In this document: piece by piece, positions 1 to 64,000 of the stretch
Numbering within the stretch: position 1 is the stretch's first letter
Layout: each line of letters begins with the position of its first letter
Assembly (NCBI RefSeq): GCF_018614055.1
Contig: NZ_JAGGPB010000043.1
Location: 186,001 to 250,000 of the forward strand
Direction of reading: 5' to 3'
DNA: 64,000 nucleotides
Source: Streptomyces sp. ISL-98
GTDB taxonomy: Bacteria; Actinomycetota; Actinomycetes; Streptomycetales; Streptomycetaceae
Position numbers and translations under genes: made by a program
The notes under the pieces: model-generated
Databases searched by the model: none
What the model was told of the DNA's origin: nothing
Seen by the model: only the letters and a program-made list of their open reading frames with translations

Positions 1-377
1 ACCCGACGATCATCAACGGCTCGCGCCGGGCCCGTGTCGCCAAGGGTTCGGGTGTCGAGGTCAGCGCCGTGAAGAACCTGGTGGAGCGGTTCTTCGAGGC
101 GCGCAAGATGATGTCGAAGATGGCCCAGGGCGGCGGGATGCCGGGCATGCCCGGGATTCCCGGCATGGGTGGCGGCCCCGGCCGTCAGAAGAAGCAGCAG
201 AAGCAGGCCAAGGGCAAGCGCAAGAGCGGCAACCCGATGAAGCGCAAGCTCGAGGAGCAGGCCGCCGCCGAGCGCCGCGAGCAGGCCGGTCAGCCGGGCG
301 CCGCGCTGGGGCTGCCGGGCGGCCAGGTCCCGCAGGACTTCGAACTGCCCGACGAGTTCAAGAAGTTCATGGGCTGA
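1..377 (+). CDS. ffh: Signal recognition particle protein Ffh, C-terminal fragment
   Basis: This is the 3' end of the SRP54-type GTPase that binds 4.5S RNA and hydrophobic signal sequences and delivers ribosomes to the membrane. Only the methionine-rich M domain is present because the window starts inside the gene; coding phase begins at base 3. Visible are the RNA-binding stretch INGSRRARVAKGSG and the helix FFEARKMMSKM, followed by the Gly/Met/Pro-rich and Lys/Gln-rich tail common in high-GC actinobacteria. The stop is TGA at 375-377 and a strong hairpin follows. Certain as to family. Confidence 0.97.
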   Translation, partial: PTIINGSRRARVAKGSGVEVSAVKNLVERFFEARKMMSKMAQGGGMPGMPGIPGMGGGPGRQKKQQKQAKGKRKSGNPMKRKLEEQAAAERREQAGQPGAALGLPGGQVPQDFELPDEFKKFMG

Positions 378-397
378 CGCCCGCTGTCCGTACGCGC

Positions 398-433
398 CGT
401 GGGCGCCCCTCCTTCATTGAGCGGGCGCCCACG
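398..433. terminator. Hairpin terminator between ffh and the convergent methyltransferase gene
   Basis: A perfect 11-bp inverted repeat (CGTGGGCGCCC at 398-408 and its complement at 423-433) with a 14-nt loop lies 20 bases after the ffh stop and 17 bases after the stop of the convergent gene on the other strand, so it can end transcription from both sides. No T-run follows, which is usual in Streptomyces. Confidence 0.7.
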
Positions 434-450
434 TTGCTTACGGGGTCAGA

Positions 451-1356
451 TCACGGCGTACGCGCTATCAGGTACCGGAAGACGTTCGACATCCAGACCG
501 TCCCGTCGGAGCGCAGATGGGGATGGAGCGCCTCGGTGAGTTCCTTCTCGACCTGCGCCGGATCCGTTGCCCGTACGGCCGAGTCGAACAGCCCGGTCGA
601 CAGCAGCCCGCGTACGGCGCTCTCCATGTCGGCGTAGCCGAAGGGGCACGAGACGCGCCCCGAGCCGTCGGGCTTCAGCCCGGCCCGCGAGGCCACGTCC
701 TCCAGGTCGTCCCTGAGCGCGGGACGCCAGCGGCCGCTGTGGGGGGCGCGCAGCGTCTCGGTCAGCCGGGACGCGACCCGCAGCACCGAGGAGGTGGCGC
801 AGCGCTCGGGCGGGCCCCAACCGGCGATGACCACGGGGCTGCCGCGTTCCGCGAGCGGTACGGCGCCTTCGAGCGCCGACGCGATTCCTTCCGAGTCGCC
901 GGCCGCGCAGCCCAGCGGCTCGAAGGCCGTCACCAGGTTGTACGCCGGAGCGCTGGGCTCGCACACCGCCGCGGTGGCTCCGGCGAACAGGCGCCTGGAC
1001 GCCTCGGGCCCGCCCCCCGATGCGCCGCCCCGGGCGGCCGCGTCCGGGAGCAGCCGCTCGCGGGCCAGCGCGACTCGTTCGGTGTCGGCTTCGACGCCTG
1101 TCACGCGGGCGCCTCGCGCCGCCGCGATCAGCAGGGCGAGGCCGGAGCCGCAGCCGAGGCCGAGCAGCCGGGTGTCGGGGCCTACCTCGAGCCGCTCATA
1201 CACCGATTCGTAGAGCGGCACCAGCATCCGTTCCTGAATCTCGGCCCAGTCACGAGCGCGTGCACCGGCGTCCGCCGCCGGCGCGGAGGCCGTGTTCGGG
1301 TGGTGCTGTACGAGCGTAGGTGTCATCGAAAGCGCCCCAATCCGCCGAGAGGTCAT
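451..1356 (-). CDS. SAM-dependent methyltransferase, class I
   Basis: A 301-residue protein with a Rossmann methyltransferase fold. Motif I (LLGLGCGSGLALL) lies near residue 65 and the acidic motif II residue follows (VTGVEAD); further on comes a loop resembling motif IV. The substrate cannot be read from sequence. The start at 1356 is preferred because AGGAC sits seven bases upstream; an internal ATG at 1326 has no ribosome site but is a possible alternative. It converges on ffh and is divergent from the SprT-like gene at 1865. Its place between ffh and rpsP seems a conserved Streptomyces arrangement, but no role in SRP or ribosome function can be claimed. Confidence 0.75.
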   Translation of the reverse strand: MTSRRIGALSMTPTLVQHHPNTASAPAADAGARARDWAEIQERMLVPLYESVYERLEVGPDTRLLGLGCGSGLALLIAAARGARVTGVEADTERVALARERLLPDAAARGGASGGGPEASRRLFAGATAAVCEPSAPAYNLVTAFEPLGCAAGDSEGIASALEGAVPLAERGSPVVIAGWGPPERCATSSVLRVASRLTETLRAPHSGRWRPALRDDLEDVASRAGLKPDGSGRVSCPFGYADMESAVRGLLSTGLFDSAVRATDPAQVEKELTEALHPHLRSDGTVWMSNVFRYLIARTP

Positions 1357-1864
1357 TCTGTGTCCTGATTGACGTCCCCCGTGTGCGTGCGCTCGTGCTC
1401 CCCCCCGTAAGCCAGGGAACTGCTCATCCGCCCCCAAGTCCAGAGGTCGTATGGCAATGCTTGTGTGCCCCCGCCCTGCGCCCCCGCGTCCGGCGTGGAT
1501 CCATCATCCAGAGTGCTGCCGAAGCGGCGTTCCCGCCACGGCAGCCGCTGACGGGCCAGTTCCGGATGCCCCAGCTGCCCCGGGTACTGTCGCCATCGCG
1601 GCGTGCACCCAATTGGGGTATTAGGCAGCGCCAGGCGCGCAACTGGCGCCCCCGGAGCGCCTGACGCCCCGGCGTGCGGGGGTTGTCTACGCGCTGGGGC
1701 GTACGCGCTGGTACGTACCGGGTTGGTGCGAGCTGGGCGTGTCCTCCGCAGATCAGCGCACCCGCCCTCGTCAGGACGCATCAACGGCAACTGACTGGTA
1801 CGTGCAAATTATTTGGGATGGCCCGGAATAGGAACACCGGGGCACCCCGGCTCGTTGTCACGAC
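1357..1864. other. Divergent intergenic region without a recognised gene
   Basis: These 508 bases separate the methyltransferase gene and the SprT-like gene, which are transcribed away from each other, so promoters for both should lie here. Open frames crossing it have no ribosome site or recognisable protein. A short direct repeat around GTACGCGCTGG occurs near 1690-1715. No convincing promoter boxes or RNA gene were seen. Confidence 0.5.
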
Positions 1865-2458
1865 GTGAGCACGACACCACCTGTTCTCGCCGCAGAGCTG
1901 GCGCAGGCGTGGGCCGACATTCAGCGGTACCACCCCGAGCTGCCAGATCTAGCCGCGCCCGAGTCCCTGATCGGAGAGTCCTCGTCCGCCTGCGGCGCGG
2001 AGCTCTCCTTCGAACGACTGCTGCACGAGGCAGTCCATGGCATCGCCGCCGCGCGGGGTGTCCGTGACACCTCGCGCGCCGGCCGCTACCACAACCGCAG
2101 ATTCCTCGCGATCGCCGAGGAGATGGGCCTCGACCATCCGGAGGAGCCGCACCCCAGCAGTGGCTTCTCGCTGGTCCTGCTCAACCCCGAGGCGAAGCGG
2201 CGCTACCGGCCGACGATCGAGCGGCTGCAGCGGGCCCTCAAGGCCCACACGGTCGCCACCGCCGCCGACACCAAGCGGAGCTTCCGCGGGCCTGCCGCCC
2301 GGCACGGCTCGTCCGGCGGCGGGGTGCGGGTCAAGGCGGTCTGCGACTGTGGACGCAATGTCCGGGTCGTCCCGTCGGTCCTGGCCCAGGCCCCGATTGT
2401 GTGCGGTGGCTGCGGCAAGCCGTTCCGTATCCCGGAAGTGGTGGCCGCAGCGAGCTGA
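1865..2458 (+). CDS. SprT-like zinc metallopeptidase-type protein
   Basis: A 197-residue protein with an HExxH motif (HEAVHG, about residue 54) and a downstream His in RYHNRRF, the spacing seen in SprT-like gluzincins. A C-terminal zinc-ribbon-like part has two cysteine pairs (CDCG and CGGCGKPF, about residues 160-188). SprT-like proteins in other organisms act on DNA-protein crosslinks; that role is only an inference here. The GTG start lacks a clear ribosome site and the message may be nearly leaderless. It stands alone between the methyltransferase gene and rpsP. Without the zinc-motif reading it would be called hypothetical. Confidence 0.6.
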   Translation: MSTTPPVLAAELAQAWADIQRYHPELPDLAAPESLIGESSSACGAELSFERLLHEAVHGIAAARGVRDTSRAGRYHNRRFLAIAEEMGLDHPEEPHPSSGFSLVLLNPEAKRRYRPTIERLQRALKAHTVATAADTKRSFRGPAARHGSSGGGVRVKAVCDCGRNVRVVPSVLAQAPIVCGGCGKPFRIPEVVAAAS

Positions 2459-2673
2459 CCGTTCCCTCGACACCGCTCCCCACCCCCGTGCGAGCGGTGC
2501 TGGTCGGGTGATGCCGCGCCCTAGGTGTGTGGCACAATGGCTAGCTGTACTCGACAGCCGCATAGGAACCCTCTCGCCTCCGGCTGACGCGTCCATCGGG
2601 CACCCGAGTACCGCAACCCCACGTGGCATCTTCGTTGTGCCCAACCACGTCAAGACCAGGAGACACCACTCCA

Positions 2674-3117
2674 GTGGCAGTCAAGATCAAGCTGAAGCGT
2701 CTGGGCAAGATCCGTTCGCCTCACTACCGCATCGTCGTCGCCGACTCCCGTACCCGCCGTGACGGCCGGGCCATCGAGGAGATCGGTCTGTACCACCCGG
2801 TGCAGAACCCGTCGCGCATCGAGGTCAACTCGGAGCGTGCGCAGTACTGGCTGTCCGTCGGCGCCCAGCCGACCGAGCCGGTCATGGCCATCCTGAAGCT
2901 CACCGGCGACTGGCAGGCGCACAAGGGCCTTCCGGCCCCGGCCCCGCTGCTCCAGCCGGAGCCGAAGGCCGACAAGCGTGCCGCGTTCGACGCGTTCGCC
3001 AAGGGCCTCGAGGGTGGCGACGAGTCCAAGGGCGAGGCGATCACCCAGAAGGCGAAGAAGGCCGACAAGAAGGCGGACGAGGCTGAGGTCGCGTCCACCG
3101 AGTCGACCGAGGCCTGA
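2674..3117 (+). CDS. rpsP: 30S ribosomal protein S16
   Basis: Small-subunit protein S16 begins [22 protein letters not shown], a near-universal S16 N-terminus, and continues through [12 protein letters not shown]. The GTG start at 2674 is fixed by this homology and by AGGAGA upstream. At 147 residues it is longer than the roughly 80-residue core because of a Lys/Ala/Glu-rich actinobacterial tail. It heads the cluster rpsP-KH-rimM-trmD-rplS, which links ribosome assembly with tRNA modification; the next gene starts 3 bases after its stop. Confidence 0.97.
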
Positions 3118-3119
3118 GC

Positions 3120-3359
3120 ATGCTCGAGGAGGCTCTCGAGCACCTCGTGAAGGGCATCGTCGACAACCCCGATGATGTGCAGGTGGCATCGCGCACCCTG
3201 CGCCGTGGTCGCGTGCTCGAGGTCCGGGTCCACCCCGACGACCTCGGCAAGGTGATCGGCCGCAACGGCCGCACCGCACGCGCACTGCGTACCGTCGTGG
3301 GCGCCATCGGCGGCCGTGGCATCCGGGTCGACCTCGTCGACGTGGATCAGGTTCGCTGA
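3120..3359 (+). CDS. khpA: KH-domain RNA-binding protein (KhpA type)
   Basis: A 79-residue single-KH protein with the GxxG loop read as VIGRNGRTARALRTVV (about residues 43-58). This small family binds RNA and, in other Gram-positive bacteria, pairs with KhpB; it is usually coded directly after rpsP. The ATG lies 3 bases after the rpsP stop, so translation is probably coupled. The length matches the family. The exact RNA targets in Streptomyces are not shown by sequence. Confidence 0.92.
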   Translation: MLEEALEHLVKGIVDNPDDVQVASRTLRRGRVLEVRVHPDDLGKVIGRNGRTARALRTVVGAIGGRGIRVDLVDVDQVR

Positions 3360-3475
3360 CAAGTTGGTTGTTTTACCTAGATACGCCGGCTCGGGCCGGG
3401 GAGGGCTCCAGGGCCCTTCCCGGCCCGTAGTCGTATACGAAGTGATGCCGAAGGCACACGACAGGAGAAGTTCAC

Positions 3476-4030
3476 GTGCAGCTCGTAGTCGCGCGGATCG
3501 GCCGCGCCCACGGGATCAAGGGCGAGGTCACCGTTGAGGTACGTACGGACGAGCCGGAGCTGCGGCTCGGGCCCGGCGCCGTACTCGCCACCGACCCCGC
3601 CTCCGCCGGGCCGCTGACCATCGAGACCGGCCGGGTGCACAGCGGCCGGCTCCTGCTGCGCTTCGAGGGCGTCAAGGACCGTACGGCCGCCGAGGCGCTG
3701 CGCAATACGCTCCTCATCGCCGAGGTCGACCCGCAGGACACCCCGGAGGACCCCGAGGAGTTCTACGACCACCAGCTGATGGACCTCGACGTCGTCCTGG
3801 CCGACGGCACCGAGATCGGCCGGATCGCCGAGATCACCCACCTGCCCTCGCAGGACCTGTTCATCGTGAAGCGGCCCGACGGCAGTGAGGTGATGATCCC
3901 CTTCGTCGAGGAGATCGTCGCCGAGATCGATCTCGAGGAGCAGCGCGCCGTCATCACGCCGCCGCCCGGCCTGATCGACGACAGCGAGGCGGAGGTCGTG
4001 TCGTCGAGGGACGAGGGCGACGACGCATGA
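3476..4030 (+). CDS. rimM: Ribosome maturation factor RimM
   Basis: A 184-residue 16S rRNA processing factor that binds S19 during 30S head assembly. The N-terminal RimM barrel starts [21 protein letters not shown], and the C-terminal PRC-barrel is seen in [12 protein letters not shown] through [12 protein letters not shown]. The GTG start has AGGAGAA seven bases upstream. The stop overlaps the trmD start by four bases (ATGA), the usual coupling of these two genes. A 116-bp gap before it (3360-3475) is the longest within this cluster and may hold a promoter. Confidence 0.96.
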
Positions 4031-4848
4031 GGCTCGATGTCGTCACGATCTTCCCCGAGTACCTGGAACCGCTGAACGTTTCACTCGTCGGCAAGGCCCG
4101 CGCGCGCGGGCAGCTCGACGTCCAGGTGCACAACCTCAGGGACTGGACGTACGACCGGCACAACACGGTCGACGACACCCCCTACGGCGGCGGGCCCGGC
4201 ATGGTCATGAAGACCGAGCCGTGGGGCGCCGCCCTCGACGACGTCATAGCGGACGGCTACGAGAGCGACGCACACGGCCCCGTCCTGGTCGTGCCCACGC
4301 CCAGCGGCCGCCCTTTCACTCAGGAACTCGCGGTCGAGCTGTCCGAGCGCCCCTGGCTGGTCTTCACGCCTGCCAGGTACGAAGGCATCGACCGCCGCGT
4401 CATCGACGAGTACGCCACCCGGATGCCCGTGTACGAGGTGTCCATCGGGGACTACGTCCTGGCGGGCGGCGAGGCCGCCGTACTGGTCGTCACGGAGGCC
4501 GTGGCCCGGCTGCTGCCCGGTGTGCTCGGCAACGTCGAATCGCACCGCGACGACTCCTTCGCGCCCGGCGCGATGGCCAACCTCCTCGAAGGCCCCGTCT
4601 ACACCAAGCCGCCCGAGTGGCGCGGCCGCGGCATCCCGGACGTCCTGCTCAGCGGGCACCACGGGAAGATCGCGCGGTGGCGGCGGGACGAGGCGTTCCG
4701 CCGTACGACCGCCAACAGGCCGGACCTGATCGAGCGATGCGATCCCGCCGCCTTCGACAAGAAGGACCGCGAGATGCTCAGCATCCTCGGCTGGCGGCCG
4801 GGACCCGACGGCCGATTTGGGCGTAACCCCGAGGCCGTGGAAGAATAG
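4027..4848 (+). CDS. trmD: tRNA (guanine37-N1)-methyltransferase TrmD
   Basis: A 273-residue SPOUT-class enzyme that methylates G37 next to the anticodon and prevents frameshifting. The start [12 protein letters not shown], the motifs [17 protein letters not shown] and the knot region [14 protein letters not shown] are all intact, and the C-terminal domain keeps [14 protein letters not shown]. The start overlaps the rimM stop. About 130 bases separate it from rplS. Confidence 0.97.
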
Positions 4849-4978
4849 GCCGCTGCTGTACGTCCGGCGTGCGCCCCTGCCACAGGGGGAACGACGCCCG
4901 CCCGACGCGGACAGCACCCCGAATTCTCTCTTAACGTTCCGCCGATGACCTGTGGCATCGGCGAGGAAGCAGACCAAC

Positions 4979-5329
4979 ATGTCCAACCTGCTCGACTCTG
5001 TCGACGCCGCATCGCTGCGCACCGACGTCCCCGCCTTCCGTCCCGGTGACACCGTGAACGTCCACGTTCGCGTCATCGAGGGCAACCGCTCCCGTGTGCA
5101 GCAGTTCAAGGGCGTAGTCATCCGCCGCCAGGGCGCGGGCGTCCGCGAGACCTTCACGGTCCGCAAGGTCTCCTTCTCCGTCGGCGTCGAGCGCACCTTC
5201 CCGGTGCACAGCCCGATCTTCGAGAAGATCGAGCTCATCTCCCGCGGTGACGTCCGTCGCGCGAAGCTGTACTTCCTCCGTGAGCTGCGCGGCAAGGCCG
5301 CGAAGATCAAGGAGAAGCGCGACAACTGA
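4979..5329 (+). CDS. rplS: 50S ribosomal protein L19
   Basis: A 116-residue large-subunit protein at the subunit interface. Typical stretches are [34 protein letters not shown] and [12 protein letters not shown]. The ATG at 4979 has GAGGAAG upstream and gives the expected length. It ends the rpsP-trmD group; the signal peptidase genes begin 45 bases later on the same strand, so read-through is possible. Confidence 0.97.
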
Positions 5330-5374
5330 TCGCGCATTCGGCGCCCGGGACCGGCCGGATAGGCTCACGTCCCG

Positions 5375-6136
5375 ATGGACACCGAAGCACACGTCACGGA
5401 GCGCGACCGCTCTTCCGACCCTGATACAGGGGAGGGAGAGGGGTCGCGCTCCGCGCGTTTTCTCGACGCCCCGTGGCGCAGGCCGGCTCTGCTCGGCACT
5501 GCGTGCGCGGCTTTTCTGCTGCTGTTCAGCACCTTCGTGATGCAGCCCTTCCTGATCCCCAGCGGCTCGATGGAGCCCACGCTCCGGGTCGGGGACCGGG
5601 TGCTCGTCAACAAGTTGGCGTACCGTTTCGATTCCGTGCCGCAGCGCGGTGATGTTGTCGTCTTCGACGGCACAGGGTCCTTCGTACGCGAGGAGCCCGC
5701 CGGTAATCCGGTCACTGGGCTGGTGCGGTGGGCGGCCGCGGCCGTTGGACTGGCCGAGCCCGCCGAGACCGACTACATCAAGCGCGTGGTGGGCGTGGGG
5801 GGCGACCGCGTCGTGTGCTGCGACAAGCGGGGGAGGGTCGAGGTGAACGGCCGGCCGGTCGACGAGACGTACCTGTATCCGGGCGATGCCCCGTCACGAG
5901 TCCCGTTCGACATCGTCGTTTCTCAGGGCACGCTGTGGGTCATGGGCGACCACAGGTCGCACTCCCGTGACTCCCGCGATCACCTGGGGGAGCCCGGCGG
6001 TGGCATGGTGCCCGTCGGGAAGGTCGTCGGGCGGGCGGACTGGATCGGCTGGCCGGTGGGCCGCTGGTCGTCACTGGAGCGGCCCGACGCGTTCGGGCGC
6101 GTCACCGCGCCGGGGCCGGTCGGGTCCCATGGGTAA
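5375..6136 (+). CDS. sipW: Type I signal peptidase, first of four (SipW-like)
   Basis: A 253-residue leader peptidase that cleaves Sec and Tat signal peptides on the outer face of the membrane. One N-terminal membrane segment (about residues 38-58) is followed by the box with catalytic Ser65 (IPSGSMEPT), the Lys box (YIKRVVGVGGD) and the GDHR box (MGDHRSHSRDSR). There is no hydrophobic C-terminal segment, unlike the third and fourth copies; this matches what is reported for S. lividans SipW. Its end overlaps the next gene by 8 bases. The symbol is by position and topology. Confidence 0.88.
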   Translation: MDTEAHVTERDRSSDPDTGEGEGSRSARFLDAPWRRPALLGTACAAFLLLFSTFVMQPFLIPSGSMEPTLRVGDRVLVNKLAYRFDSVPQRGDVVVFDGTGSFVREEPAGNPVTGLVRWAAAAVGLAEPAETDYIKRVVGVGGDRVVCCDKRGRVEVNGRPVDETYLYPGDAPSRVPFDIVVSQGTLWVMGDHRSHSRDSRDHLGEPGGGMVPVGKVVGRADWIGWPVGRWSSLERPDAFGRVTAPGPVGSHG

Positions 6137-7178
6137 CCGCGGACGGGCACGGGCGAGCCACCGTGCGGACACCCGGCTGCCCACGGGTACGCGCCCCACG
6201 AGCGGGCCGGCGCTGCCGGGCCGGGCTGACCGGCGGAAGCTGGCGCGCAGAGTGAAGCGGCGGCGGCGCAGGTCGGCCGTAAAAGAGATACCGATCCTCA
6301 TAACCGTGGCGCTGCTCATCGCCCTGGTGCTCAAGACCTTCCTGGTGCAGGCCTTCGTGATCCCGTCGGGCTCGATGGAGCAGACGATCCGTATCGGCGA
6401 CCGGGTGCTGGTGGACAAGCTGACGCCGTGGTTCGGATCGCGGCCGCAGCGCGGTGACGTGGTGGTCTTCAAGGACCCGGGCGGCTGGCTGCAGGACGAG
6501 AACACCAGCGTCAAGGACGACCCTGTGGTCGTCAAGCAGATCAAGGAAGGCCTCACGTTCATCGGACTGCTGCCGTCCGAGGACGAGCAGGACCTGATCA
6601 AGCGGGTCGTCGCGGTCGGTGGCGACACCGTGAAGTGCTGCGACAAGGACGGCCGGGTCACGGTCAACGGCGTACCGCTCGCGGAGCCGTATCTGAATCC
6701 GGGCGACCGTCCGTCGAAGCTGGAATTCGATGTGAAGGTGCCTGCCGGGCGGCTCTTTGTGATGGGAGACCACCGGTCGAATTCGGCCGACTCCCGTTTC
6801 CACCTGGACGAGAAGTTCGAGGGCACCGTCTCGGAGGACGAGGTCGTCGGGCGAGCCGTCGTCATCGCGTGGCCGTTCAGCCACTGGCGGAAGCTGGAGG
6901 AGCCCGATACGTACGCAACGGTCCCTGATCCGCGCGGCGGGGCGACGGCGGCGCCCGGCCCGTCGAATAGGGTGTCGTCCCAGGATCCGAACGCGATGAT
7001 CCGGCTCCCGACCCCTGCGGAACTCCCGCTCGTTATGGGAGTGGTGGGTCTGCGTCAGCTCTGGCGCGGGCCATGGCACGGAGTGAGGAGTGGATGTGGG
7101 GGATTTGGCGGTCGGCGCACGATCCGAACGCAACGAGCCCGAGGAACGACCGGAGTCACCCGCAGCCGTGAAAGATGA
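6129..7178 (+). CDS. sipX: Type I signal peptidase, second of four (SipX-like)
   Basis: A 349-residue signal peptidase. A long Arg-rich cytoplasmic N-terminus (about 50 residues) precedes the membrane segment ILITVALLIALVLKTFLVQAF. The catalytic boxes IPSGSMEQT, LIKRVVAVGGD and MGDHRSNSADSR are intact. A weakly hydrophobic C-terminal stretch near residue 297 is followed by a basic tail. The last 83 bases overlap the start of the third peptidase gene in another frame, so the extreme C-terminus is the least sure part. The ATG at 6129 lies within the end of the previous gene. Confidence 0.87.
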   Translation: MGNRGRARASHRADTRLPTGTRPTSGPALPGRADRRKLARRVKRRRRRSAVKEIPILITVALLIALVLKTFLVQAFVIPSGSMEQTIRIGDRVLVDKLTPWFGSRPQRGDVVVFKDPGGWLQDENTSVKDDPVVVKQIKEGLTFIGLLPSEDEQDLIKRVVAVGGDTVKCCDKDGRVTVNGVPLAEPYLNPGDRPSKLEFDVKVPAGRLFVMGDHRSNSADSRFHLDEKFEGTVSEDEVVGRAVVIAWPFSHWRKLEEPDTYATVPDPRGGATAAPGPSNRVSSQDPNAMIRLPTPAELPLVMGVVGLRQLWRGPWHGVRSGCGGFGGRRTIRTQRARGTTGVTRSRER

Positions 7179-8037
7179 CGTGCGGAACGTGGAGAACAGC
7201 AGCAACGGCGAGAACAGCGACGGCAGTGGCGGTGACAGCAGTGCTGGAGAGGCCGACGCCGGTGGGAAGAAGCCGCGTTCGTTCTGGAAGGAACTGCCGC
7301 TGCTGATCGGCATCGCGCTGCTGCTCGCGCTGCTGATCAAGACGTTCCTGGTGCAGGCGTTCTCCATCCCGTCCGACTCGATGCAGAACACGCTGCAGCG
7401 GGGCGACCGGGTGCTGGTGGACAAGCTGACGCCGTGGTTCGGCTCGGAGCCCGAGCGCGGCGAGGTCGTGGTGTTCCACGATCCGGGCGGCTGGCTGGAG
7501 AACACCGTGACGCCGGACCCGAACGTCGTGCAGAAGTTCCTCAGCTTCATCGGCCTGATGCCGTCCGCCGAGGAGAAGGACCTGATCAAGCGGGTCATCG
7601 CGGTCGGCGGGGACACCGTCGAGTGCAAGAAGAACGGCCCGGTCACGGTCAACGGCAAGGCGCTCGACGAGAAGTCGTACATCTTCCCCGGTGACACCCC
7701 GTGCAACGACGAGCCGTTCGGTCCGCTCAAGGTGCCGGACGGCCGGATCTGGGTCATGGGCGACCACCGCCAGAACTCCCTGGACTCCCGCTACCACCAG
7801 GAGCTGCCGGGCGAGGGCACCGTCTCGAACGACGAGGTCGTCGGGCGGGCCGTCGTGGTGGCGTGGCCGCTCGACCGCTGGTCGACGCTGCCGGTTCCCG
7901 ACACCTTCGACCAGGCAGGGCTGAACGCCGCTGCGGTGGCGACGTCCGCCGCACCGGGGGCGCTGGGGCTCGCGGGCGCGGTGCCGCTGGTGATCTGGCG
8001 CAGGCGAAGGCTGACCGGCGGGCGTACCGCCGGGTAG
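7096..8037 (+). CDS. sipY: Type I signal peptidase, third of four (SipY-like)
   Basis: A 313-residue signal peptidase with an acidic Ser/Asn-rich cytoplasmic N-terminus, one N-terminal membrane anchor, catalytic boxes IPSDSMQNT, LIKRVIAVGGD and MGDHRQNSLDSR, and a second hydrophobic segment at the C-terminus (GALGLAGAVPLVIW followed by RRRR). The GTG at 7096 is chosen because AGGAG lies five bases upstream; a GTG at 7090 is the alternative. In S. lividans SipY is reported as the main enzyme; here that is only inference from order. Confidence 0.87.
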   Translation: MGDLAVGARSERNEPEERPESPAAVKDDVRNVENSSNGENSDGSGGDSSAGEADAGGKKPRSFWKELPLLIGIALLLALLIKTFLVQAFSIPSDSMQNTLQRGDRVLVDKLTPWFGSEPERGEVVVFHDPGGWLENTVTPDPNVVQKFLSFIGLMPSAEEKDLIKRVIAVGGDTVECKKNGPVTVNGKALDEKSYIFPGDTPCNDEPFGPLKVPDGRIWVMGDHRQNSLDSRYHQELPGEGTVSNDEVVGRAVVVAWPLDRWSTLPVPDTFDQAGLNAAAVATSAAPGALGLAGAVPLVIWRRRRLTGGRTAG

Positions 8038-8088
8038 GGTGCCGCTCGGACCAGCGATTTATCGATCTCCGAGGTGGGGGACGCTGCG

Positions 8089-8820
8089 ATGAGCGGAACA
8101 GGACGTACAGAAGACGGCCGCGGTCGGCTCGGCAACGCATTGTCCGGGCTGGCCGTGGCCGTCGGCTGTGTGCTCTTCCTCGGCGGCTTCGCCTGGGGAG
8201 CGGTGGAGTACAAGCCGTACACCGTGCCCACCGATTCGATGACCCCGTCGATCAAGGCGGGGGACCGGGTGCTCGCGCAGCGAATTGACGGCAGCCAGGT
8301 GCGGCGCGGAGACGTCGTCGTCTTCACCGACGCGGTGTGGGGCAATCTGCCGATGGTCAAGCGCGTGGTCGCGATCGGCGGCGACAAGATCGTCTGCTGT
8401 GACAAGCAGGACCGGCTCACCCTCAACGGCAAGCCCATCGAAGAACCGTATCTGCAGGACGGGGAGCCGGCGTCGACCACTCCCTTCACGTCCGAGGTGC
8501 CCGAGGGCCACCTCTTCCTGCTCGGTGACGAGCGGCGTACGTCGGTGGACTCGCGGGGGCACATCGCGGATGCGGCAAAGGGAACGGTTCCGGTGGGCAA
8601 GGTGGACGCGCGCGTGGACGCCGTCGCCTGGCCGCTGGGCGGGATGATCGACCGGCCGGGGACCTTCGCGGCGCTGCCGGGCGGGGTCTCGGCTCCGGGA
8701 CCGGTCGCTCTGGTACTGGGCTCGGTGGTGGCGGGCGTGGTGCTGATCTTCGGTGGAGCGGCGTACGGGCCGGTCGCGCAGCGGGTCAGGCGCAGGAAGG
8801 TGAGCACGGGTGGACGGTGA
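8089..8820 (+). CDS. sipZ: Type I signal peptidase, fourth of four (SipZ-like)
   Basis: A 243-residue signal peptidase with an N-terminal anchor, catalytic boxes VPTDSMTPS and MVKRVVAIGGD, a variant final box reading LGDERRTSVDSR (His of GDHR replaced by Glu), and a C-terminal membrane segment (ALVLGSVVAGVVLIFGGAAYG). The ATG at 8089 has GGTGGGGG upstream. Its stop lies inside the following Nudix gene, so the two are coupled. Confidence 0.87.
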   Translation: MSGTGRTEDGRGRLGNALSGLAVAVGCVLFLGGFAWGAVEYKPYTVPTDSMTPSIKAGDRVLAQRIDGSQVRRGDVVVFTDAVWGNLPMVKRVVAIGGDKIVCCDKQDRLTLNGKPIEEPYLQDGEPASTTPFTSEVPEGHLFLLGDERRTSVDSRGHIADAAKGTVPVGKVDARVDAVAWPLGGMIDRPGTFAALPGGVSAPGPVALVLGSVVAGVVLIFGGAAYGPVAQRVRRRKVSTGGR

Positions 8821-9388
8821 CGTGACTCGTGGTACGACGGGTGACGTGACCGGTGGTACGACGGGAGACGTGACGAGTGCCGTGACAGGCGAGGTGACCG
8901 GGGGAGCGCCGCTGCGGAAGGTCGCGCGGGTGATCCTGCTCGACCCGGACGACCGCGTCCTGCTGATGCACGGGTACGAGCCGGACGAGCCGGCGCTCAC
9001 CTGGTGGTTCACCCCGGGTGGCGGCCTTGAGGGCGACGAGACGCGGGAGCAGGCCGCGCTGCGCGAGCTCGCCGAGGAGACGGGAATCACAGAGGTCGAG
9101 CTCGGGCCTGTGGTCTGGCAGCGGACCTGCTCGTTCCTGTTCGACGGGCGGCGCTGGGAACAGGACGAATGGTTCTACCTGGGCCGCACCGCACAGACCG
9201 AGACCTTCATGGACGGACTCACCGGCCTGGAGCAGCGGAGCGTTGCGGGGCTGAGGTGGTGGACCTCCGCCGAACTGTCCGCGACGCGTGAGACGGTGTA
9301 CCCCATCAAGCTCGCCGGGCTGCTGCGTACGCTGCTCGACGAGGGTCCTCCGAGTACGCCGATTGTCTTGGCCCCGGAAGTCGCATAG
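8810..9388 (+). CDS. NUDIX hydrolase with a repeat-bearing N-terminus
   Basis: A Nudix pyrophosphatase of up to 192 residues. The Nudix box runs GGGLEGDETREQAALRELAE followed by ETGI (about residues 71-94) with the REXXEE glutamates intact. The substrate is unknown. The first roughly 30 residues are three imperfect copies of an eight-residue unit (DVTRGTTG, DVTGGTTG, DVTSAVTG) coded by 24-bp tandem repeats, and each repeat holds in-frame GTG codons, so the true start is unsure: 8810, 8822, 8846, 8870 or 8894. The conserved fold begins at LRKVARVILLD. It overlaps the end of the fourth signal peptidase gene. Confidence 0.82.
   Translation: MDGDVTRGTTGDVTGGTTGDVTSAVTGEVTGGAPLRKVARVILLDPDDRVLLMHGYEPDEPALTWWFTPGGGLEGDETREQAALRELAEETGITEVELGPVVWQRTCSFLFDGRRWEQDEWFYLGRTAQTETFMDGLTGLEQRSVAGLRWWTSAELSATRETVYPIKLAGLLRTLLDEGPPSTPIVLAPEVA
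8816..8911 (+). repeat. 24-bp tandem repeats in the Nudix gene 5' end
   Basis: Units begin at 8816, 8840, 8864 and, degenerate, at 8888. The first two copies (GGTGACGTGAC then seven variable bases, then GTACGACG) differ at two positions; the third and fourth are more diverged. The unit is a multiple of three, so copy-number change keeps the reading frame. Confidence 0.85.
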
Positions 9389-9443
9389 GGGCGCACGGGG
9401 CTGGCGCACAATAGGGGGACGCAAGGCTGAAGGGGAACATGCC

Positions 9444-9752
9444 ATGAGCGCCGAGGACCTCGAGAAGTACGAGACCGAGATGGAGCTGAAGCTCTACCGG
9501 GAGTACCGCGATGTCGTCGGTCTGTTCAAATACGTGATCGAGACCGAGCGGCGTTTCTACCTCACCAACGACTACGAGATGCAGGTGCACTCGGTACAGG
9601 GCGAGGTTTTCTTCGAAGTCTCCATGGCGGACGCCTGGGTCTGGGACATGTACCGGCCGGCCAGATTCGTCAAGCAGGTGCGGGTCCTCACGTTCAAGGA
9701 CGTGAATATCGAGGAGCTCAACAAGAGCGATCTCGAACTTCCGGGTGGCTGA
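9444..9752 (+). CDS. DUF2469 family small protein
   Basis: A 102-residue conserved actinobacterial protein, acidic and rich in Tyr, Phe and Glu (MSAEDLEKYETEMELKLYREY). The family is found next to yraN in many actinobacteria; its function is not known. The ATG at 9444 has AAGGGG upstream. No membrane segment or known catalytic motif is visible. Confidence 0.85.
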   Translation: MSAEDLEKYETEMELKLYREYRDVVGLFKYVIETERRFYLTNDYEMQVHSVQGEVFFEVSMADAWVWDMYRPARFVKQVRVLTFKDVNIEELNKSDLELPGG

Positions 9753-9835
9753 GTTTTCCACAACTGACGCGTTGTCCACCAAGATCCACTAGCTGACGGG
9801 GTTCGCGGCACATTCGGTTCCGGAGGTGGAACCGG

Positions 9836-10204
9836 ATGAACGCGAAGAACGCAACAGGAGCACTCGGCCGGTACGGCGAGGAGCTGGCGGCACGCAGGCT
9901 CACCGAGGGCGGCATGACCGTCCTGGAGCGCAACTGGCGCTGCCGCGCAGGGGAGATCGACATCGTCGCCAGGGACGGCGACGCGCTGGTCATCTGCGAG
10001 GTCAAGACCCGCAGAGCGGGACCGTTCGAGCACCCGATGCAGGCGGTCAGGTCCATCAAGGCCGAGCGGCTGCGCCGCCTCGCCGAGCGCTGGGTGCACG
10101 AACATGGCGGGCCGCCGCCGGGCGGGGTGCGTATCGACCTCGTAGGGGTGGTGCTGCCCCGGCGCGGGGCGCCCGTCGTCGAGCATGCGCGGGGGGTGGC
10201 GTGA
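9836..10204 (+). CDS. YraN family (UPF0102) nuclease-like protein
   Basis: A 122-residue protein with the restriction-endonuclease-like core G-E-I-D-I-V then E-V-K-T-R ([12 protein letters not shown] and VICEVKTRR), the predicted metal-binding residues of this fold. [12 protein letters not shown] at the N-terminus is typical. The family sits beside dprA and yifB in many bacteria and is suspected to act in DNA metabolism. Its stop overlaps the yifB start by one base. Confidence 0.9.
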
Positions 10205-11829
10205 TGGGGTTCGCGCGTACGTGCTCGGTGGCGCTGGTCGGCGTCGAGGGTGTGGTGGTGGAGGTCCAGGCCGATCTGGAGCCGGGAGTGGCCACTTTCG
10301 CGCTGGTGGGGCTGCCCGACAAGAGCCTGATCGAGAGCCGGGACCGGGTGCGGGCGGCGGTGGTGAACTCCGGCGCGGACTGGCCGCAGAAAAAGCTCAC
10401 TGTGGGGCTCAGCCCGGCCTCCGTACCCAAAAGCGGCAGCGGTTTTGATCTTGCAGTCGCCGTGGCTGTCCTTGGGGCGGCGGAGCGTATTGACCCCAAG
10501 GCGATCGCCGACCTGGTGATGATCGGGGAGCTGGGACTCGACGGCAGGGTCCGGCCGGTCCGGGGGATCCTGCCCGCTGTCCTGGCCGCGGCCGAAGCCG
10601 GGTACAGCCAGGTCGTCGTACCGGAACAGACGGCGGCGGAGGCCGCCCTGGTGCCCGGGGTGTCGATCCTGGGCGTACGGAGTCTGCGGCAGCTCATCGC
10701 TGTGCTGACGGGTTCCGAGGTGCCGGACGAGGAGCGGGCGGGGGAGGGCCGGCCCGACGCCATGCTCTCCGGGCTCATGCTGCCGGGTGCCGGGGCGGGC
10801 ACCGGGCTGGCCGTCGGTGACCGCGGAGGTGAGGGTGACGGGCCGGACCTCGCGGATGTCGCGGGGCAGCAGGCGGCTCGGACGGCCCTGGAGGTCGCGG
10901 CGGCCGGCAACCACCATCTTCTGCTGCACGGCCCGCCAGGGGCCGGGAAGACGATGCTGGCCGAGCGGATGCCCGCGATCCTGCCGCCGCTGACCAGGCA
11001 GGAGTCGCTGGAGGTCACGGCGGTGCACTCGGTGGCAGGCATCCTGCCGCCGGGCGAGCCACTGGTCAGGACCGCGCCGTACTGCGCACCGCACCACTCG
11101 GCGACGATGCAGTCACTGGTGGGCGGGGGTAACGGGCTGCCTAGGCCGGGGGCCGTTTCGCTCGCGCATCGCGGGATTCTCTTTCTGGACGAGGCGCCCG
11201 AGTTCAGCGGGCGGGCCCTGGACTCGCTCCGGCAGCCTCTTGAGTCGGGATATGTGGTGGTGGCGCGCAGTGCGGGGGTGGTGCGGCTGCCCGCGCGGTT
11301 CCTGATGGTTCTGGCGGCCAATCCGTGTCCGTGCGGACGGCACACGCTGCACGGCGCGGGGTGCGAATGCCCGCCGTCGGCGATCCGCAGGTACCAGGCG
11401 CGGCTCTCCGGGCCACTGCTGGACCGGGTGGACCTGCGGGTCGGGGTCGAACCGGTGCAGCGCGCCGACCTTTTGGGGCAGGGCGGGCGCGGCGAGTCGA
11501 CGGCGGCGGTCGCGGGACGCGTGCGGGAAGCGAGGGAGCGGGCGGCGGCGCGGCTGGAAGGAACCCCGTGGACGACGAACAGCGAAGTGCCGGGCCATGA
11601 GCTGCGTACTCGCTGGCAGCCCGCGCCCGGAGCCCTCGGCGCCGCCGAGCGGGACATGGAACGGGGGCTGCTGACGGCCCGCGGCCTCGACCGGGTGCTG
11701 CGCGTGGCCTGGACCGTCGCGGACCTGGCCGGCCGCGACCGGCCCGACGCCCGCCACGTCGACCTGGCCCTTGAGCTCCGCACCGGCATCGCCCGAGGCG
11801 CACCGGCACTGATCGGAGCCCGGCCATGA
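10204..11829 (+). CDS. YifB family Mg chelatase-like AAA ATPase
   Basis: A 541-residue protein related to ComM/YifB. The N-terminal Lon-like domain (residues 1-170, with SVPKSGSGFDLAVAVAVL) is followed by an AAA domain with Walker A GPPGAGKTM, Walker B ILFLDEAPEF and sensor region LAANPCPCG, then a C-terminal chelatase-like part. ComM helicase helps branch migration in natural transformation in Gram-negative bacteria; in Streptomyces the role is unproven. It is coupled to yraN and lies just before dprA. Confidence 0.92.
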   Translation: MGFARTCSVALVGVEGVVVEVQADLEPGVATFALVGLPDKSLIESRDRVRAAVVNSGADWPQKKLTVGLSPASVPKSGSGFDLAVAVAVLGAAERIDPKAIADLVMIGELGLDGRVRPVRGILPAVLAAAEAGYSQVVVPEQTAAEAALVPGVSILGVRSLRQLIAVLTGSEVPDEERAGEGRPDAMLSGLMLPGAGAGTGLAVGDRGGEGDGPDLADVAGQQAARTALEVAAAGNHHLLLHGPPGAGKTMLAERMPAILPPLTRQESLEVTAVHSVAGILPPGEPLVRTAPYCAPHHSATMQSLVGGGNGLPRPGAVSLAHRGILFLDEAPEFSGRALDSLRQPLESGYVVVARSAGVVRLPARFLMVLAANPCPCGRHTLHGAGCECPPSAIRRYQARLSGPLLDRVDLRVGVEPVQRADLLGQGGRGESTAAVAGRVREARERAAARLEGTPWTTNSEVPGHELRTRWQPAPGALGAAERDMERGLLTARGLDRVLRVAWTVADLAGRDRPDARHVDLALELRTGIARGAPALIGARP

Positions 11830-11883
11830 AGCGCCGGGCCATGAAGCGCCGTGCCATGAGGTGCTGGGTCATGAGGCAAGGGG
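11824..11883 (+). repeat. 15-bp tandem repeats after yifB
   Basis: Four consecutive 15-bp units start at 11824, 11839, 11854 and 11869, built on CCATGAAGCGCCGGG; copies one and two differ at two bases, the third and fourth are more diverged. The yifB stop codon is in the first unit. Confidence 0.8.
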
Positions 11884-11924
11884 CATTTGCGTCCGCGCCG
11901 CGCGGCTGGGGAGGCGTGCGGTGA
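11826..11924 (+). CDS. Possible 32-codon coupling or leader peptide between yifB and dprA
   Basis: A short frame starts at an ATG that overlaps the yifB stop (ATGA, 11826-11829) and ends in a TGA that overlaps the dprA start (GTGA, 11921-11924). It would code MKRRAMKRRAMRCWVMRQG and a 13-residue tail. Most of it is four 15-bp tandem repeats. The two overlaps would let ribosomes pass from yifB to dprA, but there is no other evidence that the peptide matters, so it may simply be repeat expansion. Confidence 0.3.
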   Translation: MKRRAMKRRAMRCWVMRQGAFASAPRGWGGVR

Positions 11925-13093
11925 ACGGGGAAGCGCGGGAGCACGAGCGGCTGGCCAGGGCCGCACTGACCCGGGTCATGGAGCCGGGGGACGAAGTGGG
12001 CGGCCGATGGCTGCGCGAGTGCGGCGGCGTGGAACTGATGCGCAGGCTCACCTCGGCCGACCCCGACGAGGCGGCCCGGACCTTGACCGGCGTAACGGAG
12101 AAGCGGCTGGCCGGCTACCGGATACGGGCGGCGGCCGCCGATCCCGCGCGGGACCTGGCCGCCGTGGCTGCGGTCGGGGGGCGCTTCGTCTGCCCCGGCG
12201 ATCAGGAGTGGCCCGGGCAGCTCGACGACCTGGGCGACGGCAGGCCGGTCGGGCTGTGGGTGCGCGGGCGGCCGAATCTGCGGATGTGGGCGCTGCGGTC
12301 CGTGGCCGTCGTCGGGGCCAGGGCATGCACGTCGTACGGGGCGCACATGGCGGCGTCCCTGGGCGCCGGGCTCGCGGAGCGCGGCTGGGTCGTTGTGTCG
12401 GGGGCCGCGTTCGGGATCGACGGCGCCGCCCATCGCGGGGTGCTGGGGGCGGGCGGGGCCACCGTGGCGGTGCTGGCCTGCGGCGTTGACGTCGTCTATC
12501 CGCGCGGGCACGCCGAGTTGATCGGACGTATCGCGGAACAGGGGCTGGTCATCGGAGAGTTGCCACCGGGCGGCCATCCCACCCCCAGCCGGTTCATCCT
12601 CAGGAACCGGGTGATCGCCGCTCTCACCAGGGGCACCGTCGTGGTCGAGGCGGAGTACCGCAGCGGGTCGCTGGTCACCGCCCGCAGTGCGCAAAAGCTC
12701 GGACGCTTCACGATGGGCGTGCCGGGCCCCGTCACCAGCGGGCTCTCGGCGGGCGTGCATGAACTTCTGAGGGGTGAGGGTGTCCTGGTCACCGACGCCG
12801 CGGAAGTCGCGGAGCTGGTCGGGGACATCGGCGATCTGGCCCCGGCGCGCCGGGGGCCCGTACTGCCCAAGGACCTGCTCGACCCGGTGGCCGCGCAGGT
12901 GCTCGAGGCACTGCCGGCGAGGGGGCGCGTCAACGCGCGCCGCGTCGCTCGCGGCGCGGGGACGACACCTGACGACGCGCTCGGCAAGTTGTACGAACTG
13001 CACTCCTTGGGGTTCGTTGAACGGGAGGGTGACGGCTGGCAGTTGACCCCCGGCGCCGGGCGCCCTGCCGACGCGCGGCGAGGCGGTACTTGA
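11921..13093 (+). CDS. dprA: DNA-processing protein DprA (Smf)
   Basis: A 390-residue DprA/Smf protein. The Rossmann-like core carries VAVVGARACTSYG, VVSGAAFGIDGAAHRG, VAVLACGVDVVYP and FILRNRVIAALTRGTVVVEA, the typical ssDNA-binding fold that loads RecA in competent bacteria. An N-terminal helical part (about residues 1-90) and a C-terminal winged-helix region with GTTPDDALGKLYELHSLGFVE complete it. The GTG at 11921 is preferred because GGGGAGG lies six bases upstream. Streptomyces is not known to be naturally competent, so the in vivo task is open. Confidence 0.92.
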   Translation: MNGEAREHERLARAALTRVMEPGDEVGGRWLRECGGVELMRRLTSADPDEAARTLTGVTEKRLAGYRIRAAAADPARDLAAVAAVGGRFVCPGDQEWPGQLDDLGDGRPVGLWVRGRPNLRMWALRSVAVVGARACTSYGAHMAASLGAGLAERGWVVVSGAAFGIDGAAHRGVLGAGGATVAVLACGVDVVYPRGHAELIGRIAEQGLVIGELPPGGHPTPSRFILRNRVIAALTRGTVVVEAEYRSGSLVTARSAQKLGRFTMGVPGPVTSGLSAGVHELLRGEGVLVTDAAEVAELVGDIGDLAPARRGPVLPKDLLDPVAAQVLEALPARGRVNARRVARGAGTTPDDALGKLYELHSLGFVEREGDGWQLTPGAGRPADARRGGT

Positions 13094-13335
13094 CCAGCGG
13101 CATTCGGGTGAAAGGGTGATGGCGATGACTTCCACAGCCCGCCCGGCATCCCCTCCGGGGCTGTCCCGCGCGGTGACGGCCCCGGCGGTGGGATGTGCCC
13201 CAGGGCGTTCATCTGGAAGGGGGCAATCCCATATCCTGCGCGGACTGCGACGCTCCAGTCACGCTACGCTCACGAGGTTTCCCGCCCAGATGCACGATTC
13301 CCCGCACGTCACAGCAGAACGGCTCAAGGCAACGC

Positions 13336-14172
13336 ATGCCCCAGCACACCTCCGGGTCTGACCGCGCGGCAGTGCCACACGCCGCCCGCGGCAGTGTGCG
13401 GCCCGCCGCACCCTCGTCGCTCGACGAGTTGTGGCGTTCGTACAAGGCCACGGGCGACGAGCGGCTGCGGGAGCAGCTGATCCTGCACTACTCGCCGCTG
13501 GTGAAGTACGTCGCCGGTCGGGTGAGCGTCGGGTTGCCGCCCAATGTCGAACAGGCCGACTTCGTCTCCTCCGGGGTCTTCGGGCTCATCGACGCCATTG
13601 AGAAGTTCGACATCGAGCGGTCCATCAAGTTCGAGACGTACGCGATCACGCGCATCCGCGGCGCGATGATCGACGAGCTGCGTGCCCTGGACTGGATCCC
13701 GCGCTCGGTGCGGCAGAAGGCCAAGGCCGTCGAGCGTGCCTACGCGACGCTGGAGGCGCAGCTGCGCCGTACGCCGTCCGAGAGCGAAGTCGCCTCGGAG
13801 ATGGGCATCGTCCTGGAGGAACTGCACGCAGTTTTCAGCCAGTTGTCCCTGGCGAACGTGGTCGCCCTCGAAGAGCTGCTGCACGCCGGGGGCGAGGGCG
13901 GCGACCGGCTGAGCCTCATGGACACCCTGGAGGACACCGCCGCCGACGACCCGGTCGAGGTCGCCGAGGACCGGGAGCTGCGAAGGCTGCTCGCCCGCGC
14001 CATCAACACTCTCCCCGACCGGGAGAAGACCGTGGTCACGCTCTACTACTACGAAGGCCTCACTCTCGCCGAGATCGGCAATGTGCTGGGTGTGACGGAG
14101 AGCCGGGTCAGCCAGATCCACACCAAGTCGGTGCTCCAGCTGCGGGCCAAGCTGGCCGACGCCGGCCGCTGA
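13336..14172 (+). CDS. whiG: RNA polymerase sigma factor WhiG
   Basis: A 278-residue FliA-family sigma factor that commits aerial hyphae to sporulation in Streptomyces. Regions 2 ([40 protein letters not shown]), 3 ([15 protein letters not shown]) and 4 ([39 protein letters not shown]) are complete. The ATG at 13336 gives the usual N-terminus. Activity in S. coelicolor is held back by RsiG with c-di-GMP; rsiG is not in this window. Confidence 0.95.
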
Positions 14173-15523
14173 GGCCGTCCCGAATCGTGCCTGCCTTCCA
14201 CATCACGTCGTCATAACGGCGCCTCATCCGTACAGTAGGACCGTGCCAAGGATTCGAGCGGCCTCGGTGGCCGAGCACCGGACGATGCAGCGCGGCGCCC
14301 TGCTGGACGCCGCCCGCTCCCTGCTGTCCGAAGGCGGTACGGAGGCGCTGACCTTCCCCGCCCTCGCTGAGCGCACAGGCCTCGCCCGGTCGTCCGTGTA
14401 TGAGTACTTCCGATCGCGCGCCGCCGTCGTCGAAGAGCTGTGCGCCGTCGACTTCCCCGTCTGGGCGGCCGAGGTCGAGAGCGCGATGGACCGGGCGGAC
14501 ACCCCGGCAGGCAAGGTCGAGGCGTATGTACGCGCGCAACTGCTGCTGGTCGGCGACCGGCGGCACCGCGCCGTTGTCGCGATCTCCGCGAGCGAGCTCG
14601 ACGCCGGTGCGCGCGAGAAGATCCGCGCCGCCCACGGCGGTCTGGTCACGATGATCGTCGAGGCGCTCGGCGAACTGGGCCATGAACAGCCCAGGCTCGC
14701 GGCGATGATGCTGCAAGGTGTGGTCGACGCGGCGGTCCGGCGCATCGAGCTCGGTGCGGCCGAAGCGCCGGACGTGATCGCGGACTCGGCGGTAGCGATG
14801 GCACTGCACGGCGTCCAGGGCTGATCCGGCCCGTCCCCTTCGGCCACCGCGCCTCGTCCTGCGATGGGCCCACAGCGCTGCCAGCGCCAGGCCCGCCGCG
14901 TGGAGACCGTCGCCCGTACCCGCCGCATCAGGCGCAGCAGATACGGCGGCGGCGGAGGGTGCGGCAGGTGGCGGCCCCGCCGGGACGCCGAACACCGGAA
15001 GCAGGCGCGGCGGGCTCCGGTGCAGCAGGTCGGGTGGGAGCAGCGTCAGCGGATCGAGGTAGACCGCGCCTCTGCGCAGTCCCCAGTGCAGACAGCCCGC
15101 AGCGCAGTGGGACCGGCCGCCCTCCAGTACAGCCACGACCTGCCCGGCTCTGACCTCGTCCCCCTTCGCGACCAGCGCCCGCACCGGTTCGTACGTCGTC
15201 CGCAGAGGCGGTTCCCCCGTACCGGCCAGGGCAATGGACAGCGTCCCGCGTCCCGCGACCTGGCCCGCGAAGGAGACCCGGCCGGAGGCCGCCGCCCGTA
15301 CGGCGTCACCCCGGGCGGCAGCCAGATCCACGCCCCGGTGCCCCGGGGCGTACGCAGACGGGGGCGGCTCCCAGCCCCGTACGACCGGCGGCCGGTCGCC
15401 CACGGGCCAGGCCCCGTCCGGGATTCCGGCAGCGGCTGCCGTCGGGACGCACAGGGCAGTGGGCAGGAGCAGGCCGAGCAGCGCGGCCACGATCATCGGC
15501 ACCAGCACAGTCGTTCGTCGCAT
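14108..15523 (-). CDS. Secreted M23 (LytM-like) peptidase with an open antisense C-terminal extension
   Basis: The first about 215 residues are a secreted LytM-fold protein: signal peptide ([20 protein letters not shown]), HRGVDLAA zinc motif, [33 protein letters not shown] and CLHWGLRRG. The HxH motif reads CLH, so the first His is replaced by Cys and enzymatic activity is doubtful. After a second hydrophobic stretch ([10 protein letters not shown]) the frame stays open for about 235 more codons, fully antisense to the TetR gene and into the end of whiG; that part is Arg-rich and looks non-native. A stop codon near 14830 may have been lost, or the overlap is real. Confidence 0.6.
14243..14824 (+). 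CDS. TetR family transcriptional regulator
   Basis: A 193-residue regulator. The N-terminal helix-turn-helix ([39 protein letters not shown], about residues 18-52, cited in parts) is typical TetR; the C-terminal ligand domain gives no hint of its inducer. The GTG start at 14243 is close to a TACAGT box, so the message may be short-leadered. The convergent M23 peptidase frame on the other strand runs through this whole gene. Confidence 0.8.
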   Translation: MPRIRAASVAEHRTMQRGALLDAARSLLSEGGTEALTFPALAERTGLARSSVYEYFRSRAAVVEELCAVDFPVWAAEVESAMDRADTPAGKVEAYVRAQLLLVGDRRHRAVVAISASELDAGAREKIRAAHGGLVTMIVEALGELGHEQPRLAAMMLQGVVDAAVRRIELGAAEAPDVIADSAVAMALHGVQG

Positions 15524-15801
15524 GGGGAAACCGTGGCGCGACGGACGGATTCTTGGGGATCATGGTCCGTATCTGTGGACCACCGACCGGTTGTGGACAG
15601 CGCCGTCACCCGGCACTGCCCAGGTCCCGTACACTTCTTGTGGCGATCCGGGTCACCGGGTCGACTTCGCACGCCCCGCCACCAGTCACTTCGCAATCGG
15701 TGGCCGCGCCGCTCGGTCCCTTGTGGGCACGGCGCACCGGGGCGTCAGGCGCGGCAGCAATCCTGCGGTCGCGGCAACCGAGTAACTCAAGGAGTACGGC
15801 C

Positions 15802-16722
15802 ATGGCCGTCGTCACGATGCGGGAGCTGCTGGAAAGCGGCGTCCACTTCGGTCACCAGACCCGTCGTTGGAATCCGAAGATGAAGCGTTTCATCTTCACG
15901 GAGCGCAACGGCATCTACATCATCGACCTTCTCCAGTCGCTGTCGTACATCGACCGCGCCTACGAGTTCGTCAAGCAGACTGTTGCCCACGGCGGCTCCA
16001 TCATGTTCGTCGGTACCAAGAAGCAGGCCCAGGAGGCCATCGCCGAGCAGGCGACGCGCGTTGGTATGCCGTACGTCAACCAGCGTTGGCTCGGCGGCAT
16101 GCTGACCAACTTCTCCACCGTCTACAAGCGCCTTCAGCGTCTGAAGGAGCTTGAGGCGATCGACTTCGAGGATGTGGCCGCGTCCGGCCTCACCAAGAAG
16201 GAGCTCCTGGTCCTCTCGCGCGAGAAGACCAAGCTGGAGAAGACCCTCGGTGGTATCCGCGAGATGTCGAAGGTTCCCAGCGCCGTCTGGATCGTCGACA
16301 CCAAGAAGGAGCACATCGCCGTCGGTGAGGCGCGCAAGCTCCACATCCCGGTCGTCGCCATCCTCGACACCAACTGCGACCCCGACGAGGTCGACTACAA
16401 GATCCCGGGCAACGACGACGCGATCCGCTCCGTCACGCTGCTCACCCGTGTGATCGCCGACGCCGTCGCCGAGGGCCTCATCGCCCGTTCCGGCGCTGCG
16501 ACCGGCGACCAGAAGCCGGGCGAGAAGGCCGCCGCCGAGCCGCTCGCCGAGTGGGAGCGCGACCTGCTCGAGGGCGACAAGAAGGCTGAGGAGGCCGCCC
16601 CGGCCGCCGACGCCGAGGTGCAGACCTCCGCCGAGACCGAGAAGGTCGCCGACGCCGAGAAGGCCGACGAGGCCGCTCCGGCCGAGGCCGCTGCCCCGGC
16701 CGCCGAGGCCGAGCAGGCCTGA
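15802..16722 (+). CDS. rpsB: 30S ribosomal protein S2
   Basis: A 306-residue small-subunit protein S2 with the expected N-terminus ([19 protein letters not shown]), the coiled-coil region and [15 protein letters not shown]. The Ala/Glu-rich C-terminal tail of about 60 residues is usual for Streptomyces. AAGGAG lies upstream of the ATG. It is followed by a strong hairpin and then tsf. Confidence 0.97.
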
Positions 16723-16742
16723 CACCCGTCACGGTTGAAGAC

Positions 16743-16777
16743 GGCGGGGGAGGGCGCGACGAGCGCCCGCCCCCGCC
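16743..16777 (+). terminator. Hairpin in the rpsB-tsf spacer
   Basis: A 15-bp stem with one mismatch (arms 16743-16757 and 16763-16777, loop GACGA) lies 20 bases after the rpsB stop. It can act as an attenuator or terminator that lowers tsf relative to rpsB transcript, as at this place in other bacteria; this role is inferred. Confidence 0.65.
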
Positions 16778-16823
16778 GCCACCCGTAGATCTTCGCTTCG
16801 ACTTCGAGAGAGATTCACAGATC

Positions 16824-17669
16824 ATGGCGAACTACACCGCCGCGGACGTCAAGAAGCTCCGCGAGCTCACCGGCGCCGGCATGATGGACTGCAAGAAGGC
16901 GCTCGACGAGGCCGACGGCAACGTCGACAAGGCCGTAGAGGCCCTTCGTATCAAGGGTCAGAAGGGCGTCGCCAAGCGCGAAGGCCGTTCTGCCGAGAAC
17001 GGTGCCGTCGTCTCCCTCATCTCCGAGGACAAGACCTCCGGCGTCCTGCTCGAGCTGAAGTGCGAGACGGACTTCGTCGCCAAGGGTGACAAGTTCCAGG
17101 CCGTCGCCAACACGCTCGCCGCCCACGTCGCGAAGACGTCCCCGGCCGATGTCGAGACGCTGCTCGCGTCCGAGATCGAGCCCGGCAAGACCGTCCAGGC
17201 GTACGTCGACGAGGCCAACGCCAACCTCGGCGAGAAGATCGTCCTGGACCGCTTCGCGCAGTTCACCGGCGGTTACGTCGCTGCGTACATGCACCGCACC
17301 ATGCCCGACCTCCCGCCGCAGGTCGGCGTCCTGGTCGAGCTGGACAAGGCGACCGACGAGTCCGCAGCGATCGCGAAGGATGTTGCTCAGCACATCACCG
17401 CGTTCTCGCCGAAGTACCTGAACCGCGACGAGGTCCCGGCCGAGACGGTCGAGAACGAGCGTCGTGTCGCCGAGGCCACCTCCCGCGAGGAGGGCAAGCC
17501 CGAGGCGGCTCTGCCGAAGATCGTCGAAGGCCGTGTCAACGGCTTCTTCAAGGACGTCGTCGTGCTGGAGCAGCCGTTCGCCAAGGACAACAAGAAGTCC
17601 GTCCAGAAGGTTCTGGACGAGGCCGGCGTCACGCTGAAGCGCTTCTCGCGCATCCGCGTCGGCGGCTGA
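16824..17669 (+). CDS. tsf: Elongation factor Ts
   Basis: A 281-residue guanine-nucleotide exchange factor for EF-Tu. The N-terminal UBA-like module ([25 protein letters not shown]), the core TDFVAK motif and the C-terminal [18 protein letters not shown] are intact. The ATG at 16824 is at the expected place. The gene follows rpsB and precedes pyrH on the same strand. Confidence 0.97.
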
Positions 17670-17827
17670 GTCCGTACGCGATCGACCTAAGACCCCGATA
17701 GGGTCTGACGCAGTCGTCCGCGTGCGCGCCGGACGACCGCAGATCTGACGAGGAGGCCATTGCCGCAGAGGGAACCGCAAGGACCCACCGGCAATGGCCT
17801 TCTTCGTATGTGCACGAGGAGATCTCC

Positions 17828-18607
17828 ATGAAACAGGGCGCGGACGCCAAACAGTCTGCCGACGACAAGATCGACAACGGCAAGAAGAGCGGCCGCTTCA
17901 TGCTGAAGCTGTCCGGCGAGGCGTTCGCCGGCGGTGGGGGGCTCGGCGTCGACCCCGACGTCGTGCACGCCATGGCGCGAGAGATCGCAGCGGTCGTACG
18001 CGACGGTGCCGAGATCGCCGTCGTCATCGGCGGCGGCAACTTCTTCCGTGGCGCGGAGCTCCAGCAGCGCGGCATGGACCGGGCGCGCTCCGACTACATG
18101 GGCATGCTCGGTACGGTCATGAACTGCCTCGCCCTCCAGGACTTCCTGGAGAAGGAAGGCATCGACTCCCGCGTCCAGACCGCCATCACCATGGGCCAGG
18201 TCGCGGAGCCGTACATCCCGCTGCGCGCCGTACGCCACCTGGAGAAGGGCCGCGTCGTCATCTTCGGCGCCGGTATGGGCATGCCCTACTTCTCGACGGA
18301 CACCACCGCGGCACAGCGCGCCCTGGAGATCGACGCCGAAGCCCTGCTCATGGGCAAGAACGGCGTGGACGGGGTCTACGACTCCGACCCCAAGAAGAAC
18401 CCGGACGCGGTGAAGTTCGACGCGCTGGAGTACGGCGAGGTGCTCTCCCGCGACCTCAAGGTCGCCGACGCCACTGCCATTACCCTCTGCCGCGACAACG
18501 CGCTTCCGATCCTTGTCTTCGAGCTGCTCGCCGAGGGCAATATCGCGCGCGCCGTCAAGGGTGAGAAGATCGGCACCCTCGTGAGTGCGCAGGGCACCCG
18601 GACCTGA
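17828..18607 (+). CDS. pyrH: Uridylate kinase
   Basis: A 259-residue UMP kinase of the amino-acid-kinase fold: [34 protein letters not shown] and [16 protein letters not shown]. It makes UDP from UMP in the cytoplasm for nucleotide and cell-wall synthesis. A 20-residue Lys/Asp-rich N-terminal extension precedes the fold. GAGGAGAT lies before the ATG at 17828. Confidence 0.96.
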
Positions 18608-18734
18608 TCCGGGTGACGCCCCTATGAGGGGATAGACAAAGCCCTGCCGGTCGGACACCGTGCAGGACTAGACGCGGGTTACTCCGGGCCTGAATGCTGA
18701 GTTCCGGGCCCACTCAAGACATGCAGGAGCAGTG

Positions 18735-19292
18735 GTGATCGAAGAAATCCTCCTCGAGGCCGAGGAGAAAATGGAGAAGGCCGTCGTGGTCGCCAAGGAG
18801 GACTTCGCCGCGATCCGCACCGGCCGTGCGCACCCGGCGATGTTCAACAAGATCGTGGCCGACTATTACGGCGCGTTGACGCCCATCAACCAGCTGGCCT
18901 CCTTCTCGGTTCCCGAGGCGCGGATGGCCATCGTGACGCCGTTCGACAAGACCGCGCTGCGCAACATCGAGCAGGCGATCCGGGACTCCGACCTCGGCGT
19001 CAACCCGAGCAACGACGGCAACATCATCCGGGTGACGTTCCCCGAGCTGACGCAGGACCGCCGCAAGGAGTACATCAAGGTCGCCAAGACCAAGGCCGAG
19101 GACTCCAAGATCTCGATCCGCTCCGTCCGCCGCAAGGCCAAGGAGACCCTCGACAAGCTCGTCAAGGACAAGGAGTCCGGCGAGGACGAGGTCCGCCGTG
19201 CGGAGAAGGAGCTCGACGACACCACCGCGAAGTACGCCGCGCAGGTGGACGAGCTGCTCAAGCACAAGGAAGCCGAGCTGCTCGAGGTCTGA
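18735..19292 (+). CDS. frr: Ribosome recycling factor
   Basis: A 185-residue factor that splits post-termination ribosomes with EF-G. Typical stretches are [34 protein letters not shown] and [15 protein letters not shown]. The second of two adjacent GTG codons (18735) is chosen because it gives better spacing from AGGAG and the usual length. Its stop overlaps the cdsA start by one base. Confidence 0.96.
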
Positions 19293-20287
19293 TGAACGAC
19301 TCTTCCTGGGGGGCCCCACCCCGGAGCGACTACGCCGGTGCGTGGGGACCCTCCGACCCGGGGCCCGTCCCGGCGGGTCCCGCCCACGATGCGCACGGGG
19401 CCGATCAGACTCGCCCCATGCCCATCGTGCCCGAGGAGCCCATGCCCACCCCGCCACAGCGCCCGCAGAGGAAGCGTGCGGGCCGTGACCTGCGTGCCGC
19501 CATAGGGGTGGGCGCAGGGCTCGGCGCGGTGATCATCGCGTCGCTGTTCATCTGGAAGGCCGCCTTCGTCGGTGTGATAGCGGTCGCCGTGGTCGTCGGG
19601 CTCTGGGAGCTGACCTCGCGGCTGGAGGAGCGCAAGGGCATCAAGGCTCCGGTGGTGCCGCTCGCGGTCGGCGGTGCGGCGATGGTCGTGGCCGGTTACA
19701 TCAGGGGCGCCGAGGGCGCGTGGATCGCCATGGCGCTCACCGCGCTCGCGGTGCTCGTCTGGCGCATGACCGAGCCGCCCGAGGGCTACCTCAAGGACGT
19801 CACCGCCGGCGTCTTCGCCGCGTTCTACGTGCCGTTCCTGGCAACGTTCGTCGCGCTGATGCTCACGGCGGAGGACGGGGCGCAGCGTGTGCTCACGTTC
19901 CTGCTGCTGACGGTGGTCAGCGACACGGGTGCGTACGCCGTGGGCTGGCGCTTCGGCAAGACCAAGCTCGCGCCGCGCATCAGCCCGGGGAAGACCCGGG
20001 AAGGGCTGGCCGGTGCGGTCGCCTTCGCGATGGTGGCGGGTGCGCTGTGCATGCAGTTCCTGGTGCACGACGGGACGTGGTGGCAGGGTCTGCTGCTCGG
20101 TGTCGCGGTGGCGGCGAGTGCGACGCTCGGTGACCTCGGCGAGTCCATGATCAAGCGTGACCTCGGCATCAAGGACATGGGCACGCTGCTGCCGGGTCAC
20201 GGCGGAATCATGGACCGCCTGGACTCACTGCTGCCGACGGCTCCGGTGGTCTGGCTGCTGTTCGTGATCTTCGTAGGAACTGGCTGA
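19292..20287 (+). CDS. cdsA: Phosphatidate cytidylyltransferase
   Basis: A 331-residue membrane enzyme that makes CDP-diacylglycerol from phosphatidic acid and CTP. About 65 cytoplasmic Pro/Asp-rich residues precede several membrane segments. The family signature is present: SDTGAYAVGWRFGKTKLAP, ISPGKTREGLAGA, and GDLGESMIKRDLGIKDMG with PGHGGIMDRLDSLLP. It is the last core gene before the integrated element; only 76 bases separate its stop from the left attachment core. Confidence 0.96.
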   Translation: MNDSSWGAPPRSDYAGAWGPSDPGPVPAGPAHDAHGADQTRPMPIVPEEPMPTPPQRPQRKRAGRDLRAAIGVGAGLGAVIIASLFIWKAAFVGVIAVAVVVGLWELTSRLEERKGIKAPVVPLAVGGAAMVVAGYIRGAEGAWIAMALTALAVLVWRMTEPPEGYLKDVTAGVFAAFYVPFLATFVALMLTAEDGAQRVLTFLLLTVVSDTGAYAVGWRFGKTKLAPRISPGKTREGLAGAVAFAMVAGALCMQFLVHDGTWWQGLLLGVAVAASATLGDLGESMIKRDLGIKDMGTLLPGHGGIMDRLDSLLPTAPVVWLLFVIFVGTG

Positions 20288-20344
20288 CCTGCGGTTTTGG
20301 CGGTCAAGGGTCCGTTGTCCACAGGGCGGCGGGCCCTTTCCGTA

Positions 20345-20388
20345 TGTCTGCGACACTGGTATGACCATGCCTGTACCTGGAGAACTCA
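20345..20388 (+). repeat. attL: Left attachment site, with the stranded rlmN start
   Basis: The perfect core is ACCATGCCTGTACCTGGAGA followed by ACTCA (20364-20388). The match to the right site extends 19 bases further left with four mismatches. The site still holds the ATG and first seven codons of rlmN (MPVPGEL), after which the frame runs into element DNA and stops at 20415-20417. It lies 60 bases beyond the integrase stop codon. Confidence 0.92.
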
Positions 20389-20448
20389 GCCCGGGACGGG
20401 ACACACACAGTGGTTGACCTGCATGTATCCCGCTGCCCGGCTGTAGTT

Positions 20449-21714
20449 CTACGCCGCCTGGGCCGTCTCTGGGCCGTCACCGCTCTCGGTGGGGCGTTCA
20501 TAGAGGTGGTTTACGGCCTTCCGCGTGCGGTTCTCGCTGCTCGGCATCAGGTGCGTGTACACCCGCAGAGTGAATCCAGGGTCCGTATGCCCGAGGTAGT
20601 TGCTCAGGGCCTTGATGTTCTCCCCTGCGTCCAAGAGAACCGAGGCGTAGAAGTGTCGCAGCGCGTGCATCCCGTGCTCCCGGGCAGAGGGCAGCGGGCT
20701 GCCGTCGTCCGGCCGCGAGATGAGCCCGGCGGCGGCGAGTGCGGGTTTCCACGGTGCGATGTTGAAGTTGCTGCGGTAGACGTGATTCCCCTGCGGCCCG
20801 GAGAAGACGAGCCGCCGCGTCACAGGGGGGCCGTCTGGCTTCATCCACGGAAGAGTGATTTCCACCGGCGGGTACCGCTCGATGTGCTGGGCCAGTGCCG
20901 CCCCGACTTGTTCAGGAAGCGGCACGTCGCGCACTTTGTCGCCCTTGGGTAGGCCGAAGTATGCCCGGCCCTTCACGACCTTGATCTGTAGCCCTACGTG
21001 CAACCAGCCAGTGAGGAAGCCCACCGCGTCGAGCGGGAGGCCAAAGATCTCACCCTGGCGCAGACCGCAGCCGGCTCCCAGATCCACCACGGATTGGTAG
21101 CGCGGGGGAAGTGCGTCACGGACCGCGAACACCTGTTGAGCCGTCCACGGCTTGACTCGCTCCCCACTCGGCTTCGGGGCTGCCACCGAACTCGCCCGGC
21201 AAGGATTTCGGGGAATGAGCGTGTCGTCTACCGCCGCGGTGAGCACGGCGGAGACGTTCGCGAAGATGCTGCGCCGGTACGACGATGCCAGCCCAGCGTC
21301 TTCGAGCTGTCGCACCCACGAGCGGATGTGGCTGGGCCGGAAGGACGCGAGGGGACGCGATCCGAGGTAGGGGAAGGCGTGAAGCCTGAGCCGAGTCTCT
21401 GTCGTTGTGCGTGTCGACACGTCAGTGGTCTGAGCCGCGATCCAGCGTTCCGCGTACTGCTTGAAGGTGGTTCGGCCGGCGGCGGGATCGATGTACGCTC
21501 CGCGCGACATGTCCGCCTCGATATGGGCGAGCCACTGGTCGGCGAGGCGCTTCTGGCGGTCGGGGAAAGACCTGCTCTTTTCGGTGCCGTCGGGACCCAC
21601 GTAGCGGGCGCGATATCGCATGCCGGTGCCGTGGCGATCGGTCTTCACGCGTCGAGTCCTGCCGTCGGTTCCTTGTTCGGTCTTGTACCAGCGGTCTTGG
21701 ATGTGGCCGGCCAC
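20449..21714 (-). CDS. int: Site-specific tyrosine recombinase (integrase)
   Basis: A 421-residue phage-type integrase. An N-terminal arm-binding domain (GTGMRYRARYVGPDG), a SAM-like core-binding domain (about residues 75-165) and the catalytic domain follow. Catalytic residues seen are Arg in GCGLRQGEIFGL, His-x-x-Arg in HALRHFYAS, His in LGHTDPGFTLRV and the Tyr of VYTH. The GTG at 21714 is chosen because AGGAG lies five bases upstream; the longer open frame to 21867 has an unnatural Pro/Ser-rich N-terminus. Its stop lies 60 bases from the left core site, as usual for integrases that recombine the adjoining attP. Confidence 0.95.
   Translation of the reverse strand: MAGHIQDRWYKTEQGTDGRTRRVKTDRHGTGMRYRARYVGPDGTEKSRSFPDRQKRLADQWLAHIEADMSRGAYIDPAAGRTTFKQYAERWIAAQTTDVSTRTTTETRLRLHAFPYLGSRPLASFRPSHIRSWVRQLEDAGLASSYRRSIFANVSAVLTAAVDDTLIPRNPCRASSVAAPKPSGERVKPWTAQQVFAVRDALPPRYQSVVDLGAGCGLRQGEIFGLPLDAVGFLTGWLHVGLQIKVVKGRAYFGLPKGDKVRDVPLPEQVGAALAQHIERYPPVEITLPWMKPDGPPVTRRLVFSGPQGNHVYRSNFNIAPWKPALAAAGLISRPDDGSPLPSAREHGMHALRHFYASVLLDAGENIKALSNYLGHTDPGFTLRVYTHLMPSSENRTRKAVNHLYERPTESGDGPETAQAA
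20460..20478 (+). repeat. Candidate arm-type integrase site, left end
   Basis: GGGCCGTCTCTGGGCCGTC, two GGGCCGTC units 11 bp apart, begins 72 bases inside the left core and lies within the 3' end of the integrase gene. An 18/19 match in the same orientation occurs near the right end at 40648-40666. Direct repeats flanking the core in circular form are typical of arm-type binding sites; binding is inferred. Confidence 0.5.
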
Positions 21715-21787
21715 GTGGGCTCCTTGGGTGGGAACGGGGCAGGGGCACGACCTGTGTGGGTCGTGCCCCTGCTGTGGTTGGGCTGGG

Positions 21788-22009
21788 TTATGCGGCGTCG
21801 GCGGCCTTGCGTTGGATGACGTAGGCGTGCACGTCGGCGGGGTCGTAGCGGATGTGCTTGCCGACACGGAATCCGGGCGGACCGATCCGCTTCTTGCGCC
21901 AGGCGTAGAGGGTCTCGACGCTCTCCAACTTGAAGATGACCACTAGGTCTTCGGGGGCGAGGTAGTGGTCCGGGAGATCAGCGCGGAGCGTCTGGGCGGC
22001 GGTTGCCAT
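21788..22009 (-). CDS. xis: Excisionase-type helix-turn-helix protein
   Basis: A 73-residue protein with a MerR-like winged helix: YLAPEDLVVIFKLESVETLYAW, RKKRIGPPGFRVGKHIRY and DPADVHAYV. This is the usual Xis of AICEs, which directs the integrase toward excision. The ATG at 22009 has GGAGAA upstream; a longer frame to 22222 would add a sequence without any fold. It lies 73 bases before the integrase start on the same strand, as in pSAM2. Confidence 0.88.
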   Translation of the reverse strand: MATAAQTLRADLPDHYLAPEDLVVIFKLESVETLYAWRKKRIGPPGFRVGKHIRYDPADVHAYVIQRKAADAA

Positions 22010-22213
22010 GTGACTTCTCCTCAGGGTGGCGTGGCCCCCTTCTGGGGGATCCGCAACAGCCGCCACGCCGCAACATTGCTGGTCAGCGGCTTGAATCTGT
22101 GGCGGATACGACTTTGTCGCGGATAGGTGCCGCCACGCGCGGGCGTGGCGGGCCTTCAAATGGGGTTGGTCTCGGGTCTTTTCGGGGCCCGCGCCTGTCC
22201 GAGGTGCGGGATT

Positions 22214-22422
22214 CTGCGTCACCGCGTCATCTGCGTCATTCGTGTCTCTGACCTGCGGTTTTGAGTGACGCAGAGGATTTGGGGTGCGTCACCGGTGACG
22301 CAGGCTTTCGTCACCGGGTGACGCGGGTGACGCGGGGTGACGCAGCCACGGTCGTCCTGCGTCACCGCTGTAGCGGCAGGTCAGGGGCCGTTGTCTGTCC
22401 TCGGGTGACGCAGGTGACGCAG
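22214..22422. repeat. Iteron cluster of GTGACGCAG repeats
   Basis: Copies of GTGACGCAG or its complement occur at 22214, 22265, 22285-22302 (an 18-bp perfect palindrome TGCGTCACCGGTGACGCA), 22318, 22327, 22337, 22357, 22405 and 22414; 22231 holds a near-copy. Those at 22318-22345 and 22405-22422 are head-to-tail tandem. Such iterons are typical of initiator or regulator binding at plasmid origins. Confidence 0.8.
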
Positions 22423-22537
22423 CGTCTCTTCTCTTAGGAAAAGAGAAAGGGGGTGTCTGTTGTGGTGCGGTACGCCTCAAGGCGTGAAGAGGGAGCCGCT
22501 TCGCGGCGCGACCATCAGGCGTCGTTGCCGCCGAACA

Positions 22538-22583
22538 GCAAGAGGAGCACCCCGGTCGTGGTGGCGCGTGGTGCTCTTCTTGC
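22538..22583 (-). terminator. Hairpin after the helicase gene
   Basis: Arms at 22538-22551 and 22570-22583 form a 14-bp stem with one mismatch and an 18-nt loop, starting 27 bases beyond the helicase stop. It would end the long minus-strand transcript before the iteron region. Confidence 0.55.
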
Positions 22584-22609
22584 TTGTCCGGTCGGCCGTG
22601 GGTCGCGGG

Positions 22610-24085
22610 TCAGAGCATCGGTTCTTGCTGGTGTGGCAGTGGGATCGGCGGGCGGGTCATCTCGATGTAGCGGCCCTCTTTGGTGCGGCCCCAGTCGATC
22701 AGGACGCCCCGGGCGGCGAGGGTCGGTTGGAGGCGCTTGAGGCGGTCGGAGAGGACTTTGCCCGTGGTGGGCCAGCCCTTGGGCAGGGGGCGGAAGTCGT
22801 CCCCGGTGTAGAGGCCGGTGAGGCAGTGCAGCCACTCGGAGGAGGTCATCCGTGTTTCTGCGCCTGCCGTGAGGCCGGCGGCGTGCTTGAGCACGGTCTG
22901 TGCGAGGAGGTCGCCTTCGATGACGTCGTCGTTGAGGTCGTCCAGGCTGGCCCGGTAGGCGTTGAGGGCTCCGAAGCCGGTCGCCGTGTCGAGCTGTGCG
23001 CACAGGTGGGCGAAGTCGGCCATGCGCAGGTCGGTGGGGATGTCTGCCCCGGCAGCGCGGACCTTGACGGTGAGGTCGAGCAGGGAGCCGAGGACGACGG
23101 GCAACACCTCCTCGAATTCCGCCCACAGTTCGGCCTCGGTACGCCGGACGCGAGGGCGTTCCAGGCGTAGCGGGAGGAGGCGTTCGGCGAGGTCGGGGCG
23201 GATGACGCCGACGTCGATGCCGGTCAGGAGCAGGGGCCGGCGGTAGCGGGAGCGGACCACGTCGCCGTCGGTGTACAGGGCGCGTTTGATGGTCTCGGCG
23301 CCGGTGACGATGCAGCACATGAGGTCGGACAGGTCCGGGGCCAGGTGAGAGAGGTTGTCCAGGGCGGTGACCCATCCGGCTGCCACGGCCGCGATCAGGT
23401 TCTCTTCGTCCTTCGGGGCGCGGCGCAGGTCGCCGCTCATGCCCTCGATGATCCGCACGAGCATCCGTCCGGCGGTGGACTTGCCCGCGCCCTGGGGGCC
23501 GGTGAGGAAGGGAGCGGGGACGGGCACGGACGGCCCGAGACAGCCGATGAGCCAGGCGATGGCCAGGCATTCGGTCTCCGCGTTGGCGAAGTTGGTCAGC
23601 CGTAGCAGGAGGTCGATGCCCTTGCCATCGGTGTCCCGCGCGGGCAGAGGGAGTTCGCCGGTGAGCTGGGTGCGTCGCCAGCAGACTTCCTGCGGGTCGG
23701 GGGTGATGATGTCCCAGCCGGTGGGGTGGATGCGGATGGACTGTCCGTCGTTGCGGCCCAGGTCGAGCCATGTCGCGCCGTCGAATCCGGGCGCAACGCG
23801 GATGTGGACCGGCTGTACGTCCTGGGTGATCGCGAGTGCTTCGATCAAGTCCAACGCCTCCTTGAGGGCGGTTCCGTTGAACACGCCGTGTCCGTCGTGG
23901 AAGAGGCCGACCATGAGTTCCTGCCGGTGGCTGCCCGAGGTGCCCTGTGAGCGGATCGGACGGGCCACGGGGTGCCCGTTCTTCTGCGCGTACACGGTCC
24001 CGTCAGCGGTGCGGAAGTACCGGAAGTGCTCTTGCGCGTAGTCGGCGATGACCTCGCGGGCCGGAGTCTTCTCGTCGTCGGACAT
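22610..24085 (-). CDS. Replication ATPase/helicase-like protein of the element
   Basis: A 491-residue protein with one ATP-binding core: Walker A FLTGPQGAGKST (about residue 197) and an acidic Walker B-like stretch (GWVTALDNLSHLAPDLS), like the DNA-primase-associated helicases of phages and AICEs. The C-terminal part (MTSSEWLHCLTGLYTG through LQPTLAARGVLIDWGR) looks like a DNA-binding winged helix. It starts 2 bases after the primase-polymerase gene stop, so both are made together; the pair probably unwinds and primes element DNA. The ATG at 24085 is chosen by this coupling. Confidence 0.75.
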   Translation of the reverse strand: MSDDEKTPAREVIADYAQEHFRYFRTADGTVYAQKNGHPVARPIRSQGTSGSHRQELMVGLFHDGHGVFNGTALKEALDLIEALAITQDVQPVHIRVAPGFDGATWLDLGRNDGQSIRIHPTGWDIITPDPQEVCWRRTQLTGELPLPARDTDGKGIDLLLRLTNFANAETECLAIAWLIGCLGPSVPVPAPFLTGPQGAGKSTAGRMLVRIIEGMSGDLRRAPKDEENLIAAVAAGWVTALDNLSHLAPDLSDLMCCIVTGAETIKRALYTDGDVVRSRYRRPLLLTGIDVGVIRPDLAERLLPLRLERPRVRRTEAELWAEFEEVLPVVLGSLLDLTVKVRAAGADIPTDLRMADFAHLCAQLDTATGFGALNAYRASLDDLNDDVIEGDLLAQTVLKHAAGLTAGAETRMTSSEWLHCLTGLYTGDDFRPLPKGWPTTGKVLSDRLKRLQPTLAARGVLIDWGRTKEGRYIEMTRPPIPLPHQQEPML

Positions 24086-24087
24086 GG

Positions 24088-24975
24088 CTACAGTCCCAAC
24101 TTGGTGCGGGCGTTGGTCCACGCGCCGGTGCAGTGCCGGAGGGATTCGCCCTTGGCCTGAGCGGCGGCAAAGAGGCGGGTGACGTGGGTGTCGGTCAGGC
24201 AGCCGCACCGGCCGTGGGTGGACAGCACGGCGAGGAAGGTCCGGTAGACGGTCGTGTGCACCGCGCTGCGGGCATCAGCAATGCGCTGCTCGGCCATGGC
24301 GATGCCACGGTCCAAGTAGACGGGCGTCCGATGACGGCATTCCCCGCCCCCGACCGGCGCGGGCACCGTGACGACGCCAGGTGCCGACAGGGCCGTGGAA
24401 GGCTCCCTCACGGCCAGCGCACGCACGGCGTCCGGCAGAGGGGTCATGGTGCCGGTTCCGGGCCCGAGCCACCGCGCGTAGGACATGAGCGACTTGATGT
24501 CCACGCCGTCACGGACAGCGTTCACGGAGCGCACGGTGCCCTGGTAGATCCAGTGCTCGCCGCGTGTGGTCGCCACCGTGCGGGTGAGCGGCAAGGTCGC
24601 CCGAGCCCATGCGACGGCTTCGGCGTTGTCCAGGTCCACGACGGTCAGCCCGGCCCCGCCCGGGTGGTAGGCGACGGATACGGCCTGCCGCCACGCAGGG
24701 GCCCAGGCGGAGGAGGTGATGACGCGGGTGTCGGTGGTGGCGGCGGCCCAGCCGTGGCACGCGGCGGGGCACTGGCAGGTGCCCGCGCTCCTCATGTGGG
24801 GCCGCCCACCGCACGCGCCGTCAGCACAGGCGCGGCAGTTTCCGAACGGCAGTTTTCCTGCCCGCAGGGGCAGCACTGGCACACCAGCCGTGGCCAGTGC
24901 CAGCGCGGTTCGCATGCAGTCCCCGCCGGCGTGATTCGTCACGCGCGGAAGCGTGGTCTTGCAGTCAGATGTCAT
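24088..24975 (-). CDS. Bifunctional DNA primase/polymerase (prim-pol) domain protein
   Basis: A 295-residue protein with the prim-pol fold found in replication proteins of AICEs and plasmids. The metal-binding motif is VVDLDN (about residue 126), and a second active-site region with TRGEHWIYQG and GVDIKSLMSYARWLGPG follows. The Cys-rich stretch CRACADGACGG near residue 45 may bind zinc. The ATG at 24975 has GGAG nine bases upstream. With the helicase at 22610-24085 it forms a split version of what many AICEs code as one protein. Confidence 0.82.
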   Translation of the reverse strand: MTSDCKTTLPRVTNHAGGDCMRTALALATAGVPVLPLRAGKLPFGNCRACADGACGGRPHMRSAGTCQCPAACHGWAAATTDTRVITSSAWAPAWRQAVSVAYHPGGAGLTVVDLDNAEAVAWARATLPLTRTVATTRGEHWIYQGTVRSVNAVRDGVDIKSLMSYARWLGPGTGTMTPLPDAVRALAVREPSTALSAPGVVTVPAPVGGGECRHRTPVYLDRGIAMAEQRIADARSAVHTTVYRTFLAVLSTHGRCGCLTDTHVTRLFAAAQAKGESLRHCTGAWTNARTKLGL

Positions 24976-25012
24976 GCTGGGATTTCTCCTGTTTCTGCGA
25001 AGGGACGGAGAG

Positions 25013-25053
25013 CCGGGGCGGTCGCGGTCTTTGGAGAGAGGCGACCGCCCCGG
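25013..25053. terminator. Hairpin upstream of the primase-polymerase gene
   Basis: A perfect 13-bp inverted repeat (CCGGGGCGGTCGC at 25013-25025, complement at 25041-25053, 15-nt loop) lies between two minus-strand genes. Its surrounding sequence (about 25000-25060) recurs with changes at 31896-31957 before the first gene of the operon. Confidence 0.65.
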
Positions 25054-25059
25054 GCACAT

Positions 25060-25422
25060 TCAGGCTTCGGCGGTGGTGTCGTAGCCGAGCGGGGCGAGCG
25101 CGCTGTGGGCGCGGTCCAGATGCCCGGCGAGGGTCTCAGCGATGATCGCGGCGGAGCCGAGGCCGGATCGGGCCTCGGCGAGGTGGTCATCAGGTGCGCC
25201 GTAGTCCGCGGTGACCGCGCCCGTGGCGAGCACCTCAAGGAACCCAGCGAGCTGCTCGAAGCTCTGCGGCAGTCGCTGGGTGAGGAGCTTGAGGGAGGCG
25301 ACGGTCTTGTACGCGTCGCCGGGGTAGGTCAGCTCTCCTTTGGTGCTTTGGGTGGCGTGGTTGAGGTTGCGGATCGCCTCAGCGGCCTGGGCCGCCAAGT
25401 CCTTCGGATCGGTGTTCGTCAT
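25060..25422 (-). CDS. Hypothetical element protein
   Basis: A 120-residue soluble, mostly helical and slightly acidic protein (MTNTDPKDLAAQAAEAIRNL). No motif is recognised. AGGA stands before the ATG at 25422. Its place between membrane-protein genes and the replication pair is common for small AICE proteins of unknown role. Confidence 0.7.
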   Translation of the reverse strand: MTNTDPKDLAAQAAEAIRNLNHATQSTKGELTYPGDAYKTVASLKLLTQRLPQSFEQLAGFLEVLATGAVTADYGAPDDHLAEARSGLGSAAIIAETLAGHLDRAHSALAPLGYDTTAEA

Positions 25423-25440
25423 CGTGGGCTTCCTCTCGGA

Positions 25441-25590
25441 CTACTCGCAGGTGCACTCGGGCACGTCGCCCGCGCCGGTGTCACCGCACTGGCAGCAGTG
25501 GGCGTAGGGATACGGCTCGCTGTCGTCGTTGGGAGCGCACAGCTCGCAGCCGATGAATTCCTCGTCGCCCTCGTCGTCGTACTCGTTCAC
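25441..25590 (-). CDS. Small cysteine-rich acidic protein
   Basis: A 49-residue frame from GTG 25590 to TAG 25441, preceded by GGAG about nine bases upstream. The N-terminal third is very acidic (EYDDEGDEE), then cysteines occur at about residues 15, 18, 32, 33, 35, 46 and 48, with CELC and CCQC pairs that suggest zinc binding. It lies 5 bases after the stop of the membrane-protein gene at 25595. Function unknown; the position in a tight operon and the cysteine pattern are the support. Confidence 0.6.
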   Translation of the reverse strand: MNEYDDEGDEEFIGCELCAPNDDSEPYPYAHCCQCGDTGAGDVPECTCE

Positions 25591-25594
25591 GAGG

Positions 25595-26215
25595 TCAGCT
25601 CTCCTTGGTGATCTCGAAGGTGTGGGCGGTGGCGGGGAGTTCGGGCAGTCCCGCGCGGGTGAGTTGGGCGGGATCGAAACCGGGCAGCGCGGCCCGGGCG
25701 GTGAGCGCCTGGGCGAGCTGCTCGGCGTATGCGGCGCCGGAGCGGGCGACCTCGATCTGTGCCCCGGCGCGAAGTGCTTCGACGCGTTCGATGTGGCCGT
25801 GTTCCTCGTGCCGCTGGGCGGTGTGCCGCTCGTGCGCGAGGCTCTCGCGACGGTCGGTGCGCCAGTAGCGGGCGGCCAGGGCGTAGGCGACGGCGGTGGC
25901 TAGCGCCCACAGCAGCAGCGGGAGCGGCAGGCCGTCGGCGTATCCGGCGACACCCGCGAGGGCGAGGCCACCGGAGGAGGCGAACGCGGTACCGGCAATG
26001 ACTGGGTCGCCTGCCCGGCCAGCCGATGCGAAAGCGCCGGCCGCAGCAGCCCCGGCAGCGAGCACGACCATCAAGGCCGCGTTGCCCACGGAGTGTTCCG
26101 CGCCGTTGGCGTTCCAGATCCTGCCGAGGATCAGCACGGTAGATGTGGCCACGGCGGGGGCCGCTTTGGGGGCGGTGAGGGCGAGCCAGTGGCGGGCGAC
26201 GATGGGTTCGTTCAT
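25595..26215 (-). CDS. Membrane protein of the transfer region
   Basis: A 206-residue protein with about four to five membrane segments in the first 115 residues (for example AALMVVLAAGAAAAGAF, LPLLLWALATAVAYALAA) followed by a charged helical tail of about 90 residues with a likely coiled coil (ESLAHERHTAQRHEEHGH). It may be a Spd-type spread protein or a partner of the TraB pore, judged only from context. GGAG precedes the ATG. Confidence 0.65.
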   Translation of the reverse strand: MNEPIVARHWLALTAPKAAPAVATSTVLILGRIWNANGAEHSVGNAALMVVLAAGAAAAGAFASAGRAGDPVIAGTAFASSGGLALAGVAGYADGLPLPLLLWALATAVAYALAARYWRTDRRESLAHERHTAQRHEEHGHIERVEALRAGAQIEVARSGAAYAEQLAQALTARAALPGFDPAQLTRAGLPELPATAHTFEITKES

Positions 26216-26226
26216 CGCGGGCTCCT

Positions 26227-26415
26227 CTACAGGTCGCTGAGGGCGTTGACGACGGCGGTGGTGAGTTCGTTCATCGGCTCGGACGCTCCGGTGGAGGCGA
26301 GGTAGAAGCCGAACATCATGGCGACGAACGCGGAGCCGTAGCCGAGGGACTTGGAGCGCAGGAGGAAGAACAGGACCAGTCCGAACAGGGCCACGAGCGA
26401 GACAGTGATGGCCAC
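26227..26415 (-). CDS. Small two-segment membrane protein
   Basis: A 62-residue protein starting at GTG 26415, six bases after an ideal AAGGAGG. Two hydrophobic stretches (ITVSLVALFGLVLFFLL and YGSAFVAMMFGFYLAS) nearly fill it. The frame stays open upstream to 26637, but that part is low-complexity Ala/Thr/Ser and antisense to the next gene. It is likely a Spd-like helper of conjugation; this is inference from place. Confidence 0.65.
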   Translation of the reverse strand: MAITVSLVALFGLVLFFLLRSKSLGYGSAFVAMMFGFYLASTGASEPMNELTTAVVNALSDL

Positions 26416-26449
26416 CAGGGGCCTCCTTACGGTGAGCCGGGGTGAGGGG

Positions 26450-26701
26450 TCAGCGGGTGCCGTCGCGGTGGATGCGGACGGCGACGTTGAACAGGTGGCG
26501 GCCGACGCGTATGCGCTTGCGGTCGCCGCGGCAGCGGCGGCAGGTCTTGCCGGGCCGGAGCTTGCCGCGCCGGTCCTTCTTGAGTGCGTAGCCGAAGCCC
26601 TTGCACTTGCGGCAGTTGCCGAACGGCGAGGCCGCACACAGCCCGCCGTAACAGACCGTGAGGGTGAGTAGGCAGGCGATAGCCAGGAGGGCAGGGGGCA
26701 T
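26450..26701 (-). CDS. Small membrane-anchored CxxC protein of the transfer region
   Basis: An 83-residue protein with one N-terminal membrane segment (LLAIACLLTLTVCYGGLCAA) and a cytoplasmic zinc-ribbon-like pair CRKCKGFG and CRRCRGD, followed by a basic tail. The pattern resembles half a DnaJ-type zinc finger. Proteins like this lie next to traB in many Streptomyces AICEs and are often labelled mobile element transfer proteins. GGAGG precedes the ATG at 26701. Confidence 0.68.
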   Translation of the reverse strand: MPPALLAIACLLTLTVCYGGLCAASPFGNCRKCKGFGYALKKDRRGKLRPGKTCRRCRGDRKRIRVGRHLFNVAVRIHRDGTR

Positions 26702-26743
26702 GAAGGGCCTCCAGGGGCGGATTTCAGGGGTTTCCGCAGGTGG

Positions 26744-26832
26744 GCCGCTATACGCTAGCGACCTGATCAGAGCCCGTATGGGCCGCTATCGGGGCTGCTA
26801 TCGATAGCAGGCCGGTCCGCTATCGATAGCAG
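26744..26832. repeat. GCTATCGATAGC palindrome cluster between traB and the small transfer genes
   Basis: The spacer 26702-26842 holds two near-identical palindromes, CTGCTATCGATAGCAG at 26795-26810 and GCTATCGATAGC at 26819-26830, plus half-copies GCCGCTAT at 26744 and 26783. Candidates are an operator, or the clt locus where TraB-type proteins bind short repeats; in some Streptomyces plasmids clt lies just 3' of traB. Confidence 0.65.
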
Positions 26833-26842
26833 CCCCGGGTGG

Positions 26843-29056
26843 TCAGCTCGCGTCCCGCTTTCGGTTACGTTCCGCTACGACGGTGGTGATGTCGTCGCGC
26901 TTGATTCCGCGCTTGTTGACGAACTTGCCGTCGATGCGGCGCCCGACCTGCCCGGCGGTGATGCCGTAGGGCTTGAGGGCTGCGGTCAGGTGCGCGGTCT
27001 GCTCCTCGCCGCTCATGCGGGCCCAGTCGCCGTAGCGTTCGGGCCGCAGCTCCGCGAGGCGCTCCACGATCGTTTCGTTCCACACCTTGGCCTCACCGGT
27101 GGGCATGACCGCGAGGATGTCGGCCAGCAGGGTGTCTGCGACCTTCTCCTTCTTCGGCGCCTGCGGGTCGGGCAGCGTGCCGGCCGCCGCTCGGGCGGCC
27201 TTTGCGCGCTCGCAGATCTTGTCTGCGGTGGCGTTGTCGATGTAGTAGGAGCGGACGATCTGCGGGTTCGGTCCCGCCCCGACGAGGTAGCCGATGCCCA
27301 TGTCTTCGGCGGTGAACGAGGTGGCTCGGATGCCGTTCTTGTACATCGAGGTACCGAGGACCATGTCGTTCTCGGGCTGGCCCATGACCTGAAGGCAGAA
27401 GCGGATGCCGACGTTGGCGCTGATGGCCTTGGGCAGGCTGTCGGCGTCCGGGCGCTGCGTGCCGAGCAGCAGGATCACCCCGAGTGCGCGGCCGCGCTTG
27501 ATGATGGCGGTGGCCAGCTCGGCGGCCTTCTTGCCGAACTTCTCGTGGGTGAAGACTTCCTGGCACTCGTCGATGGACATGACCAGTGGGTGCAGGCCCA
27601 GCGATTTCTTCGCGGCGAGGGCGGGGGTGACCTTGTTCTCCGGGCAGATGTCCTTGGGCAGCTTGTTGATGACCCGCGCCCGACGGTCGAGTTCGCCGTA
27701 GACGTACTCCATGGCGTCCACGCAGCCCTCCACCGTGGCGTCATCTCCGGGGCCGGAGCCGTAGGAGTGGGAGATGGGCTGGAAGGAGGAGAAGTCGCCG
27801 GTGCCCTTGAACTCCCAGGGATGCAGCTCAGCAGTCGGGTCCATCGCCGCCGCGAGCAGCAGGATGCGCAGAGCGAACGTCTTGCCGCGGCCCGGCATGG
27901 CGCCGGTCAGGAAGTTCCCGTACATCAGGTCGAAGTCGACCTGCCGGCCGCGCGGGTCCGTGCCGTACGGGACGGGCTTGAACAGGGACGTGGTGCCGGT
28001 CTTGAGCAGCGGCCAGGATGGCTGCGGGGCGCGGGCCATGTCCTGGTCTCCTACCCACAGCATCACCCGCCCGGGGTGCTCCCCCGGTACGGGCTCCGGC
28101 CACACACAGCCCAGCGACTTGCGCAGACCCGACGCGAGCCGTTCCCGGCGGTCCAGCACATCGGACACGGTCACCCCGTACGGCAGATCCAGGTCAGCGC
28201 GCCAGCCCTTGCCGTCCCGCTGGATCGGGGCCTTGAACTCGACGGGCTTGCCCTTGGCCGCCTGCTTGTTGATCTCCGCGATACCGAGAGCGGTGAACGC
28301 CCGCGCCACGATGTCCGAGGTCAGGCGCTGCACCTGCGGCAGGTCCACAGCACGCGTGATGACCGGCGCATCCTCGGGCCGCCCCACCTGGCCCAGCGCT
28401 AGCAGCAGGGCACTGATGGAGATGGCCTGAAGCCAGCCGGGGGCCAGCACGTACAGGGCAAGGGCCGCAGCCATGCCGATCAGCGAGGCGAGTACGGCCA
28501 CCAGAGTTCGCAGCCGCACACGCGCGTCTCGCTGCCGGGAGAGCTTGAGGTAGGTGGCGGCGTCTTCCCTCTCCACCATCGCCAGTCGGACCGGCTCGCC
28601 TTCCTTGTCGGCAACCCACCGCAGGCTGCCGCCGATGAACTTGGCTGCCCCGCGCGGCGACAGCAGTGCGAGACGGGCCGCGTAGACCGGGGAGCGGAAG
28701 GCGTGGTAACCGGCCTTGTGGCCGTAGTGTCCGGCCACCCAGCCGGTGGCGGCCTTGAGTTCCGCCGTGGACTTCAGCCACATCGGGATGACCGGTCGGC
28801 GCTTGGCGCTCTTGATCCGGTCCATGAGCCCGGGCCCGACCGGGGCGGGGCCATCGACCATCAATGGGGCCGCCCCTGCACCCGACTGAGCCGGGGCCGG
28901 GCCGGTCGACTCGCTTGCCTCGGGGTCGGTTGACCCGGTACGGGCCGACCGTGCCTTGTCGAGGTCCACCACGTCCGCACCCGAGTCGGTTGCGGCGTCG
29001 GTGGCCATGTCGGCTTCGAGGCGGTTGAACAGTTCGCTTTCGTCGTCGTGATTCAC
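26843..29056 (-). CDS. traB: FtsK/SpoIIIE-type conjugal DNA translocase (TraB/TraSA-like)
   Basis: A 737-residue protein and the main transfer factor of this kind of element: a hexameric membrane pump for double-stranded DNA. An acidic N-terminus (about 100 residues) precedes two membrane segments near residues 185-225 (TLVAVLASLIGMAAALALYV, WLQAISISALLLALG). The FtsK motor follows, with Walker A GAMPGRGKT (about residue 395), Walker B LVMSIDECQEV and the LLLGTQRPDADSLP stretch. The last about 80 residues (GDWARMSGEEQTAHLTAALK and on) resemble the winged helix that reads short DNA repeats. The GTG start has GGAAGGA upstream. Confidence 0.92.
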   Translation of the reverse strand: MNHDDESELFNRLEADMATDAATDSGADVVDLDKARSARTGSTDPEASESTGPAPAQSGAGAAPLMVDGPAPVGPGLMDRIKSAKRRPVIPMWLKSTAELKAATGWVAGHYGHKAGYHAFRSPVYAARLALLSPRGAAKFIGGSLRWVADKEGEPVRLAMVEREDAATYLKLSRQRDARVRLRTLVAVLASLIGMAAALALYVLAPGWLQAISISALLLALGQVGRPEDAPVITRAVDLPQVQRLTSDIVARAFTALGIAEINKQAAKGKPVEFKAPIQRDGKGWRADLDLPYGVTVSDVLDRRERLASGLRKSLGCVWPEPVPGEHPGRVMLWVGDQDMARAPQPSWPLLKTGTTSLFKPVPYGTDPRGRQVDFDLMYGNFLTGAMPGRGKTFALRILLLAAAMDPTAELHPWEFKGTGDFSSFQPISHSYGSGPGDDATVEGCVDAMEYVYGELDRRARVINKLPKDICPENKVTPALAAKKSLGLHPLVMSIDECQEVFTHEKFGKKAAELATAIIKRGRALGVILLLGTQRPDADSLPKAISANVGIRFCLQVMGQPENDMVLGTSMYKNGIRATSFTAEDMGIGYLVGAGPNPQIVRSYYIDNATADKICERAKAARAAAGTLPDPQAPKKEKVADTLLADILAVMPTGEAKVWNETIVERLAELRPERYGDWARMSGEEQTAHLTAALKPYGITAGQVGRRIDGKFVNKRGIKRDDITTVVAERNRKRDAS

Positions 29057-29092
29057 TGCTGATTCCTTCCGGAAACGGAGGGGTTGGAAGGG

Positions 29093-29128
29093 GCCCGGAC
29101 GGCGCTTTGGTAGGCCGACCGTCCGGGC
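29093..29128 (-). terminator. Hairpin upstream of traB
   Basis: A perfect 10-bp stem (GCCCGGACGG at 29093-29102, complement at 29119-29128, 16-nt loop) lies between the 29153 gene and the traB start. On the minus strand it precedes traB, so it may reduce read-through into traB and adjust its level. Confidence 0.55.
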
Positions 29129-29152
29129 TCTGCTGAGCGAAGTTGTGCAGGG

Positions 29153-29395
29153 TTACGCGGTGGGTCGGGGCAGGGCGCGGCAGTTCTCGGAGTGGGCCTG
29201 AGCCCATTTCTTCAGGTCGTTGCTCACGCCGATTGCGTTGAAGTTGGTCGCCTCGCAGCCCCGGCAGGTGGCCGCGTGGCGGTGCGGCAGGCTCTGGCTC
29301 GGCTGGGGAATGACATCGACGGTGGCGCCGACGATGGTCAGGAACCGGAACAGCACCTCAGCGGGCCAAGCAGTCTCGATGGTCTGGCTGGTCAC
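29153..29395 (-). CDS. Hypothetical element protein
   Basis: An 80-residue protein from GTG 29395 with GGAG upstream. It has a Cys pair region (ATCRGCEATNF) and His-rich stretch (SLPHRHAATCRGC), perhaps a small metal-binding site. No family is recognised. It lies between the RRQRL-type gene and traB in the transfer operon. Confidence 0.6.
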   Translation of the reverse strand: MTSQTIETAWPAEVLFRFLTIVGATVDVIPQPSQSLPHRHAATCRGCEATNFNAIGVSNDLKKWAQAHSENCRALPRPTA

Positions 29396-29428
29396 AGCGG
29401 TTCTCCTGCTGTCGATGGGGTGGGTTGG

Positions 29429-29818
29429 TCAGGCGGCGACATGGGGTGCGTCGGCGCAGGTGGTGCACCTGCCGAGTGAGGTCGGGATGCGGTATCCGGC
29501 GTCCCGCCGGCACTCGGGGCAGACCCGCTGGGCGGCGTTCGCTTTGGCGAGCGCCGCCCACTTCGCGGGGGTCATCGGCCGCACGGGTTTGGCGTGGTCG
29601 ATGCGGTAGAGGTAGGCGACGCGGATGGGGCTGCGGCCCTTGCGCCAGTAGCGGCGCGAGTACCACAGGACCTGAGCGGCGACGTCCTGCCCGCCCGGGC
29701 GCAAGCCGCGGGCTCGAAGCTGACGGCGCGTCGCGTAGTCCTCCGGAGCCAGCCGCCAACCGAACGTCGGGATGCCGTACCGGGTGCCGTCCGGATCGTG
29801 AAGACGGCTGGTCATCAC
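29429..29818 (-). CDS. RRQRL-type zinc-binding protein
   Basis: A 129-residue basic protein with the motif RRQLRARGLRPGGQDVAAQVLW (about residues 31-52, cited in part) and two cysteine pairs, CPECRRDAGYR and CTTC near the C-terminus, which fit a zinc ribbon. It resembles the RRQRL motif zinc-binding proteins common on Streptomyces mobile elements; their function is not known. Its start (GTG 29818, or ATG 29815) overlaps the stop of the Spd-like gene. Confidence 0.7.
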   Translation of the reverse strand: MMTSRLHDPDGTRYGIPTFGWRLAPEDYATRRQLRARGLRPGGQDVAAQVLWYSRRYWRKGRSPIRVAYLYRIDHAKPVRPMTPAKWAALAKANAAQRVCPECRRDAGYRIPTSLGRCTTCADAPHVAA

Positions 29819-30924
29819 GCGGCCGTCGCCTCAGTGCCGCCGCCCTCGGCGCGCTCTTGCTTGAGCGTGTCGCGGAGCATGCGGCCGTTGGCGGACGACG
29901 TACGGACCGCCTTACGGATCGCGTCGGCCGTCAGCTCGGCATCCGACCAGTCGGCCGTAACCTCACGGGCCTCGCTCAGCAGTTGGTCGGCGGTCCGGGT
30001 CGGTCGGGGCGTGCGGGCCGACTCGGGTACCCGACCGGTCGCCCGACGCGGCGTATGAGCCACGGCGGCGACCGCCTTCACCGGAGCCGACTCAGTCGGC
30101 CTTACGACCGCTACCGGCTCGCCCGACTCGACAGCGGCCGGAGCCGGGGCAACCGGCTCCACGTCGGCCGACTGGAGCGCGGGCACCTCCCGCACGGCGG
30201 GCACCGGTTCGGGGGCCGACTCATGCAGGTCAGACACCAACCGATTTATGGCGATGTCTGCCGTTTCATCCTGGTGCGGGTCGGGGGCGGTGAACATGGC
30301 CGCCAGGGCGGCGTCCGCGCCGCTGGTGACGCGTTCGCGCTGGATGTCCAGCAGGCGCACACCCAACGACGCGTCGCCCAACCCGACCTTCCGGGCGAGC
30401 TTCCAGGACGTGCGGTCCGACGATTTCCGTACTCGTGCTTGCGGGTGGTTCGCCGCTCGGGCGCGGTGGTAGGCCAGCGCCCTGACCACAGCGGCGGCCT
30501 TGGCTTCGGCCTCGATGTCGCGCCCGTCCTGGTGGACCACGATGCGGCGGGCCAGGAAGGCCATGCCTTCCGCCGACACGCACATGCCCATCGGCGTCAC
30601 CGCGTAGATGACGGTGCGGCCCGGGTCGTCGGCTGCCGTCGCGGCCATCGCTGAGGCGGCGGCGGGAAGAGCCCACAGGCCCAGTCGGATGATGGCCGGG
30701 GAGGACTGTCCCAGCATGGTCAGCCCGAGCAGCACGAGCGCCAGGACGGCTGTCGCGCCCTCACCGGCCGCGACCGCTCCGAGCGCCGTGCCCTTGCCGT
30801 AGGCGTGGCTGATGTTGCTGTACGTTCCCGCGCCACCGGCGACACCGGTGGCGAGCATGGGCACGAACGCAGCCGTCAGGACGACCTTCTGCGCTGTTGT
30901 CAGTGACTTTCGGTTGGTCATCAC
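29815..30924 (-). CDS. Spd-like membrane protein (DUF2637 type)
   Basis: A 369-residue protein. Four hydrophobic segments in the first about 125 residues (VVLTAAFVPMLATGVAGG, ATAVLALVLLGLTMLG, LGLWALPAAASAMAATAA, VIYAVTPMGMCVSAEGMAFL) match the DUF2637/SpdB arrangement. A basic helical segment (VRALAYHRARAANHPQAR) and a long Pro/Ala/Val-rich linker follow, ending in a predicted DNA-binding-like helix pair (DAELTADAIRKAVRTSSANG). Spd proteins spread the transferred DNA between mycelial compartments. The start overlaps the GGDEF gene stop. Confidence 0.8.
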   Translation of the reverse strand: MMTNRKSLTTAQKVVLTAAFVPMLATGVAGGAGTYSNISHAYGKGTALGAVAAGEGATAVLALVLLGLTMLGQSSPAIIRLGLWALPAAASAMAATAADDPGRTVIYAVTPMGMCVSAEGMAFLARRIVVHQDGRDIEAEAKAAAVVRALAYHRARAANHPQARVRKSSDRTSWKLARKVGLGDASLGVRLLDIQRERVTSGADAALAAMFTAPDPHQDETADIAINRLVSDLHESAPEPVPAVREVPALQSADVEPVAPAPAAVESGEPVAVVRPTESAPVKAVAAVAHTPRRATGRVPESARTPRPTRTADQLLSEAREVTADWSDAELTADAIRKAVRTSSANGRMLRDTLKQERAEGGGTEATAA

Positions 30925-31562
30925 GCCACCCCCCAGCCGGCGCCCGGGCGGCCCGCGCGGCGGCCGTTGACCGTCTCGCGTACCGGGGTCAGGCCCTCAG
31001 CGACGTACCAGCCGCCTCCGGCTTCCTTCGCCACGTACATCGCCTCATCCGCCCGGCGCATGAGCGCGGGCAGAGTGCCGGCCAAGTCACCGTCGTCGCG
31101 GATGGCGCCGAGAGAAGCGCCCAGCTCCACCCGCTGTCCGTCGAAGGTGAACGGCTCGCACAGCGTCTCGTGCAGGTCCTCCAGAGCCGACTGCAGATCC
31201 ACGTGGTGCGCGGCCGTGATCACAGCGGCGAACTCGTCCCCGCCCAGCCGTGCCGCGCATCCACCCATGCGGATCGCCCAGTCGTTCAGGCGGGCGGCGA
31301 CGATGACCAGCCCGACATCCCCGGCCGCGTGGCCGTGGGTGTCGTTCAGGGCCTTGAAGCCGTCGAGGTCGATGACCACCACGGACGTGAGGCCCTTGCG
31401 CAGGTCGCGCCCGGCGCGGGCCTCGAACGCCTCACGGCACATCAGGTTCGTCAGCGGGTCGCGGCGCGCGGCCTCGATCCGGCGCCGCAGCCGCAGGCTG
31501 TGCAGTGACCATCCGGCCGCGAGCGGGAGGGCGACGGACAGGGCCGCCATGCTCTGGCTCAT
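30921..31562 (-). CDS. GGDEF-domain protein (predicted diguanylate cyclase)
   Basis: A 213-residue protein with a short N-terminal hydrophobic segment (ALSVALPLAAGW) and a complete GGDEF domain: RRDPLTNLMCREAFEARA, metal-binding VVVIDLDGFKALNDTHGH, and active-site RLGGDEFAAV (about residue 105). The product-inhibition I-site, expected as RxxD just upstream, reads RMGG, so feedback control is probably absent. c-di-GMP steers sporulation in Streptomyces through BldD and RsiG-WhiG. Both ends overlap neighbouring genes by four bases, so it is part of the transfer operon. Confidence 0.9.
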   Translation of the reverse strand: MSQSMAALSVALPLAAGWSLHSLRLRRRIEAARRDPLTNLMCREAFEARAGRDLRKGLTSVVVIDLDGFKALNDTHGHAAGDVGLVIVAARLNDWAIRMGGCAARLGGDEFAAVITAAHHVDLQSALEDLHETLCEPFTFDGQRVELGASLGAIRDDGDLAGTLPALMRRADEAMYVAKEAGGGWYVAEGLTPVRETVNGRRAGRPGAGWGVA

Positions 31563-31879
31563 GCCGCCACCTCCCCGGCCTGGGCGGAACGGCCTGCGGC
31601 GCGGGCCGCGCGCAGGAACGGCACCGTGCGGGTCAGCGCGTCCGCGTACAGCGCGTCCCACGCCGCGACCTCATCCCCGGCCTCCCCCTGCGCGGCCAGT
31701 TCCGCGATCACCTCGCGGGCCACCGCCTCACGGGCCGCCCGATCCTCGGGCGACTCCGGGGTGAGCGGGCCACGGAACAAGTCGCGGTCCAGACCCAGCG
31801 GCAGCTCGTCGAAGCCGACTGCCAGTTCCTTGAACTTGATGTCGTTCAGCACGTGATGGTTGCCGATGTAGCTACGCAT
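31559..31879 (-). CDS. Hypothetical protein heading the transfer operon
   Basis: A 106-residue soluble protein (MRSYIGNHHVLNDIKFKELA, then an Ala/Glu-rich helical second half). No motif is recognised. The ATG at 31879 has GGAGA upstream; it is the first gene after the long leader that begins near 32513. Its stop overlaps the GGDEF gene start. Confidence 0.68.
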   Translation of the reverse strand: MRSYIGNHHVLNDIKFKELAVGFDELPLGLDRDLFRGPLTPESPEDRAAREAVAREVIAELAAQGEAGDEVAAWDALYADALTRTVPFLRAARAAGRSAQAGEVAA

Positions 31880-31895
31880 GCGGATCTCTCCTGAA

Positions 31896-31957
31896 GCGAA
31901 GGGACGGAGGAACCGGGCGCGGTCGCGGTCTTGGAGAGAGGCGACCAACCCGGCACA
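31896..31957. repeat. Second copy of the GGTCGC hairpin block
   Basis: The sequence from GCGAAGGGACGGAGG to the GGCGACC arm repeats, with changes, the block at about 24998-25060. Both copies lie directly upstream of a minus-strand ribosome site and can form a GGTCGC/GCGACC hairpin. Confidence 0.65.
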
Positions 31958-31980
31958 GAGCCTGTTCCGGCTCCCCTCAG

Positions 31981-32005
31981 CCCCGCCCGTACGAGACGGG
32001 CGGGG
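31981..32005 (-). terminator. Leader hairpin
   Basis: CCCCGCCCGT and its exact complement form a 10-bp stem with loop ACGAG. On the minus strand it lies about 100 bases before the first gene of the operon, so it would end transcription in the leader unless the polymerase is modified. Confidence 0.6.
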
Positions 32006-32410
32006 GAGGCAACTGGCCGCAGATCAAGCGCTGCGGACGCTGGCTAAGCCGCGCGAGAAGCATCGGACGTACTCCGGGACTTCCTCGCGCAACGGGTCAT
32101 GCGGTGACGCTGTGGGCATGGCTGCCGGTGCCGGTCCAGCACGGGCAGCGCCTGCGTATGTAAGCGGGCCATGACGATCTCCGATCACGGAGAAGGGAAC
32201 GCGAGAGCTTCACCGGCGCCGTGGCCATGGCATTCCGGTCCCGAGCCTCGCTGTATCGGGGCGCCCTATTCGCACTGCTCGGCGCCAGCAGAACGACCGC
32301 AAGCCGACCGGACCCCTCACGGGGCTCCAGCACCGGCATCAACCACGGCCGTCGACGGTCATCACCCGGCCGCCGCGGGGACGGGGAGCCACCCCCGTCG
32401 AATCCATTCG

Positions 32411-32430
32411 TCCACTGTTCAGTTCTCAAG
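32411..32430 (-). promoter_or_regulatory. rRNA-spacer-like leader segment
   Basis: Read on the minus strand the bases are CTTGAGAACTGAACAGTGGA. From memory this matches a conserved piece of the Streptomyces 16S-23S rRNA spacer, just before 23S. It lies about 80-100 nt into the operon transcript. A Nus-factor antitermination role is possible but inferred. Confidence 0.45.
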
Positions 32431-32505
32431 GAACAAGCCCTCCCAGCCCGTCGGCGAGCGACAGCGTCGCCTTCCCGGTTCTTCCGGCTGGTGCAGGCAC
32501 CGTGT

Positions 32506-32536
32506 GATGCAGTACCTCTATTACAGGTACTGCATC
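32506..32536. promoter_or_regulatory. Inverted-repeat operator over the operon promoter
   Basis: GATGCAGTACCT (32506-32517) and its exact complement (32525-32536) are separated by 7 bases. The centre covers the -10 box of the minus-strand promoter, so a dimeric repressor bound here would block it. The 12-bp half-sites suit an HTH or GntR-type dimer. Confidence 0.7.
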
Positions 32537-32548
32537 GACTTGCGTCAA
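32520..32548 (-). promoter_or_regulatory. Consensus promoter of the replication-transfer operon
   Basis: On the minus strand -35 TTGACG (32548-32543) and -10 TGTAAT (32525-32520) are 17 bp apart, five of six matches to consensus in each box. Transcription would start near 32513 and run leftward into the gene at 31879 and beyond. Confidence 0.75.
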
Positions 32549-32703
32549 GTAGCACGGCCGAACTTCGTGGCTTCTAGCCGGGGACTTCCTGGCGCACCAT
32601 CAGAATCAGTGCAGGTGGGGGGCGTTGGTTACCCCATCCATGGACAGCTCAGGTTGATCTGGCTACCGTCAAGAGCTCCCTAGACGTCCCATCGGGGGTG
32701 GAG

Positions 32704-33462
32704 ATGTCCAACGAGCGTTTGCGTTCAGCTCTCTTGGCACAGGGCATGACGGTGCAAGATCTCGCTGACTCGATCGAGGTGAACCCGAAGACAGTCGAGC
32801 GCTGGATCACGCAGGGCAAGGTGCCGTACCGGCGCCATCAGTACGCCACTGCGGCGCTGCTCAAGGTCGACGTGACCACGCTGTGGAGCGATTCCCGTGC
32901 CGTCGACAGCGCCACGGACCTGAGCAAGGCGGAGATCGTCACCATCTATCCGCACCGTCACATGGTGCCTGCGGGCCTGTGGCGCGAGCTGTACGCGCGT
33001 GCAGAAAGGCACCTCGACGTTCTCGTCTACTCCGGACTATGGCTGTCCGAGGACCCGCTGTTCCACGACCTCCTCAAGGCGAAGGTGGAGCGGAACACCC
33101 AGGTGCGCATCCTCCTGGGAGACCCCGATTGCCCTGCGGTTAAGCAGCGAGGCATCGACGAAGGGCACCGAATCATGGACGGGAAGATTCGCAACGCCTT
33201 GATGAACTACCGCCCGCTCTTCGCGAGCCACCCGGACATCGGCTTCCGGCTGCACGATGCCACGCTCTACAACTCCCTTTTCCGGGCAGATGACGAGATG
33301 TTGGTGAACACCCACGTCTACGGCATCGGCGCCTACATGGCCCCGGTGTTCCATCTGCGACGTCTCCCCGGCGGGGGGCTGTTCGACACGTACGCGAATA
33401 GCATCGAGCAGACCTGGGGCGGAGCACGCCAGGTGACAGATCACGACATCAAGGGAGCCTGA
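32704..33462 (+). CDS. XRE-family regulator with a DUF5919-like C-terminal domain
   Basis: A 252-residue regulator. The helix-turn-helix is N-terminal (LRSALLAQGMTVQDLADSIE, then VNPKTVERWITQGK, about residues 4-38). The rest (IVTIYPHRHMVPAGLWRELY through DDEMLVNTHVYGIGAYMAP) resembles the DUF5919 or PLD-like part of many Streptomyces mobile-element regulators. ATG 32704 is preferred; GTG 32698 is possible. It is divergent from the transfer operon and a good candidate for the repressor at 32506-32536. The Nudix gene starts 2 bases after its stop. Confidence 0.78.
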   Translation: MSNERLRSALLAQGMTVQDLADSIEVNPKTVERWITQGKVPYRRHQYATAALLKVDVTTLWSDSRAVDSATDLSKAEIVTIYPHRHMVPAGLWRELYARAERHLDVLVYSGLWLSEDPLFHDLLKAKVERNTQVRILLGDPDCPAVKQRGIDEGHRIMDGKIRNALMNYRPLFASHPDIGFRLHDATLYNSLFRADDEMLVNTHVYGIGAYMAPVFHLRRLPGGGLFDTYANSIEQTWGGARQVTDHDIKGA

Positions 33463-33464
33463 AC

Positions 33465-33938
33465 ATGGGACGCATCGACTACCTTCACGACCCCGACGCT
33501 CCGCCGGCCAATTCCGTCGTGCCGTCCGTTGTGGCGTTCGTGCAGAACGACGCGGGACAAGTGCTGATGATCAAGCGCTCCGACAACGGCCGGTGGGCAC
33601 TGCCGGGAGGTGGCCATGATGTTGGCGAGTCCATCAGCGACACCGTGATTCGCGAGGTCTGGGAAGAGACCGGGATCAAGGCGGAAGTCATCGACATGTC
33701 GGGGATCTACACCGACCCCGGCCACGTGATGCTGTACGACGACGGCGAGGCCCGGCAGCAGTTCAGCATCTGCTTTCGCGCGCGACCGGTCGGTGGTGAT
33801 GTTCGTACTAGTGACGAGACGACACAGGTCCGCTGGGTCGACCCAGCGGACCTGCCAGAGTTCGACATCCACCCGACCATGCGACTCAGGATTGAGCACG
33901 CGATGGACGGGACGCGGACGGTGCCCTACATCGGTTGA
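33465..33938 (+). CDS. NUDIX hydrolase, possible Pif-type immunity factor
   Basis: A 157-residue Nudix protein with a full box GGHDVGESISDTVIREVW followed by EETGI (about residues 49-71). The start has AAGGGAG upstream and lies 2 bases after the XRE stop, so the two are one unit. In pSAM2 the immunity factor Pif carries a Nudix signature and blocks redundant transfer between element carriers; the same job is suggested by context but not shown. Its last 13 bases overlap the convergent HD gene. Confidence 0.83.
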   Translation: MGRIDYLHDPDAPPANSVVPSVVAFVQNDAGQVLMIKRSDNGRWALPGGGHDVGESISDTVIREVWEETGIKAEVIDMSGIYTDPGHVMLYDDGEARQQFSICFRARPVGGDVRTSDETTQVRWVDPADLPEFDIHPTMRLRIEHAMDGTRTVPYIG

Positions 33939-34498
33939 CGCTGGGCGGTAGCGAGCCGTTCGAGGACCCGTGCCGTGCTCGCCAGAATCTCAGGTTCGGC
34001 GCGACGGATGAACGTGCCGATCAGGCTGTCCGGCCCGTAACGCCCGGTGATCTCGTTCACCCGGTCCACCGGATTCGTAGGGTTGCCATCCGGCGTGGTG
34101 TTCATGTCGCAGTAGCAGAGCGCGTCATTCAGATGAGAGTGCTCCCTGGGGAACTCGTCCTCCAGCTCCTCGCGCAGTCCGCGCGCCTCCGCTTCCATCC
34201 AGGCACACGAGTGGTGCGCCACGAGTCGTACGACGCGCTCGTCAGCGTGGACCGTGTCTCGGAGGTGCCGCGCGCCATCCAGCGGGTGAAAGCCGGTCTT
34301 GGCGAGGTCCGGCGAGTAGCCGATGTCATGGAGCACTGCGGCAGCCTCCATCAGCTCGGCGTCCGCGCCGAGGATCGGGGCGAGAGTTCGGGCTCGCTCC
34401 GCTACCCCCAGCGAGTGCTTCCACCTACGGGGGAGCGGCTTAGCCAGCAGCGACTCAGCGAGGGGGTAGGCCCACTCGGTCAAGCTCGTGGTGCTCAC
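33926..34498 (-). CDS. HD-domain phosphohydrolase-like protein
   Basis: A 190-residue protein with the metal ligands of an HD domain: RRWKHSLGVAERA (first His), AAVLHDIGYSPDL (HD pair) and VRLVAHHSCAW (later His), then a Asp-rich segment ALCYCDMNTTPDG. Likely a nucleotide or phosphate hydrolase of unknown substrate. Such HD proteins accompany GntR and Nudix genes on many Streptomyces AICEs. The GTG start overlaps the GntR gene stop. Confidence 0.8.
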   Translation of the reverse strand: MSTTSLTEWAYPLAESLLAKPLPRRWKHSLGVAERARTLAPILGADAELMEAAAVLHDIGYSPDLAKTGFHPLDGARHLRDTVHADERVVRLVAHHSCAWMEAEARGLREELEDEFPREHSHLNDALCYCDMNTTPDGNPTNPVDRVNEITGRYGPDSLIGTFIRRAEPEILASTARVLERLATAQRQPM

Positions 34499-34962
34499 GG
34501 CTGTGAACGCTCCTCTTGGTTCGGCAGGGCCCGGACGGTCCGCACCTTCCCTTGGCCTCCCTCTGACAGGAGTCCGGCGACCTCCAGCTTGTCCAAGGCC
34601 TTGGCCACCGTGGGCCGTGATACCCCGAACCGTGTCGACAGCGCGGACGCACTGGGGAACGCTTCCCCCACTTTTAGTCCGTCATCCGTGATCACATCGG
34701 CGATGCGGTCGGCCAGTGGCCGGCGGTCTGCGTGCTTCCCTTCCCTGAGCACCCTCCAGCGGCCACCGGGTACCGGTTCCGCGACCCCTTCTTCCCGCAG
34801 CACGCCGAAGGCTCGGAGTACGACGCCACGGGACACCCCATGGGCGTCCATCAGGTCCGCCAGCTTCGGAAGCTCCGTCATCTCGGGGTTGGACCGAATT
34901 TGAATCTTCACCGCCTCAGCGATTTGCAAGAAGGTCCCCCGAGGGCTGGTCTGTTGTGACAC
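34495..34962 (-). CDS. GntR-type regulator with two tandem winged helices (KorSA-like)
   Basis: A 155-residue protein made of two winged-helix units: residues about 6-70 (FLQIAEAVKIQIRSNPEMTE, LADLMDAHGVSRGVVLRAFG) and about 78-145 (LADRIADVITDDGLKVGEAF, LSTRFGVSRPTVAKALDKLE). No ligand domain is present. GntR-type KorSA keeps pSAM2 silent by repressing pra, so this protein may be the matching repressor here. The GTG at 34962 is chosen for GGAGAGGGAGAG upstream; GTG 34983 is possible. Confidence 0.78.
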   Translation of the reverse strand: MSQQTSPRGTFLQIAEAVKIQIRSNPEMTELPKLADLMDAHGVSRGVVLRAFGVLREEGVAEPVPGGRWRVLREGKHADRRPLADRIADVITDDGLKVGEAFPSASALSTRFGVSRPTVAKALDKLEVAGLLSEGGQGKVRTVRALPNQEERSQP

Positions 34963-35793
34963 TCGCTCTCCCTCTCCATCCACCCGTCGTCTGTCTCAAG
35001 CCTTGCACGCTGTGCCTGCTAGGCCGCTGCCCCCGCCAGACCAGCATGTAGCCAATTCTCAGCTCATGGGCCATTCGTTGGCCAGGATGCCTCTAGGGAG
35101 CTCGGGCCGACTCAGGCGCAGGTCAGGGTGCTGCGTCAACCGAAACGGCAACGTTCCTGAGGACCGTCCCAGTCCGAGCGCGGTAGAAGTTGCCCTACTT
35201 CATCAAGTAGCTCGCTTCGCTCGCTGCCCGACCAGGTTCGGGCAGCGAGCCGATCCAGGGCCAGCCCAAGCGCCGCACCGCAGCCCAGGTCATGGGATGG
35301 CGTTCTCCGCCCGTGCGACCGGCTGGCTCCCGGAAGGCAGCACCAGCACCAGGCCGACCAGCACCGGGGTACCGCGGTGGAGCTCGGGAGAACACCACAG
35401 TTGACGCTTGAGGCGTCTGCTTTCCCGGCCTCCTGAACAGCGATGCTGTCTGATGCAGGGATCAGAGGTGCCGCGCACAGCGCGGCGGCGCCGGCCGGAC
35501 GCCGGCACCGCTGCCCCTCCATGCCTACGTCACCGGGGCTGCGGCGCCGTCGCCCGCCCGCGCCCACAAGGGGCGAAAGACCAGGCCGGGGGTGGGGACG
35601 GTCGGCTCCACGGCTTTACCTACCTCCCCGGTTCGGGTCCCGCGTCGAGCAAGACCAGGGGGCCACTCGGACACATTGCGGGCAGGGGTAAAGCCTGCCC
35701 GAGTAGCTGACAAGCGTACGGCCCCCTGATCATGCTCGACCCCAAACCGGGCAGGACACCGGCCAAAGCCGTGCAGCCAACCTCAGCCGCCGA
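34963..35793. other. Gene-free region with repeat block A
   Basis: No convincing gene in 831 bases. Two parts recur on the other side of the TAC module: 35157-35226 (TGAGGACCGTCCCAGTCC onward, through CCCTACTTCATCAAG) and 35572-35618 (GGCGAAAG onward through CGGCTTTA). The 35210-35240 part has CTCGCTTCGCTCGCTGCCCG, which folds with GGGCAGCGAG as a hairpin. The right end holds the promoterless end of the chaperone gene. Confidence 0.5.
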
Positions 35794-36255
35794 TCACGTG
35801 CTCAGAAGTAGGTCCAAGGAAGCCGACACCTGCTTACCACCTTGGCGCTTCAACAAGCCGAGCGTGAAGTTAGGCAGTCCGATGCGATTGGCAAGATCAT
35901 AAGTGTGCTGACGCAGGTAGGGATAGACGGCCATTGAAGCTACCTCATTGCCGAGAGCATTGAGTACAGCTTCACCGACTTCCCCCTCACCGGAAATGGA
36001 GAAATGGGCTACGACGGCGACCTTAATATCAGCCACCGTTACTCTGCTCGCAGATTGCAGCTCGGTCTTCATTGTAAATCTATAATCGACGCGATTTCGC
36101 CCAGGCGACATCTCGGAGTCAAGCGAGACGTTGATTACAGAGGGTGCGCCACCAGACCGCCTAACCGCATGGCACTCCTGGGCGATCACGCTAACCAAAT
36201 CAGACCGCTCGATTAGACTGATCAAATCTTGCCTGAGCACTGAAGCTTCTGCCAT
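35794..36255 (-). CDS. SecB-like chaperone of a TAC module
   Basis: A 153-residue protein of SecB type. The diagnostic C-terminal stretch reads MAVYPYLRQHTYDLANRIGL then PNFTLGLL, which fits SecB (PYxRxxxxxLxxRxGxPxLxL) and is very close, as recalled, to the M. tuberculosis chaperone Rv1957. The N-terminal half has alternating beta patterns (VINVSLDSEM, RFTMKTELQ, IKVAVVAHFSISGEGEVGEAV). Streptomyces lacks the Gram-negative export SecB; here the protein would protect and fold the antitoxin. Its ATG follows the antitoxin TAA directly. Confidence 0.78.
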   Translation of the reverse strand: MAEASVLRQDLISLIERSDLVSVIAQECHAVRRSGGAPSVINVSLDSEMSPGRNRVDYRFTMKTELQSASRVTVADIKVAVVAHFSISGEGEVGEAVLNALGNEVASMAVYPYLRQHTYDLANRIGLPNFTLGLLKRQGGKQVSASLDLLLST

Positions 36256-36813
36256 TTAGACGACCTCGGAATTCTTCAGAGGGACGAAATCGGATGGCAG
36301 TGATTCCTTGTCCACCACATGCATACGCCCCTCGAACTTATACTCCGGACGCTCGGCACCAACGGGCTGAATGCTCATCTCTACCAAAAGGTCATGGTCG
36401 GGGCCACCGAGGATGTGAATCGATGCCAATTCCTCTGAGCCTGCGACCGACTCGCTCTGGTCAGTCGCGGTACGCTCAGCCTCCGCCAGCTCAACGGCAG
36501 CCACCGCGACCTCACGCCCCTCAGTGGCAGCGCGTCTGGGCTCTCCAGCGTCCACCAAACGGACGTCCAATTCGTAACCCAGCGCATTAAGATACTCCGC
36601 GAGAGTCTTAATGCGCAGGTTCCCATCCCCATGCAAGGTTTGGCTGACAGCAGATTTGCGGATCCTCAGAATATCGGCCAGCGCACTCTGAGTTACCCCT
36701 GAGGCATCCAGGGCGATATGAAGCTTGCGCAGAACTTCATGGCGGAGGCGGGCGGACGCCAAGTGCCGGGCACCGCTATCCGACTTGGCCATTCTTTCAT
36801 ACAGGGAGCTCAT
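36256..36813 (-). CDS. HigA-like antitoxin with a long C-terminal extension
   Basis: A 185-residue protein with an XRE helix-turn-helix at about residues 27-85 (VLRKLHIALDASGVTQSALA, DILRIRKSAVSQTLHGDGN, LRIKTLAEYLNALGYELDV). About 95 residues follow, ending FEGRMHVVDKESLPSDFVPL. TAC antitoxins carry a C-terminal chaperone-addiction segment, and this tail fits that role, though it is longer than in well-known examples. The ATG at 36813 overlaps the toxin stop (ATGA). It should bind the toxin and repress the operon. Confidence 0.75.
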   Translation of the reverse strand: MSSLYERMAKSDSGARHLASARLRHEVLRKLHIALDASGVTQSALADILRIRKSAVSQTLHGDGNLRIKTLAEYLNALGYELDVRLVDAGEPRRAATEGREVAVAAVELAEAERTATDQSESVAGSEELASIHILGGPDHDLLVEMSIQPVGAERPEYKFEGRMHVVDKESLPSDFVPLKNSEVV

Positions 36814-37250
36814 GACGCCAAATCCTCTCTGCGAATTCGCAATGCCCAATTGATCTCTTTGTGAGGCGTAAAGATCTGCCGCTTGAAGAAGCCATGCGTG
36901 ACCCTGAGGGTACGAGACTTCTTCTCCTCCAGGTAAAAGAAAGGAATCCGATCCTGCGTCGCCTTAAACTCCCAAAGCCCGTCTCGTAGTTCATTTAATT
37001 CGCGCGGAACTTCCAATTCACCCCGCCGCGCGAACGCTTCGAAGCGGATCAGGATCGTTGCCAGTCGATCTTGATCCGCATCTTTCTTGGACGAGAGCAA
37101 CGCATTGAGATACTCGTCCACAGGACTGTGGCCGTCTGCGACCCTGGCGGCTTCGATCACGTGACGCACCCCCCGCTCGTAAACGATCCTGTTGCAGTCA
37201 GGACAGCGCTCAGCAGACAGTTCAGTCAAGACTGTACCCCCCGAGTCCAC
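36810..37250 (-). CDS. HigB/RelE-like toxin of a TAC module
   Basis: A protein of up to 146 residues. Residues about 40-140 match HigB-type (Gp49-like) mRNA interferases: SPVDEYLNALLSSK, RGELEVPRELNELRDGLWEF, DRIPFFYLEE, RVTHGFFKRQIFTPHKEINW. The first 40 residues, with CPDC, are an unusual N-terminal addition. The start is unsure: GTG 37250 has no ribosome site, TTG 37229 has GGGGGT six bases upstream. Order toxin-antitoxin-chaperone and tight overlaps match known TAC operons. Base composition is lower in GC than the neighbouring genes. Confidence 0.72.
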   Translation of the reverse strand: MDSGGTVLTELSAERCPDCNRIVYERGVRHVIEAARVADGHSPVDEYLNALLSSKKDADQDRLATILIRFEAFARRGELEVPRELNELRDGLWEFKATQDRIPFFYLEEKKSRTLRVTHGFFKRQIFTPHKEINWALRIRREDLAS

Positions 37251-38315
37251 AAGCTAATAGCGCAATTCATGATCAAATGTCTGTTTTGCGGAACTGTGAC
37301 ACTGTCTGGGAGCCGGGCTCAGGCCAACCACCCCTTGGCACCAGTGCCAGACGACTGTAGGGGCGTTGCCTCGAGGATCGTCAGGGTGTTACAGGCGTTG
37401 CTGCAGAAATTCCGCCAGATGGGTGACCTTAGGTCCTCGCTCCTCGGGACGCGCTTCGCGGCCACCACGGTGGCAGTCCTCCCGGAACGCGACGACGCCC
37501 AGTAAGGCAGCCGGGCACTCGGCAGCCACCTGCCGATGCGGGACCCACGTTGAATGCGTGTGGAAAAGTGCTGAAACCTAGTAGGGTCGACAGCGCCTTT
37601 GTGCAGGTCACACAACTACGGCCACGTGAACGTCCAGGCGCCTTCTTAGGCGCTTGGCCTCAGCTTCGAGTGCGCAGCGGCGAGCTCTGCTAGCGCTGCT
37701 TGGCGCCGGCCGGGGTACAGCAACGAAGTACACCAACCTCGCCGACCGTCCACGGGCGCCACCGAACACCAAAGCCCGGTTGATCTGGCTGTGAGACCTC
37801 AGCGACCAGCGCGCCCGTAGTTCGCATTGAGGGGGTCGTGGCGCCTGCGCCGCCCAAGGTGGCCAACCTCTGGCCAGGAAGACCGGCGTTGCGGGCGACG
37901 CGGCTCGTTTGTCGAGGTCAGTGCATTGTCGAGGCGGTAGGTGGACTGGTCTTGAGGACCGCCCCAGTCTGCGCGGTAGAACTTTCCCTACTTCATCAAG
38001 GCGGCTCGCTCCGCTCGCCGCGCGCTCCCCGGCTCCCCGCCGGGGACCACGCTCCTGTCTCCGCCCCGCTCCGTCCCTGGCTGCGCCGGTCGCGCGGCTG
38101 GAGCGAGGCGACTTGGCCAGGGCGAAAACGGCCAGCACTGGGGCGGTCGGCTCCGCGGCTTTAGGTAGCCCAAAGCCGCTACACCGACCTCACGCAAAGT
38201 CAGTGTCGGCCGATTAGCCACGCCAAGAGATCACGTCTACTTCCGCTCCATTCGCGTGCCTGTTTCATCAGTTCGAGCCACTAGATGACGTGCCGAACGC
38301 ACTACTCGGTGAGTC
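37251..38315. other. Gene-free region with repeat block B
   Basis: No convincing gene in 1065 bases; open frames here are Arg/Ala-rich and lack ribosome sites. It repeats parts of block A: 37953-38018 matches 35157-35226 and 38121-38163 matches 35572-35618. A GTGGCCAACCTC segment at 37858 also recurs near 39779. The left 100 bases should hold the toxin promoter (AT-rich, 37251-37310). Confidence 0.5.
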
Positions 38316-39254
38316 TCAGCGGGCCGCTGGCTGGGGAATTGCCCCGGCCTGGCGGGGATGCGGTGATTGAATCAGCAAGTCTCTGAGGAGGCTCTGGTCA
38401 TGCGCGTTCAGGCTGGCCTGGAATCTCTCGAAGTCGGCTCGCCGGACCCGCGCGGCGAAGGCGACGAGGTTGACGTAGCGGTTCACCAAGTGCGGGCTGT
38501 CCTGGGATAGCTGGGAGAATCGCGGAAGGAGATCTCGGCCCACTCGATGCGCCTGAGCTAGAACGCCCGAAGGGGACATTTCAGGAGCCATTTCCTTGCC
38601 GACAGCGAGTCGGGCTATCGCGCCGAGTGAGGCATCCAAACTTCCGGAACAGAGATACCCGATCTGATCGCACGTGTATTCCGACGCCCGATAGTAGGGC
38701 CGGATCCAGGGATTGATGAAGCGTGTCCACTTCATGTAGTCGAGAATGATCACGGCGACGGCCAGTCGCTGGTGCCGGGCCTTGAGGGAACCGATGAAGC
38801 CCCCGAGGACGAAGCGCAGGGGCTTCGGCCCCTCCTCCTGAAGGTCGGCCGCAATTGACCCCTCGATGAGGAGTACACGGGTCCCCAGCAGGTTAGTCAT
38901 CGCCACCTTGCCCTCGACCTCGTCGGCCACGTAGACGTCGACAGTGCGGTGATAGTCAAGTTTTCGTTGGAGTCCGGCGAGCTCGGCATGCAGTGCCGGA
39001 AAGCTTTCCGGTGTCACCTTGATTGCCCGACCGAGAAGACGGGCTTTCCCAAGGCGGAGGTGGAACCAGTAGGCACCGACAAAGAGGAGAATGGCGAGGA
39101 CGTATAGGGGGAACTGTGTCATGATGGCGACCATCAGAGGAACGATGATCGCCATACAGCACATGGCGAGCGTCAACCTTGAGCGTTCATAGGGGTGCCT
39201 GACGGCTGCGGACCGGAGGTCTGGGTCACGATCCGGCGTGTTGGGGAACGTCAT
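38316..39254 (-). CDS. M48-like membrane protein lacking the HExxH motif
   Basis: A 312-residue protein with two membrane segments (LTLAMCCMAIIVPLMVAIM, LYVLAILLFVGAYWF, about residues 27-65). The following domain has the M48 peptidase layout: LGTRVLLIEGSI, RFVLGGFIGSLKARHQRLAV where the HExxH helix should be, and YRASEYTCDQIGYLCSG where the third zinc ligand region lies. The HExxH itself reads GFIGS, so no zinc site is expected. It may be a pseudo-enzyme or a membrane defence or stress protein; that is open. The ATG at 39254 is the only good start. Confidence 0.65.
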   Translation of the reverse strand: MTFPNTPDRDPDLRSAAVRHPYERSRLTLAMCCMAIIVPLMVAIMTQFPLYVLAILLFVGAYWFHLRLGKARLLGRAIKVTPESFPALHAELAGLQRKLDYHRTVDVYVADEVEGKVAMTNLLGTRVLLIEGSIAADLQEEGPKPLRFVLGGFIGSLKARHQRLAVAVIILDYMKWTRFINPWIRPYYRASEYTCDQIGYLCSGSLDASLGAIARLAVGKEMAPEMSPSGVLAQAHRVGRDLLPRFSQLSQDSPHLVNRYVNLVAFAARVRRADFERFQASLNAHDQSLLRDLLIQSPHPRQAGAIPQPAAR

Positions 39255-39984
39255 GACGCCTCCCTTCTCTCACTTCCATCTTCCACCTCGCGCGCTCCTC
39301 CCACCTGTGAGGAGCCGACCGGTCAATTGGTTGAGGCGTATACGACGAACTGCTCCAACGAGTGAAGAAGTTGAACGGTCACGGGCCGTCGGCCCTCACG
39401 CGGTCAGGTGCCCCTGGCAGGGCCCACCCGGTCGAACTTCCCAAGCGTGCAGGCCACCCCCTCACTCGCCCTCGGCGTGTTTGGCAGCCAACGCGATCCG
39501 AGGTGGCGCGCAAGGGCGATCCGAGCCCAGCACTTCGCTCAGCCTGCCGTCCGTCTCAGTTTCCGTCTCATTCAGCCCCGTTCACGGCCGTTCAGATGAG
39601 ACCAGGAGCACGGCGCGGTCCGCGTGCCAGCCACTCATGAACGCTGGTGAACGCCCTTGCACGCAGCCCAAAACCCCAGCAACACAGTTGGAAAGCGTGT
39701 TGGGGCCCCTACGAGCGTGATCATTACGAGTGCTGAGTAGATCTTGGGGCTGACTCGAGCGGAGGCGCGGGGTCGGCTGTGGCCAACCTCCGGCCAAGAG
39801 CACCGGGTTCGGAGGTCTTGAAGCGGTTGCCTCACTGGTCAGGAGGCCGAGAGAGGGGCGGCACGAGCGGTCTTGAAAGCCGTTCCCTCAGAGCGGTGGC
39901 CCTGGCCGAGCTGGATCCGGCCGACCGAGGTGATCAGCAGCGCCATGGGTGGCGGTCTCTACGGGGTGCTGCCGGGTGGTCGTG
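39255..39984. other. Gene-free cargo region
   Basis: No gene is supported in 730 bases. GTGGCCAACCTCCGGCCA at 39779-39796 is a near copy of a segment at 37858, and AGGTCTTGAAGCGGTT / CGGTCTTGAAAGCCGTT occur twice near 39816-39890. These pieces look like remnants of earlier insertions. Confidence 0.4.
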
Positions 39985-40197
39985 CTAGGTCGCCCCGTAC
40001 TCGTGCGGACGGCCGCCCTGCCACTCGGTCCACCGAGGGGCGTCCATCACTTCGGCAGCGTCCGGCAGGCCAGCTCGGCGTAGAAACTCGACTACGTCGC
40101 TGTCACTGCGGGCGAGGCCCGCGACCTGGCCACGGATCGTCACTCGACGACCGCCTGTTCCGGTCGCACGGTGGATGACGATCGGTGCGTCGCTCAT
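39985..40197 (-). CDS. Small hypothetical protein after the DUF6233 gene
   Basis: A 70-residue soluble protein (MSDAPIVIHRATGTGGRRVT, then SDSDVVEFLRRAGLPDAAEV). No family is recognised. It lies 26 bases after the DUF6233 gene on the same strand, and such a small partner is usual beside DUF6233 genes in Streptomyces elements. The longer frame to 40410 is antisense-like and rejected. Confidence 0.6.
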   Translation of the reverse strand: MSDAPIVIHRATGTGGRRVTIRGQVAGLARSDSDVVEFLRRAGLPDAAEVMDAPRWTEWQGGRPHEYGAT

Positions 40198-40223
40198 ACC
40201 CTCAAAGTCCAGCAGCTCGCGAT

Positions 40224-40565
40224 TCAAAGCACTCCGAGCTCTCGGTCTGGTCGGCAGTACGGGCAAGCCGTGATGCCGTCTTCCGTAAGTGCGCGCAGTG
40301 CCTGCTCGCGCGTCATCGACTGCGTTCTCTTCCCGCTCATTGCGCAGTCGCCCGTGTGCACCGCGTCGACCTGGGCCCCATGCACTGTGCGCAGTAGCGA
40401 GAGCTTCCACTCAGGCGCTGCCGGCGGAAGCGTGCGAGCAGCGCGGACGGTCAAAGCTTCGCGTGCTTCCAGCTCAGCGATCGTCCGGTCCGTTCGTCCT
40501 AGCTGGTACGCCTGCCACTCACGCACTATGCGTAGGCGCTGCAGTCGAGAGAGGTTTTCGGACAC
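40224..40565 (-). CDS. DUF6233-type protein
   Basis: A 113-residue protein with the recurrent Streptomyces opening LQRLRIVREWQAYQLGRTDR, TIAELEAREAL and a Pro-rich APEWKLSLL stretch, then CPYCRPD near the C-terminus. These features match DUF6233 proteins, common on plasmids and accessory regions; function unknown. The GTG at 40565 is the likely start. It is the last element gene before the right attachment site. Confidence 0.72.
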   Translation of the reverse strand: MSENLSRLQRLRIVREWQAYQLGRTDRTIAELEAREALTVRAARTLPPAAPEWKLSLLRTVHGAQVDAVHTGDCAMSGKRTQSMTREQALRALTEDGITACPYCRPDRELGVL

Positions 40566-40647
40566 ACATTCGATTCTAGCCCTCGGTGTACGGCCTCGCC
40601 CGCTGCTGACCTCTGGTGCGATGGGTCACGGTTGCAGGGGCGTGGCC

Positions 40648-40666
40648 GGGCCGTCTGTGGGCCGTC
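40648..40666 (+). repeat. Candidate arm-type integrase site, right end
   Basis: GGGCCGTCTGTGGGCCGTC matches the left copy (20460-20478) at 18 of 19 bases in the same orientation. It ends 117 bases before the right core. A third half-copy follows. In the excised circle both copies would flank the core. Confidence 0.5.
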
Positions 40667-40763
40667 GGAGGGCCGCCGATGGCGACCGACAACGACCAAT
40701 GTTGACCAGCCGGGGGCGAGCTTGGTGCCACCTGAGCAGGCGACGACCGTGAGGACCACAGGC

Positions 40764-40807
40764 TGTCTGCCACACTGGAAGAACCATGCCTGTACCTGGA
40801 GAACTCA
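40764..40807 (+). repeat. attR: Right attachment site
   Basis: The 25-bp core (40783-40807) repeats the left site exactly and includes the rlmN start codon and seven codons; 19 more bases to its left match with four changes. Because the core restores the first codons, rlmN stays in frame, but everything upstream of about 40764 is element DNA. Confidence 0.92.
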
Positions 40808-41892
40808 CTTTCGTCGCGCCGCGCGGAGCCAAGAAGCCCCCGCGGCATCTCGCCGACCTCACGCCCGCCGAGCGCCGCGAGGCCGTGGCTGCGATCGGCG
40901 AGAAGCCGTTCCGTGCCAAGCAGCTTTCGCAGCACTACTTCGCGCGGTACGCGCACGACCCCGCGGAGTGGACCGACATTCCCGCCGGTTCGCGCGAGAG
41001 GCTCCAGGCGGAGCTGCTGCCCGACCTGATGACCGTGCTGCGGCACATCAGCTGCGACGACGACACGACCCGTAAGACCCTGTGGAAGCTGCACGACGGC
41101 ACGCTCGTCGAGTCCGTGCTGATGCGCTACCCGGACCGGGTCACCATGTGCATCTCCTCGCAGGCCGGGTGCGGCATGAATTGCCCGTTCTGCGCGACCG
41201 GGCAGGCGGGGCTCGACCGCAATCTGTCGACCGCCGAGATCGTGCACCAGATCGTGGACGGCATGCGCGCGCTGCGCGACGGTGAGGTCCCCGGCGGGCC
41301 CGCCCGGCTGTCCAACATCGTCTTCATGGGCATGGGCGAGCCGCTCGCCAACTACAAGCGGGTCGTGGGCGCCATCCGGCGGCTGACCGACCCCGAGCCG
41401 GACGGACTCGGCCTCTCGCAGCGTGGGATCACCGTGTCCACGGTGGGCCTGGTCCCGGCGATGCAGCGCTTCTCGGACGAGGGCTTCAAGTGCCGCCTCG
41501 CCGTGTCGCTGCACGCGCCGGACGACGAGCTGCGCGACACGCTCGTGCCGGTCAATACGCGCTGGAAGGTGCGTGAGGTGCTGGACGCGGCGTGGGAGTA
41601 CGCCGAGAAGTCCGGCCGCCGGATCTCCATCGAGTACGCGCTGATCCGCGACATCAACGATCAGGCGTGGCGCGGTGACCTGCTCGGCCGCCTCCTCAAG
41701 GGCAAGCGTGTGCACGTCAACCTGATCCCGCTCAACCCGACGCCGGGCTCGAAGTGGACCGCCTCCCGTCCCGAGGACGAGAAGGCCTTCGTCGAGGCGA
41801 TCGCCGCCCATGGCGTGCCCGTGACCGTACGGGACACGCGTGGCCAGGAGATCGACGGAGCGTGCGGGCAGCTGGCAGCTTCGGAGCGGTAG
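40786..41892 (+). CDS. rlmN: Dual-specificity RNA methyltransferase RlmN
   Basis: A 368-residue radical-SAM enzyme that puts C2-methyl on A2503 of 23S rRNA and A37 of some tRNAs. The cluster CxxxCxxC is in GCGMNCPFC, and the C-terminal catalytic Cys is in [28 protein letters not shown] and [17 protein letters not shown] are typical. The first eight codons lie in the attachment core, so the coding sequence is whole although the element sits against it. Expression now depends on sequence delivered by the element. Confidence 0.96.
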
Positions 41893-41925
41893 AGGGGCCC
41901 GTGTAACGTGGGCCGCACATTTACA

Positions 41926-42040
41926 TATTCCGACAGGGGAGCGCCACAGCGCTGAGAGTGCGGCACGCTTTTCATGAAGCAGCAGCCGCAGACCCTCTGA
42001 ACCTTGCCCAGGTCATTCTGGGTAGGAAGTTCGGTCACTA
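41926..42040 (+). ncRNA. TPP riboswitch (THI element)
   Basis: The conserved thiamine pyrophosphate aptamer pieces are visible: GGGGAGC near 41936, GCTGAGAG at 41951-41958, GACCCTCTGAACC at 41991-42003 and CTGGGTAGGAAG at 42018-42029. It lies directly before thiB. In this family TPP binding turns the downstream genes off. Confidence 0.92.
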
Positions 42041-42053
42041 CTCGAGCTGTTGC

Positions 42054-42080
42054 GCCCTGCCCATTTTCCGTGGGCAGGGC
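42054..42080 (+). promoter_or_regulatory. Hairpin of the riboswitch expression platform
   Basis: GCCCTGCCCA (42054-42063) and its exact complement (42071-42080) form a 10-bp stem with loop TTTTCCG, between the aptamer and the thiB ribosome site AGGAGG at 42102-42107. It may be a terminator stem or compete with pairing of the ribosome site. Confidence 0.65.
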
Positions 42081-42113
42081 CGCGTCTCTTCCTGGTTGCC
42101 CAGGAGGAATTCA

Positions 42114-43205
42114 GTGAGCACCACCAAGAAGTTCGCCGTCACCACCCTGGCCGCGGCGCTCGGCGTCTCGACGCTGGCTGCGTGCGGCGGTTCCGGTGAC
42201 GAGGAGTCGTCCACCGGATCGAAGTCGAAGACCGTCACGCTCGTCAGCCACGACTCGTTCGCCGCCTCCGACGCCGTACTGAAGGCGTTCACCAAGGAGA
42301 CCGGCTACACCGTCAAGGTCCTCAAGAGCGGGGATGCGGGCGCCGCCCTCAACCAGGAGATCCTGACCAAGGGCTCCCCGCGCGGCGACGTCTTCTTCGG
42401 CGTCGACAACACCCTCCTCTCGCGCGCTCTCGACAACGATCTCTTCACGCGGTACGAGGCCAAGGGACTGGACAACGTCCCGGCCGCCCTTCAGCTGGAC
42501 GGCGACAAGCACCGGGTCACGCCCATCGACACCGGCGACATCTGTGTCAACTATGACAAGAAGTACTTCGCCGACAAGAAGCTCGCGCCGCCGAAGTCCT
42601 TCGACGACCTGGCCGAGCCGGCGTACAAGAACCTTCTCGTCACCGAGAACGCCGGGAACTCCTCGCCCGGTCTCGGCTTCCTCCTCGGCACGGTCGCGCA
42701 GTACGGCGACGACGGCTGGCAGGGCTACTGGAAGAAGCTGAAGAACAACGGCGTCAAGGTCGTCGACAGCTGGGAGCAGGCGTACAACGAGGAGTTCTCG
42801 GGGTCCGCGGGCGGCAAAAAGGCCAAGGCCGACCGGCCGCTCGTCGTCTCGTACGCCTCCAGCCCGCCCGTCGAGGTGCTCTACGCGGAGCCGCAGCCCA
42901 AGGAGGCGCCGACCGGCGTCGCGACCGGCACTTGCTTCCGGCAGACCGAGTTCGCCGGCCTGCTGAAGGGCGCCGAGAACGAGGCGGGCGGCAAGGCGCT
43001 CATCGACTTCCTCATCGGGAAGAAGTTCCAGGAGGACATGCCGCTGAACATGTTCGTCAACCCGGTGATCAAGGACGCGAAGCTGCCCGAGCTGTTCACA
43101 GAGCACGGCGTGGTGATCGACAAGCCGCATACGGTGGCGCCCGACAAGATCGCCGACAACCGTGAGCAGTGGGTCAAGTCGTGGTCCTCGCTCGTCCTGA
43201 AGTAG
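42114..43205 (+). CDS. thiB: Thiamine ABC transporter, substrate-binding lipoprotein
   Basis: A 363-residue extracellular solute-binding protein. Signal peptide with lipobox STLAAC, then the periplasmic-binding fold with KTVTLVSHDSFAASD, GDVFFGVDNTLLSRALDN and TPIDTGDICVNYDKKYF, as in ThiB/TbpA. The GTG at 42114 has an ideal AGGAGG seven bases upstream. The upstream TPP riboswitch strongly supports thiamine or a thiamine phosphate as ligand. The permease gene follows within about 10 bases. Confidence 0.92.
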   Translation: MSTTKKFAVTTLAAALGVSTLAACGGSGDEESSTGSKSKTVTLVSHDSFAASDAVLKAFTKETGYTVKVLKSGDAGAALNQEILTKGSPRGDVFFGVDNTLLSRALDNDLFTRYEAKGLDNVPAALQLDGDKHRVTPIDTGDICVNYDKKYFADKKLAPPKSFDDLAEPAYKNLLVTENAGNSSPGLGFLLGTVAQYGDDGWQGYWKKLKNNGVKVVDSWEQAYNEEFSGSAGGKKAKADRPLVVSYASSPPVEVLYAEPQPKEAPTGVATGTCFRQTEFAGLLKGAENEAGGKALIDFLIGKKFQEDMPLNMFVNPVIKDAKLPELFTEHGVVIDKPHTVAPDKIADNREQWVKSWSSLVLK

Positions 43206-43213
43206 CCACAAGC

Positions 43214-44857
43214 GTGCGCGGGAGCGCGGTGCGGCTCGGCCTCATGGCTGGTCCCGTCGCGTTCTTCGCACTCTTTTTCGCCTATCCCGTGGTCGCGATC
43301 GTCGGTCGCGGGCTCAAGGCGGAAGGCGTCTGGCAGTTCGGCCGGGTCGGCGAGGTGCTCGGCGACCCGGACATTCTGGACGTCCTGTGGTTCACGACGT
43401 GGCAGGCGGTGGCGTCGACGGCGCTGACCCTGCTGATCGCCCTCCCGGCGGCGTACGTCTTCGCGCGGCTCGACTTCCCGTGCAAGCAGCTGCTGCGGGC
43501 CGTCGTCACCGTGCCCTTCGTGCTGCCGACGGTCGTCGTCGGCACCGCGTTCCTGGCGATGCTGGGGCGGGGCGGGCTGCTCGACGAGCTGTGGGGCGTA
43601 CGGCTCGACACGACCGTGTGGGCGATCCTCCTCGCGCACGTCTTCTTCAATTACGCGGTGGTCGTACGGACCGTGGGCGGCCTGTGGTCGCAGCTCGACC
43701 CGCGCCAGGAGGAGGCGGCGCGGGTGCTCGGCGCCGGGCGGTTCGCGGCCTGGCGGCGGGTGACACTGCCGGCCCTCGTGCCCGCCGTGGCGGCCGCCGC
43801 GCTGATGGTTTTCCTCTTCACCTTCACCTCCTTCGGTGTCGTACAGATCCTGGGCGGCCCCGCCTACTCCACCCTTGAGGTGGAGATCTACCGGCAGACC
43901 GCGCAGCTGCTCGACCTGCCGACGGCGGCCGTGCTGACGCTGGTGCAGTTGGCGGCCGTGGGTGCGATTCTCGCCGTACACGCGTGGACCGTACGGCGCA
44001 GGGAAACCGCCCTGAAGCTGGTCGACCCGGCGCAGACCGCCCGGCGGCCGCGCGGGGCGGGGCAGTGGGCGTTGCTCGGCGGGGTGCTCGCCACGGTGGT
44101 GGTGCTGATCCTTCTGCCGCTCGGGGTGCTCGTCGAGCGGTCGCTGGACGGGCCCGACGGCTATGGCTTCACGTACTACCGCGCGCTTCAGTCGGCGGCC
44201 GCGAACGGGGGCACCTTCCTCGTGCCGCCGCTGGAAGCGGTGTGGAATTCGCTGCAGTACGCCCTGGTGGCGACCGCCATCGCAGTGGCCGTCGGGGGGC
44301 TCGCGGCTGCGGCCTTGACCCGGCGGGCGGGGCGGCTCGTGCGCGGCTTCGACGCGTTGCTGATGCTGCCGCTGGGCGTGTCCGCCGTGACTGTCGGCTT
44401 CGGTTTCCTGATCACCCTGAACCGGCCCCCGCTGGATCTGCGTACGTCGTGGATTCTGGTGCCGCTGGCGCAGGCGCTGGTCGGGGTGCCCTTCGTCGTA
44501 CGGACCATGCTTCCCGTACTCCGGGCGGTCGACAGCAGGCTGCGCGAGGTGGCGGCGGTGCTCGGTGCTTCGCCGCTGCGGGCCTGGCGGGAGGTCGACC
44601 TGCCGATGGTGCGGCGGGCGCTGCTTGTGGCGGCCGGGTTCGCTTTCGCCGTGTCGCTGGGCGAGTTCGGGGCGACCGTCTTCATCGCACGGCCCGACAA
44701 TCCGACGCTGCCGGTGGCCGTGGCGCGGCTGCTCGGGCGGGCAGGGGACCTCAATTACGGTCAGGCGATGGCCCTGAGCACGATTCTGATGGTGGTGTGC
44801 GCGGTGTCGCTGCTGGTCCTTGAGCGTATTCGTACTGACCGGTCGGGGGAGTTCTGA
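43214..44857 (+). CDS. thiP: Thiamine ABC transporter, permease
   Basis: A fused permease of about 547 residues with some 12 membrane segments and two BPD-transport (EAA) loops, EEAARVLGAGRFAAWRRVTLP and EVAAVLGASPLRAWREVDLP (each cited in part). The fusion of two permease halves is typical of ThiP. The start is unsure: GTG 43214 or GTG 43229 (GGGAG upstream). Its stop overlaps the thiQ start by one base. Confidence 0.92.
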   Translation: MRGSAVRLGLMAGPVAFFALFFAYPVVAIVGRGLKAEGVWQFGRVGEVLGDPDILDVLWFTTWQAVASTALTLLIALPAAYVFARLDFPCKQLLRAVVTVPFVLPTVVVGTAFLAMLGRGGLLDELWGVRLDTTVWAILLAHVFFNYAVVVRTVGGLWSQLDPRQEEAARVLGAGRFAAWRRVTLPALVPAVAAAALMVFLFTFTSFGVVQILGGPAYSTLEVEIYRQTAQLLDLPTAAVLTLVQLAAVGAILAVHAWTVRRRETALKLVDPAQTARRPRGAGQWALLGGVLATVVVLILLPLGVLVERSLDGPDGYGFTYYRALQSAAANGGTFLVPPLEAVWNSLQYALVATAIAVAVGGLAAAALTRRAGRLVRGFDALLMLPLGVSAVTVGFGFLITLNRPPLDLRTSWILVPLAQALVGVPFVVRTMLPVLRAVDSRLREVAAVLGASPLRAWREVDLPMVRRALLVAAGFAFAVSLGEFGATVFIARPDNPTLPVAVARLLGRAGDLNYGQAMALSTILMVVCAVSLLVLERIRTDRSGEF

Positions 44858-45918
44858 TGTTGCGGCTCGACGGGGCGACCGTGCGGTTCGGGAAGCGCGC
44901 GGTGCTCGACGCGGTGGATCTGGAGGTCGCGGACCACGAGATCGTGTGCGTGCTCGGGCCGAGCGGCAGCGGGAAGTCCACGCTGCTGCGGGTCGTTGCC
45001 GGGCTCCAGAGCGCCGACGCCGGCCGGGTACTGCTCGACGGGCGCGACCAGCGCGGAGTGCCGGTGCACCGGCGCGGTGTCGGCCTGATGTTCCAGGACC
45101 ATCAGCTCTTCCCGCAGCGGGACGTCGGCGGCAATGTCGCCTTCGGGCTGCGGATGCGGGGCGCGGCCAAGGCCGAACAGGTGCGGCGGGTGCAGGAGTT
45201 GCTGGAGCTTGTCGGCCTGCCGGGGGCGCAGCGCCGCGCGATCGCCACGCTGTCGGGCGGCGAGCAGCAGCGGGTCGCGCTCGCGCGGGCGCTCGCCCCG
45301 CAGCCGAAGCTGCTGATGCTCGACGAGCCGCTCGGCCAGCTCGACCGCGGTCTGCGTGAACGCCTCGTGGTCGAACTGCGCCAGCTCTTCGGGCAGTTGG
45401 GTACGACCGTCTTGGCCGTCACCCACGACCAGGGCGAGGCGTTCGCGCTCGCCGACCGGGTGGTGGTGATGTGCGAAGGGCGCATCGCGCAGACCGGCAC
45501 GCCGCTTGAGGTCTGGCAGCGGCCGGCCTCCGAGTTCGTCGCCCGCTTCCTCGGCTTCGACAATGTCGTCCCCGCGACGATCAGCGGCAAGGCCGCCGAC
45601 ACGGTGTGGGGCAAGGTCCCCGTCCCGGCAGGGGCGGCGCAGGGCGAAAACCGTCTCCTGGTCCGCCCGGCAGGCGTCCGGATGGTGCCGGCCGAGGACG
45701 GCCTGCCGTGCACGGTGACGGCCCGTACCTTCCGCGGCAACCATGTCGCCGTACTTCTGCAGCCCGCGAACGCCCCGCAGCTGGAGGCCGAGTGCTCGCT
45801 GTGGGACGCACCGGACGAGGGAGCGGAGGTGGGGGTGGCCTTCGCGGCGGAGGACGTCGTGGTGCTGCCGTCGCCGCTGCCGTCCGACCCCGGCGGATCA
45901 GGGCCAGTACGGCGGTGA
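44857..45918 (+). CDS. thiQ: Thiamine ABC transporter, ATPase
   Basis: A 353-residue ABC ATPase: Walker A GPSGSGKST, Q-loop GLMFQDHQLFPQ, signature LSGGEQQRVALARAL, Walker B LLMLDEPLGQLD and the switch His of LAVTHDQGEA. A C-terminal regulatory-type domain of about 110 residues follows. The last 338 bases lie opposite an open frame of the convergent membrane-protein gene. Confidence 0.92.
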   Translation: MLRLDGATVRFGKRAVLDAVDLEVADHEIVCVLGPSGSGKSTLLRVVAGLQSADAGRVLLDGRDQRGVPVHRRGVGLMFQDHQLFPQRDVGGNVAFGLRMRGAAKAEQVRRVQELLELVGLPGAQRRAIATLSGGEQQRVALARALAPQPKLLMLDEPLGQLDRGLRERLVVELRQLFGQLGTTVLAVTHDQGEAFALADRVVVMCEGRIAQTGTPLEVWQRPASEFVARFLGFDNVVPATISGKAADTVWGKVPVPAGAAQGENRLLVRPAGVRMVPAEDGLPCTVTARTFRGNHVAVLLQPANAPQLEAECSLWDAPDEGAEVGVAFAAEDVVVLPSPLPSDPGGSGPVRR

Positions 45919-46585
45919 TGTCGACCCCGTGGTCGTACAGCCAGATCCCCGCGTTGCTCGTGTACTCCGGGTCGACGCCGGGCCTGCCGTCGCCGGTGTA
46001 GCCGACGGTCGAGCCGAGTGCCCAGGCCGTCTTGAGCGTGACGTACGGCAGCAGGGCGGCCGCTCCCAGCAGGCCCGCCCGGGTGCGGCGGCCGATGGCG
46101 ACGGGCCGGGTGGTGTTGGTGTGGCCGCTGTTGCCGCAGTACGGGCAGACGCCGCGCGCACGCCGCTGGTAGGCGAGTGCCGCCCACGCCCACAGCACGG
46201 CGCCGGCCACAGCCACGCCTTGGTTCGCCAGCCCTGCCCAGTCAACCGGGGGCTGGTTACGGGAGAGGAGGGCGAGGAGATAGGTCGGAGCGAGCAGGAA
46301 GCCGAAGCCCGACATCAGGCAGAGCGCGACCACCGCCCAGGCGACCCGGGGCGGCCATCGGAGGCCGGGGCGCCGGAGCATGACGTACGCGAGGAGGGCG
46401 GTGGCGGCGTAGACCGCGGTCAGCGACCATTCGGCGCCGGTGCCGCGCCCTTTGTGCGCGATCGAGTAGCCGAGGCGTGGGCCGAGCGCGGCGATCGCTG
46501 CCCCTGTGGCGTACGCGGCCGACCATGCGAGGGCGGCCCGCCCGGCCCACGCCGGCCAGGTCGCCCGTAAGTTCTTGATTCCCAT
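45581..46585 (-). CDS. Membrane protein, C-terminus probably lost and replaced by antisense sequence
   Basis: About 220 residues form six or so membrane segments and hold a zinc-type motif CPYCGNSGH in a cytoplasmic loop; the protein starts MGIKNLRATWPAWAGR. After GVDITAVLALI the fold seems cut off and about 110 Arg/Pro-rich residues follow that are antisense to the end of thiQ. Either the gene lost its 3' half by deletion or it ends in an unusual tail. The function is unknown. The start at 46585 lacks a good ribosome site. Confidence 0.5.
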   Translation of the reverse strand: MGIKNLRATWPAWAGRAALAWSAAYATGAAIAALGPRLGYSIAHKGRGTGAEWSLTAVYAATALLAYVMLRRPGLRWPPRVAWAVVALCLMSGFGFLLAPTYLLALLSRNQPPVDWAGLANQGVAVAGAVLWAWAALAYQRRARGVCPYCGNSGHTNTTRPVAIGRRTRAGLLGAAALLPYVTLKTAWALGSTVGYTGDGRPGVDPEYTSNAGIWLYDHGVDITAVLALIRRGRTAAATAAPRRPPPRRPPPPPLPRPVRPTASTRPPAAGRSRAAEVRRHGCRGRYGPSPCTAGRPRPAPSGRLPGGPGDGFRPAPPLPGRGPCPTPCRRPCR

Positions 46586-46672
46586 ACGGGGAGCGTGGCG
46601 TCGGGGGCGGGTGTGGGGCGTCCGGCCGGGGGACGGTCCCGGTCCGCCGCTCGGGGGAGCGGCGGATCGGCC

Positions 46673-47809
46673 CTACGGCTGAGCGTGCGGCGGCGCGCTT
46701 GTACGACCCGTGAGCCGGGCCAGTGCCGCCGGTGCCTCTTCGACCGTGTCGACCAGGGCGATGCGGGACTCCATCGAGCGGGACTTCGCCAGGGACTGGA
46801 GCAGCGGCCAGGTGGGCAGGTGCTCGGTCCAGTGGGTGCGGTTGACCAGGACCATGGGGGTCGGTTCGCCGCGCGACTCGTAGTAGTTCGGGGTCGCGTT
46901 GTCGAAGATCTCCTGGACCGTGCCGGCCGCGCCGGGCAGGAAGATGACGCCCGCGTTGCAGCGTGCGAGCAGGCCGTCCTCGCGGGTGGCGTTGGCGAAG
47001 TACTTCGCGATGTGGCCCGCGAAGGCGTTCGGCGGCTCGTGGCCGTAGAACCAGGTGGGGATGCCGATGGAGTCGCCGCCGGAGGGCCAGCGGTCGCGGA
47101 GTTCGAAGGCGGCGCGGGCCCAGTCGGAGATCGACGGGGTGAAGGACGGGGTCTTGGCGAGGAGGGCCAGGGCGTCGTCCAGTGCGGTGTCGTCCGGGAA
47201 GGGGGACATGTACGCGCCGAGGTTGGCGGCCTCCATCGCGCCGGGGCCGCCTCCGGTGGCCACGGTCAGGCCCTCGCGCGCGAGCGTGCGGCCGAGGTGG
47301 GCGGCGCCGGCGTAGGCGTCCGTGCCCCGCGCCATGGCGTGGCCGCCCATGACGCCGACCACCCGGGCGCCGGCGAGGCGCTCGTCGAGGGCGTCGGAGA
47401 CCGCGTCGTCGTGGATGGAGCGCAGCATCGAGGCGAATATGTCGCCGTCGGCCTTGGTGCGCTGGAACCAGGCGTACGCGAGGGCGTCCGGCGTGGCTTC
47501 GTAGCTGTCGGCCAGGTTCTCGAAGAGGTCGTCGGGGGTGTAGAGATGCCCCCGGTACGGGTTGAACGGCAGGCCGGGGACGGGCGGGAAGACGAGGGCG
47601 CCGTCCGCGCGTACCTTTGCCGCGCCGTCGGGGTGCATGGGGCAGCCGAGGAATATCGCGCCGGATGTGGCGACCGCGAGGAGCGCGGACGTACGGGCCG
47701 TCAGATCGACGGACTGGACGCGGTAGCCGTCGAGCGAGCCGCGCGAAACGGCTTCGTCGAACTCGGCGATGGTTTCGATCTCGTAGTCATGGTCCGTGAG
47801 TTGAGGCAC
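46673..47809 (-). CDS. LOG-family Rossmann-fold protein (TIGR00730-like)
   Basis: A 378-residue protein with the nucleotide-fold core of LOG/lysine-decarboxylase-like proteins: VVGVMGGHAMARG, VATGGGPGAMEAANLGAY and the loop VIFLPGAAGTVQEIFDN, where the usual PGGxGTxxE reads PGAAGTVQE. An N-terminal domain of about 150 residues is extra. Members hydrolyse cytokinin or other nucleotide monophosphates; the substrate here is unknown. GTG 47809 is the likely start. Confidence 0.8.
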   Translation of the reverse strand: MPQLTDHDYEIETIAEFDEAVSRGSLDGYRVQSVDLTARTSALLAVATSGAIFLGCPMHPDGAAKVRADGALVFPPVPGLPFNPYRGHLYTPDDLFENLADSYEATPDALAYAWFQRTKADGDIFASMLRSIHDDAVSDALDERLAGARVVGVMGGHAMARGTDAYAGAAHLGRTLAREGLTVATGGGPGAMEAANLGAYMSPFPDDTALDDALALLAKTPSFTPSISDWARAAFELRDRWPSGGDSIGIPTWFYGHEPPNAFAGHIAKYFANATREDGLLARCNAGVIFLPGAAGTVQEIFDNATPNYYESRGEPTPMVLVNRTHWTEHLPTWPLLQSLAKSRSMESRIALVDTVEEAPAALARLTGRTSAPPHAQP

Positions 47810-47984
47810 CCGCAGATGCTAGGCCCTGGCCGGGGAGGCATCGGGGGAGGGGGTGCGTGGCGGTGGATTTTCCCCTGCCCGCCCCTTCTCCCTTGTGCGG
47901 TTGCGGCTCCGCCGCGCGACGCACGAGGCCGCTGGGGCCCCTGGGCGCCAGGAGGAAGCACCGGGGGACTTCGGGGCACTCGTG

Positions 47985-49142
47985 TCAGGGCTTCAAAGGC
48001 AGTGCCGCCAGCTCTGCCACCGCCCACGTCAGCGGGGCGAACGTCGTCAGTAGTGCCGCCGCTCTCAGGGCCGCCGCCGCGCGTAGCGCCTGTGTGGGGG
48101 CGCCCAGGCGTACCAGGGCCTTCGTGGTTTCCGTACGGGCGTGTTTCGACTCCAGCGTCGCCGTCAGCAGCGTTGCCACCGTGCAGCCCAGCACCAGGGT
48201 CGCGCCCAGGCCCGTCAGCGGGCCGACGGGGTGCGGGGTGGCGCCGGCGTCGTACAGGGTGGCTGCGGCGATCGCGGCCGACGCCACCGCGCAGACCACG
48301 CCCAGCGGGCGGCCGATGCGGTGGGATTCGTCCATCAGGACCCGGCCCGCCAGCAGGCGTACGGCCCCGGGGCGTACCGACTGGAGTACGCGGCCGCAGA
48401 GGTACGTCAGGCCGGGGCCGGCCAGGGCCAGGCCCAGCGCGGTGAGGGCCCAGCCCACCAGGACGCCCGCCGGGAGGACGTCGATCCGGCCCGGCAGCGC
48501 GAGCGGAGCGTCGGGCGTGCCTTCGCTCGTGTACGCCTCCACCGCCAGGCCCGCCGCCGTGAGCGCCGCACCCCAGGGCAGGCCCGTGTGCACCGGATGC
48601 GCGGGGGCCGGTTCGTCGGACGGCTTGGCGGGGCGGGGGCGCAGGGCCATGGAGCTCGCGGTCGCCGCCGCCACCGGTACCACGCAGAGCAGGGTGAGCG
48701 CGGCGGCCAGCGGCAGTGGCTGGTGCGCGGCCAGCAGCCCGGCCGCGGCACCGTCGAAGGGCAGGCCGCTGAGGTCGCCGCGCAGGTGGAGGAAGAAGAG
48801 CAGGGCCAGTGAGCTGCCCAGGGTGCACGAGACGGCCGTGGACACGGCGGCGAGCGCCGCGAGCTGCACCGGACCGAGGCCGACGGCGGAGAGCCCGGCC
48901 CGCCGCGGACCGGCGCTGGGGTCGGTCCTGGCCACCGCCACCGCGAACTGCACCGTTGCCGTGACCGGGGCCAGGCACCAGAGCAGGCGCAGCAGGGAGC
49001 CGGTGGAGTGCGCCGGGTGTCCGACGGCGTACCCCAGCGTGCACAGGAGGAGGAAACCTACGCCGGCCGACGCAGCCGCGACCAGCAGGCGGCGCAGCAG
49101 GACGATCGGGTGGCTACCGCGGGCTAGACGGAGAGCGAGCAC
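47985..49142 (-). CDS. ABC transporter permease-like membrane protein
   Basis: A 385-residue protein with about eight to ten membrane segments (IVLLRRLLVAAASAGVGFLLL and AALTLLCVVPVAAATAS among them), organised like an FtsX/MacB-type permease. The GTG at 49142 lies inside the end of the ATPase gene on the same strand (19-base overlap), so the two form one exporter. The substrate is unknown; no extracellular domain of note is seen. Confidence 0.72.
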   Translation of the reverse strand: MLALRLARGSHPIVLLRRLLVAAASAGVGFLLLCTLGYAVGHPAHSTGSLLRLLWCLAPVTATVQFAVAVARTDPSAGPRRAGLSAVGLGPVQLAALAAVSTAVSCTLGSSLALLFFLHLRGDLSGLPFDGAAAGLLAAHQPLPLAAALTLLCVVPVAAATASSMALRPRPAKPSDEPAPAHPVHTGLPWGAALTAAGLAVEAYTSEGTPDAPLALPGRIDVLPAGVLVGWALTALGLALAGPGLTYLCGRVLQSVRPGAVRLLAGRVLMDESHRIGRPLGVVCAVASAAIAAATLYDAGATPHPVGPLTGLGATLVLGCTVATLLTATLESKHARTETTKALVRLGAPTQALRAAAALRAAALLTTFAPLTWAVAELAALPLKP

Positions 49143-49852
49143 GCGGCCCGGCCTTCCACACCATCCGCCTGCACAGAGTTGACGCGGCGGCCGTCGAGCA
49201 GCGAGACCGTACGGTCCGCGAGCGTCGCCACCTCCGCGTCGTGCGTCGCGAGGAGGACCGTGATCCTGTGCGACCGGGCGGCGGCGGTGAGCGTACGCAG
49301 GACCTGCGCACGGTCGGTCTGGTGCAGCGGCGCCGTCGGCTCGTCCGCGAAGATCACCGAGGGCGTGGTCACGAGGGCGCGGGCGACGGCGACGCGCTGA
49401 CGCTGGGACTGCAGGAGGTCCGCCGGACGCTTCCGGGCGATCATGGCGATGTCGAGCCGCTCCAGCCATTCCATGGCGGCCTTCTTCGCGGCGCGGTGCG
49501 AGGCGCCGTGCAGGAGAAGGGGGAGGGCCGCGTTTTCCCAGGCGTTCAGTTCCGGTACGAGCCGGGGTTCGGAGTCGATCCAGCCGAACCGGTCGCGGCG
49601 CAGCCGCTCACGTACCACCGGCCCCATGGTGTGCACGGGTGTGCTGTTGAACCACACCTCGCCCTGCTGTGGGACCAGCTGACCGGAGAGGCACCGCAGC
49701 AGAGTCGTTTTGCCGCTTGCCCGCGGGCCGTTGACGGCGAGGATCTCGCCCTCGCGCACACCGAGCGACACGCCCGTGAGGGCAGGGGAGCCGCTGTGGG
49801 AGTAGTGCAGGGACCGTGCCCAGAGCACATCGTTGTCCGGCGGGGCCACCAT
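49124..49852 (-). CDS. ABC transporter ATPase with a degenerate signature
   Basis: A 242-residue ATPase of the LolD/MacB group: Walker A GPRASGKTT, Walker B SVIFADEPTAPLH and the switch His of LLATHDAEVATLA. The signature LSGGQ is replaced by LLQSQRQRVAVARAL, which would weaken ATP hydrolysis. ATG 49852 is chosen because GAGGTG lies seven bases upstream; GTG 49861 is possible. Confidence 0.8.
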   Translation of the reverse strand: MVAPPDNDVLWARSLHYSHSGSPALTGVSLGVREGEILAVNGPRASGKTTLLRCLSGQLVPQQGEVWFNSTPVHTMGPVVRERLRRDRFGWIDSEPRLVPELNAWENAALPLLLHGASHRAAKKAAMEWLERLDIAMIARKRPADLLQSQRQRVAVARALVTTPSVIFADEPTAPLHQTDRAQVLRTLTAAARSHRITVLLATHDAEVATLADRTVSLLDGRRVNSVQADGVEGRAACSLSV

Positions 49853-49992
49853 GGCGTACACCTCACGTCTTGAGTGTCACAGCACGTCTTGCAGTGTCAC
49901 AGCAGATATCCCGTCCCCCGTACGGGGGAACGAAGACGGGGCCGATCGGTCACTGCACCGTAAGGATTCGAGGCGTGGTGGCGTGGAAAGCG

Positions 49993-50042
49993 CGCGGCCC
50001 GGATGCCCCCGTTCTCACTCGAACGGGGGCATCCGGGCCGCG
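49993..50042. terminator. Long perfect hairpin after the aminotransferase gene
   Basis: A perfect 22-bp stem (49993-50014 and 50021-50042, loop TCACTC) starts 15 bases beyond the aminotransferase stop. It is a strong terminator for that minus-strand gene and separates it from the ABC exporter genes. Confidence 0.85.
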
Positions 50043-50056
50043 ATTGGGTCATATGA

Positions 50057-51418
50057 TCAGAGCTTGGTCCAGGCCTCCGTCAGCACCTGACGCAGGATGC
50101 CCTCGATCTCGTCGAAGGTCTCCTGGTTGGAGATCAGCGGCGGCGCGAGCTGGACGACCGGGTCGCCACGGTCGTCGGCGCGGCAGTACAGACCGTTGTC
50201 GTACAGCGCCTTGGAGAGGAAGCCGTAGAGCACGCGCTCCGTCTCCTCGTCCGTGAAGGACTCCTTGGTGGCCTTGTCCTTCACGAGCTCGATGCCGTAG
50301 AAGAAGCCGTTGCCGCGTACGTCGCCGACGATCGGCAGGTCGTGCAGCTTCTGCAGCGTGGTGAGGAACGCGTTCTCGGTGTCGAGGACGTGCTGGTTGA
50401 GGCCCTCACGCTCGAACAGGTCGAGGTTGGCGATACCGACGGCCGCGGAGACCGGGTGGCCACCGAAGGTGTAGCCGTGCAGGAAGGTGTTGTCACCCTT
50501 GTAGAACGGCTCCGCCAGGCGGTCGGAGATGATGCACGCGCCGATCGGGGAGTAGCCCGAGGTCATGCCCTTGGCGCAGGTGATCATGTCCGGTACGTAG
50601 TCGAACTTGTCGCACGCGAACATCGTGCCGAGGCGGCCGAAGGCGCAGATCGTCTCGTCGGAGACGAGCAGCACGTTGTACTGGTCGCAGATCTCGCGGA
50701 CCCGCTGGAAGTACCCGGGCGGCGGCGGGAAGCAGCCACCGGCGTTCTGCACCGGCTCCAGGAAGACGGCGGCGACCGTCTCGGGGCCCTCGAACAGGAT
50801 CTCCTGCTCGATCTGGTCGGCGCACCAGCGGCCGTAGGCCTCCGGGTCGTCACCGAAGATCGGGGCGCGGTAGATGTTGGTGTTCGGAACCTTGTGCGCA
50901 CCCGGGACGAGCGGCTCGAAGGGCGCCTTCAGGGCCGGCAGGCCGGTGATCGACAGGGCGCCCTGCGGGGTGCCGTGGTAGGCGACCGCGCGGGAGATGA
51001 CCTTGTACTTGGTCGGCTCGCCGGTGAGCTTGAAGTACTGCTTCGCCAGCTTCCACGCGGTCTCGACGGCCTCGCCGCCACCGGTGGTGAAGAAGACCTT
51101 GTTGAGGTCGCCCGGCGCGTAGTTCGCGAGGCGCTCGGCCAGCTCTACGGCCTTCGGGTGGGCGTACGACCACACCGGGAAGAAGGCCAGCTCCTGCGCC
51201 TGCTTGTACGCCGTTTCGGCAAGCTCGTGACGGCCGTGGCCGGCGTTGACGACGAACAGGCCGGAGAGGCCGTCGAGGTAGCGCTTGCCCTTGTCGTCGT
51301 AGATGTAGGTGCCCTCACCACGCACGATGGTGGGCACGGGTGCGTTCTCGTAGGACGACATGCGGGTGAAGTGCATCCACAGGTGGTCGTACGCGGTCTT
51401 GGAGAGGTCCTTGCTCAC
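50057..51418 (-). CDS. Class III aminotransferase, putrescine-type
   Basis: A 453-residue PLP enzyme: the Lys-bearing motif MITCAKGMTSGYSPIGA, the cofactor loop FFTTGGGEAVETAWKLAKQY, and YHGTPQGALSITG. Its closest known style is SpuC-like putrescine-pyruvate/oxoglutarate aminotransferase. The group with an Lrp regulator, an aldehyde dehydrogenase and a polyamine-binding protein supports conversion of putrescine to 4-aminobutanal. GTG 51418 is preferred as start. Other omega-amino substrates are possible. Confidence 0.85.
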   Translation of the reverse strand: MSKDLSKTAYDHLWMHFTRMSSYENAPVPTIVRGEGTYIYDDKGKRYLDGLSGLFVVNAGHGRHELAETAYKQAQELAFFPVWSYAHPKAVELAERLANYAPGDLNKVFFTTGGGEAVETAWKLAKQYFKLTGEPTKYKVISRAVAYHGTPQGALSITGLPALKAPFEPLVPGAHKVPNTNIYRAPIFGDDPEAYGRWCADQIEQEILFEGPETVAAVFLEPVQNAGGCFPPPPGYFQRVREICDQYNVLLVSDETICAFGRLGTMFACDKFDYVPDMITCAKGMTSGYSPIGACIISDRLAEPFYKGDNTFLHGYTFGGHPVSAAVGIANLDLFEREGLNQHVLDTENAFLTTLQKLHDLPIVGDVRGNGFFYGIELVKDKATKESFTDEETERVLYGFLSKALYDNGLYCRADDRGDPVVQLAPPLISNQETFDEIEGILRQVLTEAWTKL

Positions 51419-51420
51419 GA

Positions 51421-51927
51421 CTATCGGGTTCCCCACATATAGGTCTGCTTCTTCAGCTTGAGGTAGACGAAGCTTTCGGTGGACCGCACACCGGGGAGCG
51501 TGCGGATCCTCTTGTTGATCACTTCGAGCAGGTGGTCGTCGTCCTCGCAGACGATCTCCACCATGAGGTCGAAGGAGCCCGCGGTCATCACCACGTACTC
51601 GCATTCGGCCATGGCCGTCAGCGCTTCGGCGACGGGGTCGAGGTCGCCCTCGACATTGATGCCGACCATGGCCTGCCGCCGGAAGCCCACGGTGAGGGGG
51701 TCGGTGACGGCGACGATCTGCATCACGCCCTGGTCGAGCAGCTTCTGTACGCGCTGGCGCACTGCCGCCTCGGAGAGGCCCACGGCCTTGCCGATGGCGG
51801 CATAAGGACGGCGTCCGTCCTCCTGGAGCTGCTCGATGATCGCCAGAGAGACGGCGTCGACCGTTGGTGACGACCCGTTCCCGGTTCTGGAATCTGCGCT
51901 TCTACTGGCCACGTCTTCACTGTGCAC
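51421..51927 (-). CDS. Lrp/AsnC family regulator
   Basis: A 168-residue regulator with an N-terminal helix-turn-helix (IIEQLQEDGRRPYAAIGKAV, GLSEAAVRQRVQKLLDQGVM) and the C-terminal RAM ligand domain (VVMTAGSFDLMVEIVCEDDD). It is coded 2 bases before the aminotransferase on the same strand and divergent from the aldehyde dehydrogenase, so it very likely controls both. The start could be GTG 51927 or 51912. Confidence 0.88.
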   Translation of the reverse strand: MHSEDVASRSADSRTGNGSSPTVDAVSLAIIEQLQEDGRRPYAAIGKAVGLSEAAVRQRVQKLLDQGVMQIVAVTDPLTVGFRRQAMVGINVEGDLDPVAEALTAMAECEYVVMTAGSFDLMVEIVCEDDDHLLEVINKRIRTLPGVRSTESFVYLKLKKQTYMWGTR

Positions 51928-52088
51928 GGGTCTCGTCCGTCTTGCAACCCCAAACCGATGAAATTCGTTGTTCAGGCGTCAAGATCTCACTGAATCCGAA
52001 GTTGACGGCGGGTAGGTATGTCGAAAGCGATACCTGAGCGACTAGGGTGGGAGTCTCACCCATCGGACATCTGAGAGGGAGGGTGGCA

Positions 52089-53528
52089 GTGACCACCGAA
52101 CTGCGTCGCCTGCGCAACTACATCGACGGAGAGTTCCGCGAAGCCGCCGACGGGCGGACCATCGAGGTGGTCAACCCGGCCACGGGCGAGGTGTACGCAA
52201 CCTCGCCGCTGTCCGGCCAGGAGGACGTCGACGCCGCGATGGCCGCCGCCGCCCGGGCCTTCCCGGCCTGGCGCGACACCACGCCCGGCGAGCGCCAGAA
52301 GGCGCTGCTCAAGATCGCGGACGCGTTCGAGGAGCGCGCCGAGGACCTGATCGCGGCCGAGTCCGAGAACACCGGCAAGCCGCTCGGGCTCACCCGCACC
52401 GAGGAAGTTCCGCCGATGGTGGACCAGATCCGCTTCTTCGCGGGCGCGGCACGACTGCTCGAAGGCCGCTCGGCCGGCGAGTACATGGAGGGTCTGACCT
52501 CCATCATCCGGCGCGAGCCGGTCGGCGTCTGCGCGCAGGTCGCACCGTGGAACTACCCGATGATGATGGCCGTATGGAAGTTCGCCCCGGCGCTCGCCGC
52601 GGGCAACACGGTCGTCCTCAAGCCGTCGGACACGACGCCCGCCTCGACCGTCCTCATGGCCGAGATCATCGGCTCGATCGTCCCCAAGGGCGTCTTCAAC
52701 GTCGTCTGCGGCGACCGTGAGACCGGCCGCGCGATGGTCGAGCACCCGACCCCCGCGATGGCCTCCATCACCGGTTCCGTACGGGCCGGCATGCAGGTCG
52801 CCGAGTCCGCCGCCAAGGACGTCAAGCGCGTCCACCTGGAGCTGGGCGGCAAGGCGCCGGTCGTCGTCTTCGAGGACACCGACATCGCCAAGGCCGTCGA
52901 GGACATCTCGGTCGCGGGCTTCTTCAACGCCGGCCAGGACTGTACGGCCGCGACGCGCGTGCTCGTACACGAGTCGATCCACGACGAGTTCGTGACCGCG
53001 CTGGCGAAGGCCGCCGCGGACACGAAGACCGGGCAGCCGGACGACGAGGACGTGCTGTACGGCCCGCTCAACAACGCCAACCAGCTCAAGCAGGTCAGCG
53101 GCTTCATCGAGCGCCTGCCCGCCCACGCCAAGGTCGAGTCCGGCGGCCACCGGGTCGGCGACAAGGGCTACTTCTACGCCCCGACCGTCGTCTCCGGCCT
53201 CAAGCAGGACGACGAGATCATCCAGAACGAGGTCTTCGGCCCCGTCATCACCGTCCAGTCCTTCGCGGACGAGGCGCAGGCCACCGAGTGGGCCAACGGC
53301 GTCGAGTACGCGCTGGCGTCTTCGGTGTGGACCAAGGACCACGCGCGTGCGATGCGCATGTCCAAGAAGCTCGACTTCGGCTGCGTGTGGATCAACACCC
53401 ACATCCCGCTGGTCGCGGAGATGCCGCACGGTGGCTTCAAGAAGTCCGGTTACGGCAAGGACCTGTCGGCGTACGGCTTCGAGGACTACACGCGCATCAA
53501 GCACGTGATGACCTCGATCGAGGGCTGA
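52089..53528 (+). CDS. Aldehyde dehydrogenase, gamma-aminobutyraldehyde type
   Basis: A 479-residue NAD(P)-dependent dehydrogenase: AQVAPWNYPMMMAVWKFAPA, catalytic Glu in LELGGKAPVVV, catalytic Cys in GFFNAGQDCTAATRV, and the C-terminal YGKDLSAYGFEDYTRIKHV. Context with the putrescine aminotransferase supports oxidation of 4-aminobutanal to GABA. GTG 52089 is chosen for GGGAGG six bases upstream. Divergent from the Lrp gene. Confidence 0.88.
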   Translation: MTTELRRLRNYIDGEFREAADGRTIEVVNPATGEVYATSPLSGQEDVDAAMAAAARAFPAWRDTTPGERQKALLKIADAFEERAEDLIAAESENTGKPLGLTRTEEVPPMVDQIRFFAGAARLLEGRSAGEYMEGLTSIIRREPVGVCAQVAPWNYPMMMAVWKFAPALAAGNTVVLKPSDTTPASTVLMAEIIGSIVPKGVFNVVCGDRETGRAMVEHPTPAMASITGSVRAGMQVAESAAKDVKRVHLELGGKAPVVVFEDTDIAKAVEDISVAGFFNAGQDCTAATRVLVHESIHDEFVTALAKAAADTKTGQPDDEDVLYGPLNNANQLKQVSGFIERLPAHAKVESGGHRVGDKGYFYAPTVVSGLKQDDEIIQNEVFGPVITVQSFADEAQATEWANGVEYALASSVWTKDHARAMRMSKKLDFGCVWINTHIPLVAEMPHGGFKKSGYGKDLSAYGFEDYTRIKHVMTSIEG

Positions 53529-53592
53529 TCGAACCGGCTGCCGATCTGAACCAGCCGATCTGAACGGGCTGATCAGGACGCTGTTCCACAGA

Positions 53593-53625
53593 GGCGGGCA
53601 ATAGACAGACTGTCTATTGCCCGCC
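53593..53625 (+). terminator. Hairpin after the aldehyde dehydrogenase gene
   Basis: A perfect 16-bp inverted repeat (GGCGGGCAATAGACAG at 53593-53608, complement at 53610-53625) around one central base, followed by TTT, lies 65 bases after the stop. It reads as a factor-independent terminator; its dyad also allows an operator for the next gene. Confidence 0.8.
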
Positions 53626-53653
53626 TTTCGTGCGCGGGGCGAGGGTGGGGGCC

Positions 53654-54835
53654 ATGAGTGATCTTGGTGGTGTGTCGCGTCGTACGCTGCTCCGCGGATT
53701 CGGTACGGCAGGTGCGCTGGCCGCACTCGCCGGCTGCGGGGTGCCCGCCGCGTACGTCGAGCCGGGCGACCGGGCCGCCGACGACCGCTCGGAGCGCGAT
53801 CACAGCCTTCAGTTCGCCAACTGGCCGCTGTACATCGACACCGACGACGAGGACGAGTCGCAGCGGCCCACCCTCGACGCCTTCACCGAGCGCACCGGGA
53901 TATCCGTCCGCTACACCGAAGAGATCAACGACAACGACGAGTTCTTCGGGAAGATCAGCCCCGCGCTGATGAACCACCAGGAGACCGGCCGGGACCTCGT
54001 CGTCATCAGCGACTGGATGGCCGCCAGGTTCGTACGCCTCGGCTGGGTTCAGGAGATGGACCGGGCGAAACAGCCCAACGTCGCCAAGTACCTCGACCCC
54101 CAACTGCGCACCCCCGCCTTCGACGAGGGACGCACCCACTCCGTCCCCTGGCAGTCCGGGATCACCGGCATCGCGTACAACCGCAAGAAGCTCGGCCACG
54201 ACATCCGCTCCACCACCCAGCTGTGGGCCGACGATCTGCGCGGCAAGGTGACGCTCTTCTCCGGGCTCGACGAGAGTTTCGCGCTGCTGATGCAGGGCAA
54301 CGGCGCGGACGTCACCCGCTGGAGCGCCGACGACTTCCACGAGATGTGCGAGCAGGTCGAGAAGCTGGTGCAGCGCCGCCATATCAGGCGCTTCACGGGC
54401 AACGACTACATCAAGGACCTTGCGAGCGGCGACGTACTGGCGTGCCAGGCGTACTCGGGCGACGTCATCCAACTTCGCGCGGACAACCCCGACATCGAGT
54501 TCGTGGTGCCGGAGGAGGGCGCGGAGCTGTGGGCGGAGAGCCTGATGATCCCCAACCTTGCCCGCCACAAGCGCAACGCCGAGAAGCTCGTCGACTACTA
54601 CTACGAGCCGGAAGTCGCGGCGGAGCTGGCTGCCTGGGTCAACTACGTCTGTCCGGTGCCGGCCGCGCGCGACGTCCTCGCGTCCTCCAAGGACGAGGAG
54701 ACGGCCGCACTCGCCGAGGATCCGCTGATCTTCCCCGACGATGCGATGCGTCGGCGGCTGGCGATCGCGCGGGACATCACGTCCGAGGAACGCGTCGAGT
54801 TCGCGAAAACGTGGAACGCGATCGTGGGGCTCTAG
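53654..54835 (+). CDS. Polyamine ABC-type substrate-binding lipoprotein (PotD-like), Tat signal
   Basis: A 393-residue protein with a Tat-type signal (VSRRTLLRGFGTAGALAALAG then lipobox Cys; cited in part). The mature part has the PotD/PotF fold: SLQFANWPLYIDTDDED, YTEEINDNDEFFGKI, ISDWMAARFVRLGW and LACQAYSGDVIQL. Ligand is probably putrescine or spermidine. No permease or ATPase follows directly, so those must be elsewhere. ATG 53654 has GGTGGGG upstream. Confidence 0.88.
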   Translation: MSDLGGVSRRTLLRGFGTAGALAALAGCGVPAAYVEPGDRAADDRSERDHSLQFANWPLYIDTDDEDESQRPTLDAFTERTGISVRYTEEINDNDEFFGKISPALMNHQETGRDLVVISDWMAARFVRLGWVQEMDRAKQPNVAKYLDPQLRTPAFDEGRTHSVPWQSGITGIAYNRKKLGHDIRSTTQLWADDLRGKVTLFSGLDESFALLMQGNGADVTRWSADDFHEMCEQVEKLVQRRHIRRFTGNDYIKDLASGDVLACQAYSGDVIQLRADNPDIEFVVPEEGAELWAESLMIPNLARHKRNAEKLVDYYYEPEVAAELAAWVNYVCPVPAARDVLASSKDEETAALAEDPLIFPDDAMRRRLAIARDITSEERVEFAKTWNAIVGL

Positions 54836-54848
54836 CAGACTGACGATC

Positions 54849-55445
54849 ATGAGTGCTGACCGAGTTGACCGACTTGACCGAGCTGACTGCGCTGAACGCG
54901 ATCGCGTGAACGCCGCTGTGACGTACGGCCTGTTCGCCGCCTGGGCCCTGCACGACATCGAGGAACTGGCGACGCTGCCGAGGTGGATGCGCGAGAACGT
55001 ACCCCGGCTGCGCAAGCGGTTCCCGCAGGTCCCCGAGCGGATATGGCGGGCCCTGGAGTCCGCGGACGAGCGCGAATTCGCCGTCGCCGTCGGCGTGATG
55101 GGCACGATCGTCGCCTCGGCCGCCGTCGCCGGACACCGCTCCGGCGGGCGCTCCGGCTTCTACCAGTCGACGCTCTACGGCTTCGGGCTGCACGGCCTGG
55201 TGCACATGGCCCAGGCCGCCGCTGTACGCGGCTACACCCCCGGCGTCGCCACCTCGCCGCTGATCGTGGTGCCCTTCTCGCTCTGGGCGCGCGGCCGACT
55301 GCGCCGGTCCGGTGTGCTGCGGCCGACGCGTGCGCGGGACGCCGTGCAGGGCCTTGCCCTGGCCGGAGCTGCTACGGCCGTCTCGCACGTGGTGGCGCGG
55401 CGCGTGCTGGGGAGGCAGCGGCCGGGGGCGGCGGGGGCGACGTAA
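54849..55445 (+). CDS. HXXEE-domain membrane protein
   Basis: A 198-residue protein with the HXXEE motif (LHDIEELATLPRWM, about residue 35) and three to four membrane segments (FAVAVGVMGTIVASAAVAG, LHGLVHMAQAAAV, LIVVPFSLWARG). The second His/Glu set, GLHGLVHM, is typical of this small family of unknown function. It starts 13 bases after the PotD-like gene, so co-transcription is likely. Confidence 0.75.
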   Translation: MSADRVDRLDRADCAERDRVNAAVTYGLFAAWALHDIEELATLPRWMRENVPRLRKRFPQVPERIWRALESADEREFAVAVGVMGTIVASAAVAGHRSGGRSGFYQSTLYGFGLHGLVHMAQAAAVRGYTPGVATSPLIVVPFSLWARGRLRRSGVLRPTRARDAVQGLALAGAATAVSHVVARRVLGRQRPGAAGAT

Positions 55446-55456
55446 AGGGCAGGTAA

Positions 55457-56011
55457 ATGCGGGCGTACGCTGCGGATATGAATGAGGCGAACGCCGTCCG
55501 GCGGCGTATACGCGTGTGGTTGCTCTTCTTCATCGTCTGTCTGGTGCTGAGCGGGCTGACCGCCTTCCCGCTCGTCACCGAACTGCACTGGCTCGAAAGC
55601 CTGCTGAAGTCCTCGGGCTCCCCGGTGCCCGAGCACTTTCCCGGGCTGATGGAGTGGATCGAGCGCGTACGGGCGGGCCTCGACGCCACCGATGCCACGT
55701 ACCCCTTCGTCCTCTACGGGACCGACTGGCTGGCCTTCGCGCACCTCGTCATCGCCGTCGCCTTCTACGGCCCGTACCGCGATCCCGTACGCAACATCTG
55801 GGTCGTCGAGTTCGGGATGATCGCCTGCGCCGGGATCATCCCGCTCGCGCTTATCTGCGGGCCGATTCGCGGCATTCCCTTCTGGTGGTCGGTCATCGAC
55901 ATGTCCTTCGGGGTCTTCGGCGTCATCCCGCTGTACGTCGTACGCCGCAGGATCAAGCAACTGGAGGCGCTGACCGCACCGGTCAAGCTCGCGGTCCCGG
56001 TGGCGGCCTGA
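55457..56011 (+). CDS. Conserved membrane protein
   Basis: A 184-residue protein with about four membrane segments (VWLLFFIVCLVLSGLTAFPL, LAFAHLVIAVAFYGPY, FGMIACAGIIPLALICGPI, FGVFGVIPLYVVRRRI). No family name is recognised. ATG 55457 has AAGGGC seven bases upstream; ATG 55478 is an alternative. It converges on the flavoprotein gene with 1 base between stops. Confidence 0.7.
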   Translation: MRAYAADMNEANAVRRRIRVWLLFFIVCLVLSGLTAFPLVTELHWLESLLKSSGSPVPEHFPGLMEWIERVRAGLDATDATYPFVLYGTDWLAFAHLVIAVAFYGPYRDPVRNIWVVEFGMIACAGIIPLALICGPIRGIPFWWSVIDMSFGVFGVIPLYVVRRRIKQLEALTAPVKLAVPVAA

Positions 56012-56012
56012 G

Positions 56013-57122
56013 TCAGCGGCGCAGGGCCAGCACCGTGCCCCTCGTCACCGCCTCCTTGAAGCGGGCCGAGGCCCGGCCGGTGAGGACGGCGGCGACCGGG
56101 CTGTCGTCGGCGCGGGTGAACTGGGTGAGGCCGTCGCGGCGGCCGAGGCTGATGTTCTGCCAGACGTAACGCAGGCGCAGCGGCCTGGGCGTGCGGCCGG
56201 TGACGGCCGCGGCGACGCTGCCCGCGACGTACGCCCCCATCGGCAGGCCCGTCTGGCAGGACATGCGGGATGCGGCGCCACCCGGTCCGTACGCCGCAGC
56301 CGCGTCGCCCGCCGCGAAGACCTCCGGGTGGGAGGTCGAGCGCAGCGTCGCGTCGACCGTGATCAGGCCCCGTGCGTCGACCGCGAAACCGGCCTCGCGC
56401 GCCAGGTCCGGTACGCGGAATCCGGCCGCCCACACGACCGCGTCGGCCGGGATCTCGCCCCCGTCGGCCAGGACCAGGCCATGGGCGGCCACTTCGGCAA
56501 CGCGGGTGTGCTCGCGCAGTGCGACGCCGTGCCGGGCCAGGGCGGCGCGGAGGTAGTGCCGGCCGCGCTCCGACAGCCCGGCGCCGAGCTCGCCCCCGGT
56601 GACCAGCTGCACCTTGAGCCCCGGGTACGCCTCGGCCAGCTCGGTGGCAGCCTCGATGCCGGTCAGGCCTGCGCCGGCCACGACGAGCGAGCCCTGGCCG
56701 CCCGCGCCCGCCGTACGTTCGCGCAGGCGGGCCGCGTCGTCGTAGGTGGCCACCGCCGGTGCGTGCGCGGCGGCGCCGGGGACGGGGGCGGTGTCGGCCG
56801 CGCTGCCGAGGGCGTAGACGAGGGTGTCGTATCCGATGGCGTGCGGAGCGGAGTCGACACGGACCGTACGGGCGGCGGCGTCGACGGCGGTCACCCGGGC
56901 GACGACCAGCTCGATGCCCGTACCGGCGAGGAGGTTGTCCAGCGGCAGCTCCTTCAGACGCTGGCCGGCGGCGAGCTGGTGCAGGCGTACCCGCTCGACG
57001 AAATGGCCTGCGGCGTTGACCAGCGTGATGCGTACGTTGCTGCGGCGCAGTTTGCGGGCCGCGCCCTTTGCGGCGGCCAGTCCGGCGTACCCGGCTCCCA
57101 GAACCACGATGTGATGCGTCAT
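56013..57122 (-). CDS. FAD-dependent NAD(P) oxidoreductase, NDH-2-like
   Basis: A 369-residue flavoprotein with the FAD-binding start IVVLGAGYAGLAAAKGA, a second nucleotide fold SLVVAGAGLTGIEAATELAE and the FAD motif HPEVFAAGDAAA. It resembles type II NADH dehydrogenases and related pyridine-nucleotide disulfide oxidoreductases but lacks a CxxxxC pair. AGGAGG stands only one base before the ATG, an odd spacing. It lies 54 bases downstream of the ECF sigma gene and may be its target. Confidence 0.82.
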   Translation of the reverse strand: MTHHIVVLGAGYAGLAAAKGAARKLRRSNVRITLVNAAGHFVERVRLHQLAAGQRLKELPLDNLLAGTGIELVVARVTAVDAAARTVRVDSAPHAIGYDTLVYALGSAADTAPVPGAAAHAPAVATYDDAARLRERTAGAGGQGSLVVAGAGLTGIEAATELAEAYPGLKVQLVTGGELGAGLSERGRHYLRAALARHGVALREHTRVAEVAAHGLVLADGGEIPADAVVWAAGFRVPDLAREAGFAVDARGLITVDATLRSTSHPEVFAAGDAAAAYGPGGAASRMSCQTGLPMGAYVAGSVAAAVTGRTPRPLRLRYVWQNISLGRRDGLTQFTRADDSPVAAVLTGRASARFKEAVTRGTVLALRR

Positions 57123-57176
57123 GCCTCCTGAACCGGTGGGCGGGCCGGTCCGTGACAGCTCCGACTGTGCAGTGGA

Positions 57177-58067
57177 TCACGCGAGCTGGGCGGCGGCGTA
57201 AGCGAGCTTCCCCGGGTTGATGACCGTACGGACCGCGCTGACCCGGCCGTCGCCGACCTCCGGCACGATGACGCCGAGCAGCATCCGGCCTGCGAAGACG
57301 GCGACCGCGGGCTCGCCGTTCACCTCGGCGTACTCGCCCCTCACCTGCGCCGCCTCGGGCCGCGCACCCAGGCCCAGCAGGTAGCGGAGCACCTTCTCGC
57401 GTCCGCTGATCGGCCGACGCGCCGCGGACACCTGGCCGCCCCCGTCGGACCAGGCGACCACGTCATCGGCGAGCAGCTGCTCCAGGCCGGCCACATCACC
57501 TTCGAGGGTGGCGGCGAAGAAGCGCTCGACGACCTTCTTGCGCTGTGCGTCGTCGACGTCGAAGTGCCTTCGCGGGCGGCCGAGCTGTTCGCGGGCCCGG
57601 CGGTGCAGCTGCCGCGAGTTCGCCTCCTCGATGTCGAGGACCTCGGCGATCTCCCGGTGGCTGTGCCCGAACGCCTCGCGCAGTACGAACACCGCGCGCT
57701 CGCCCGGAGTGAGCCGCTCCATCAGTGTGAGCAGCGCGAACGACACCGATTCGCGCTGCTCGGCGGTCTCCAGCGGGCCGAGCTCATCGCGCGAGGTGAA
57801 CACCGGCTCCGGGAGCCAGGGCCCGACGTACAGCTCGCGCTGGGCGCGGGCGGAGGTGAGCTGGTTGATGCAGAGGTTCGTCATGACCTTGGTCAGCCAG
57901 GCCGCCGGTGTACGGACGGCGGAGCGGTCGGCCTTGCTCCAGCGCAGATACGTGTCCTGTACGACGTCCTCGGCCTCGCTCGCCGAACCGAGCATCCGGT
58001 ACGCGAGCGAGAACAGCCGGGGGCGGTGCGATTCGAACTCTGAGGCGGCGGCTTCCGTGGTCGTCAT
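57177..58067 (-). CDS. ECF41-type RNA polymerase sigma factor with SnoaL-like tail
   Basis: A 296-residue factor. Sigma region 2 (HRPRLFSLAYRMLGSASEAE, DVVQDTYLRW), the linker signature WLPEPV and region 4 (LTPGERAVFVLREAFGHSHR, EIAEVLDIEEANSRQL) match the ECF41 group, which carries its own C-terminal SnoaL-like regulator (residues about 185-296, ending VRTVINPGKLAYA). ECF41 factors commonly control a neighbouring oxidoreductase gene. ATG 58067 is the start; an open frame further upstream is antisense-like. Confidence 0.88.
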   Translation of the reverse strand: MTTTEAAASEFESHRPRLFSLAYRMLGSASEAEDVVQDTYLRWSKADRSAVRTPAAWLTKVMTNLCINQLTSARAQRELYVGPWLPEPVFTSRDELGPLETAEQRESVSFALLTLMERLTPGERAVFVLREAFGHSHREIAEVLDIEEANSRQLHRRAREQLGRPRRHFDVDDAQRKKVVERFFAATLEGDVAGLEQLLADDVVAWSDGGGQVSAARRPISGREKVLRYLLGLGARPEAAQVRGEYAEVNGEPAVAVFAGRMLLGVIVPEVGDGRVSAVRTVINPGKLAYAAAQLA

Positions 58068-58087
58068 GTCCGCAGGATGCCAGTCGG

Positions 58088-59278
58088 TCAGTTGCTTCGG
58101 TCCGAGAAGGCGGCGAAGACGATGTCCAGCGCCACCGGGTTCATGCCCTCGCCCTTCGCGTCGGTCGCGTTGACGCAGTAGACGAGCGTGCGGGACACGT
58201 CGCGGGTCCCGCCGATGGCGGTGTTGTAGCCGTACCGACCGCCGGTCTTGCCCCAGGCGACTGTGCCGTCGGGGAGCACCAGACGCGACAGGCCCGCCGT
58301 GAGCTGCGCGTCCTCGCCGGACTCGGCGTCCTTCACCTTCGGGACGGTGAACATCTCCTCCAGCTGTGCCTGCGGCACGACCCGGCCGCGGAACAGCGCG
58401 AGCGTGAAGCGCTCCAGGTTGGCGGTGGTGGAGACGATGTCGCCCGCCGCCCAGCGGTCGGAGGAATTCCACTCGGTGACGTCGCGCAGCTCGGCCGTTC
58501 CGTCGGCCTTTTCGACCCTCTGGTAGCCGCGGTTGTGCGGGCCGTGGATCTTCGGGTCGGAGCCGGGGAAGGAGGTGTGGCGGAGAGCCAGCGGCGCGAG
58601 GATCCGGTCGCCGACGGCTTGTTCGTACGAGGTGTGGGTGAGCTTCTCGATCAGCAGGCCGAGGACGGTGTAGTTGATGTTCAGATAGTGCTGCTTGGTG
58701 CCGGGCTTGAACTCCGGGCCTTTGGCGGCGGCGTTCGCGATCTGGTCCCGTGGGTCGACGGTGTCGAAGCGGTGTGCGTACAGCTCCTCGAACGTGTCTC
58801 CGGGGCCGTCGGCGGCCTGGATTCCGCTGGTGTGGTTGAGGAGTTGGCGGACGGTGACCGGCTTGAAGGTACGGGGTAGCAGGCCGGGAAGGTACGTCTG
58901 CACGGGCCGGTTCAGGTTGACCTTGCGCTCGGCGGCGAGCTGGAGCACGACCGCGGCGGTGAAGACCTTGGTGACCGAACCGGCGCGGAAGCGGCCGTCG
59001 TCGATCGCCTTGCCCCCGGTGGCGAGGTCGGCGACGCCGGCGCTGCCGCGCCAGGTGCCGTCGGTGCCGGCGACGCGGACCAGGGCGGCGGTGGCGTCCT
59101 CGTCGGGCAAGCCGGCGATTGCCTTGCGCAGGGCGTCGGTGTTCGGCCCGTGTGCGGTGGCGACTGCGGAGGGGGATTCGGCAAAGGCGAAGGCGGGAGC
59201 GGCGGGGGCGGTGGCGAGCGGGGCTGCGGCGAGGCTGAGGAGGAGGGCGGTGGCGATGGGGCGGGTGCGGGGCTTCAT
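58088..59278 (-). CDS. Secreted serine hydrolase (beta-lactamase / DD-carboxypeptidase fold)
   Basis: A 396-residue secreted protein: signal peptide (ATALLLSLAAAPLATAPAA), active-site SVTK in FRAGSVTKVFTAAVV, YLNIN as the Tyr motif and KTGGRYGYN as the KTG box. QLLNHTSGIQ is typical of class C-like peptidases. It acts outside the membrane on peptidoglycan or small esters. GGAG precedes the ATG; the ECF sigma gene follows 20 bases after its stop. Confidence 0.88.
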   Translation of the reverse strand: MKPRTRPIATALLLSLAAAPLATAPAAPAFAFAESPSAVATAHGPNTDALRKAIAGLPDEDATAALVRVAGTDGTWRGSAGVADLATGGKAIDDGRFRAGSVTKVFTAAVVLQLAAERKVNLNRPVQTYLPGLLPRTFKPVTVRQLLNHTSGIQAADGPGDTFEELYAHRFDTVDPRDQIANAAAKGPEFKPGTKQHYLNINYTVLGLLIEKLTHTSYEQAVGDRILAPLALRHTSFPGSDPKIHGPHNRGYQRVEKADGTAELRDVTEWNSSDRWAAGDIVSTTANLERFTLALFRGRVVPQAQLEEMFTVPKVKDAESGEDAQLTAGLSRLVLPDGTVAWGKTGGRYGYNTAIGGTRDVSRTLVYCVNATDAKGEGMNPVALDIVFAAFSDRSN

Positions 59279-59448
59279 GGTGTGATCTCCGTCGGGGTTC
59301 GGTCTGCTGTGCGTTGGCAGGCCTAATCCTGGTGATCACGAGGTGGTGGGGGATCGCCGGAGCGAGCGGTTGTTGGGGGGCGGATTACTCGCTCGCACGG
59401 GGGAGTTCGGCGGCGGTTTCTCCTGCTTGGGGAGGAGGGGTGGGGTGG

Positions 59449-60153
59449 CTACCGGTGTGGGTAGGGGAACAGCGCCGCAGGCGCCCCACCGTCCTGGCTC
59501 GGGGCGGCGCCGGGTGCGATCAGGCCGGTCTCGTACGCGCAGATCACAGCCTGGATCCGATCCCTCAACCCCAACTTCGACAGCACGTTGCCCACGTGCG
59601 TCTTCACCGTGTGCTCGCTCACCACCAGCGCCGCCGCAATCTCCGCATTGGACAGCCCCCGCGCCAGGTGCAGCAACGTCTCCCGCTCCCGGGCGGTCAG
59701 GACATCGAGACGCCCCGAGGAAATCACCGTCGGACGCGCCGTGTAGTCGGCGATCAGGCGCCGCGCCACGGAAGGCGCGAGCAATGACTCGCCTGCCGCG
59801 ACCACCCGCACCGCGTGCACCAGATCGTCGCGGCGTACATCCTTCAGCAGGAAGCCGCTCGCCCCCGCGTGCAGCGCCTCGTAGACGTACTCGTCGGCGT
59901 CGAAGGTCGTGAGCATCACCGTGCGGCAGGCGGTCTCCGCGCAGATCGTGCGGCAGGCCTGGATGCCGTCCGTGCCCGGCATCCGGATGTCGAGCAGCGC
60001 AACATCGGGGGCCAGACGGCGTACGGCTTCGACGGCCTGTGCACCGTCGCCGGCCTCGGCAACCACCTCGATGTCCTGCTGTACGTCAAGGATCATCGCG
60101 AAGCCGCTGCGGACCAGTTCCTGGTCGTCGGCCACCACCACACGGATCGTCAA
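59449..60153 (-). CDS. NarL/LuxR-type response regulator
   Basis: A 234-residue regulator. The receiver has Asp in VALLDIRMPGTDG (about residue 54), with VVVADDQELVR at the N-terminus and FLLKDV as the switch Lys. The C-terminal LuxR helix-turn-helix reads LTARERETLLHLARGLSNAE, IAAALVVSEHTVKTHVGNVL. It starts with TTG 60153, overlapping the kinase stop by four bases (TTGA); GGAGG upstream supports this. Partner of the kinase at 60150-61358. Confidence 0.92.
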   Translation of the reverse strand: MTIRVVVADDQELVRSGFAMILDVQQDIEVVAEAGDGAQAVEAVRRLAPDVALLDIRMPGTDGIQACRTICAETACRTVMLTTFDADEYVYEALHAGASGFLLKDVRRDDLVHAVRVVAAGESLLAPSVARRLIADYTARPTVISSGRLDVLTARERETLLHLARGLSNAEIAAALVVSEHTVKTHVGNVLSKLGLRDRIQAVICAYETGLIAPGAAPSQDGGAPAALFPYPHR

Positions 60154-61358
60154 CTCCCCACCTCCACCGGCGAGATTACTAGCGGTATGCGTACGACGAC
60201 CTCGAAGCCCTGACCGCCGGGACCCGCCCCGGTACGCGCCGTCCCGCCGTGGGCAGCCGCCCGCTCCCGGATGCCGATCAGGCCGTGACCCGTGGTGGTG
60301 CCCGGCACCTGAGCGGGGCCGCGCCCGTCGTCGGTGACGGTGATGTGCAGCGCGTCCGTCCCGTACGCCAGCCGTACGGAGACCGCCCGCGCGGCGGCGT
60401 GCTTGACGACGTTCGTCAGCGCCTCCTGGACGATGCGGTAGACGGTGGCCTCGGTGTCGAGGGGGAGCGGGCGGGCCGGGCCCGTGGTTTCGTAGCCGAC
60501 TTTCAGGCCGCTGCCCGCCACCCGCTTCACCAGGCCGGGCAGTCCGTCCAGCGCGGGCTGCGGTTTCCGCGGCTCCGACGGCTCGTGCGCTGTGCCACTC
60601 GTCGCGTCCTCGCGCAGGACGCCGAGCAACCGCCGCAACTGGACCATCGCGTCGCGCCCCGTCTCCGAGATCGCGTCGAATGCCGCCTCCGCGCGCTCGG
60701 GCGCGGCCCGTACGGCCACCGGCCCTGCCTCCGCCTGGACGATCATGATGCTGACGGCGTGCGACAGGATGTCGTGCATCTCCCGTGCGATACGGGCCCG
60801 TTCACGGGCGGTCGCCTGCTCGGCCTCGATCCGGTTCGCCCGCTCCAGCTGCGCGGCCCGGTCCTCCACGGCGGCGGTGTACGCCTTGCGCGTGTACGCG
60901 AGCCGACCGAACGCGAAGGCTGCGCCGAAGACGAGAAGCGTGAAGAGGAGCTCCCTGGCCTCTCCCGAATTGAGGGCGACGGAGGGGAAGACGGCCGTGA
61001 AAGTCAGCGCGGCGATGCCCAGCCGCTCACGGGCCGACGAGAGCTCGGCGACCGTGTAGACGGCAATCAGGCCGGAGTAGGGGAGCGGCTGGCCGGGGCC
61101 GTCCAGCGTGAGCTTGTACAGCAGCCCGGCCAGCATGACGGCGAACACCACCGCCACAGGAGCCTTACGGCGCCACACCAGCGGCAGCACCATCAGCGAA
61201 GTCAGCGCGTACGAATCCCACGTTGCCGGTGGCTGGCCCGCCGGGCGGTCCACGACGAACGGGATCGTCACCGCCGCCTGCACCAGCAGCGTGATCCCGA
61301 GGTCCACCGCCCAGGGATTCGCCGACCGTATGCGAGCCGTCAGCCGTGCTGCGTCCAC
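60150..61358 (-). CDS. Sensor histidine kinase (HisKA_3 type)
   Basis: A 402-residue membrane kinase with four to five N-terminal membrane segments and no large sensor domain. The dimerization box with the phosphorylated His is ERARIAREMHDILSHAVSIM (about residue 200). The ATPase has VQEALTNVVKHA (N box), VTDDGRG and GLIGIRERA (G boxes). GTG 61358 is chosen for AGGGGG six bases upstream. It pairs with the NarL-type regulator; the signal is unknown. Confidence 0.92.
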   Translation of the reverse strand: MDAARLTARIRSANPWAVDLGITLLVQAAVTIPFVVDRPAGQPPATWDSYALTSLMVLPLVWRRKAPVAVVFAVMLAGLLYKLTLDGPGQPLPYSGLIAVYTVAELSSARERLGIAALTFTAVFPSVALNSGEARELLFTLLVFGAAFAFGRLAYTRKAYTAAVEDRAAQLERANRIEAEQATARERARIAREMHDILSHAVSIMIVQAEAGPVAVRAAPERAEAAFDAISETGRDAMVQLRRLLGVLREDATSGTAHEPSEPRKPQPALDGLPGLVKRVAGSGLKVGYETTGPARPLPLDTEATVYRIVQEALTNVVKHAAARAVSVRLAYGTDALHITVTDDGRGPAQVPGTTTGHGLIGIRERAAAHGGTARTGAGPGGQGFEVVVRIPLVISPVEVGS

Positions 61359-61378
61359 GTTGAGCCCCCTGCTTCGCG

Positions 61379-62065
61379 TTATCGCGCTGACAGGATGCCG
61401 TACAGCGCGTCGACGCGGTTGGTGGTGATCGAATCGACCCCGTGCGCGATCAGCCGCCGCATGGTGACCCTCGTGTCGGCGGTCCACGCCGAGACCAGCA
61501 GCCCGTCCCGGTGCACCCGCGCGCAGAGGTCCGCATCGACAAGACCGAAGCGGTAGTTGATCCAGCGCGGCTTCACCGCGTCGATCAGAGTGGGGCGGGG
61601 CGGGGCCGACGTCGTCCACGTCATGGCGATTTCCGCGCCCGGATCGGCCGCCCGCACGGCGAGCATGGTGTCCGAGCCCGCGCAGTAGTACGTCCGCTCG
61701 GCCGCACCGCACTCGTGCACGGTGCCCACCACCTTGCGTACCGAAGAGGCGGTGGCGCCCGGCAGGTCGATCATCAGCCGGTGCGAGCCCCCCGCGAGGA
61801 GCGCCTCGGCCAGGGTGGGCACCCCGCCGCCCGACAGCACGCGCAGCTCGTCCCAGGTGGTGTCCGTGAGCGGCCGGTCGGGGCCCCACAGCCGCTTCAG
61901 GGTGGAGTCGTGCAGCAGCACGGGCACACCGTCGCGCGTGAGCCGGACGTCGATCTCGACCGCGTCCGCGCCCCGTTCGACCGCCGAGCGGATCGAGGCC
62001 AGGGTGTTCTCGCGGACGCGGTACGGATCTCCGCGGTGGGCGACGACGGTAACGGTGCGACGCAT
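61379..62065 (-). CDS. Glycerophosphodiester phosphodiesterase
   Basis: A 228-residue TIM-barrel enzyme: VVAHRGDPYRVRENTLASI (first His), ADAVEIDVRLTRDGVPVLLHD (cited in parts; metal Glu-x-Asp and second His), and the C-terminal VSAWTADTRVTMRRLIAHGV. It cleaves glycerophosphodiesters to an alcohol and glycerol-3-phosphate. No signal peptide, so likely cytosolic. The kinase gene lies 20 bases downstream on the same strand. Confidence 0.9.
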   Translation of the reverse strand: MRRTVTVVAHRGDPYRVRENTLASIRSAVERGADAVEIDVRLTRDGVPVLLHDSTLKRLWGPDRPLTDTTWDELRVLSGGGVPTLAEALLAGGSHRLMIDLPGATASSVRKVVGTVHECGAAERTYYCAGSDTMLAVRAADPGAEIAMTWTTSAPPRPTLIDAVKPRWINYRFGLVDADLCARVHRDGLLVSAWTADTRVTMRRLIAHGVDSITTNRVDALYGILSAR

Positions 62066-62086
62066 GTGCCCATTGTCGCCGGTATG

Positions 62087-62138
62087 GAAGCCGCCGGTAG
62101 TGAAGCCGGTAGCCGCCGGTATTGAAGCCGGTAGTGAA
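62087..62138. repeat. Short GAAGCCGGTAGT repeats upstream of the phosphodiesterase gene
   Basis: The spacer between the phosphodiesterase and deaminase genes holds alternating copies of GAAGCCGGTAGT and GCCGCCGGTA, at least three of each type. It looks like a minor slippage array. Confidence 0.6.
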
Positions 62139-62147
62139 TGGGGACGG

Positions 62148-63179
62148 TCAGGGTCTGCGGGTGAGCCATTCAGTCGTGTACGCGTCGATCTCGGCGGCGA
62201 TACGTGCCTTGCCGGCCGGGTCGAGGAAGGAAGCCTCGACGGCATTCCTGGCGAGCGCCGCGACGCCCTGCTCGTCCAGGCCGAGCAGGCGGGCCGCCAC
62301 CGCGTACTCACTGTTGAGGTCCGTGCCGAACATCGGCGGGTCGTCGCTGTTGATCGTGACCAGGACGCCTGCGTCCACCATCTCCTTGAGCGGGTGCTCG
62401 TCCAGTGTGGCGACGGCGCGGGTCGCGATGTTCGATGTCGGGCACACCTCCAGCGCGATGCGGTGCTCGGCGAGGTGGGCCAGCAGCGCGGGGTCCTTGA
62501 CGGAGCTGGTGCCGTGGCCGATGCGCTCGGCGCGCAGATCGTGCAGCGCGTCCCAGACGGTCTCCGGGCCGGTCGTCTCACCCGCGTGCGGCACGGAGTG
62601 CAGGCCCGCCGCGATCGCGCGGTCGAAGTACGGCTTGAACTGCGGACGCGGTACGCCGATCTCCGGGCCGCCGAGACCGAACGACACCAGCCCCTCCGGG
62701 CGCAGGTCCACGGCCACCCTCGCCGTCTCCTCCGCCGCGTCGAGCCCGGCCTCGCCCGGGATGTCGAAGCACCAGCGCAGTACGGTGCCGAGCTCGGCCT
62801 CCGCCGCCTTGCGGGCGTCCTCGATCGCCTCCATGAACGCGACCGCGTCGATGCCCCGGCGGGTCGAGCTGAACGGCGTGACGGTCAGCTCGGCGTACCG
62901 GATGTTCTGCCGGGCCATGTCCCGGGCGACCTCGAAGGTCAGCAGCCGGACGTCCTCCGGGGTGCGGATCAGGTCCACGACGGAGAGGTAGACCTCGATG
63001 AAGTGCGCGAAATCGGTGAAGGTGAAGTAGTCGGCGATGGCCTCGGGGTCGGTCGGGACCTTCGAGTCCGGGTGGCGGGCGGCCAGTTCGGCGACGATGC
63101 GGGGGGAGGCGGATCCGACGTGGTGCACATGCAGTTCGGCCTTGGGCAGCCCCGCGATGAAGGGGTGCAGATCGGTCAT
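62148..63179 (-). CDS. Adenosine / aminodeoxyfutalosine deaminase family
   Basis: A 343-residue metal-dependent deaminase: HVHHVGSASP (first metal pair), SVPHAGETTGPETVW (third His and catalytic Glu), IGHGTSSVKDP and TINSDDPPMFGTDLN (metal Asp). The usual adenosine deaminase reads HVHLDG at the first site; HHVGSASP is seen in the Streptomyces branch shown to act on 6-aminodeoxyfutalosine in menaquinone synthesis. That substrate is therefore likely but not certain. AGGA precedes the ATG. Confidence 0.88.
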   Translation of the reverse strand: MTDLHPFIAGLPKAELHVHHVGSASPRIVAELAARHPDSKVPTDPEAIADYFTFTDFAHFIEVYLSVVDLIRTPEDVRLLTFEVARDMARQNIRYAELTVTPFSSTRRGIDAVAFMEAIEDARKAAEAELGTVLRWCFDIPGEAGLDAAEETARVAVDLRPEGLVSFGLGGPEIGVPRPQFKPYFDRAIAAGLHSVPHAGETTGPETVWDALHDLRAERIGHGTSSVKDPALLAHLAEHRIALEVCPTSNIATRAVATLDEHPLKEMVDAGVLVTINSDDPPMFGTDLNSEYAVAARLLGLDEQGVAALARNAVEASFLDPAGKARIAAEIDAYTTEWLTRRP

Positions 63180-63288
63180 CGGATCCTCCGGAGTACGGGC
63201 GGGCTGGGTGGTTCAGGGATCATCGTAGGCGGGCGGTACTGGCCGGAACGCAGGCCGTAGCATGGCGGAACCACGATGGGGGAGACAC

Positions 63289-64000
63289 ATGTCAGACAAC
63301 GCTCAGCACCCCTCGGGCCCGCCGCCCGAGCGGTCGCGGGACCCCTGGGCCCCGCCGGAGCAGCCGGCGCAGAAGGTACCGCTGGACAAGCCGGCGGGCG
63401 GGGGATCTCCGGTTCACGATCAGCAGACGGTCACCTCGATGCCCGCCACGGGTGAGGGCGCGGGTCCGGTGCCGGGCTTCGGCGAAGTTACGGGTGCGGG
63501 TGCGGGCGCCGTGCCGCCGCCCCCGGTCTCACCGGCCGGCCCCGCGCCGACGTCCCCGGGCCACTACGGCTACCCGGCGTACGCCACCCCGCAGCCTTCC
63601 GCACCGTACGGCGCCGGCGGCTACCCCGGTTACCCGGGATACGCGGGCCAGCCCGGCTGGGCCGGTCAGCAGGGCCCGGCGAACGGGTTCGGGATCACCG
63701 CGATGGTGCTCGGCATCATCGCCGTCACGTTCTTCTGCGCGTACGGGCTGGGGATCATCCTCGGCATCCTCGCGCTGATCTTCGGCATTCTGGGCCGCAA
63801 GCGGGTGCAGCGGGGCGAGGCGACGAACAACGGCATGGCGGTGGCCGGAATCATCCTGGGCATCGTCGGCTTCGTGCTCAGCGCGGCGTTCATCGGGTTC
63901 ATCGTCTGGGCGATCGTCGAGGGACAGAACCAGAAGGACCGCGATGCGGAGGAGTACGACCCGTACTCGAACTCCTCGCTCGTGGTGGAGCACGTCCGCT
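63289..64000 (+). CDS. DUF4190 membrane protein, open at the window end
   Basis: At least 237 residues. About 135 Pro/Gly/Ala/Tyr-rich cytoplasmic residues (repeats like GYPGYPGYAG) precede two membrane segments of DUF4190 type (GITAMVLGIIAVTFFCAYGLG and MAVAGIILGIVGFVLSAAFIG, cited in part). A charged tail follows and the frame is still open at base 64000. GGGGAG lies before the ATG. Function unknown; this architecture is frequent in Streptomyces. Confidence 0.85.
   Translation, partial: MSDNAQHPSGPPPERSRDPWAPPEQPAQKVPLDKPAGGGSPVHDQQTVTSMPATGEGAGPVPGFGEVTGAGAGAVPPPPVSPAGPAPTSPGHYGYPAYATPQPSAPYGAGGYPGYPGYAGQPGWAGQQGPANGFGITAMVLGIIAVTFFCAYGLGIILGILALIFGILGRKRVQRGEATNNGMAVAGIILGIVGFVLSAAFIGFIVWAIVEGQNQKDRDAEEYDPYSNSSLVVEHVR

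Follow-up and report, generated by a model that had tools for sequence, protein, structure and literature searches.

An iteron array behind the RepPP gene as the probable replication origin of a Streptomyces integrative element

The dense array of short repeats between the replication genes and xis of a 20.4-kb integrative element, carried by a Streptomyces-like genome, is very probably the iteron-type replication origin of the excised element, served by the initiator RepPP and by the Prim-Pol encoded next to it. The origin role, which the original prediction had suggested as one possibility for this site, is supported by its synteny and conservation, by covariation, and by homology with a replicon already published. 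The site lies within the stretch of DNA analyzed here (64 kb, hereafter the window), and the mode of replication would probably be theta.

About ten copies of GTGACGCAG in both orientations had been predicted, and we counted 11 sites at no more than one mismatch, seven of them exact and the others represented by ATGACGCAG, GTGACGCAC and two copies of GTGACGCGG, with 12 TGACGC cores in the array. The densest 210 bp of the window held all 11 sites, and the maximum per 210 bp in 100 third-order Markov simulations of 64 kb was 4, reached once. Head-to-tail pairs, also foreseen, are present with a 9-bp step (22318/22327 and 22405/22414). The 18-bp palindrome exists as a perfect TGCGTCACCGGTGACGCA at 22285-22302, once in the window, but the printed relatives do not conserve it, and it was dropped as a key feature. 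The array lies where it had been placed, bounded by the stop codon of RepPP (22610) and the probable start of xis (22009), in a region that contains no genes but is not free of mechanical open reading frames, the xis frame being readable upstream to a GTG at 22222. A search of the host genome with positions 22200-22440 returned the window array as its sole match at E ≤ 0.001. The array of one relative (L021) is about 27 bp longer by three extra tandem 9-bp units, which suggests array growth by unit steps.

The element carries all the features of an AICE (tyrosine integrase, xis, att repeats, Rep and an FtsK-like TraB), with TraB and xis scoring below curated cut-offs (Table 1). Its probable ends are two 44-bp repeats; the left flank holds a CTP-transferase (cdsA-like) gene and the insertion point is the 5' end of rlmN, whose promoter the element may supply, because the right repeat covers the rlmN start codon. 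The cargo includes GGDEF (diguanylate cyclase) and HD-domain proteins (30921-31661 and 33926-34498). Just outside the left repeat, at 20284-20299, there is a 16-bp exact copy of CTGACCTGCGGTTTTG, which is part of the origin (22248-22263); with a BLAST E of 0.009, this copy may be due to chance. The host genome yielded nine Prim-Pol matches and one RepPP match, and no iteron array was found at the other eight of the nine Prim-Pol loci (3.5 kb each; the top 7-mer had at most five copies).

Table 1. Features of the element and of its putative origin, in window coordinates.
Feature	Position	Strand	Remarks
Left att repeat	20345-20388	+	44 bp, 91% identical to 40764-40807
Tyrosine integrase	20449-21714	-	PF00589; inferred start
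Probable xis	21788-22009	-	HTH_17-like, just under Pfam cut-off; inferred start
Conserved origin block (whole)	22193-22592 (approx.)	-	Column conservation, 81 rows
Right-end motif	22195-22213	-	Conserved; consensus of relatives GAAATCCGCACCTCGGACAG
Iteron array	22214-22422	.	11 GTGACGCAG-like sites; relatives use the same slots
Iterons, + strand	22265, 22295, 22318, 22327, 22337, 22405, 22414	+	7 sites
Iterons, - strand	22214, 22231, 22284, 22357	-	4 sites
TGACCTGC motif	22249-22256	+	One copy within the array
Second TGACCTGC motif	22377-22384	-	Opposite orientation
AT-rich inverted repeat with TCCTAAG	22426-22449	.	Candidate unwinding element (putative role)
GCCGC-TTC-GCGGC hairpin	22495-22507	.	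Conserved
Hairpin GCAAGAAGAGCACC / GGTGCTCCTCTTGC	22538-22583	-	Probable RepPP transcription terminator (putative role)
RepPP initiator	22610-24085	-	491 aa; predicted D5/SF3-like ATPase and C-terminal winged helix (residues 393-477)
Prim-Pol (bifunctional primase/polymerase) ORF	24088-25059	-	PF09250, E 2e-9; true start may lie inward
TraB/FtsK-like transfer protein	26843-29056	-	Below family cut-offs
Right att repeat	40764-40807	+	Covers start codon of rlmN (40786-41892)

The association between the array and RepPP was followed across genomes. RepPP relatives were found in 124 of 295 genomes of the genus (about two fifths), and in 28 of 30 kept loci an array of 5-13 sites lies behind RepPP; L016 and L027, which have frame stops, were excluded from the 30-locus count, and both are within the later set of 177 proteins. 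A scan of named genomes, sharing some strains with the 295-genome search, gave 261 RepPP relatives, of which the best 80, that is, the close ones, were kept. All of these best 80 had at least four sites per 250 bp, starting 143-246 bp after RepPP, and 79 had at least six, the controls being no more than three sites upstream of RepPP and no more than two inside the gene. At least four TGACGC sites were found within 600 bp behind 176 of 177 distinct close RepPP proteins, the sole exception being L111 with three. This set was obtained by merging 14 repeats of an identical RepPP protein, which reduced 191 to 177, included 80 more regions hand-picked from rows of the 295-genome search, and left out L101 (stop in the match). 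The slots of the array are fixed: across 171 anchorable arrays the median was 12 cores over a span of 206 bp (5-95%, 204-217), with same-strand neighboring sites mostly 9 bp apart. The tandem-iteron pattern occurred in 92 of the 295 genomes, and its reversed control in four (five matches). When the two lists were compared by eye, 83 of these 92 genomes were among the 124 with a RepPP match and nine outside them; seven of the nine were inspected, G042 and G179 being left out.

The conserved unit is larger than the array as originally delimited (about 22193-22592 vs 22214-22422) and consists of the terminator hairpin, the GC hairpin, a ACAGACACC box, the AT-rich box, the iterons and the right-end motif. 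Over 177 blocks, the 32 bp adjoining the first iteron have a mean AT content of 47%, compared with 34% for the whole block, and at least one copy of TGACCTGC was found in 154 blocks, compared with 6 of 177 shuffled ones, with two or more copies in 80. On the xis side, conservation falls 20 bases beyond the last repeat: positions 22193-22212 score 1.55 bits, the two 20-bp bins that follow toward xis score 0.37 and 0.21, and a partial recovery is seen nearer to xis (0.87 and 0.72 bits in the bins of 22093-22132). The blocks were also scored for TTGTCCACA, which we take to be the DnaA-box consensus. No exact copy was found in the 177 blocks, and at one mismatch there was one, compared with nine in shuffled blocks; a DnaA-dependent origin was dropped on this result.

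Genes on the xis side vary among loci that keep the array. An integrase and xis like those of the window were found in 34 of 80 loci (integrase identity 55-82%), a divergent integrase (22-31%) in 23, and no BLAST match in another 23, ten printed examples of which resemble other tyrosine integrases by eye; the xis of the window had no match in 46 of the 80. The long ORFs that come first behind the array form seven families of 34, 18, 13, 10, 2, 2 and 1 members; these "integrase families" are clusters, at an identity of at least 38%, of first ORFs with a minimum length of 330 aa, and part of them were checked to be integrases. The RepPP tree comprised the window and 79 of the 80 loci and was weakly resolved (of its 77 inner branches, 14 were starred and 34 open). 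On this tree array type, scored as A when the A fraction at the first iteron base exceeded 0.4, changes 8 times (shuffled mean 23.8, minimum 19), and the downstream ORF family 41 times (shuffled mean 41.3). With stricter A/G labels (65 rows) array type changes 4 times. These counts indicate that integrase genes are exchanged and that array type is kept along the RepPP lineage. Together with the drop in conservation, they place the exchange of the integrase module immediately beyond the origin block. The array had also been proposed as a control site shared by replication and excision, an idea that was dropped on these two grounds: the array stays with RepPP while integrases differ, and conservation drops before xis is reached.

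Six plasmids whose RepPP has 58-70% identity carry the array behind RepPP with ParA as the next annotated gene; in four, the annotation also includes a recombinase family gene some 2-3 kb beyond it. The block of three free plasmids, L034-L036, is inverted relative to RepPP (71-72% identity). The minus-strand alignment of L034 has 71.7% identity over 300 columns (E 2e-37), and its plus-strand alignment 64.6% (E 7e-16), as inverted iterons predict. L037 and L038 gave shorter minus-strand matches (76 columns in L038), and L033 no BLAST match to the block at E 0.001; the aligned flanks look alike in all six plasmids. Beyond the iterons, the plasmid blocks share the ACAGACACC box, the TCCTAAG/CTTAAG AT-rich box, the TGACCTGC motifs and a right-end motif whose last bases are GGACA. 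The origin block thereby appears as a movable unit.

Among 14 further loci, four hold orphan arrays, that is, complete class I arrays without an adjoining class I RepPP: L137, L138, L144 and L146, with arrays at positions 3947, 3862, 3912 and 3987, respectively. L137 retains xis-like and broken integrase-like frames and L138 retains int and xis; both look like decayed elements. The elements of L144 and L146 (20 kb examined in each) have a RepPP of their own, which is of another class (33% identity), with a GCGGACGCT array directly behind it. Orphan arrays could be either remnants or origins served in trans. Seven of the 14 have no slot-type array: L139, L140, L141, L143, L147 and L148, with 2-3 sites, and L142, with a tandem run of five. 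L145 has a RepPP of 88% identity, and L149 and L150 are at contig ends.

Sequence searches placed RepPP in none of the families examined. There was no Pfam match above cut-off (VapE-like below cut-off in 25 of 32 RepPPs), no match to NCBIfam models, no plasmid Rep or RCR family at E ≤ 1 among the 32 RepPPs, and no better E than 0.13 in a search of solved-structure sequences. An AlphaFold2 model built on 32 sequences (pLDDT 74.8; residues 221-299 of low confidence) was compared with known folds. VIA-align matched it to the SaPI5 primase-helicase (7ola; Z 13.8, 302 residues aligned, rmsd 3.9) and to pox D5/E5 (Z up to 13.3), with lower scores for AsfvPrimPol (10.7), NrS-1 (8.7), PriRep1 (7.9), SaPIBov1 Rep (7.1) and Cch (6.7); Foldseek TM-scores were modest (at most 0.46 among the matches shown, query-normalized). 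The C-terminal domain, modeled alone, gave a confident winged helix (pLDDT 85.7). Among its best matches were plasmid Rep-DUE and RepE complexes, Orc1 and the P4 origin-binding domain (1ka8; Z 5.7, rmsd 2.9, 75 residues aligned), which we regard as generic because all have Z ≤ 7, and Foldseek with this domain alone gave no match at E ≤ 0.001. The prediction for RepPP is thus a helicase of the D5/SaPI type that carries a winged helix at its C-terminal end.

More distant initiators have iterons of their own. Of 24 loci with a RepPP of 32-70% identity, 22 have an own-class array behind it, which is weak in L130 (four GACGC), L136 (three) and L186 (four), and no array was found in the other two, L134 and L191; L131, whose contig ends too early, was outside this count. 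The iteron units were GGGGGACGCAG, GGGACGCAC (pFP11, pSTS2), GTGACGCAC, GGGGACGC, ATGACGCT, GCGGACGCT and, in L189, GGGYGCT. The arrays of L188-L190 overlap an extended RepPP open frame in its 3' part. The L189 unit lacks the GACGC core (CGGGTGCT).

Among close relatives, a change of the first iteron base tends to extend to the majority of the copies within one array, and we looked for RepPP columns that inform on array type in 175 of the 177 arrays (at least five sites), 154 of which have a clear type. The most informative columns were 469, 403, 489, 404, 474, 465 and 423, in which 469 ranked first, and the top 17 were all at residue 400 or beyond, that is, in the winged helix and the tail (mean MI/H 0.119 for the winged helix and 0.074 for the tail, with 0.040 and 0.057 for the other domains). 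Residue 469 is K in the RepPP of the window and lies at the wing tip in both RepPP models. Of 119 G-type arrays, 99 go with K, R or N at this residue and the other 20 with S or G; of 35 A-type arrays, 33 go with a different residue, in most cases S, and the other two with K, R or N. The association has a p-value of 3.7e-6, which is not a probability of coupling because the columns share one tree. There were four supported independent pairs, of which 3.5 agree and none oppose (p-value 0.125); with 80 loci there were two. For the larger set, the full RepPP tree gave 10 changes of array type, and a tree built from residues 1-400 gave 20 (shuffled types on the latter: mean 32, minimum 27). This covariation of wing residue 469 with the first iteron base is suggestive; as there are just four supported independent pairs, we do not claim residue 469 as a proven determinant.

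These data are compatible with the following model of initiation. RepPP, encoded just upstream, would bind the 9-bp iterons through its C-terminal winged helix, with the wing reading the first iteron base, as the covariation suggests. The roughly twelve copies, which occupy fixed slots across 206 bp, would then assemble a RepPP multimer, probably a hexameric helicase of the D5/SaPI kind given the predicted fold. Since no DnaA box was found, this complex would open the AT-rich box beside the array without DnaA, and the co-encoded Prim-Pol would, by analogy, make primers for extension by a host polymerase.

Other roles for the array can be set against that of an origin. With xis about 200 bp downstream of it on the same strand, the array might serve the xis-int operon as an operator or control site, or be one shared by replication and excision, bound by a regulator or by Xis. 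This is very unlikely, however, given the loci that have no match to the xis of the window, the seven sequence families of the first long ORF, the conservation drop before xis, the flips in block orientation and the ParA gene that comes next in the six plasmids, even though four of these list a recombinase family gene further on. About equally improbable is a copy-number or partition locus (handcuffing, parS-like) that would not be the origin proper. Multiple iterons are typical of control loci and ParA genes adjoin the array in the six plasmid records, but integrated elements carry the same block behind RepPP, and the array of the window is flanked by xis and RepPP, with no ParA match among the 16 window proteins scanned with Pfam.

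A transfer site (clt/TRS) bound by the FtsK-like TraB is likewise very unlikely. The array follows RepPP, about 4.4 kb from traB, its sites run in both orientations, unlike a direction signal, and iteron class differs among RepPP groups, array type following the RepPP tree; on the other side, published clt sites hold short repeats (pWTY27, pJV1, pSVH1) and are not always located at tra, as in pIJ101, according to the accessible text of PMC3583192. Recognition of the origin as a long stem-loop and not through iteron sequence, as proposed for pWTY27 and pRN1 by the authors of PMC3583192 and PMC4234260 in the text available, would agree with the single-strand DNA fold (z -7.45) and is unlikely rather than far-fetched. 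Inverted iterons alone raise such a z, however, and the tendency of the first base to shift in the majority of an array's iterons, together with its association with RepPP residues, fits sequence reading.

If the array is indeed the origin, it would offer a short cis sequence for minimal vectors, a route to predict element compatibility from sequence, and a natural series of initiator-iteron pairs for testing change of origin specificity and initiator-origin co-evolution. A further reading, which we consider possible yet doubtful, is that RepPP replicons make up a large family whose constant origin chassis (fixed slots, TGACCTGC sites and AT box, able to move and invert as a single block) is re-keyed by concerted iteron change matched by wing residue 469, the proposed keys being RTGACGCAG, GGGGGACGCAG, GGGACGCAC, GCGGACGCT and GGGYGCT. 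Such keys would decide which mobile elements are able to coexist in one cell, and the orphan arrays of L137, L138, L144 and L146 could then be satellites replicated in trans by a resident RepPP.

Among known systems, classical iteron plasmids (RepE, TrfA kind) depend on DnaA and are defined by a DnaA box and a Rep_3-type initiator without a helicase domain, and in both respects they differ from the system of the window. Phage P4 alpha, SaPI Rep and pRN1 ORF904 resemble RepPP in predicted fold (primase, D5/SF3 helicase, winged helix), with about 10% identity in the structural alignments to this kind of protein, but in the window Prim-Pol and helicase are separate genes. The available text of the sources attributes helicase and primase activities to the P4 and SaPI initiators (PMC7145576), groups the D5, P4 alpha and pRN1 helicases together (PMC9611036), and describes for pRN1, which unlike the window uses a stem-loop, an origin downstream of the replication gene that still works when moved (PMC4234260).

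pSAM2 is, like the element described here, an AICE of Streptomyces, but its RepSA is described as a HUH rolling-circle initiator (PMC3218068, accessible text), and RepPP has no such family match. The initiator thus differs in class from that of pSAM2, as had been predicted, because it belongs to the Prim-Pol plus RepPP class. The further claim of a different initiation system holds with respect to pSAM2, but the class had already been described for SLP1 (PMC3218068, same text), which, with other RepPP-type AICEs, shares the gene pair (SCO4617 Prim-Pol and SCO4618 in SLP1) and its location in integrative elements of Streptomyces. In the accessible text of that paper the word "iteron" never occurs, and section 7 names no origin for the RepPP class. 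A description of the origin of integrative RepPP elements was not found in the literature searched, which covered few subscription journals and included the available text of PMC3212956 and PMC9513070.

Iteron origins with Rep binding have been reported for pFP11 and pWTY27 (PMC3583192, accessible text, as for all that follows from this source). pWTY27 resembles the window by its published description: RepB is a predicted primase/polymerase, RepA has 522 aa, a 300-bp non-coding sequence adjoining repA is required for replication, and there are short repeats in both orientations as well as a RepA footprint. Its repeat is GTGGGAAC, unlike that of the window, and a primer search for pWTY27 gave one match, which was not RepPP-like. 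pFP11 (NC_006911) has, as in the window, a Prim-Pol gene followed by a RepPP homolog (35% identity over 91% of RepPP, E 1e-49) and then by CAGGGACGCAC-type repeats with the TGACCTGC motif. We infer that this homolog is the Rep of the pFP11 literature, which is reported to bind its iterons, with bidirectional theta replication (PMC3583192, citing another paper). Unlike the element in the window, pFP11 is a free plasmid with iterons of another class. A small annotated gene separates its RepPP from the array, and the 9.5 kb viewed, for which the gene table is incomplete, has no annotated int or xis. Judging from these published descriptions, the Prim-Pol/RepPP iteron replicon is a kind already known from pFP11 and pWTY27. 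What the present comparison adds is the proposed assignment of such an origin in integrative elements, its fixed geometry, its separation from xis, its apparent inversion between integrated and three free replicons, and a suggestive covariation of initiator and iterons.
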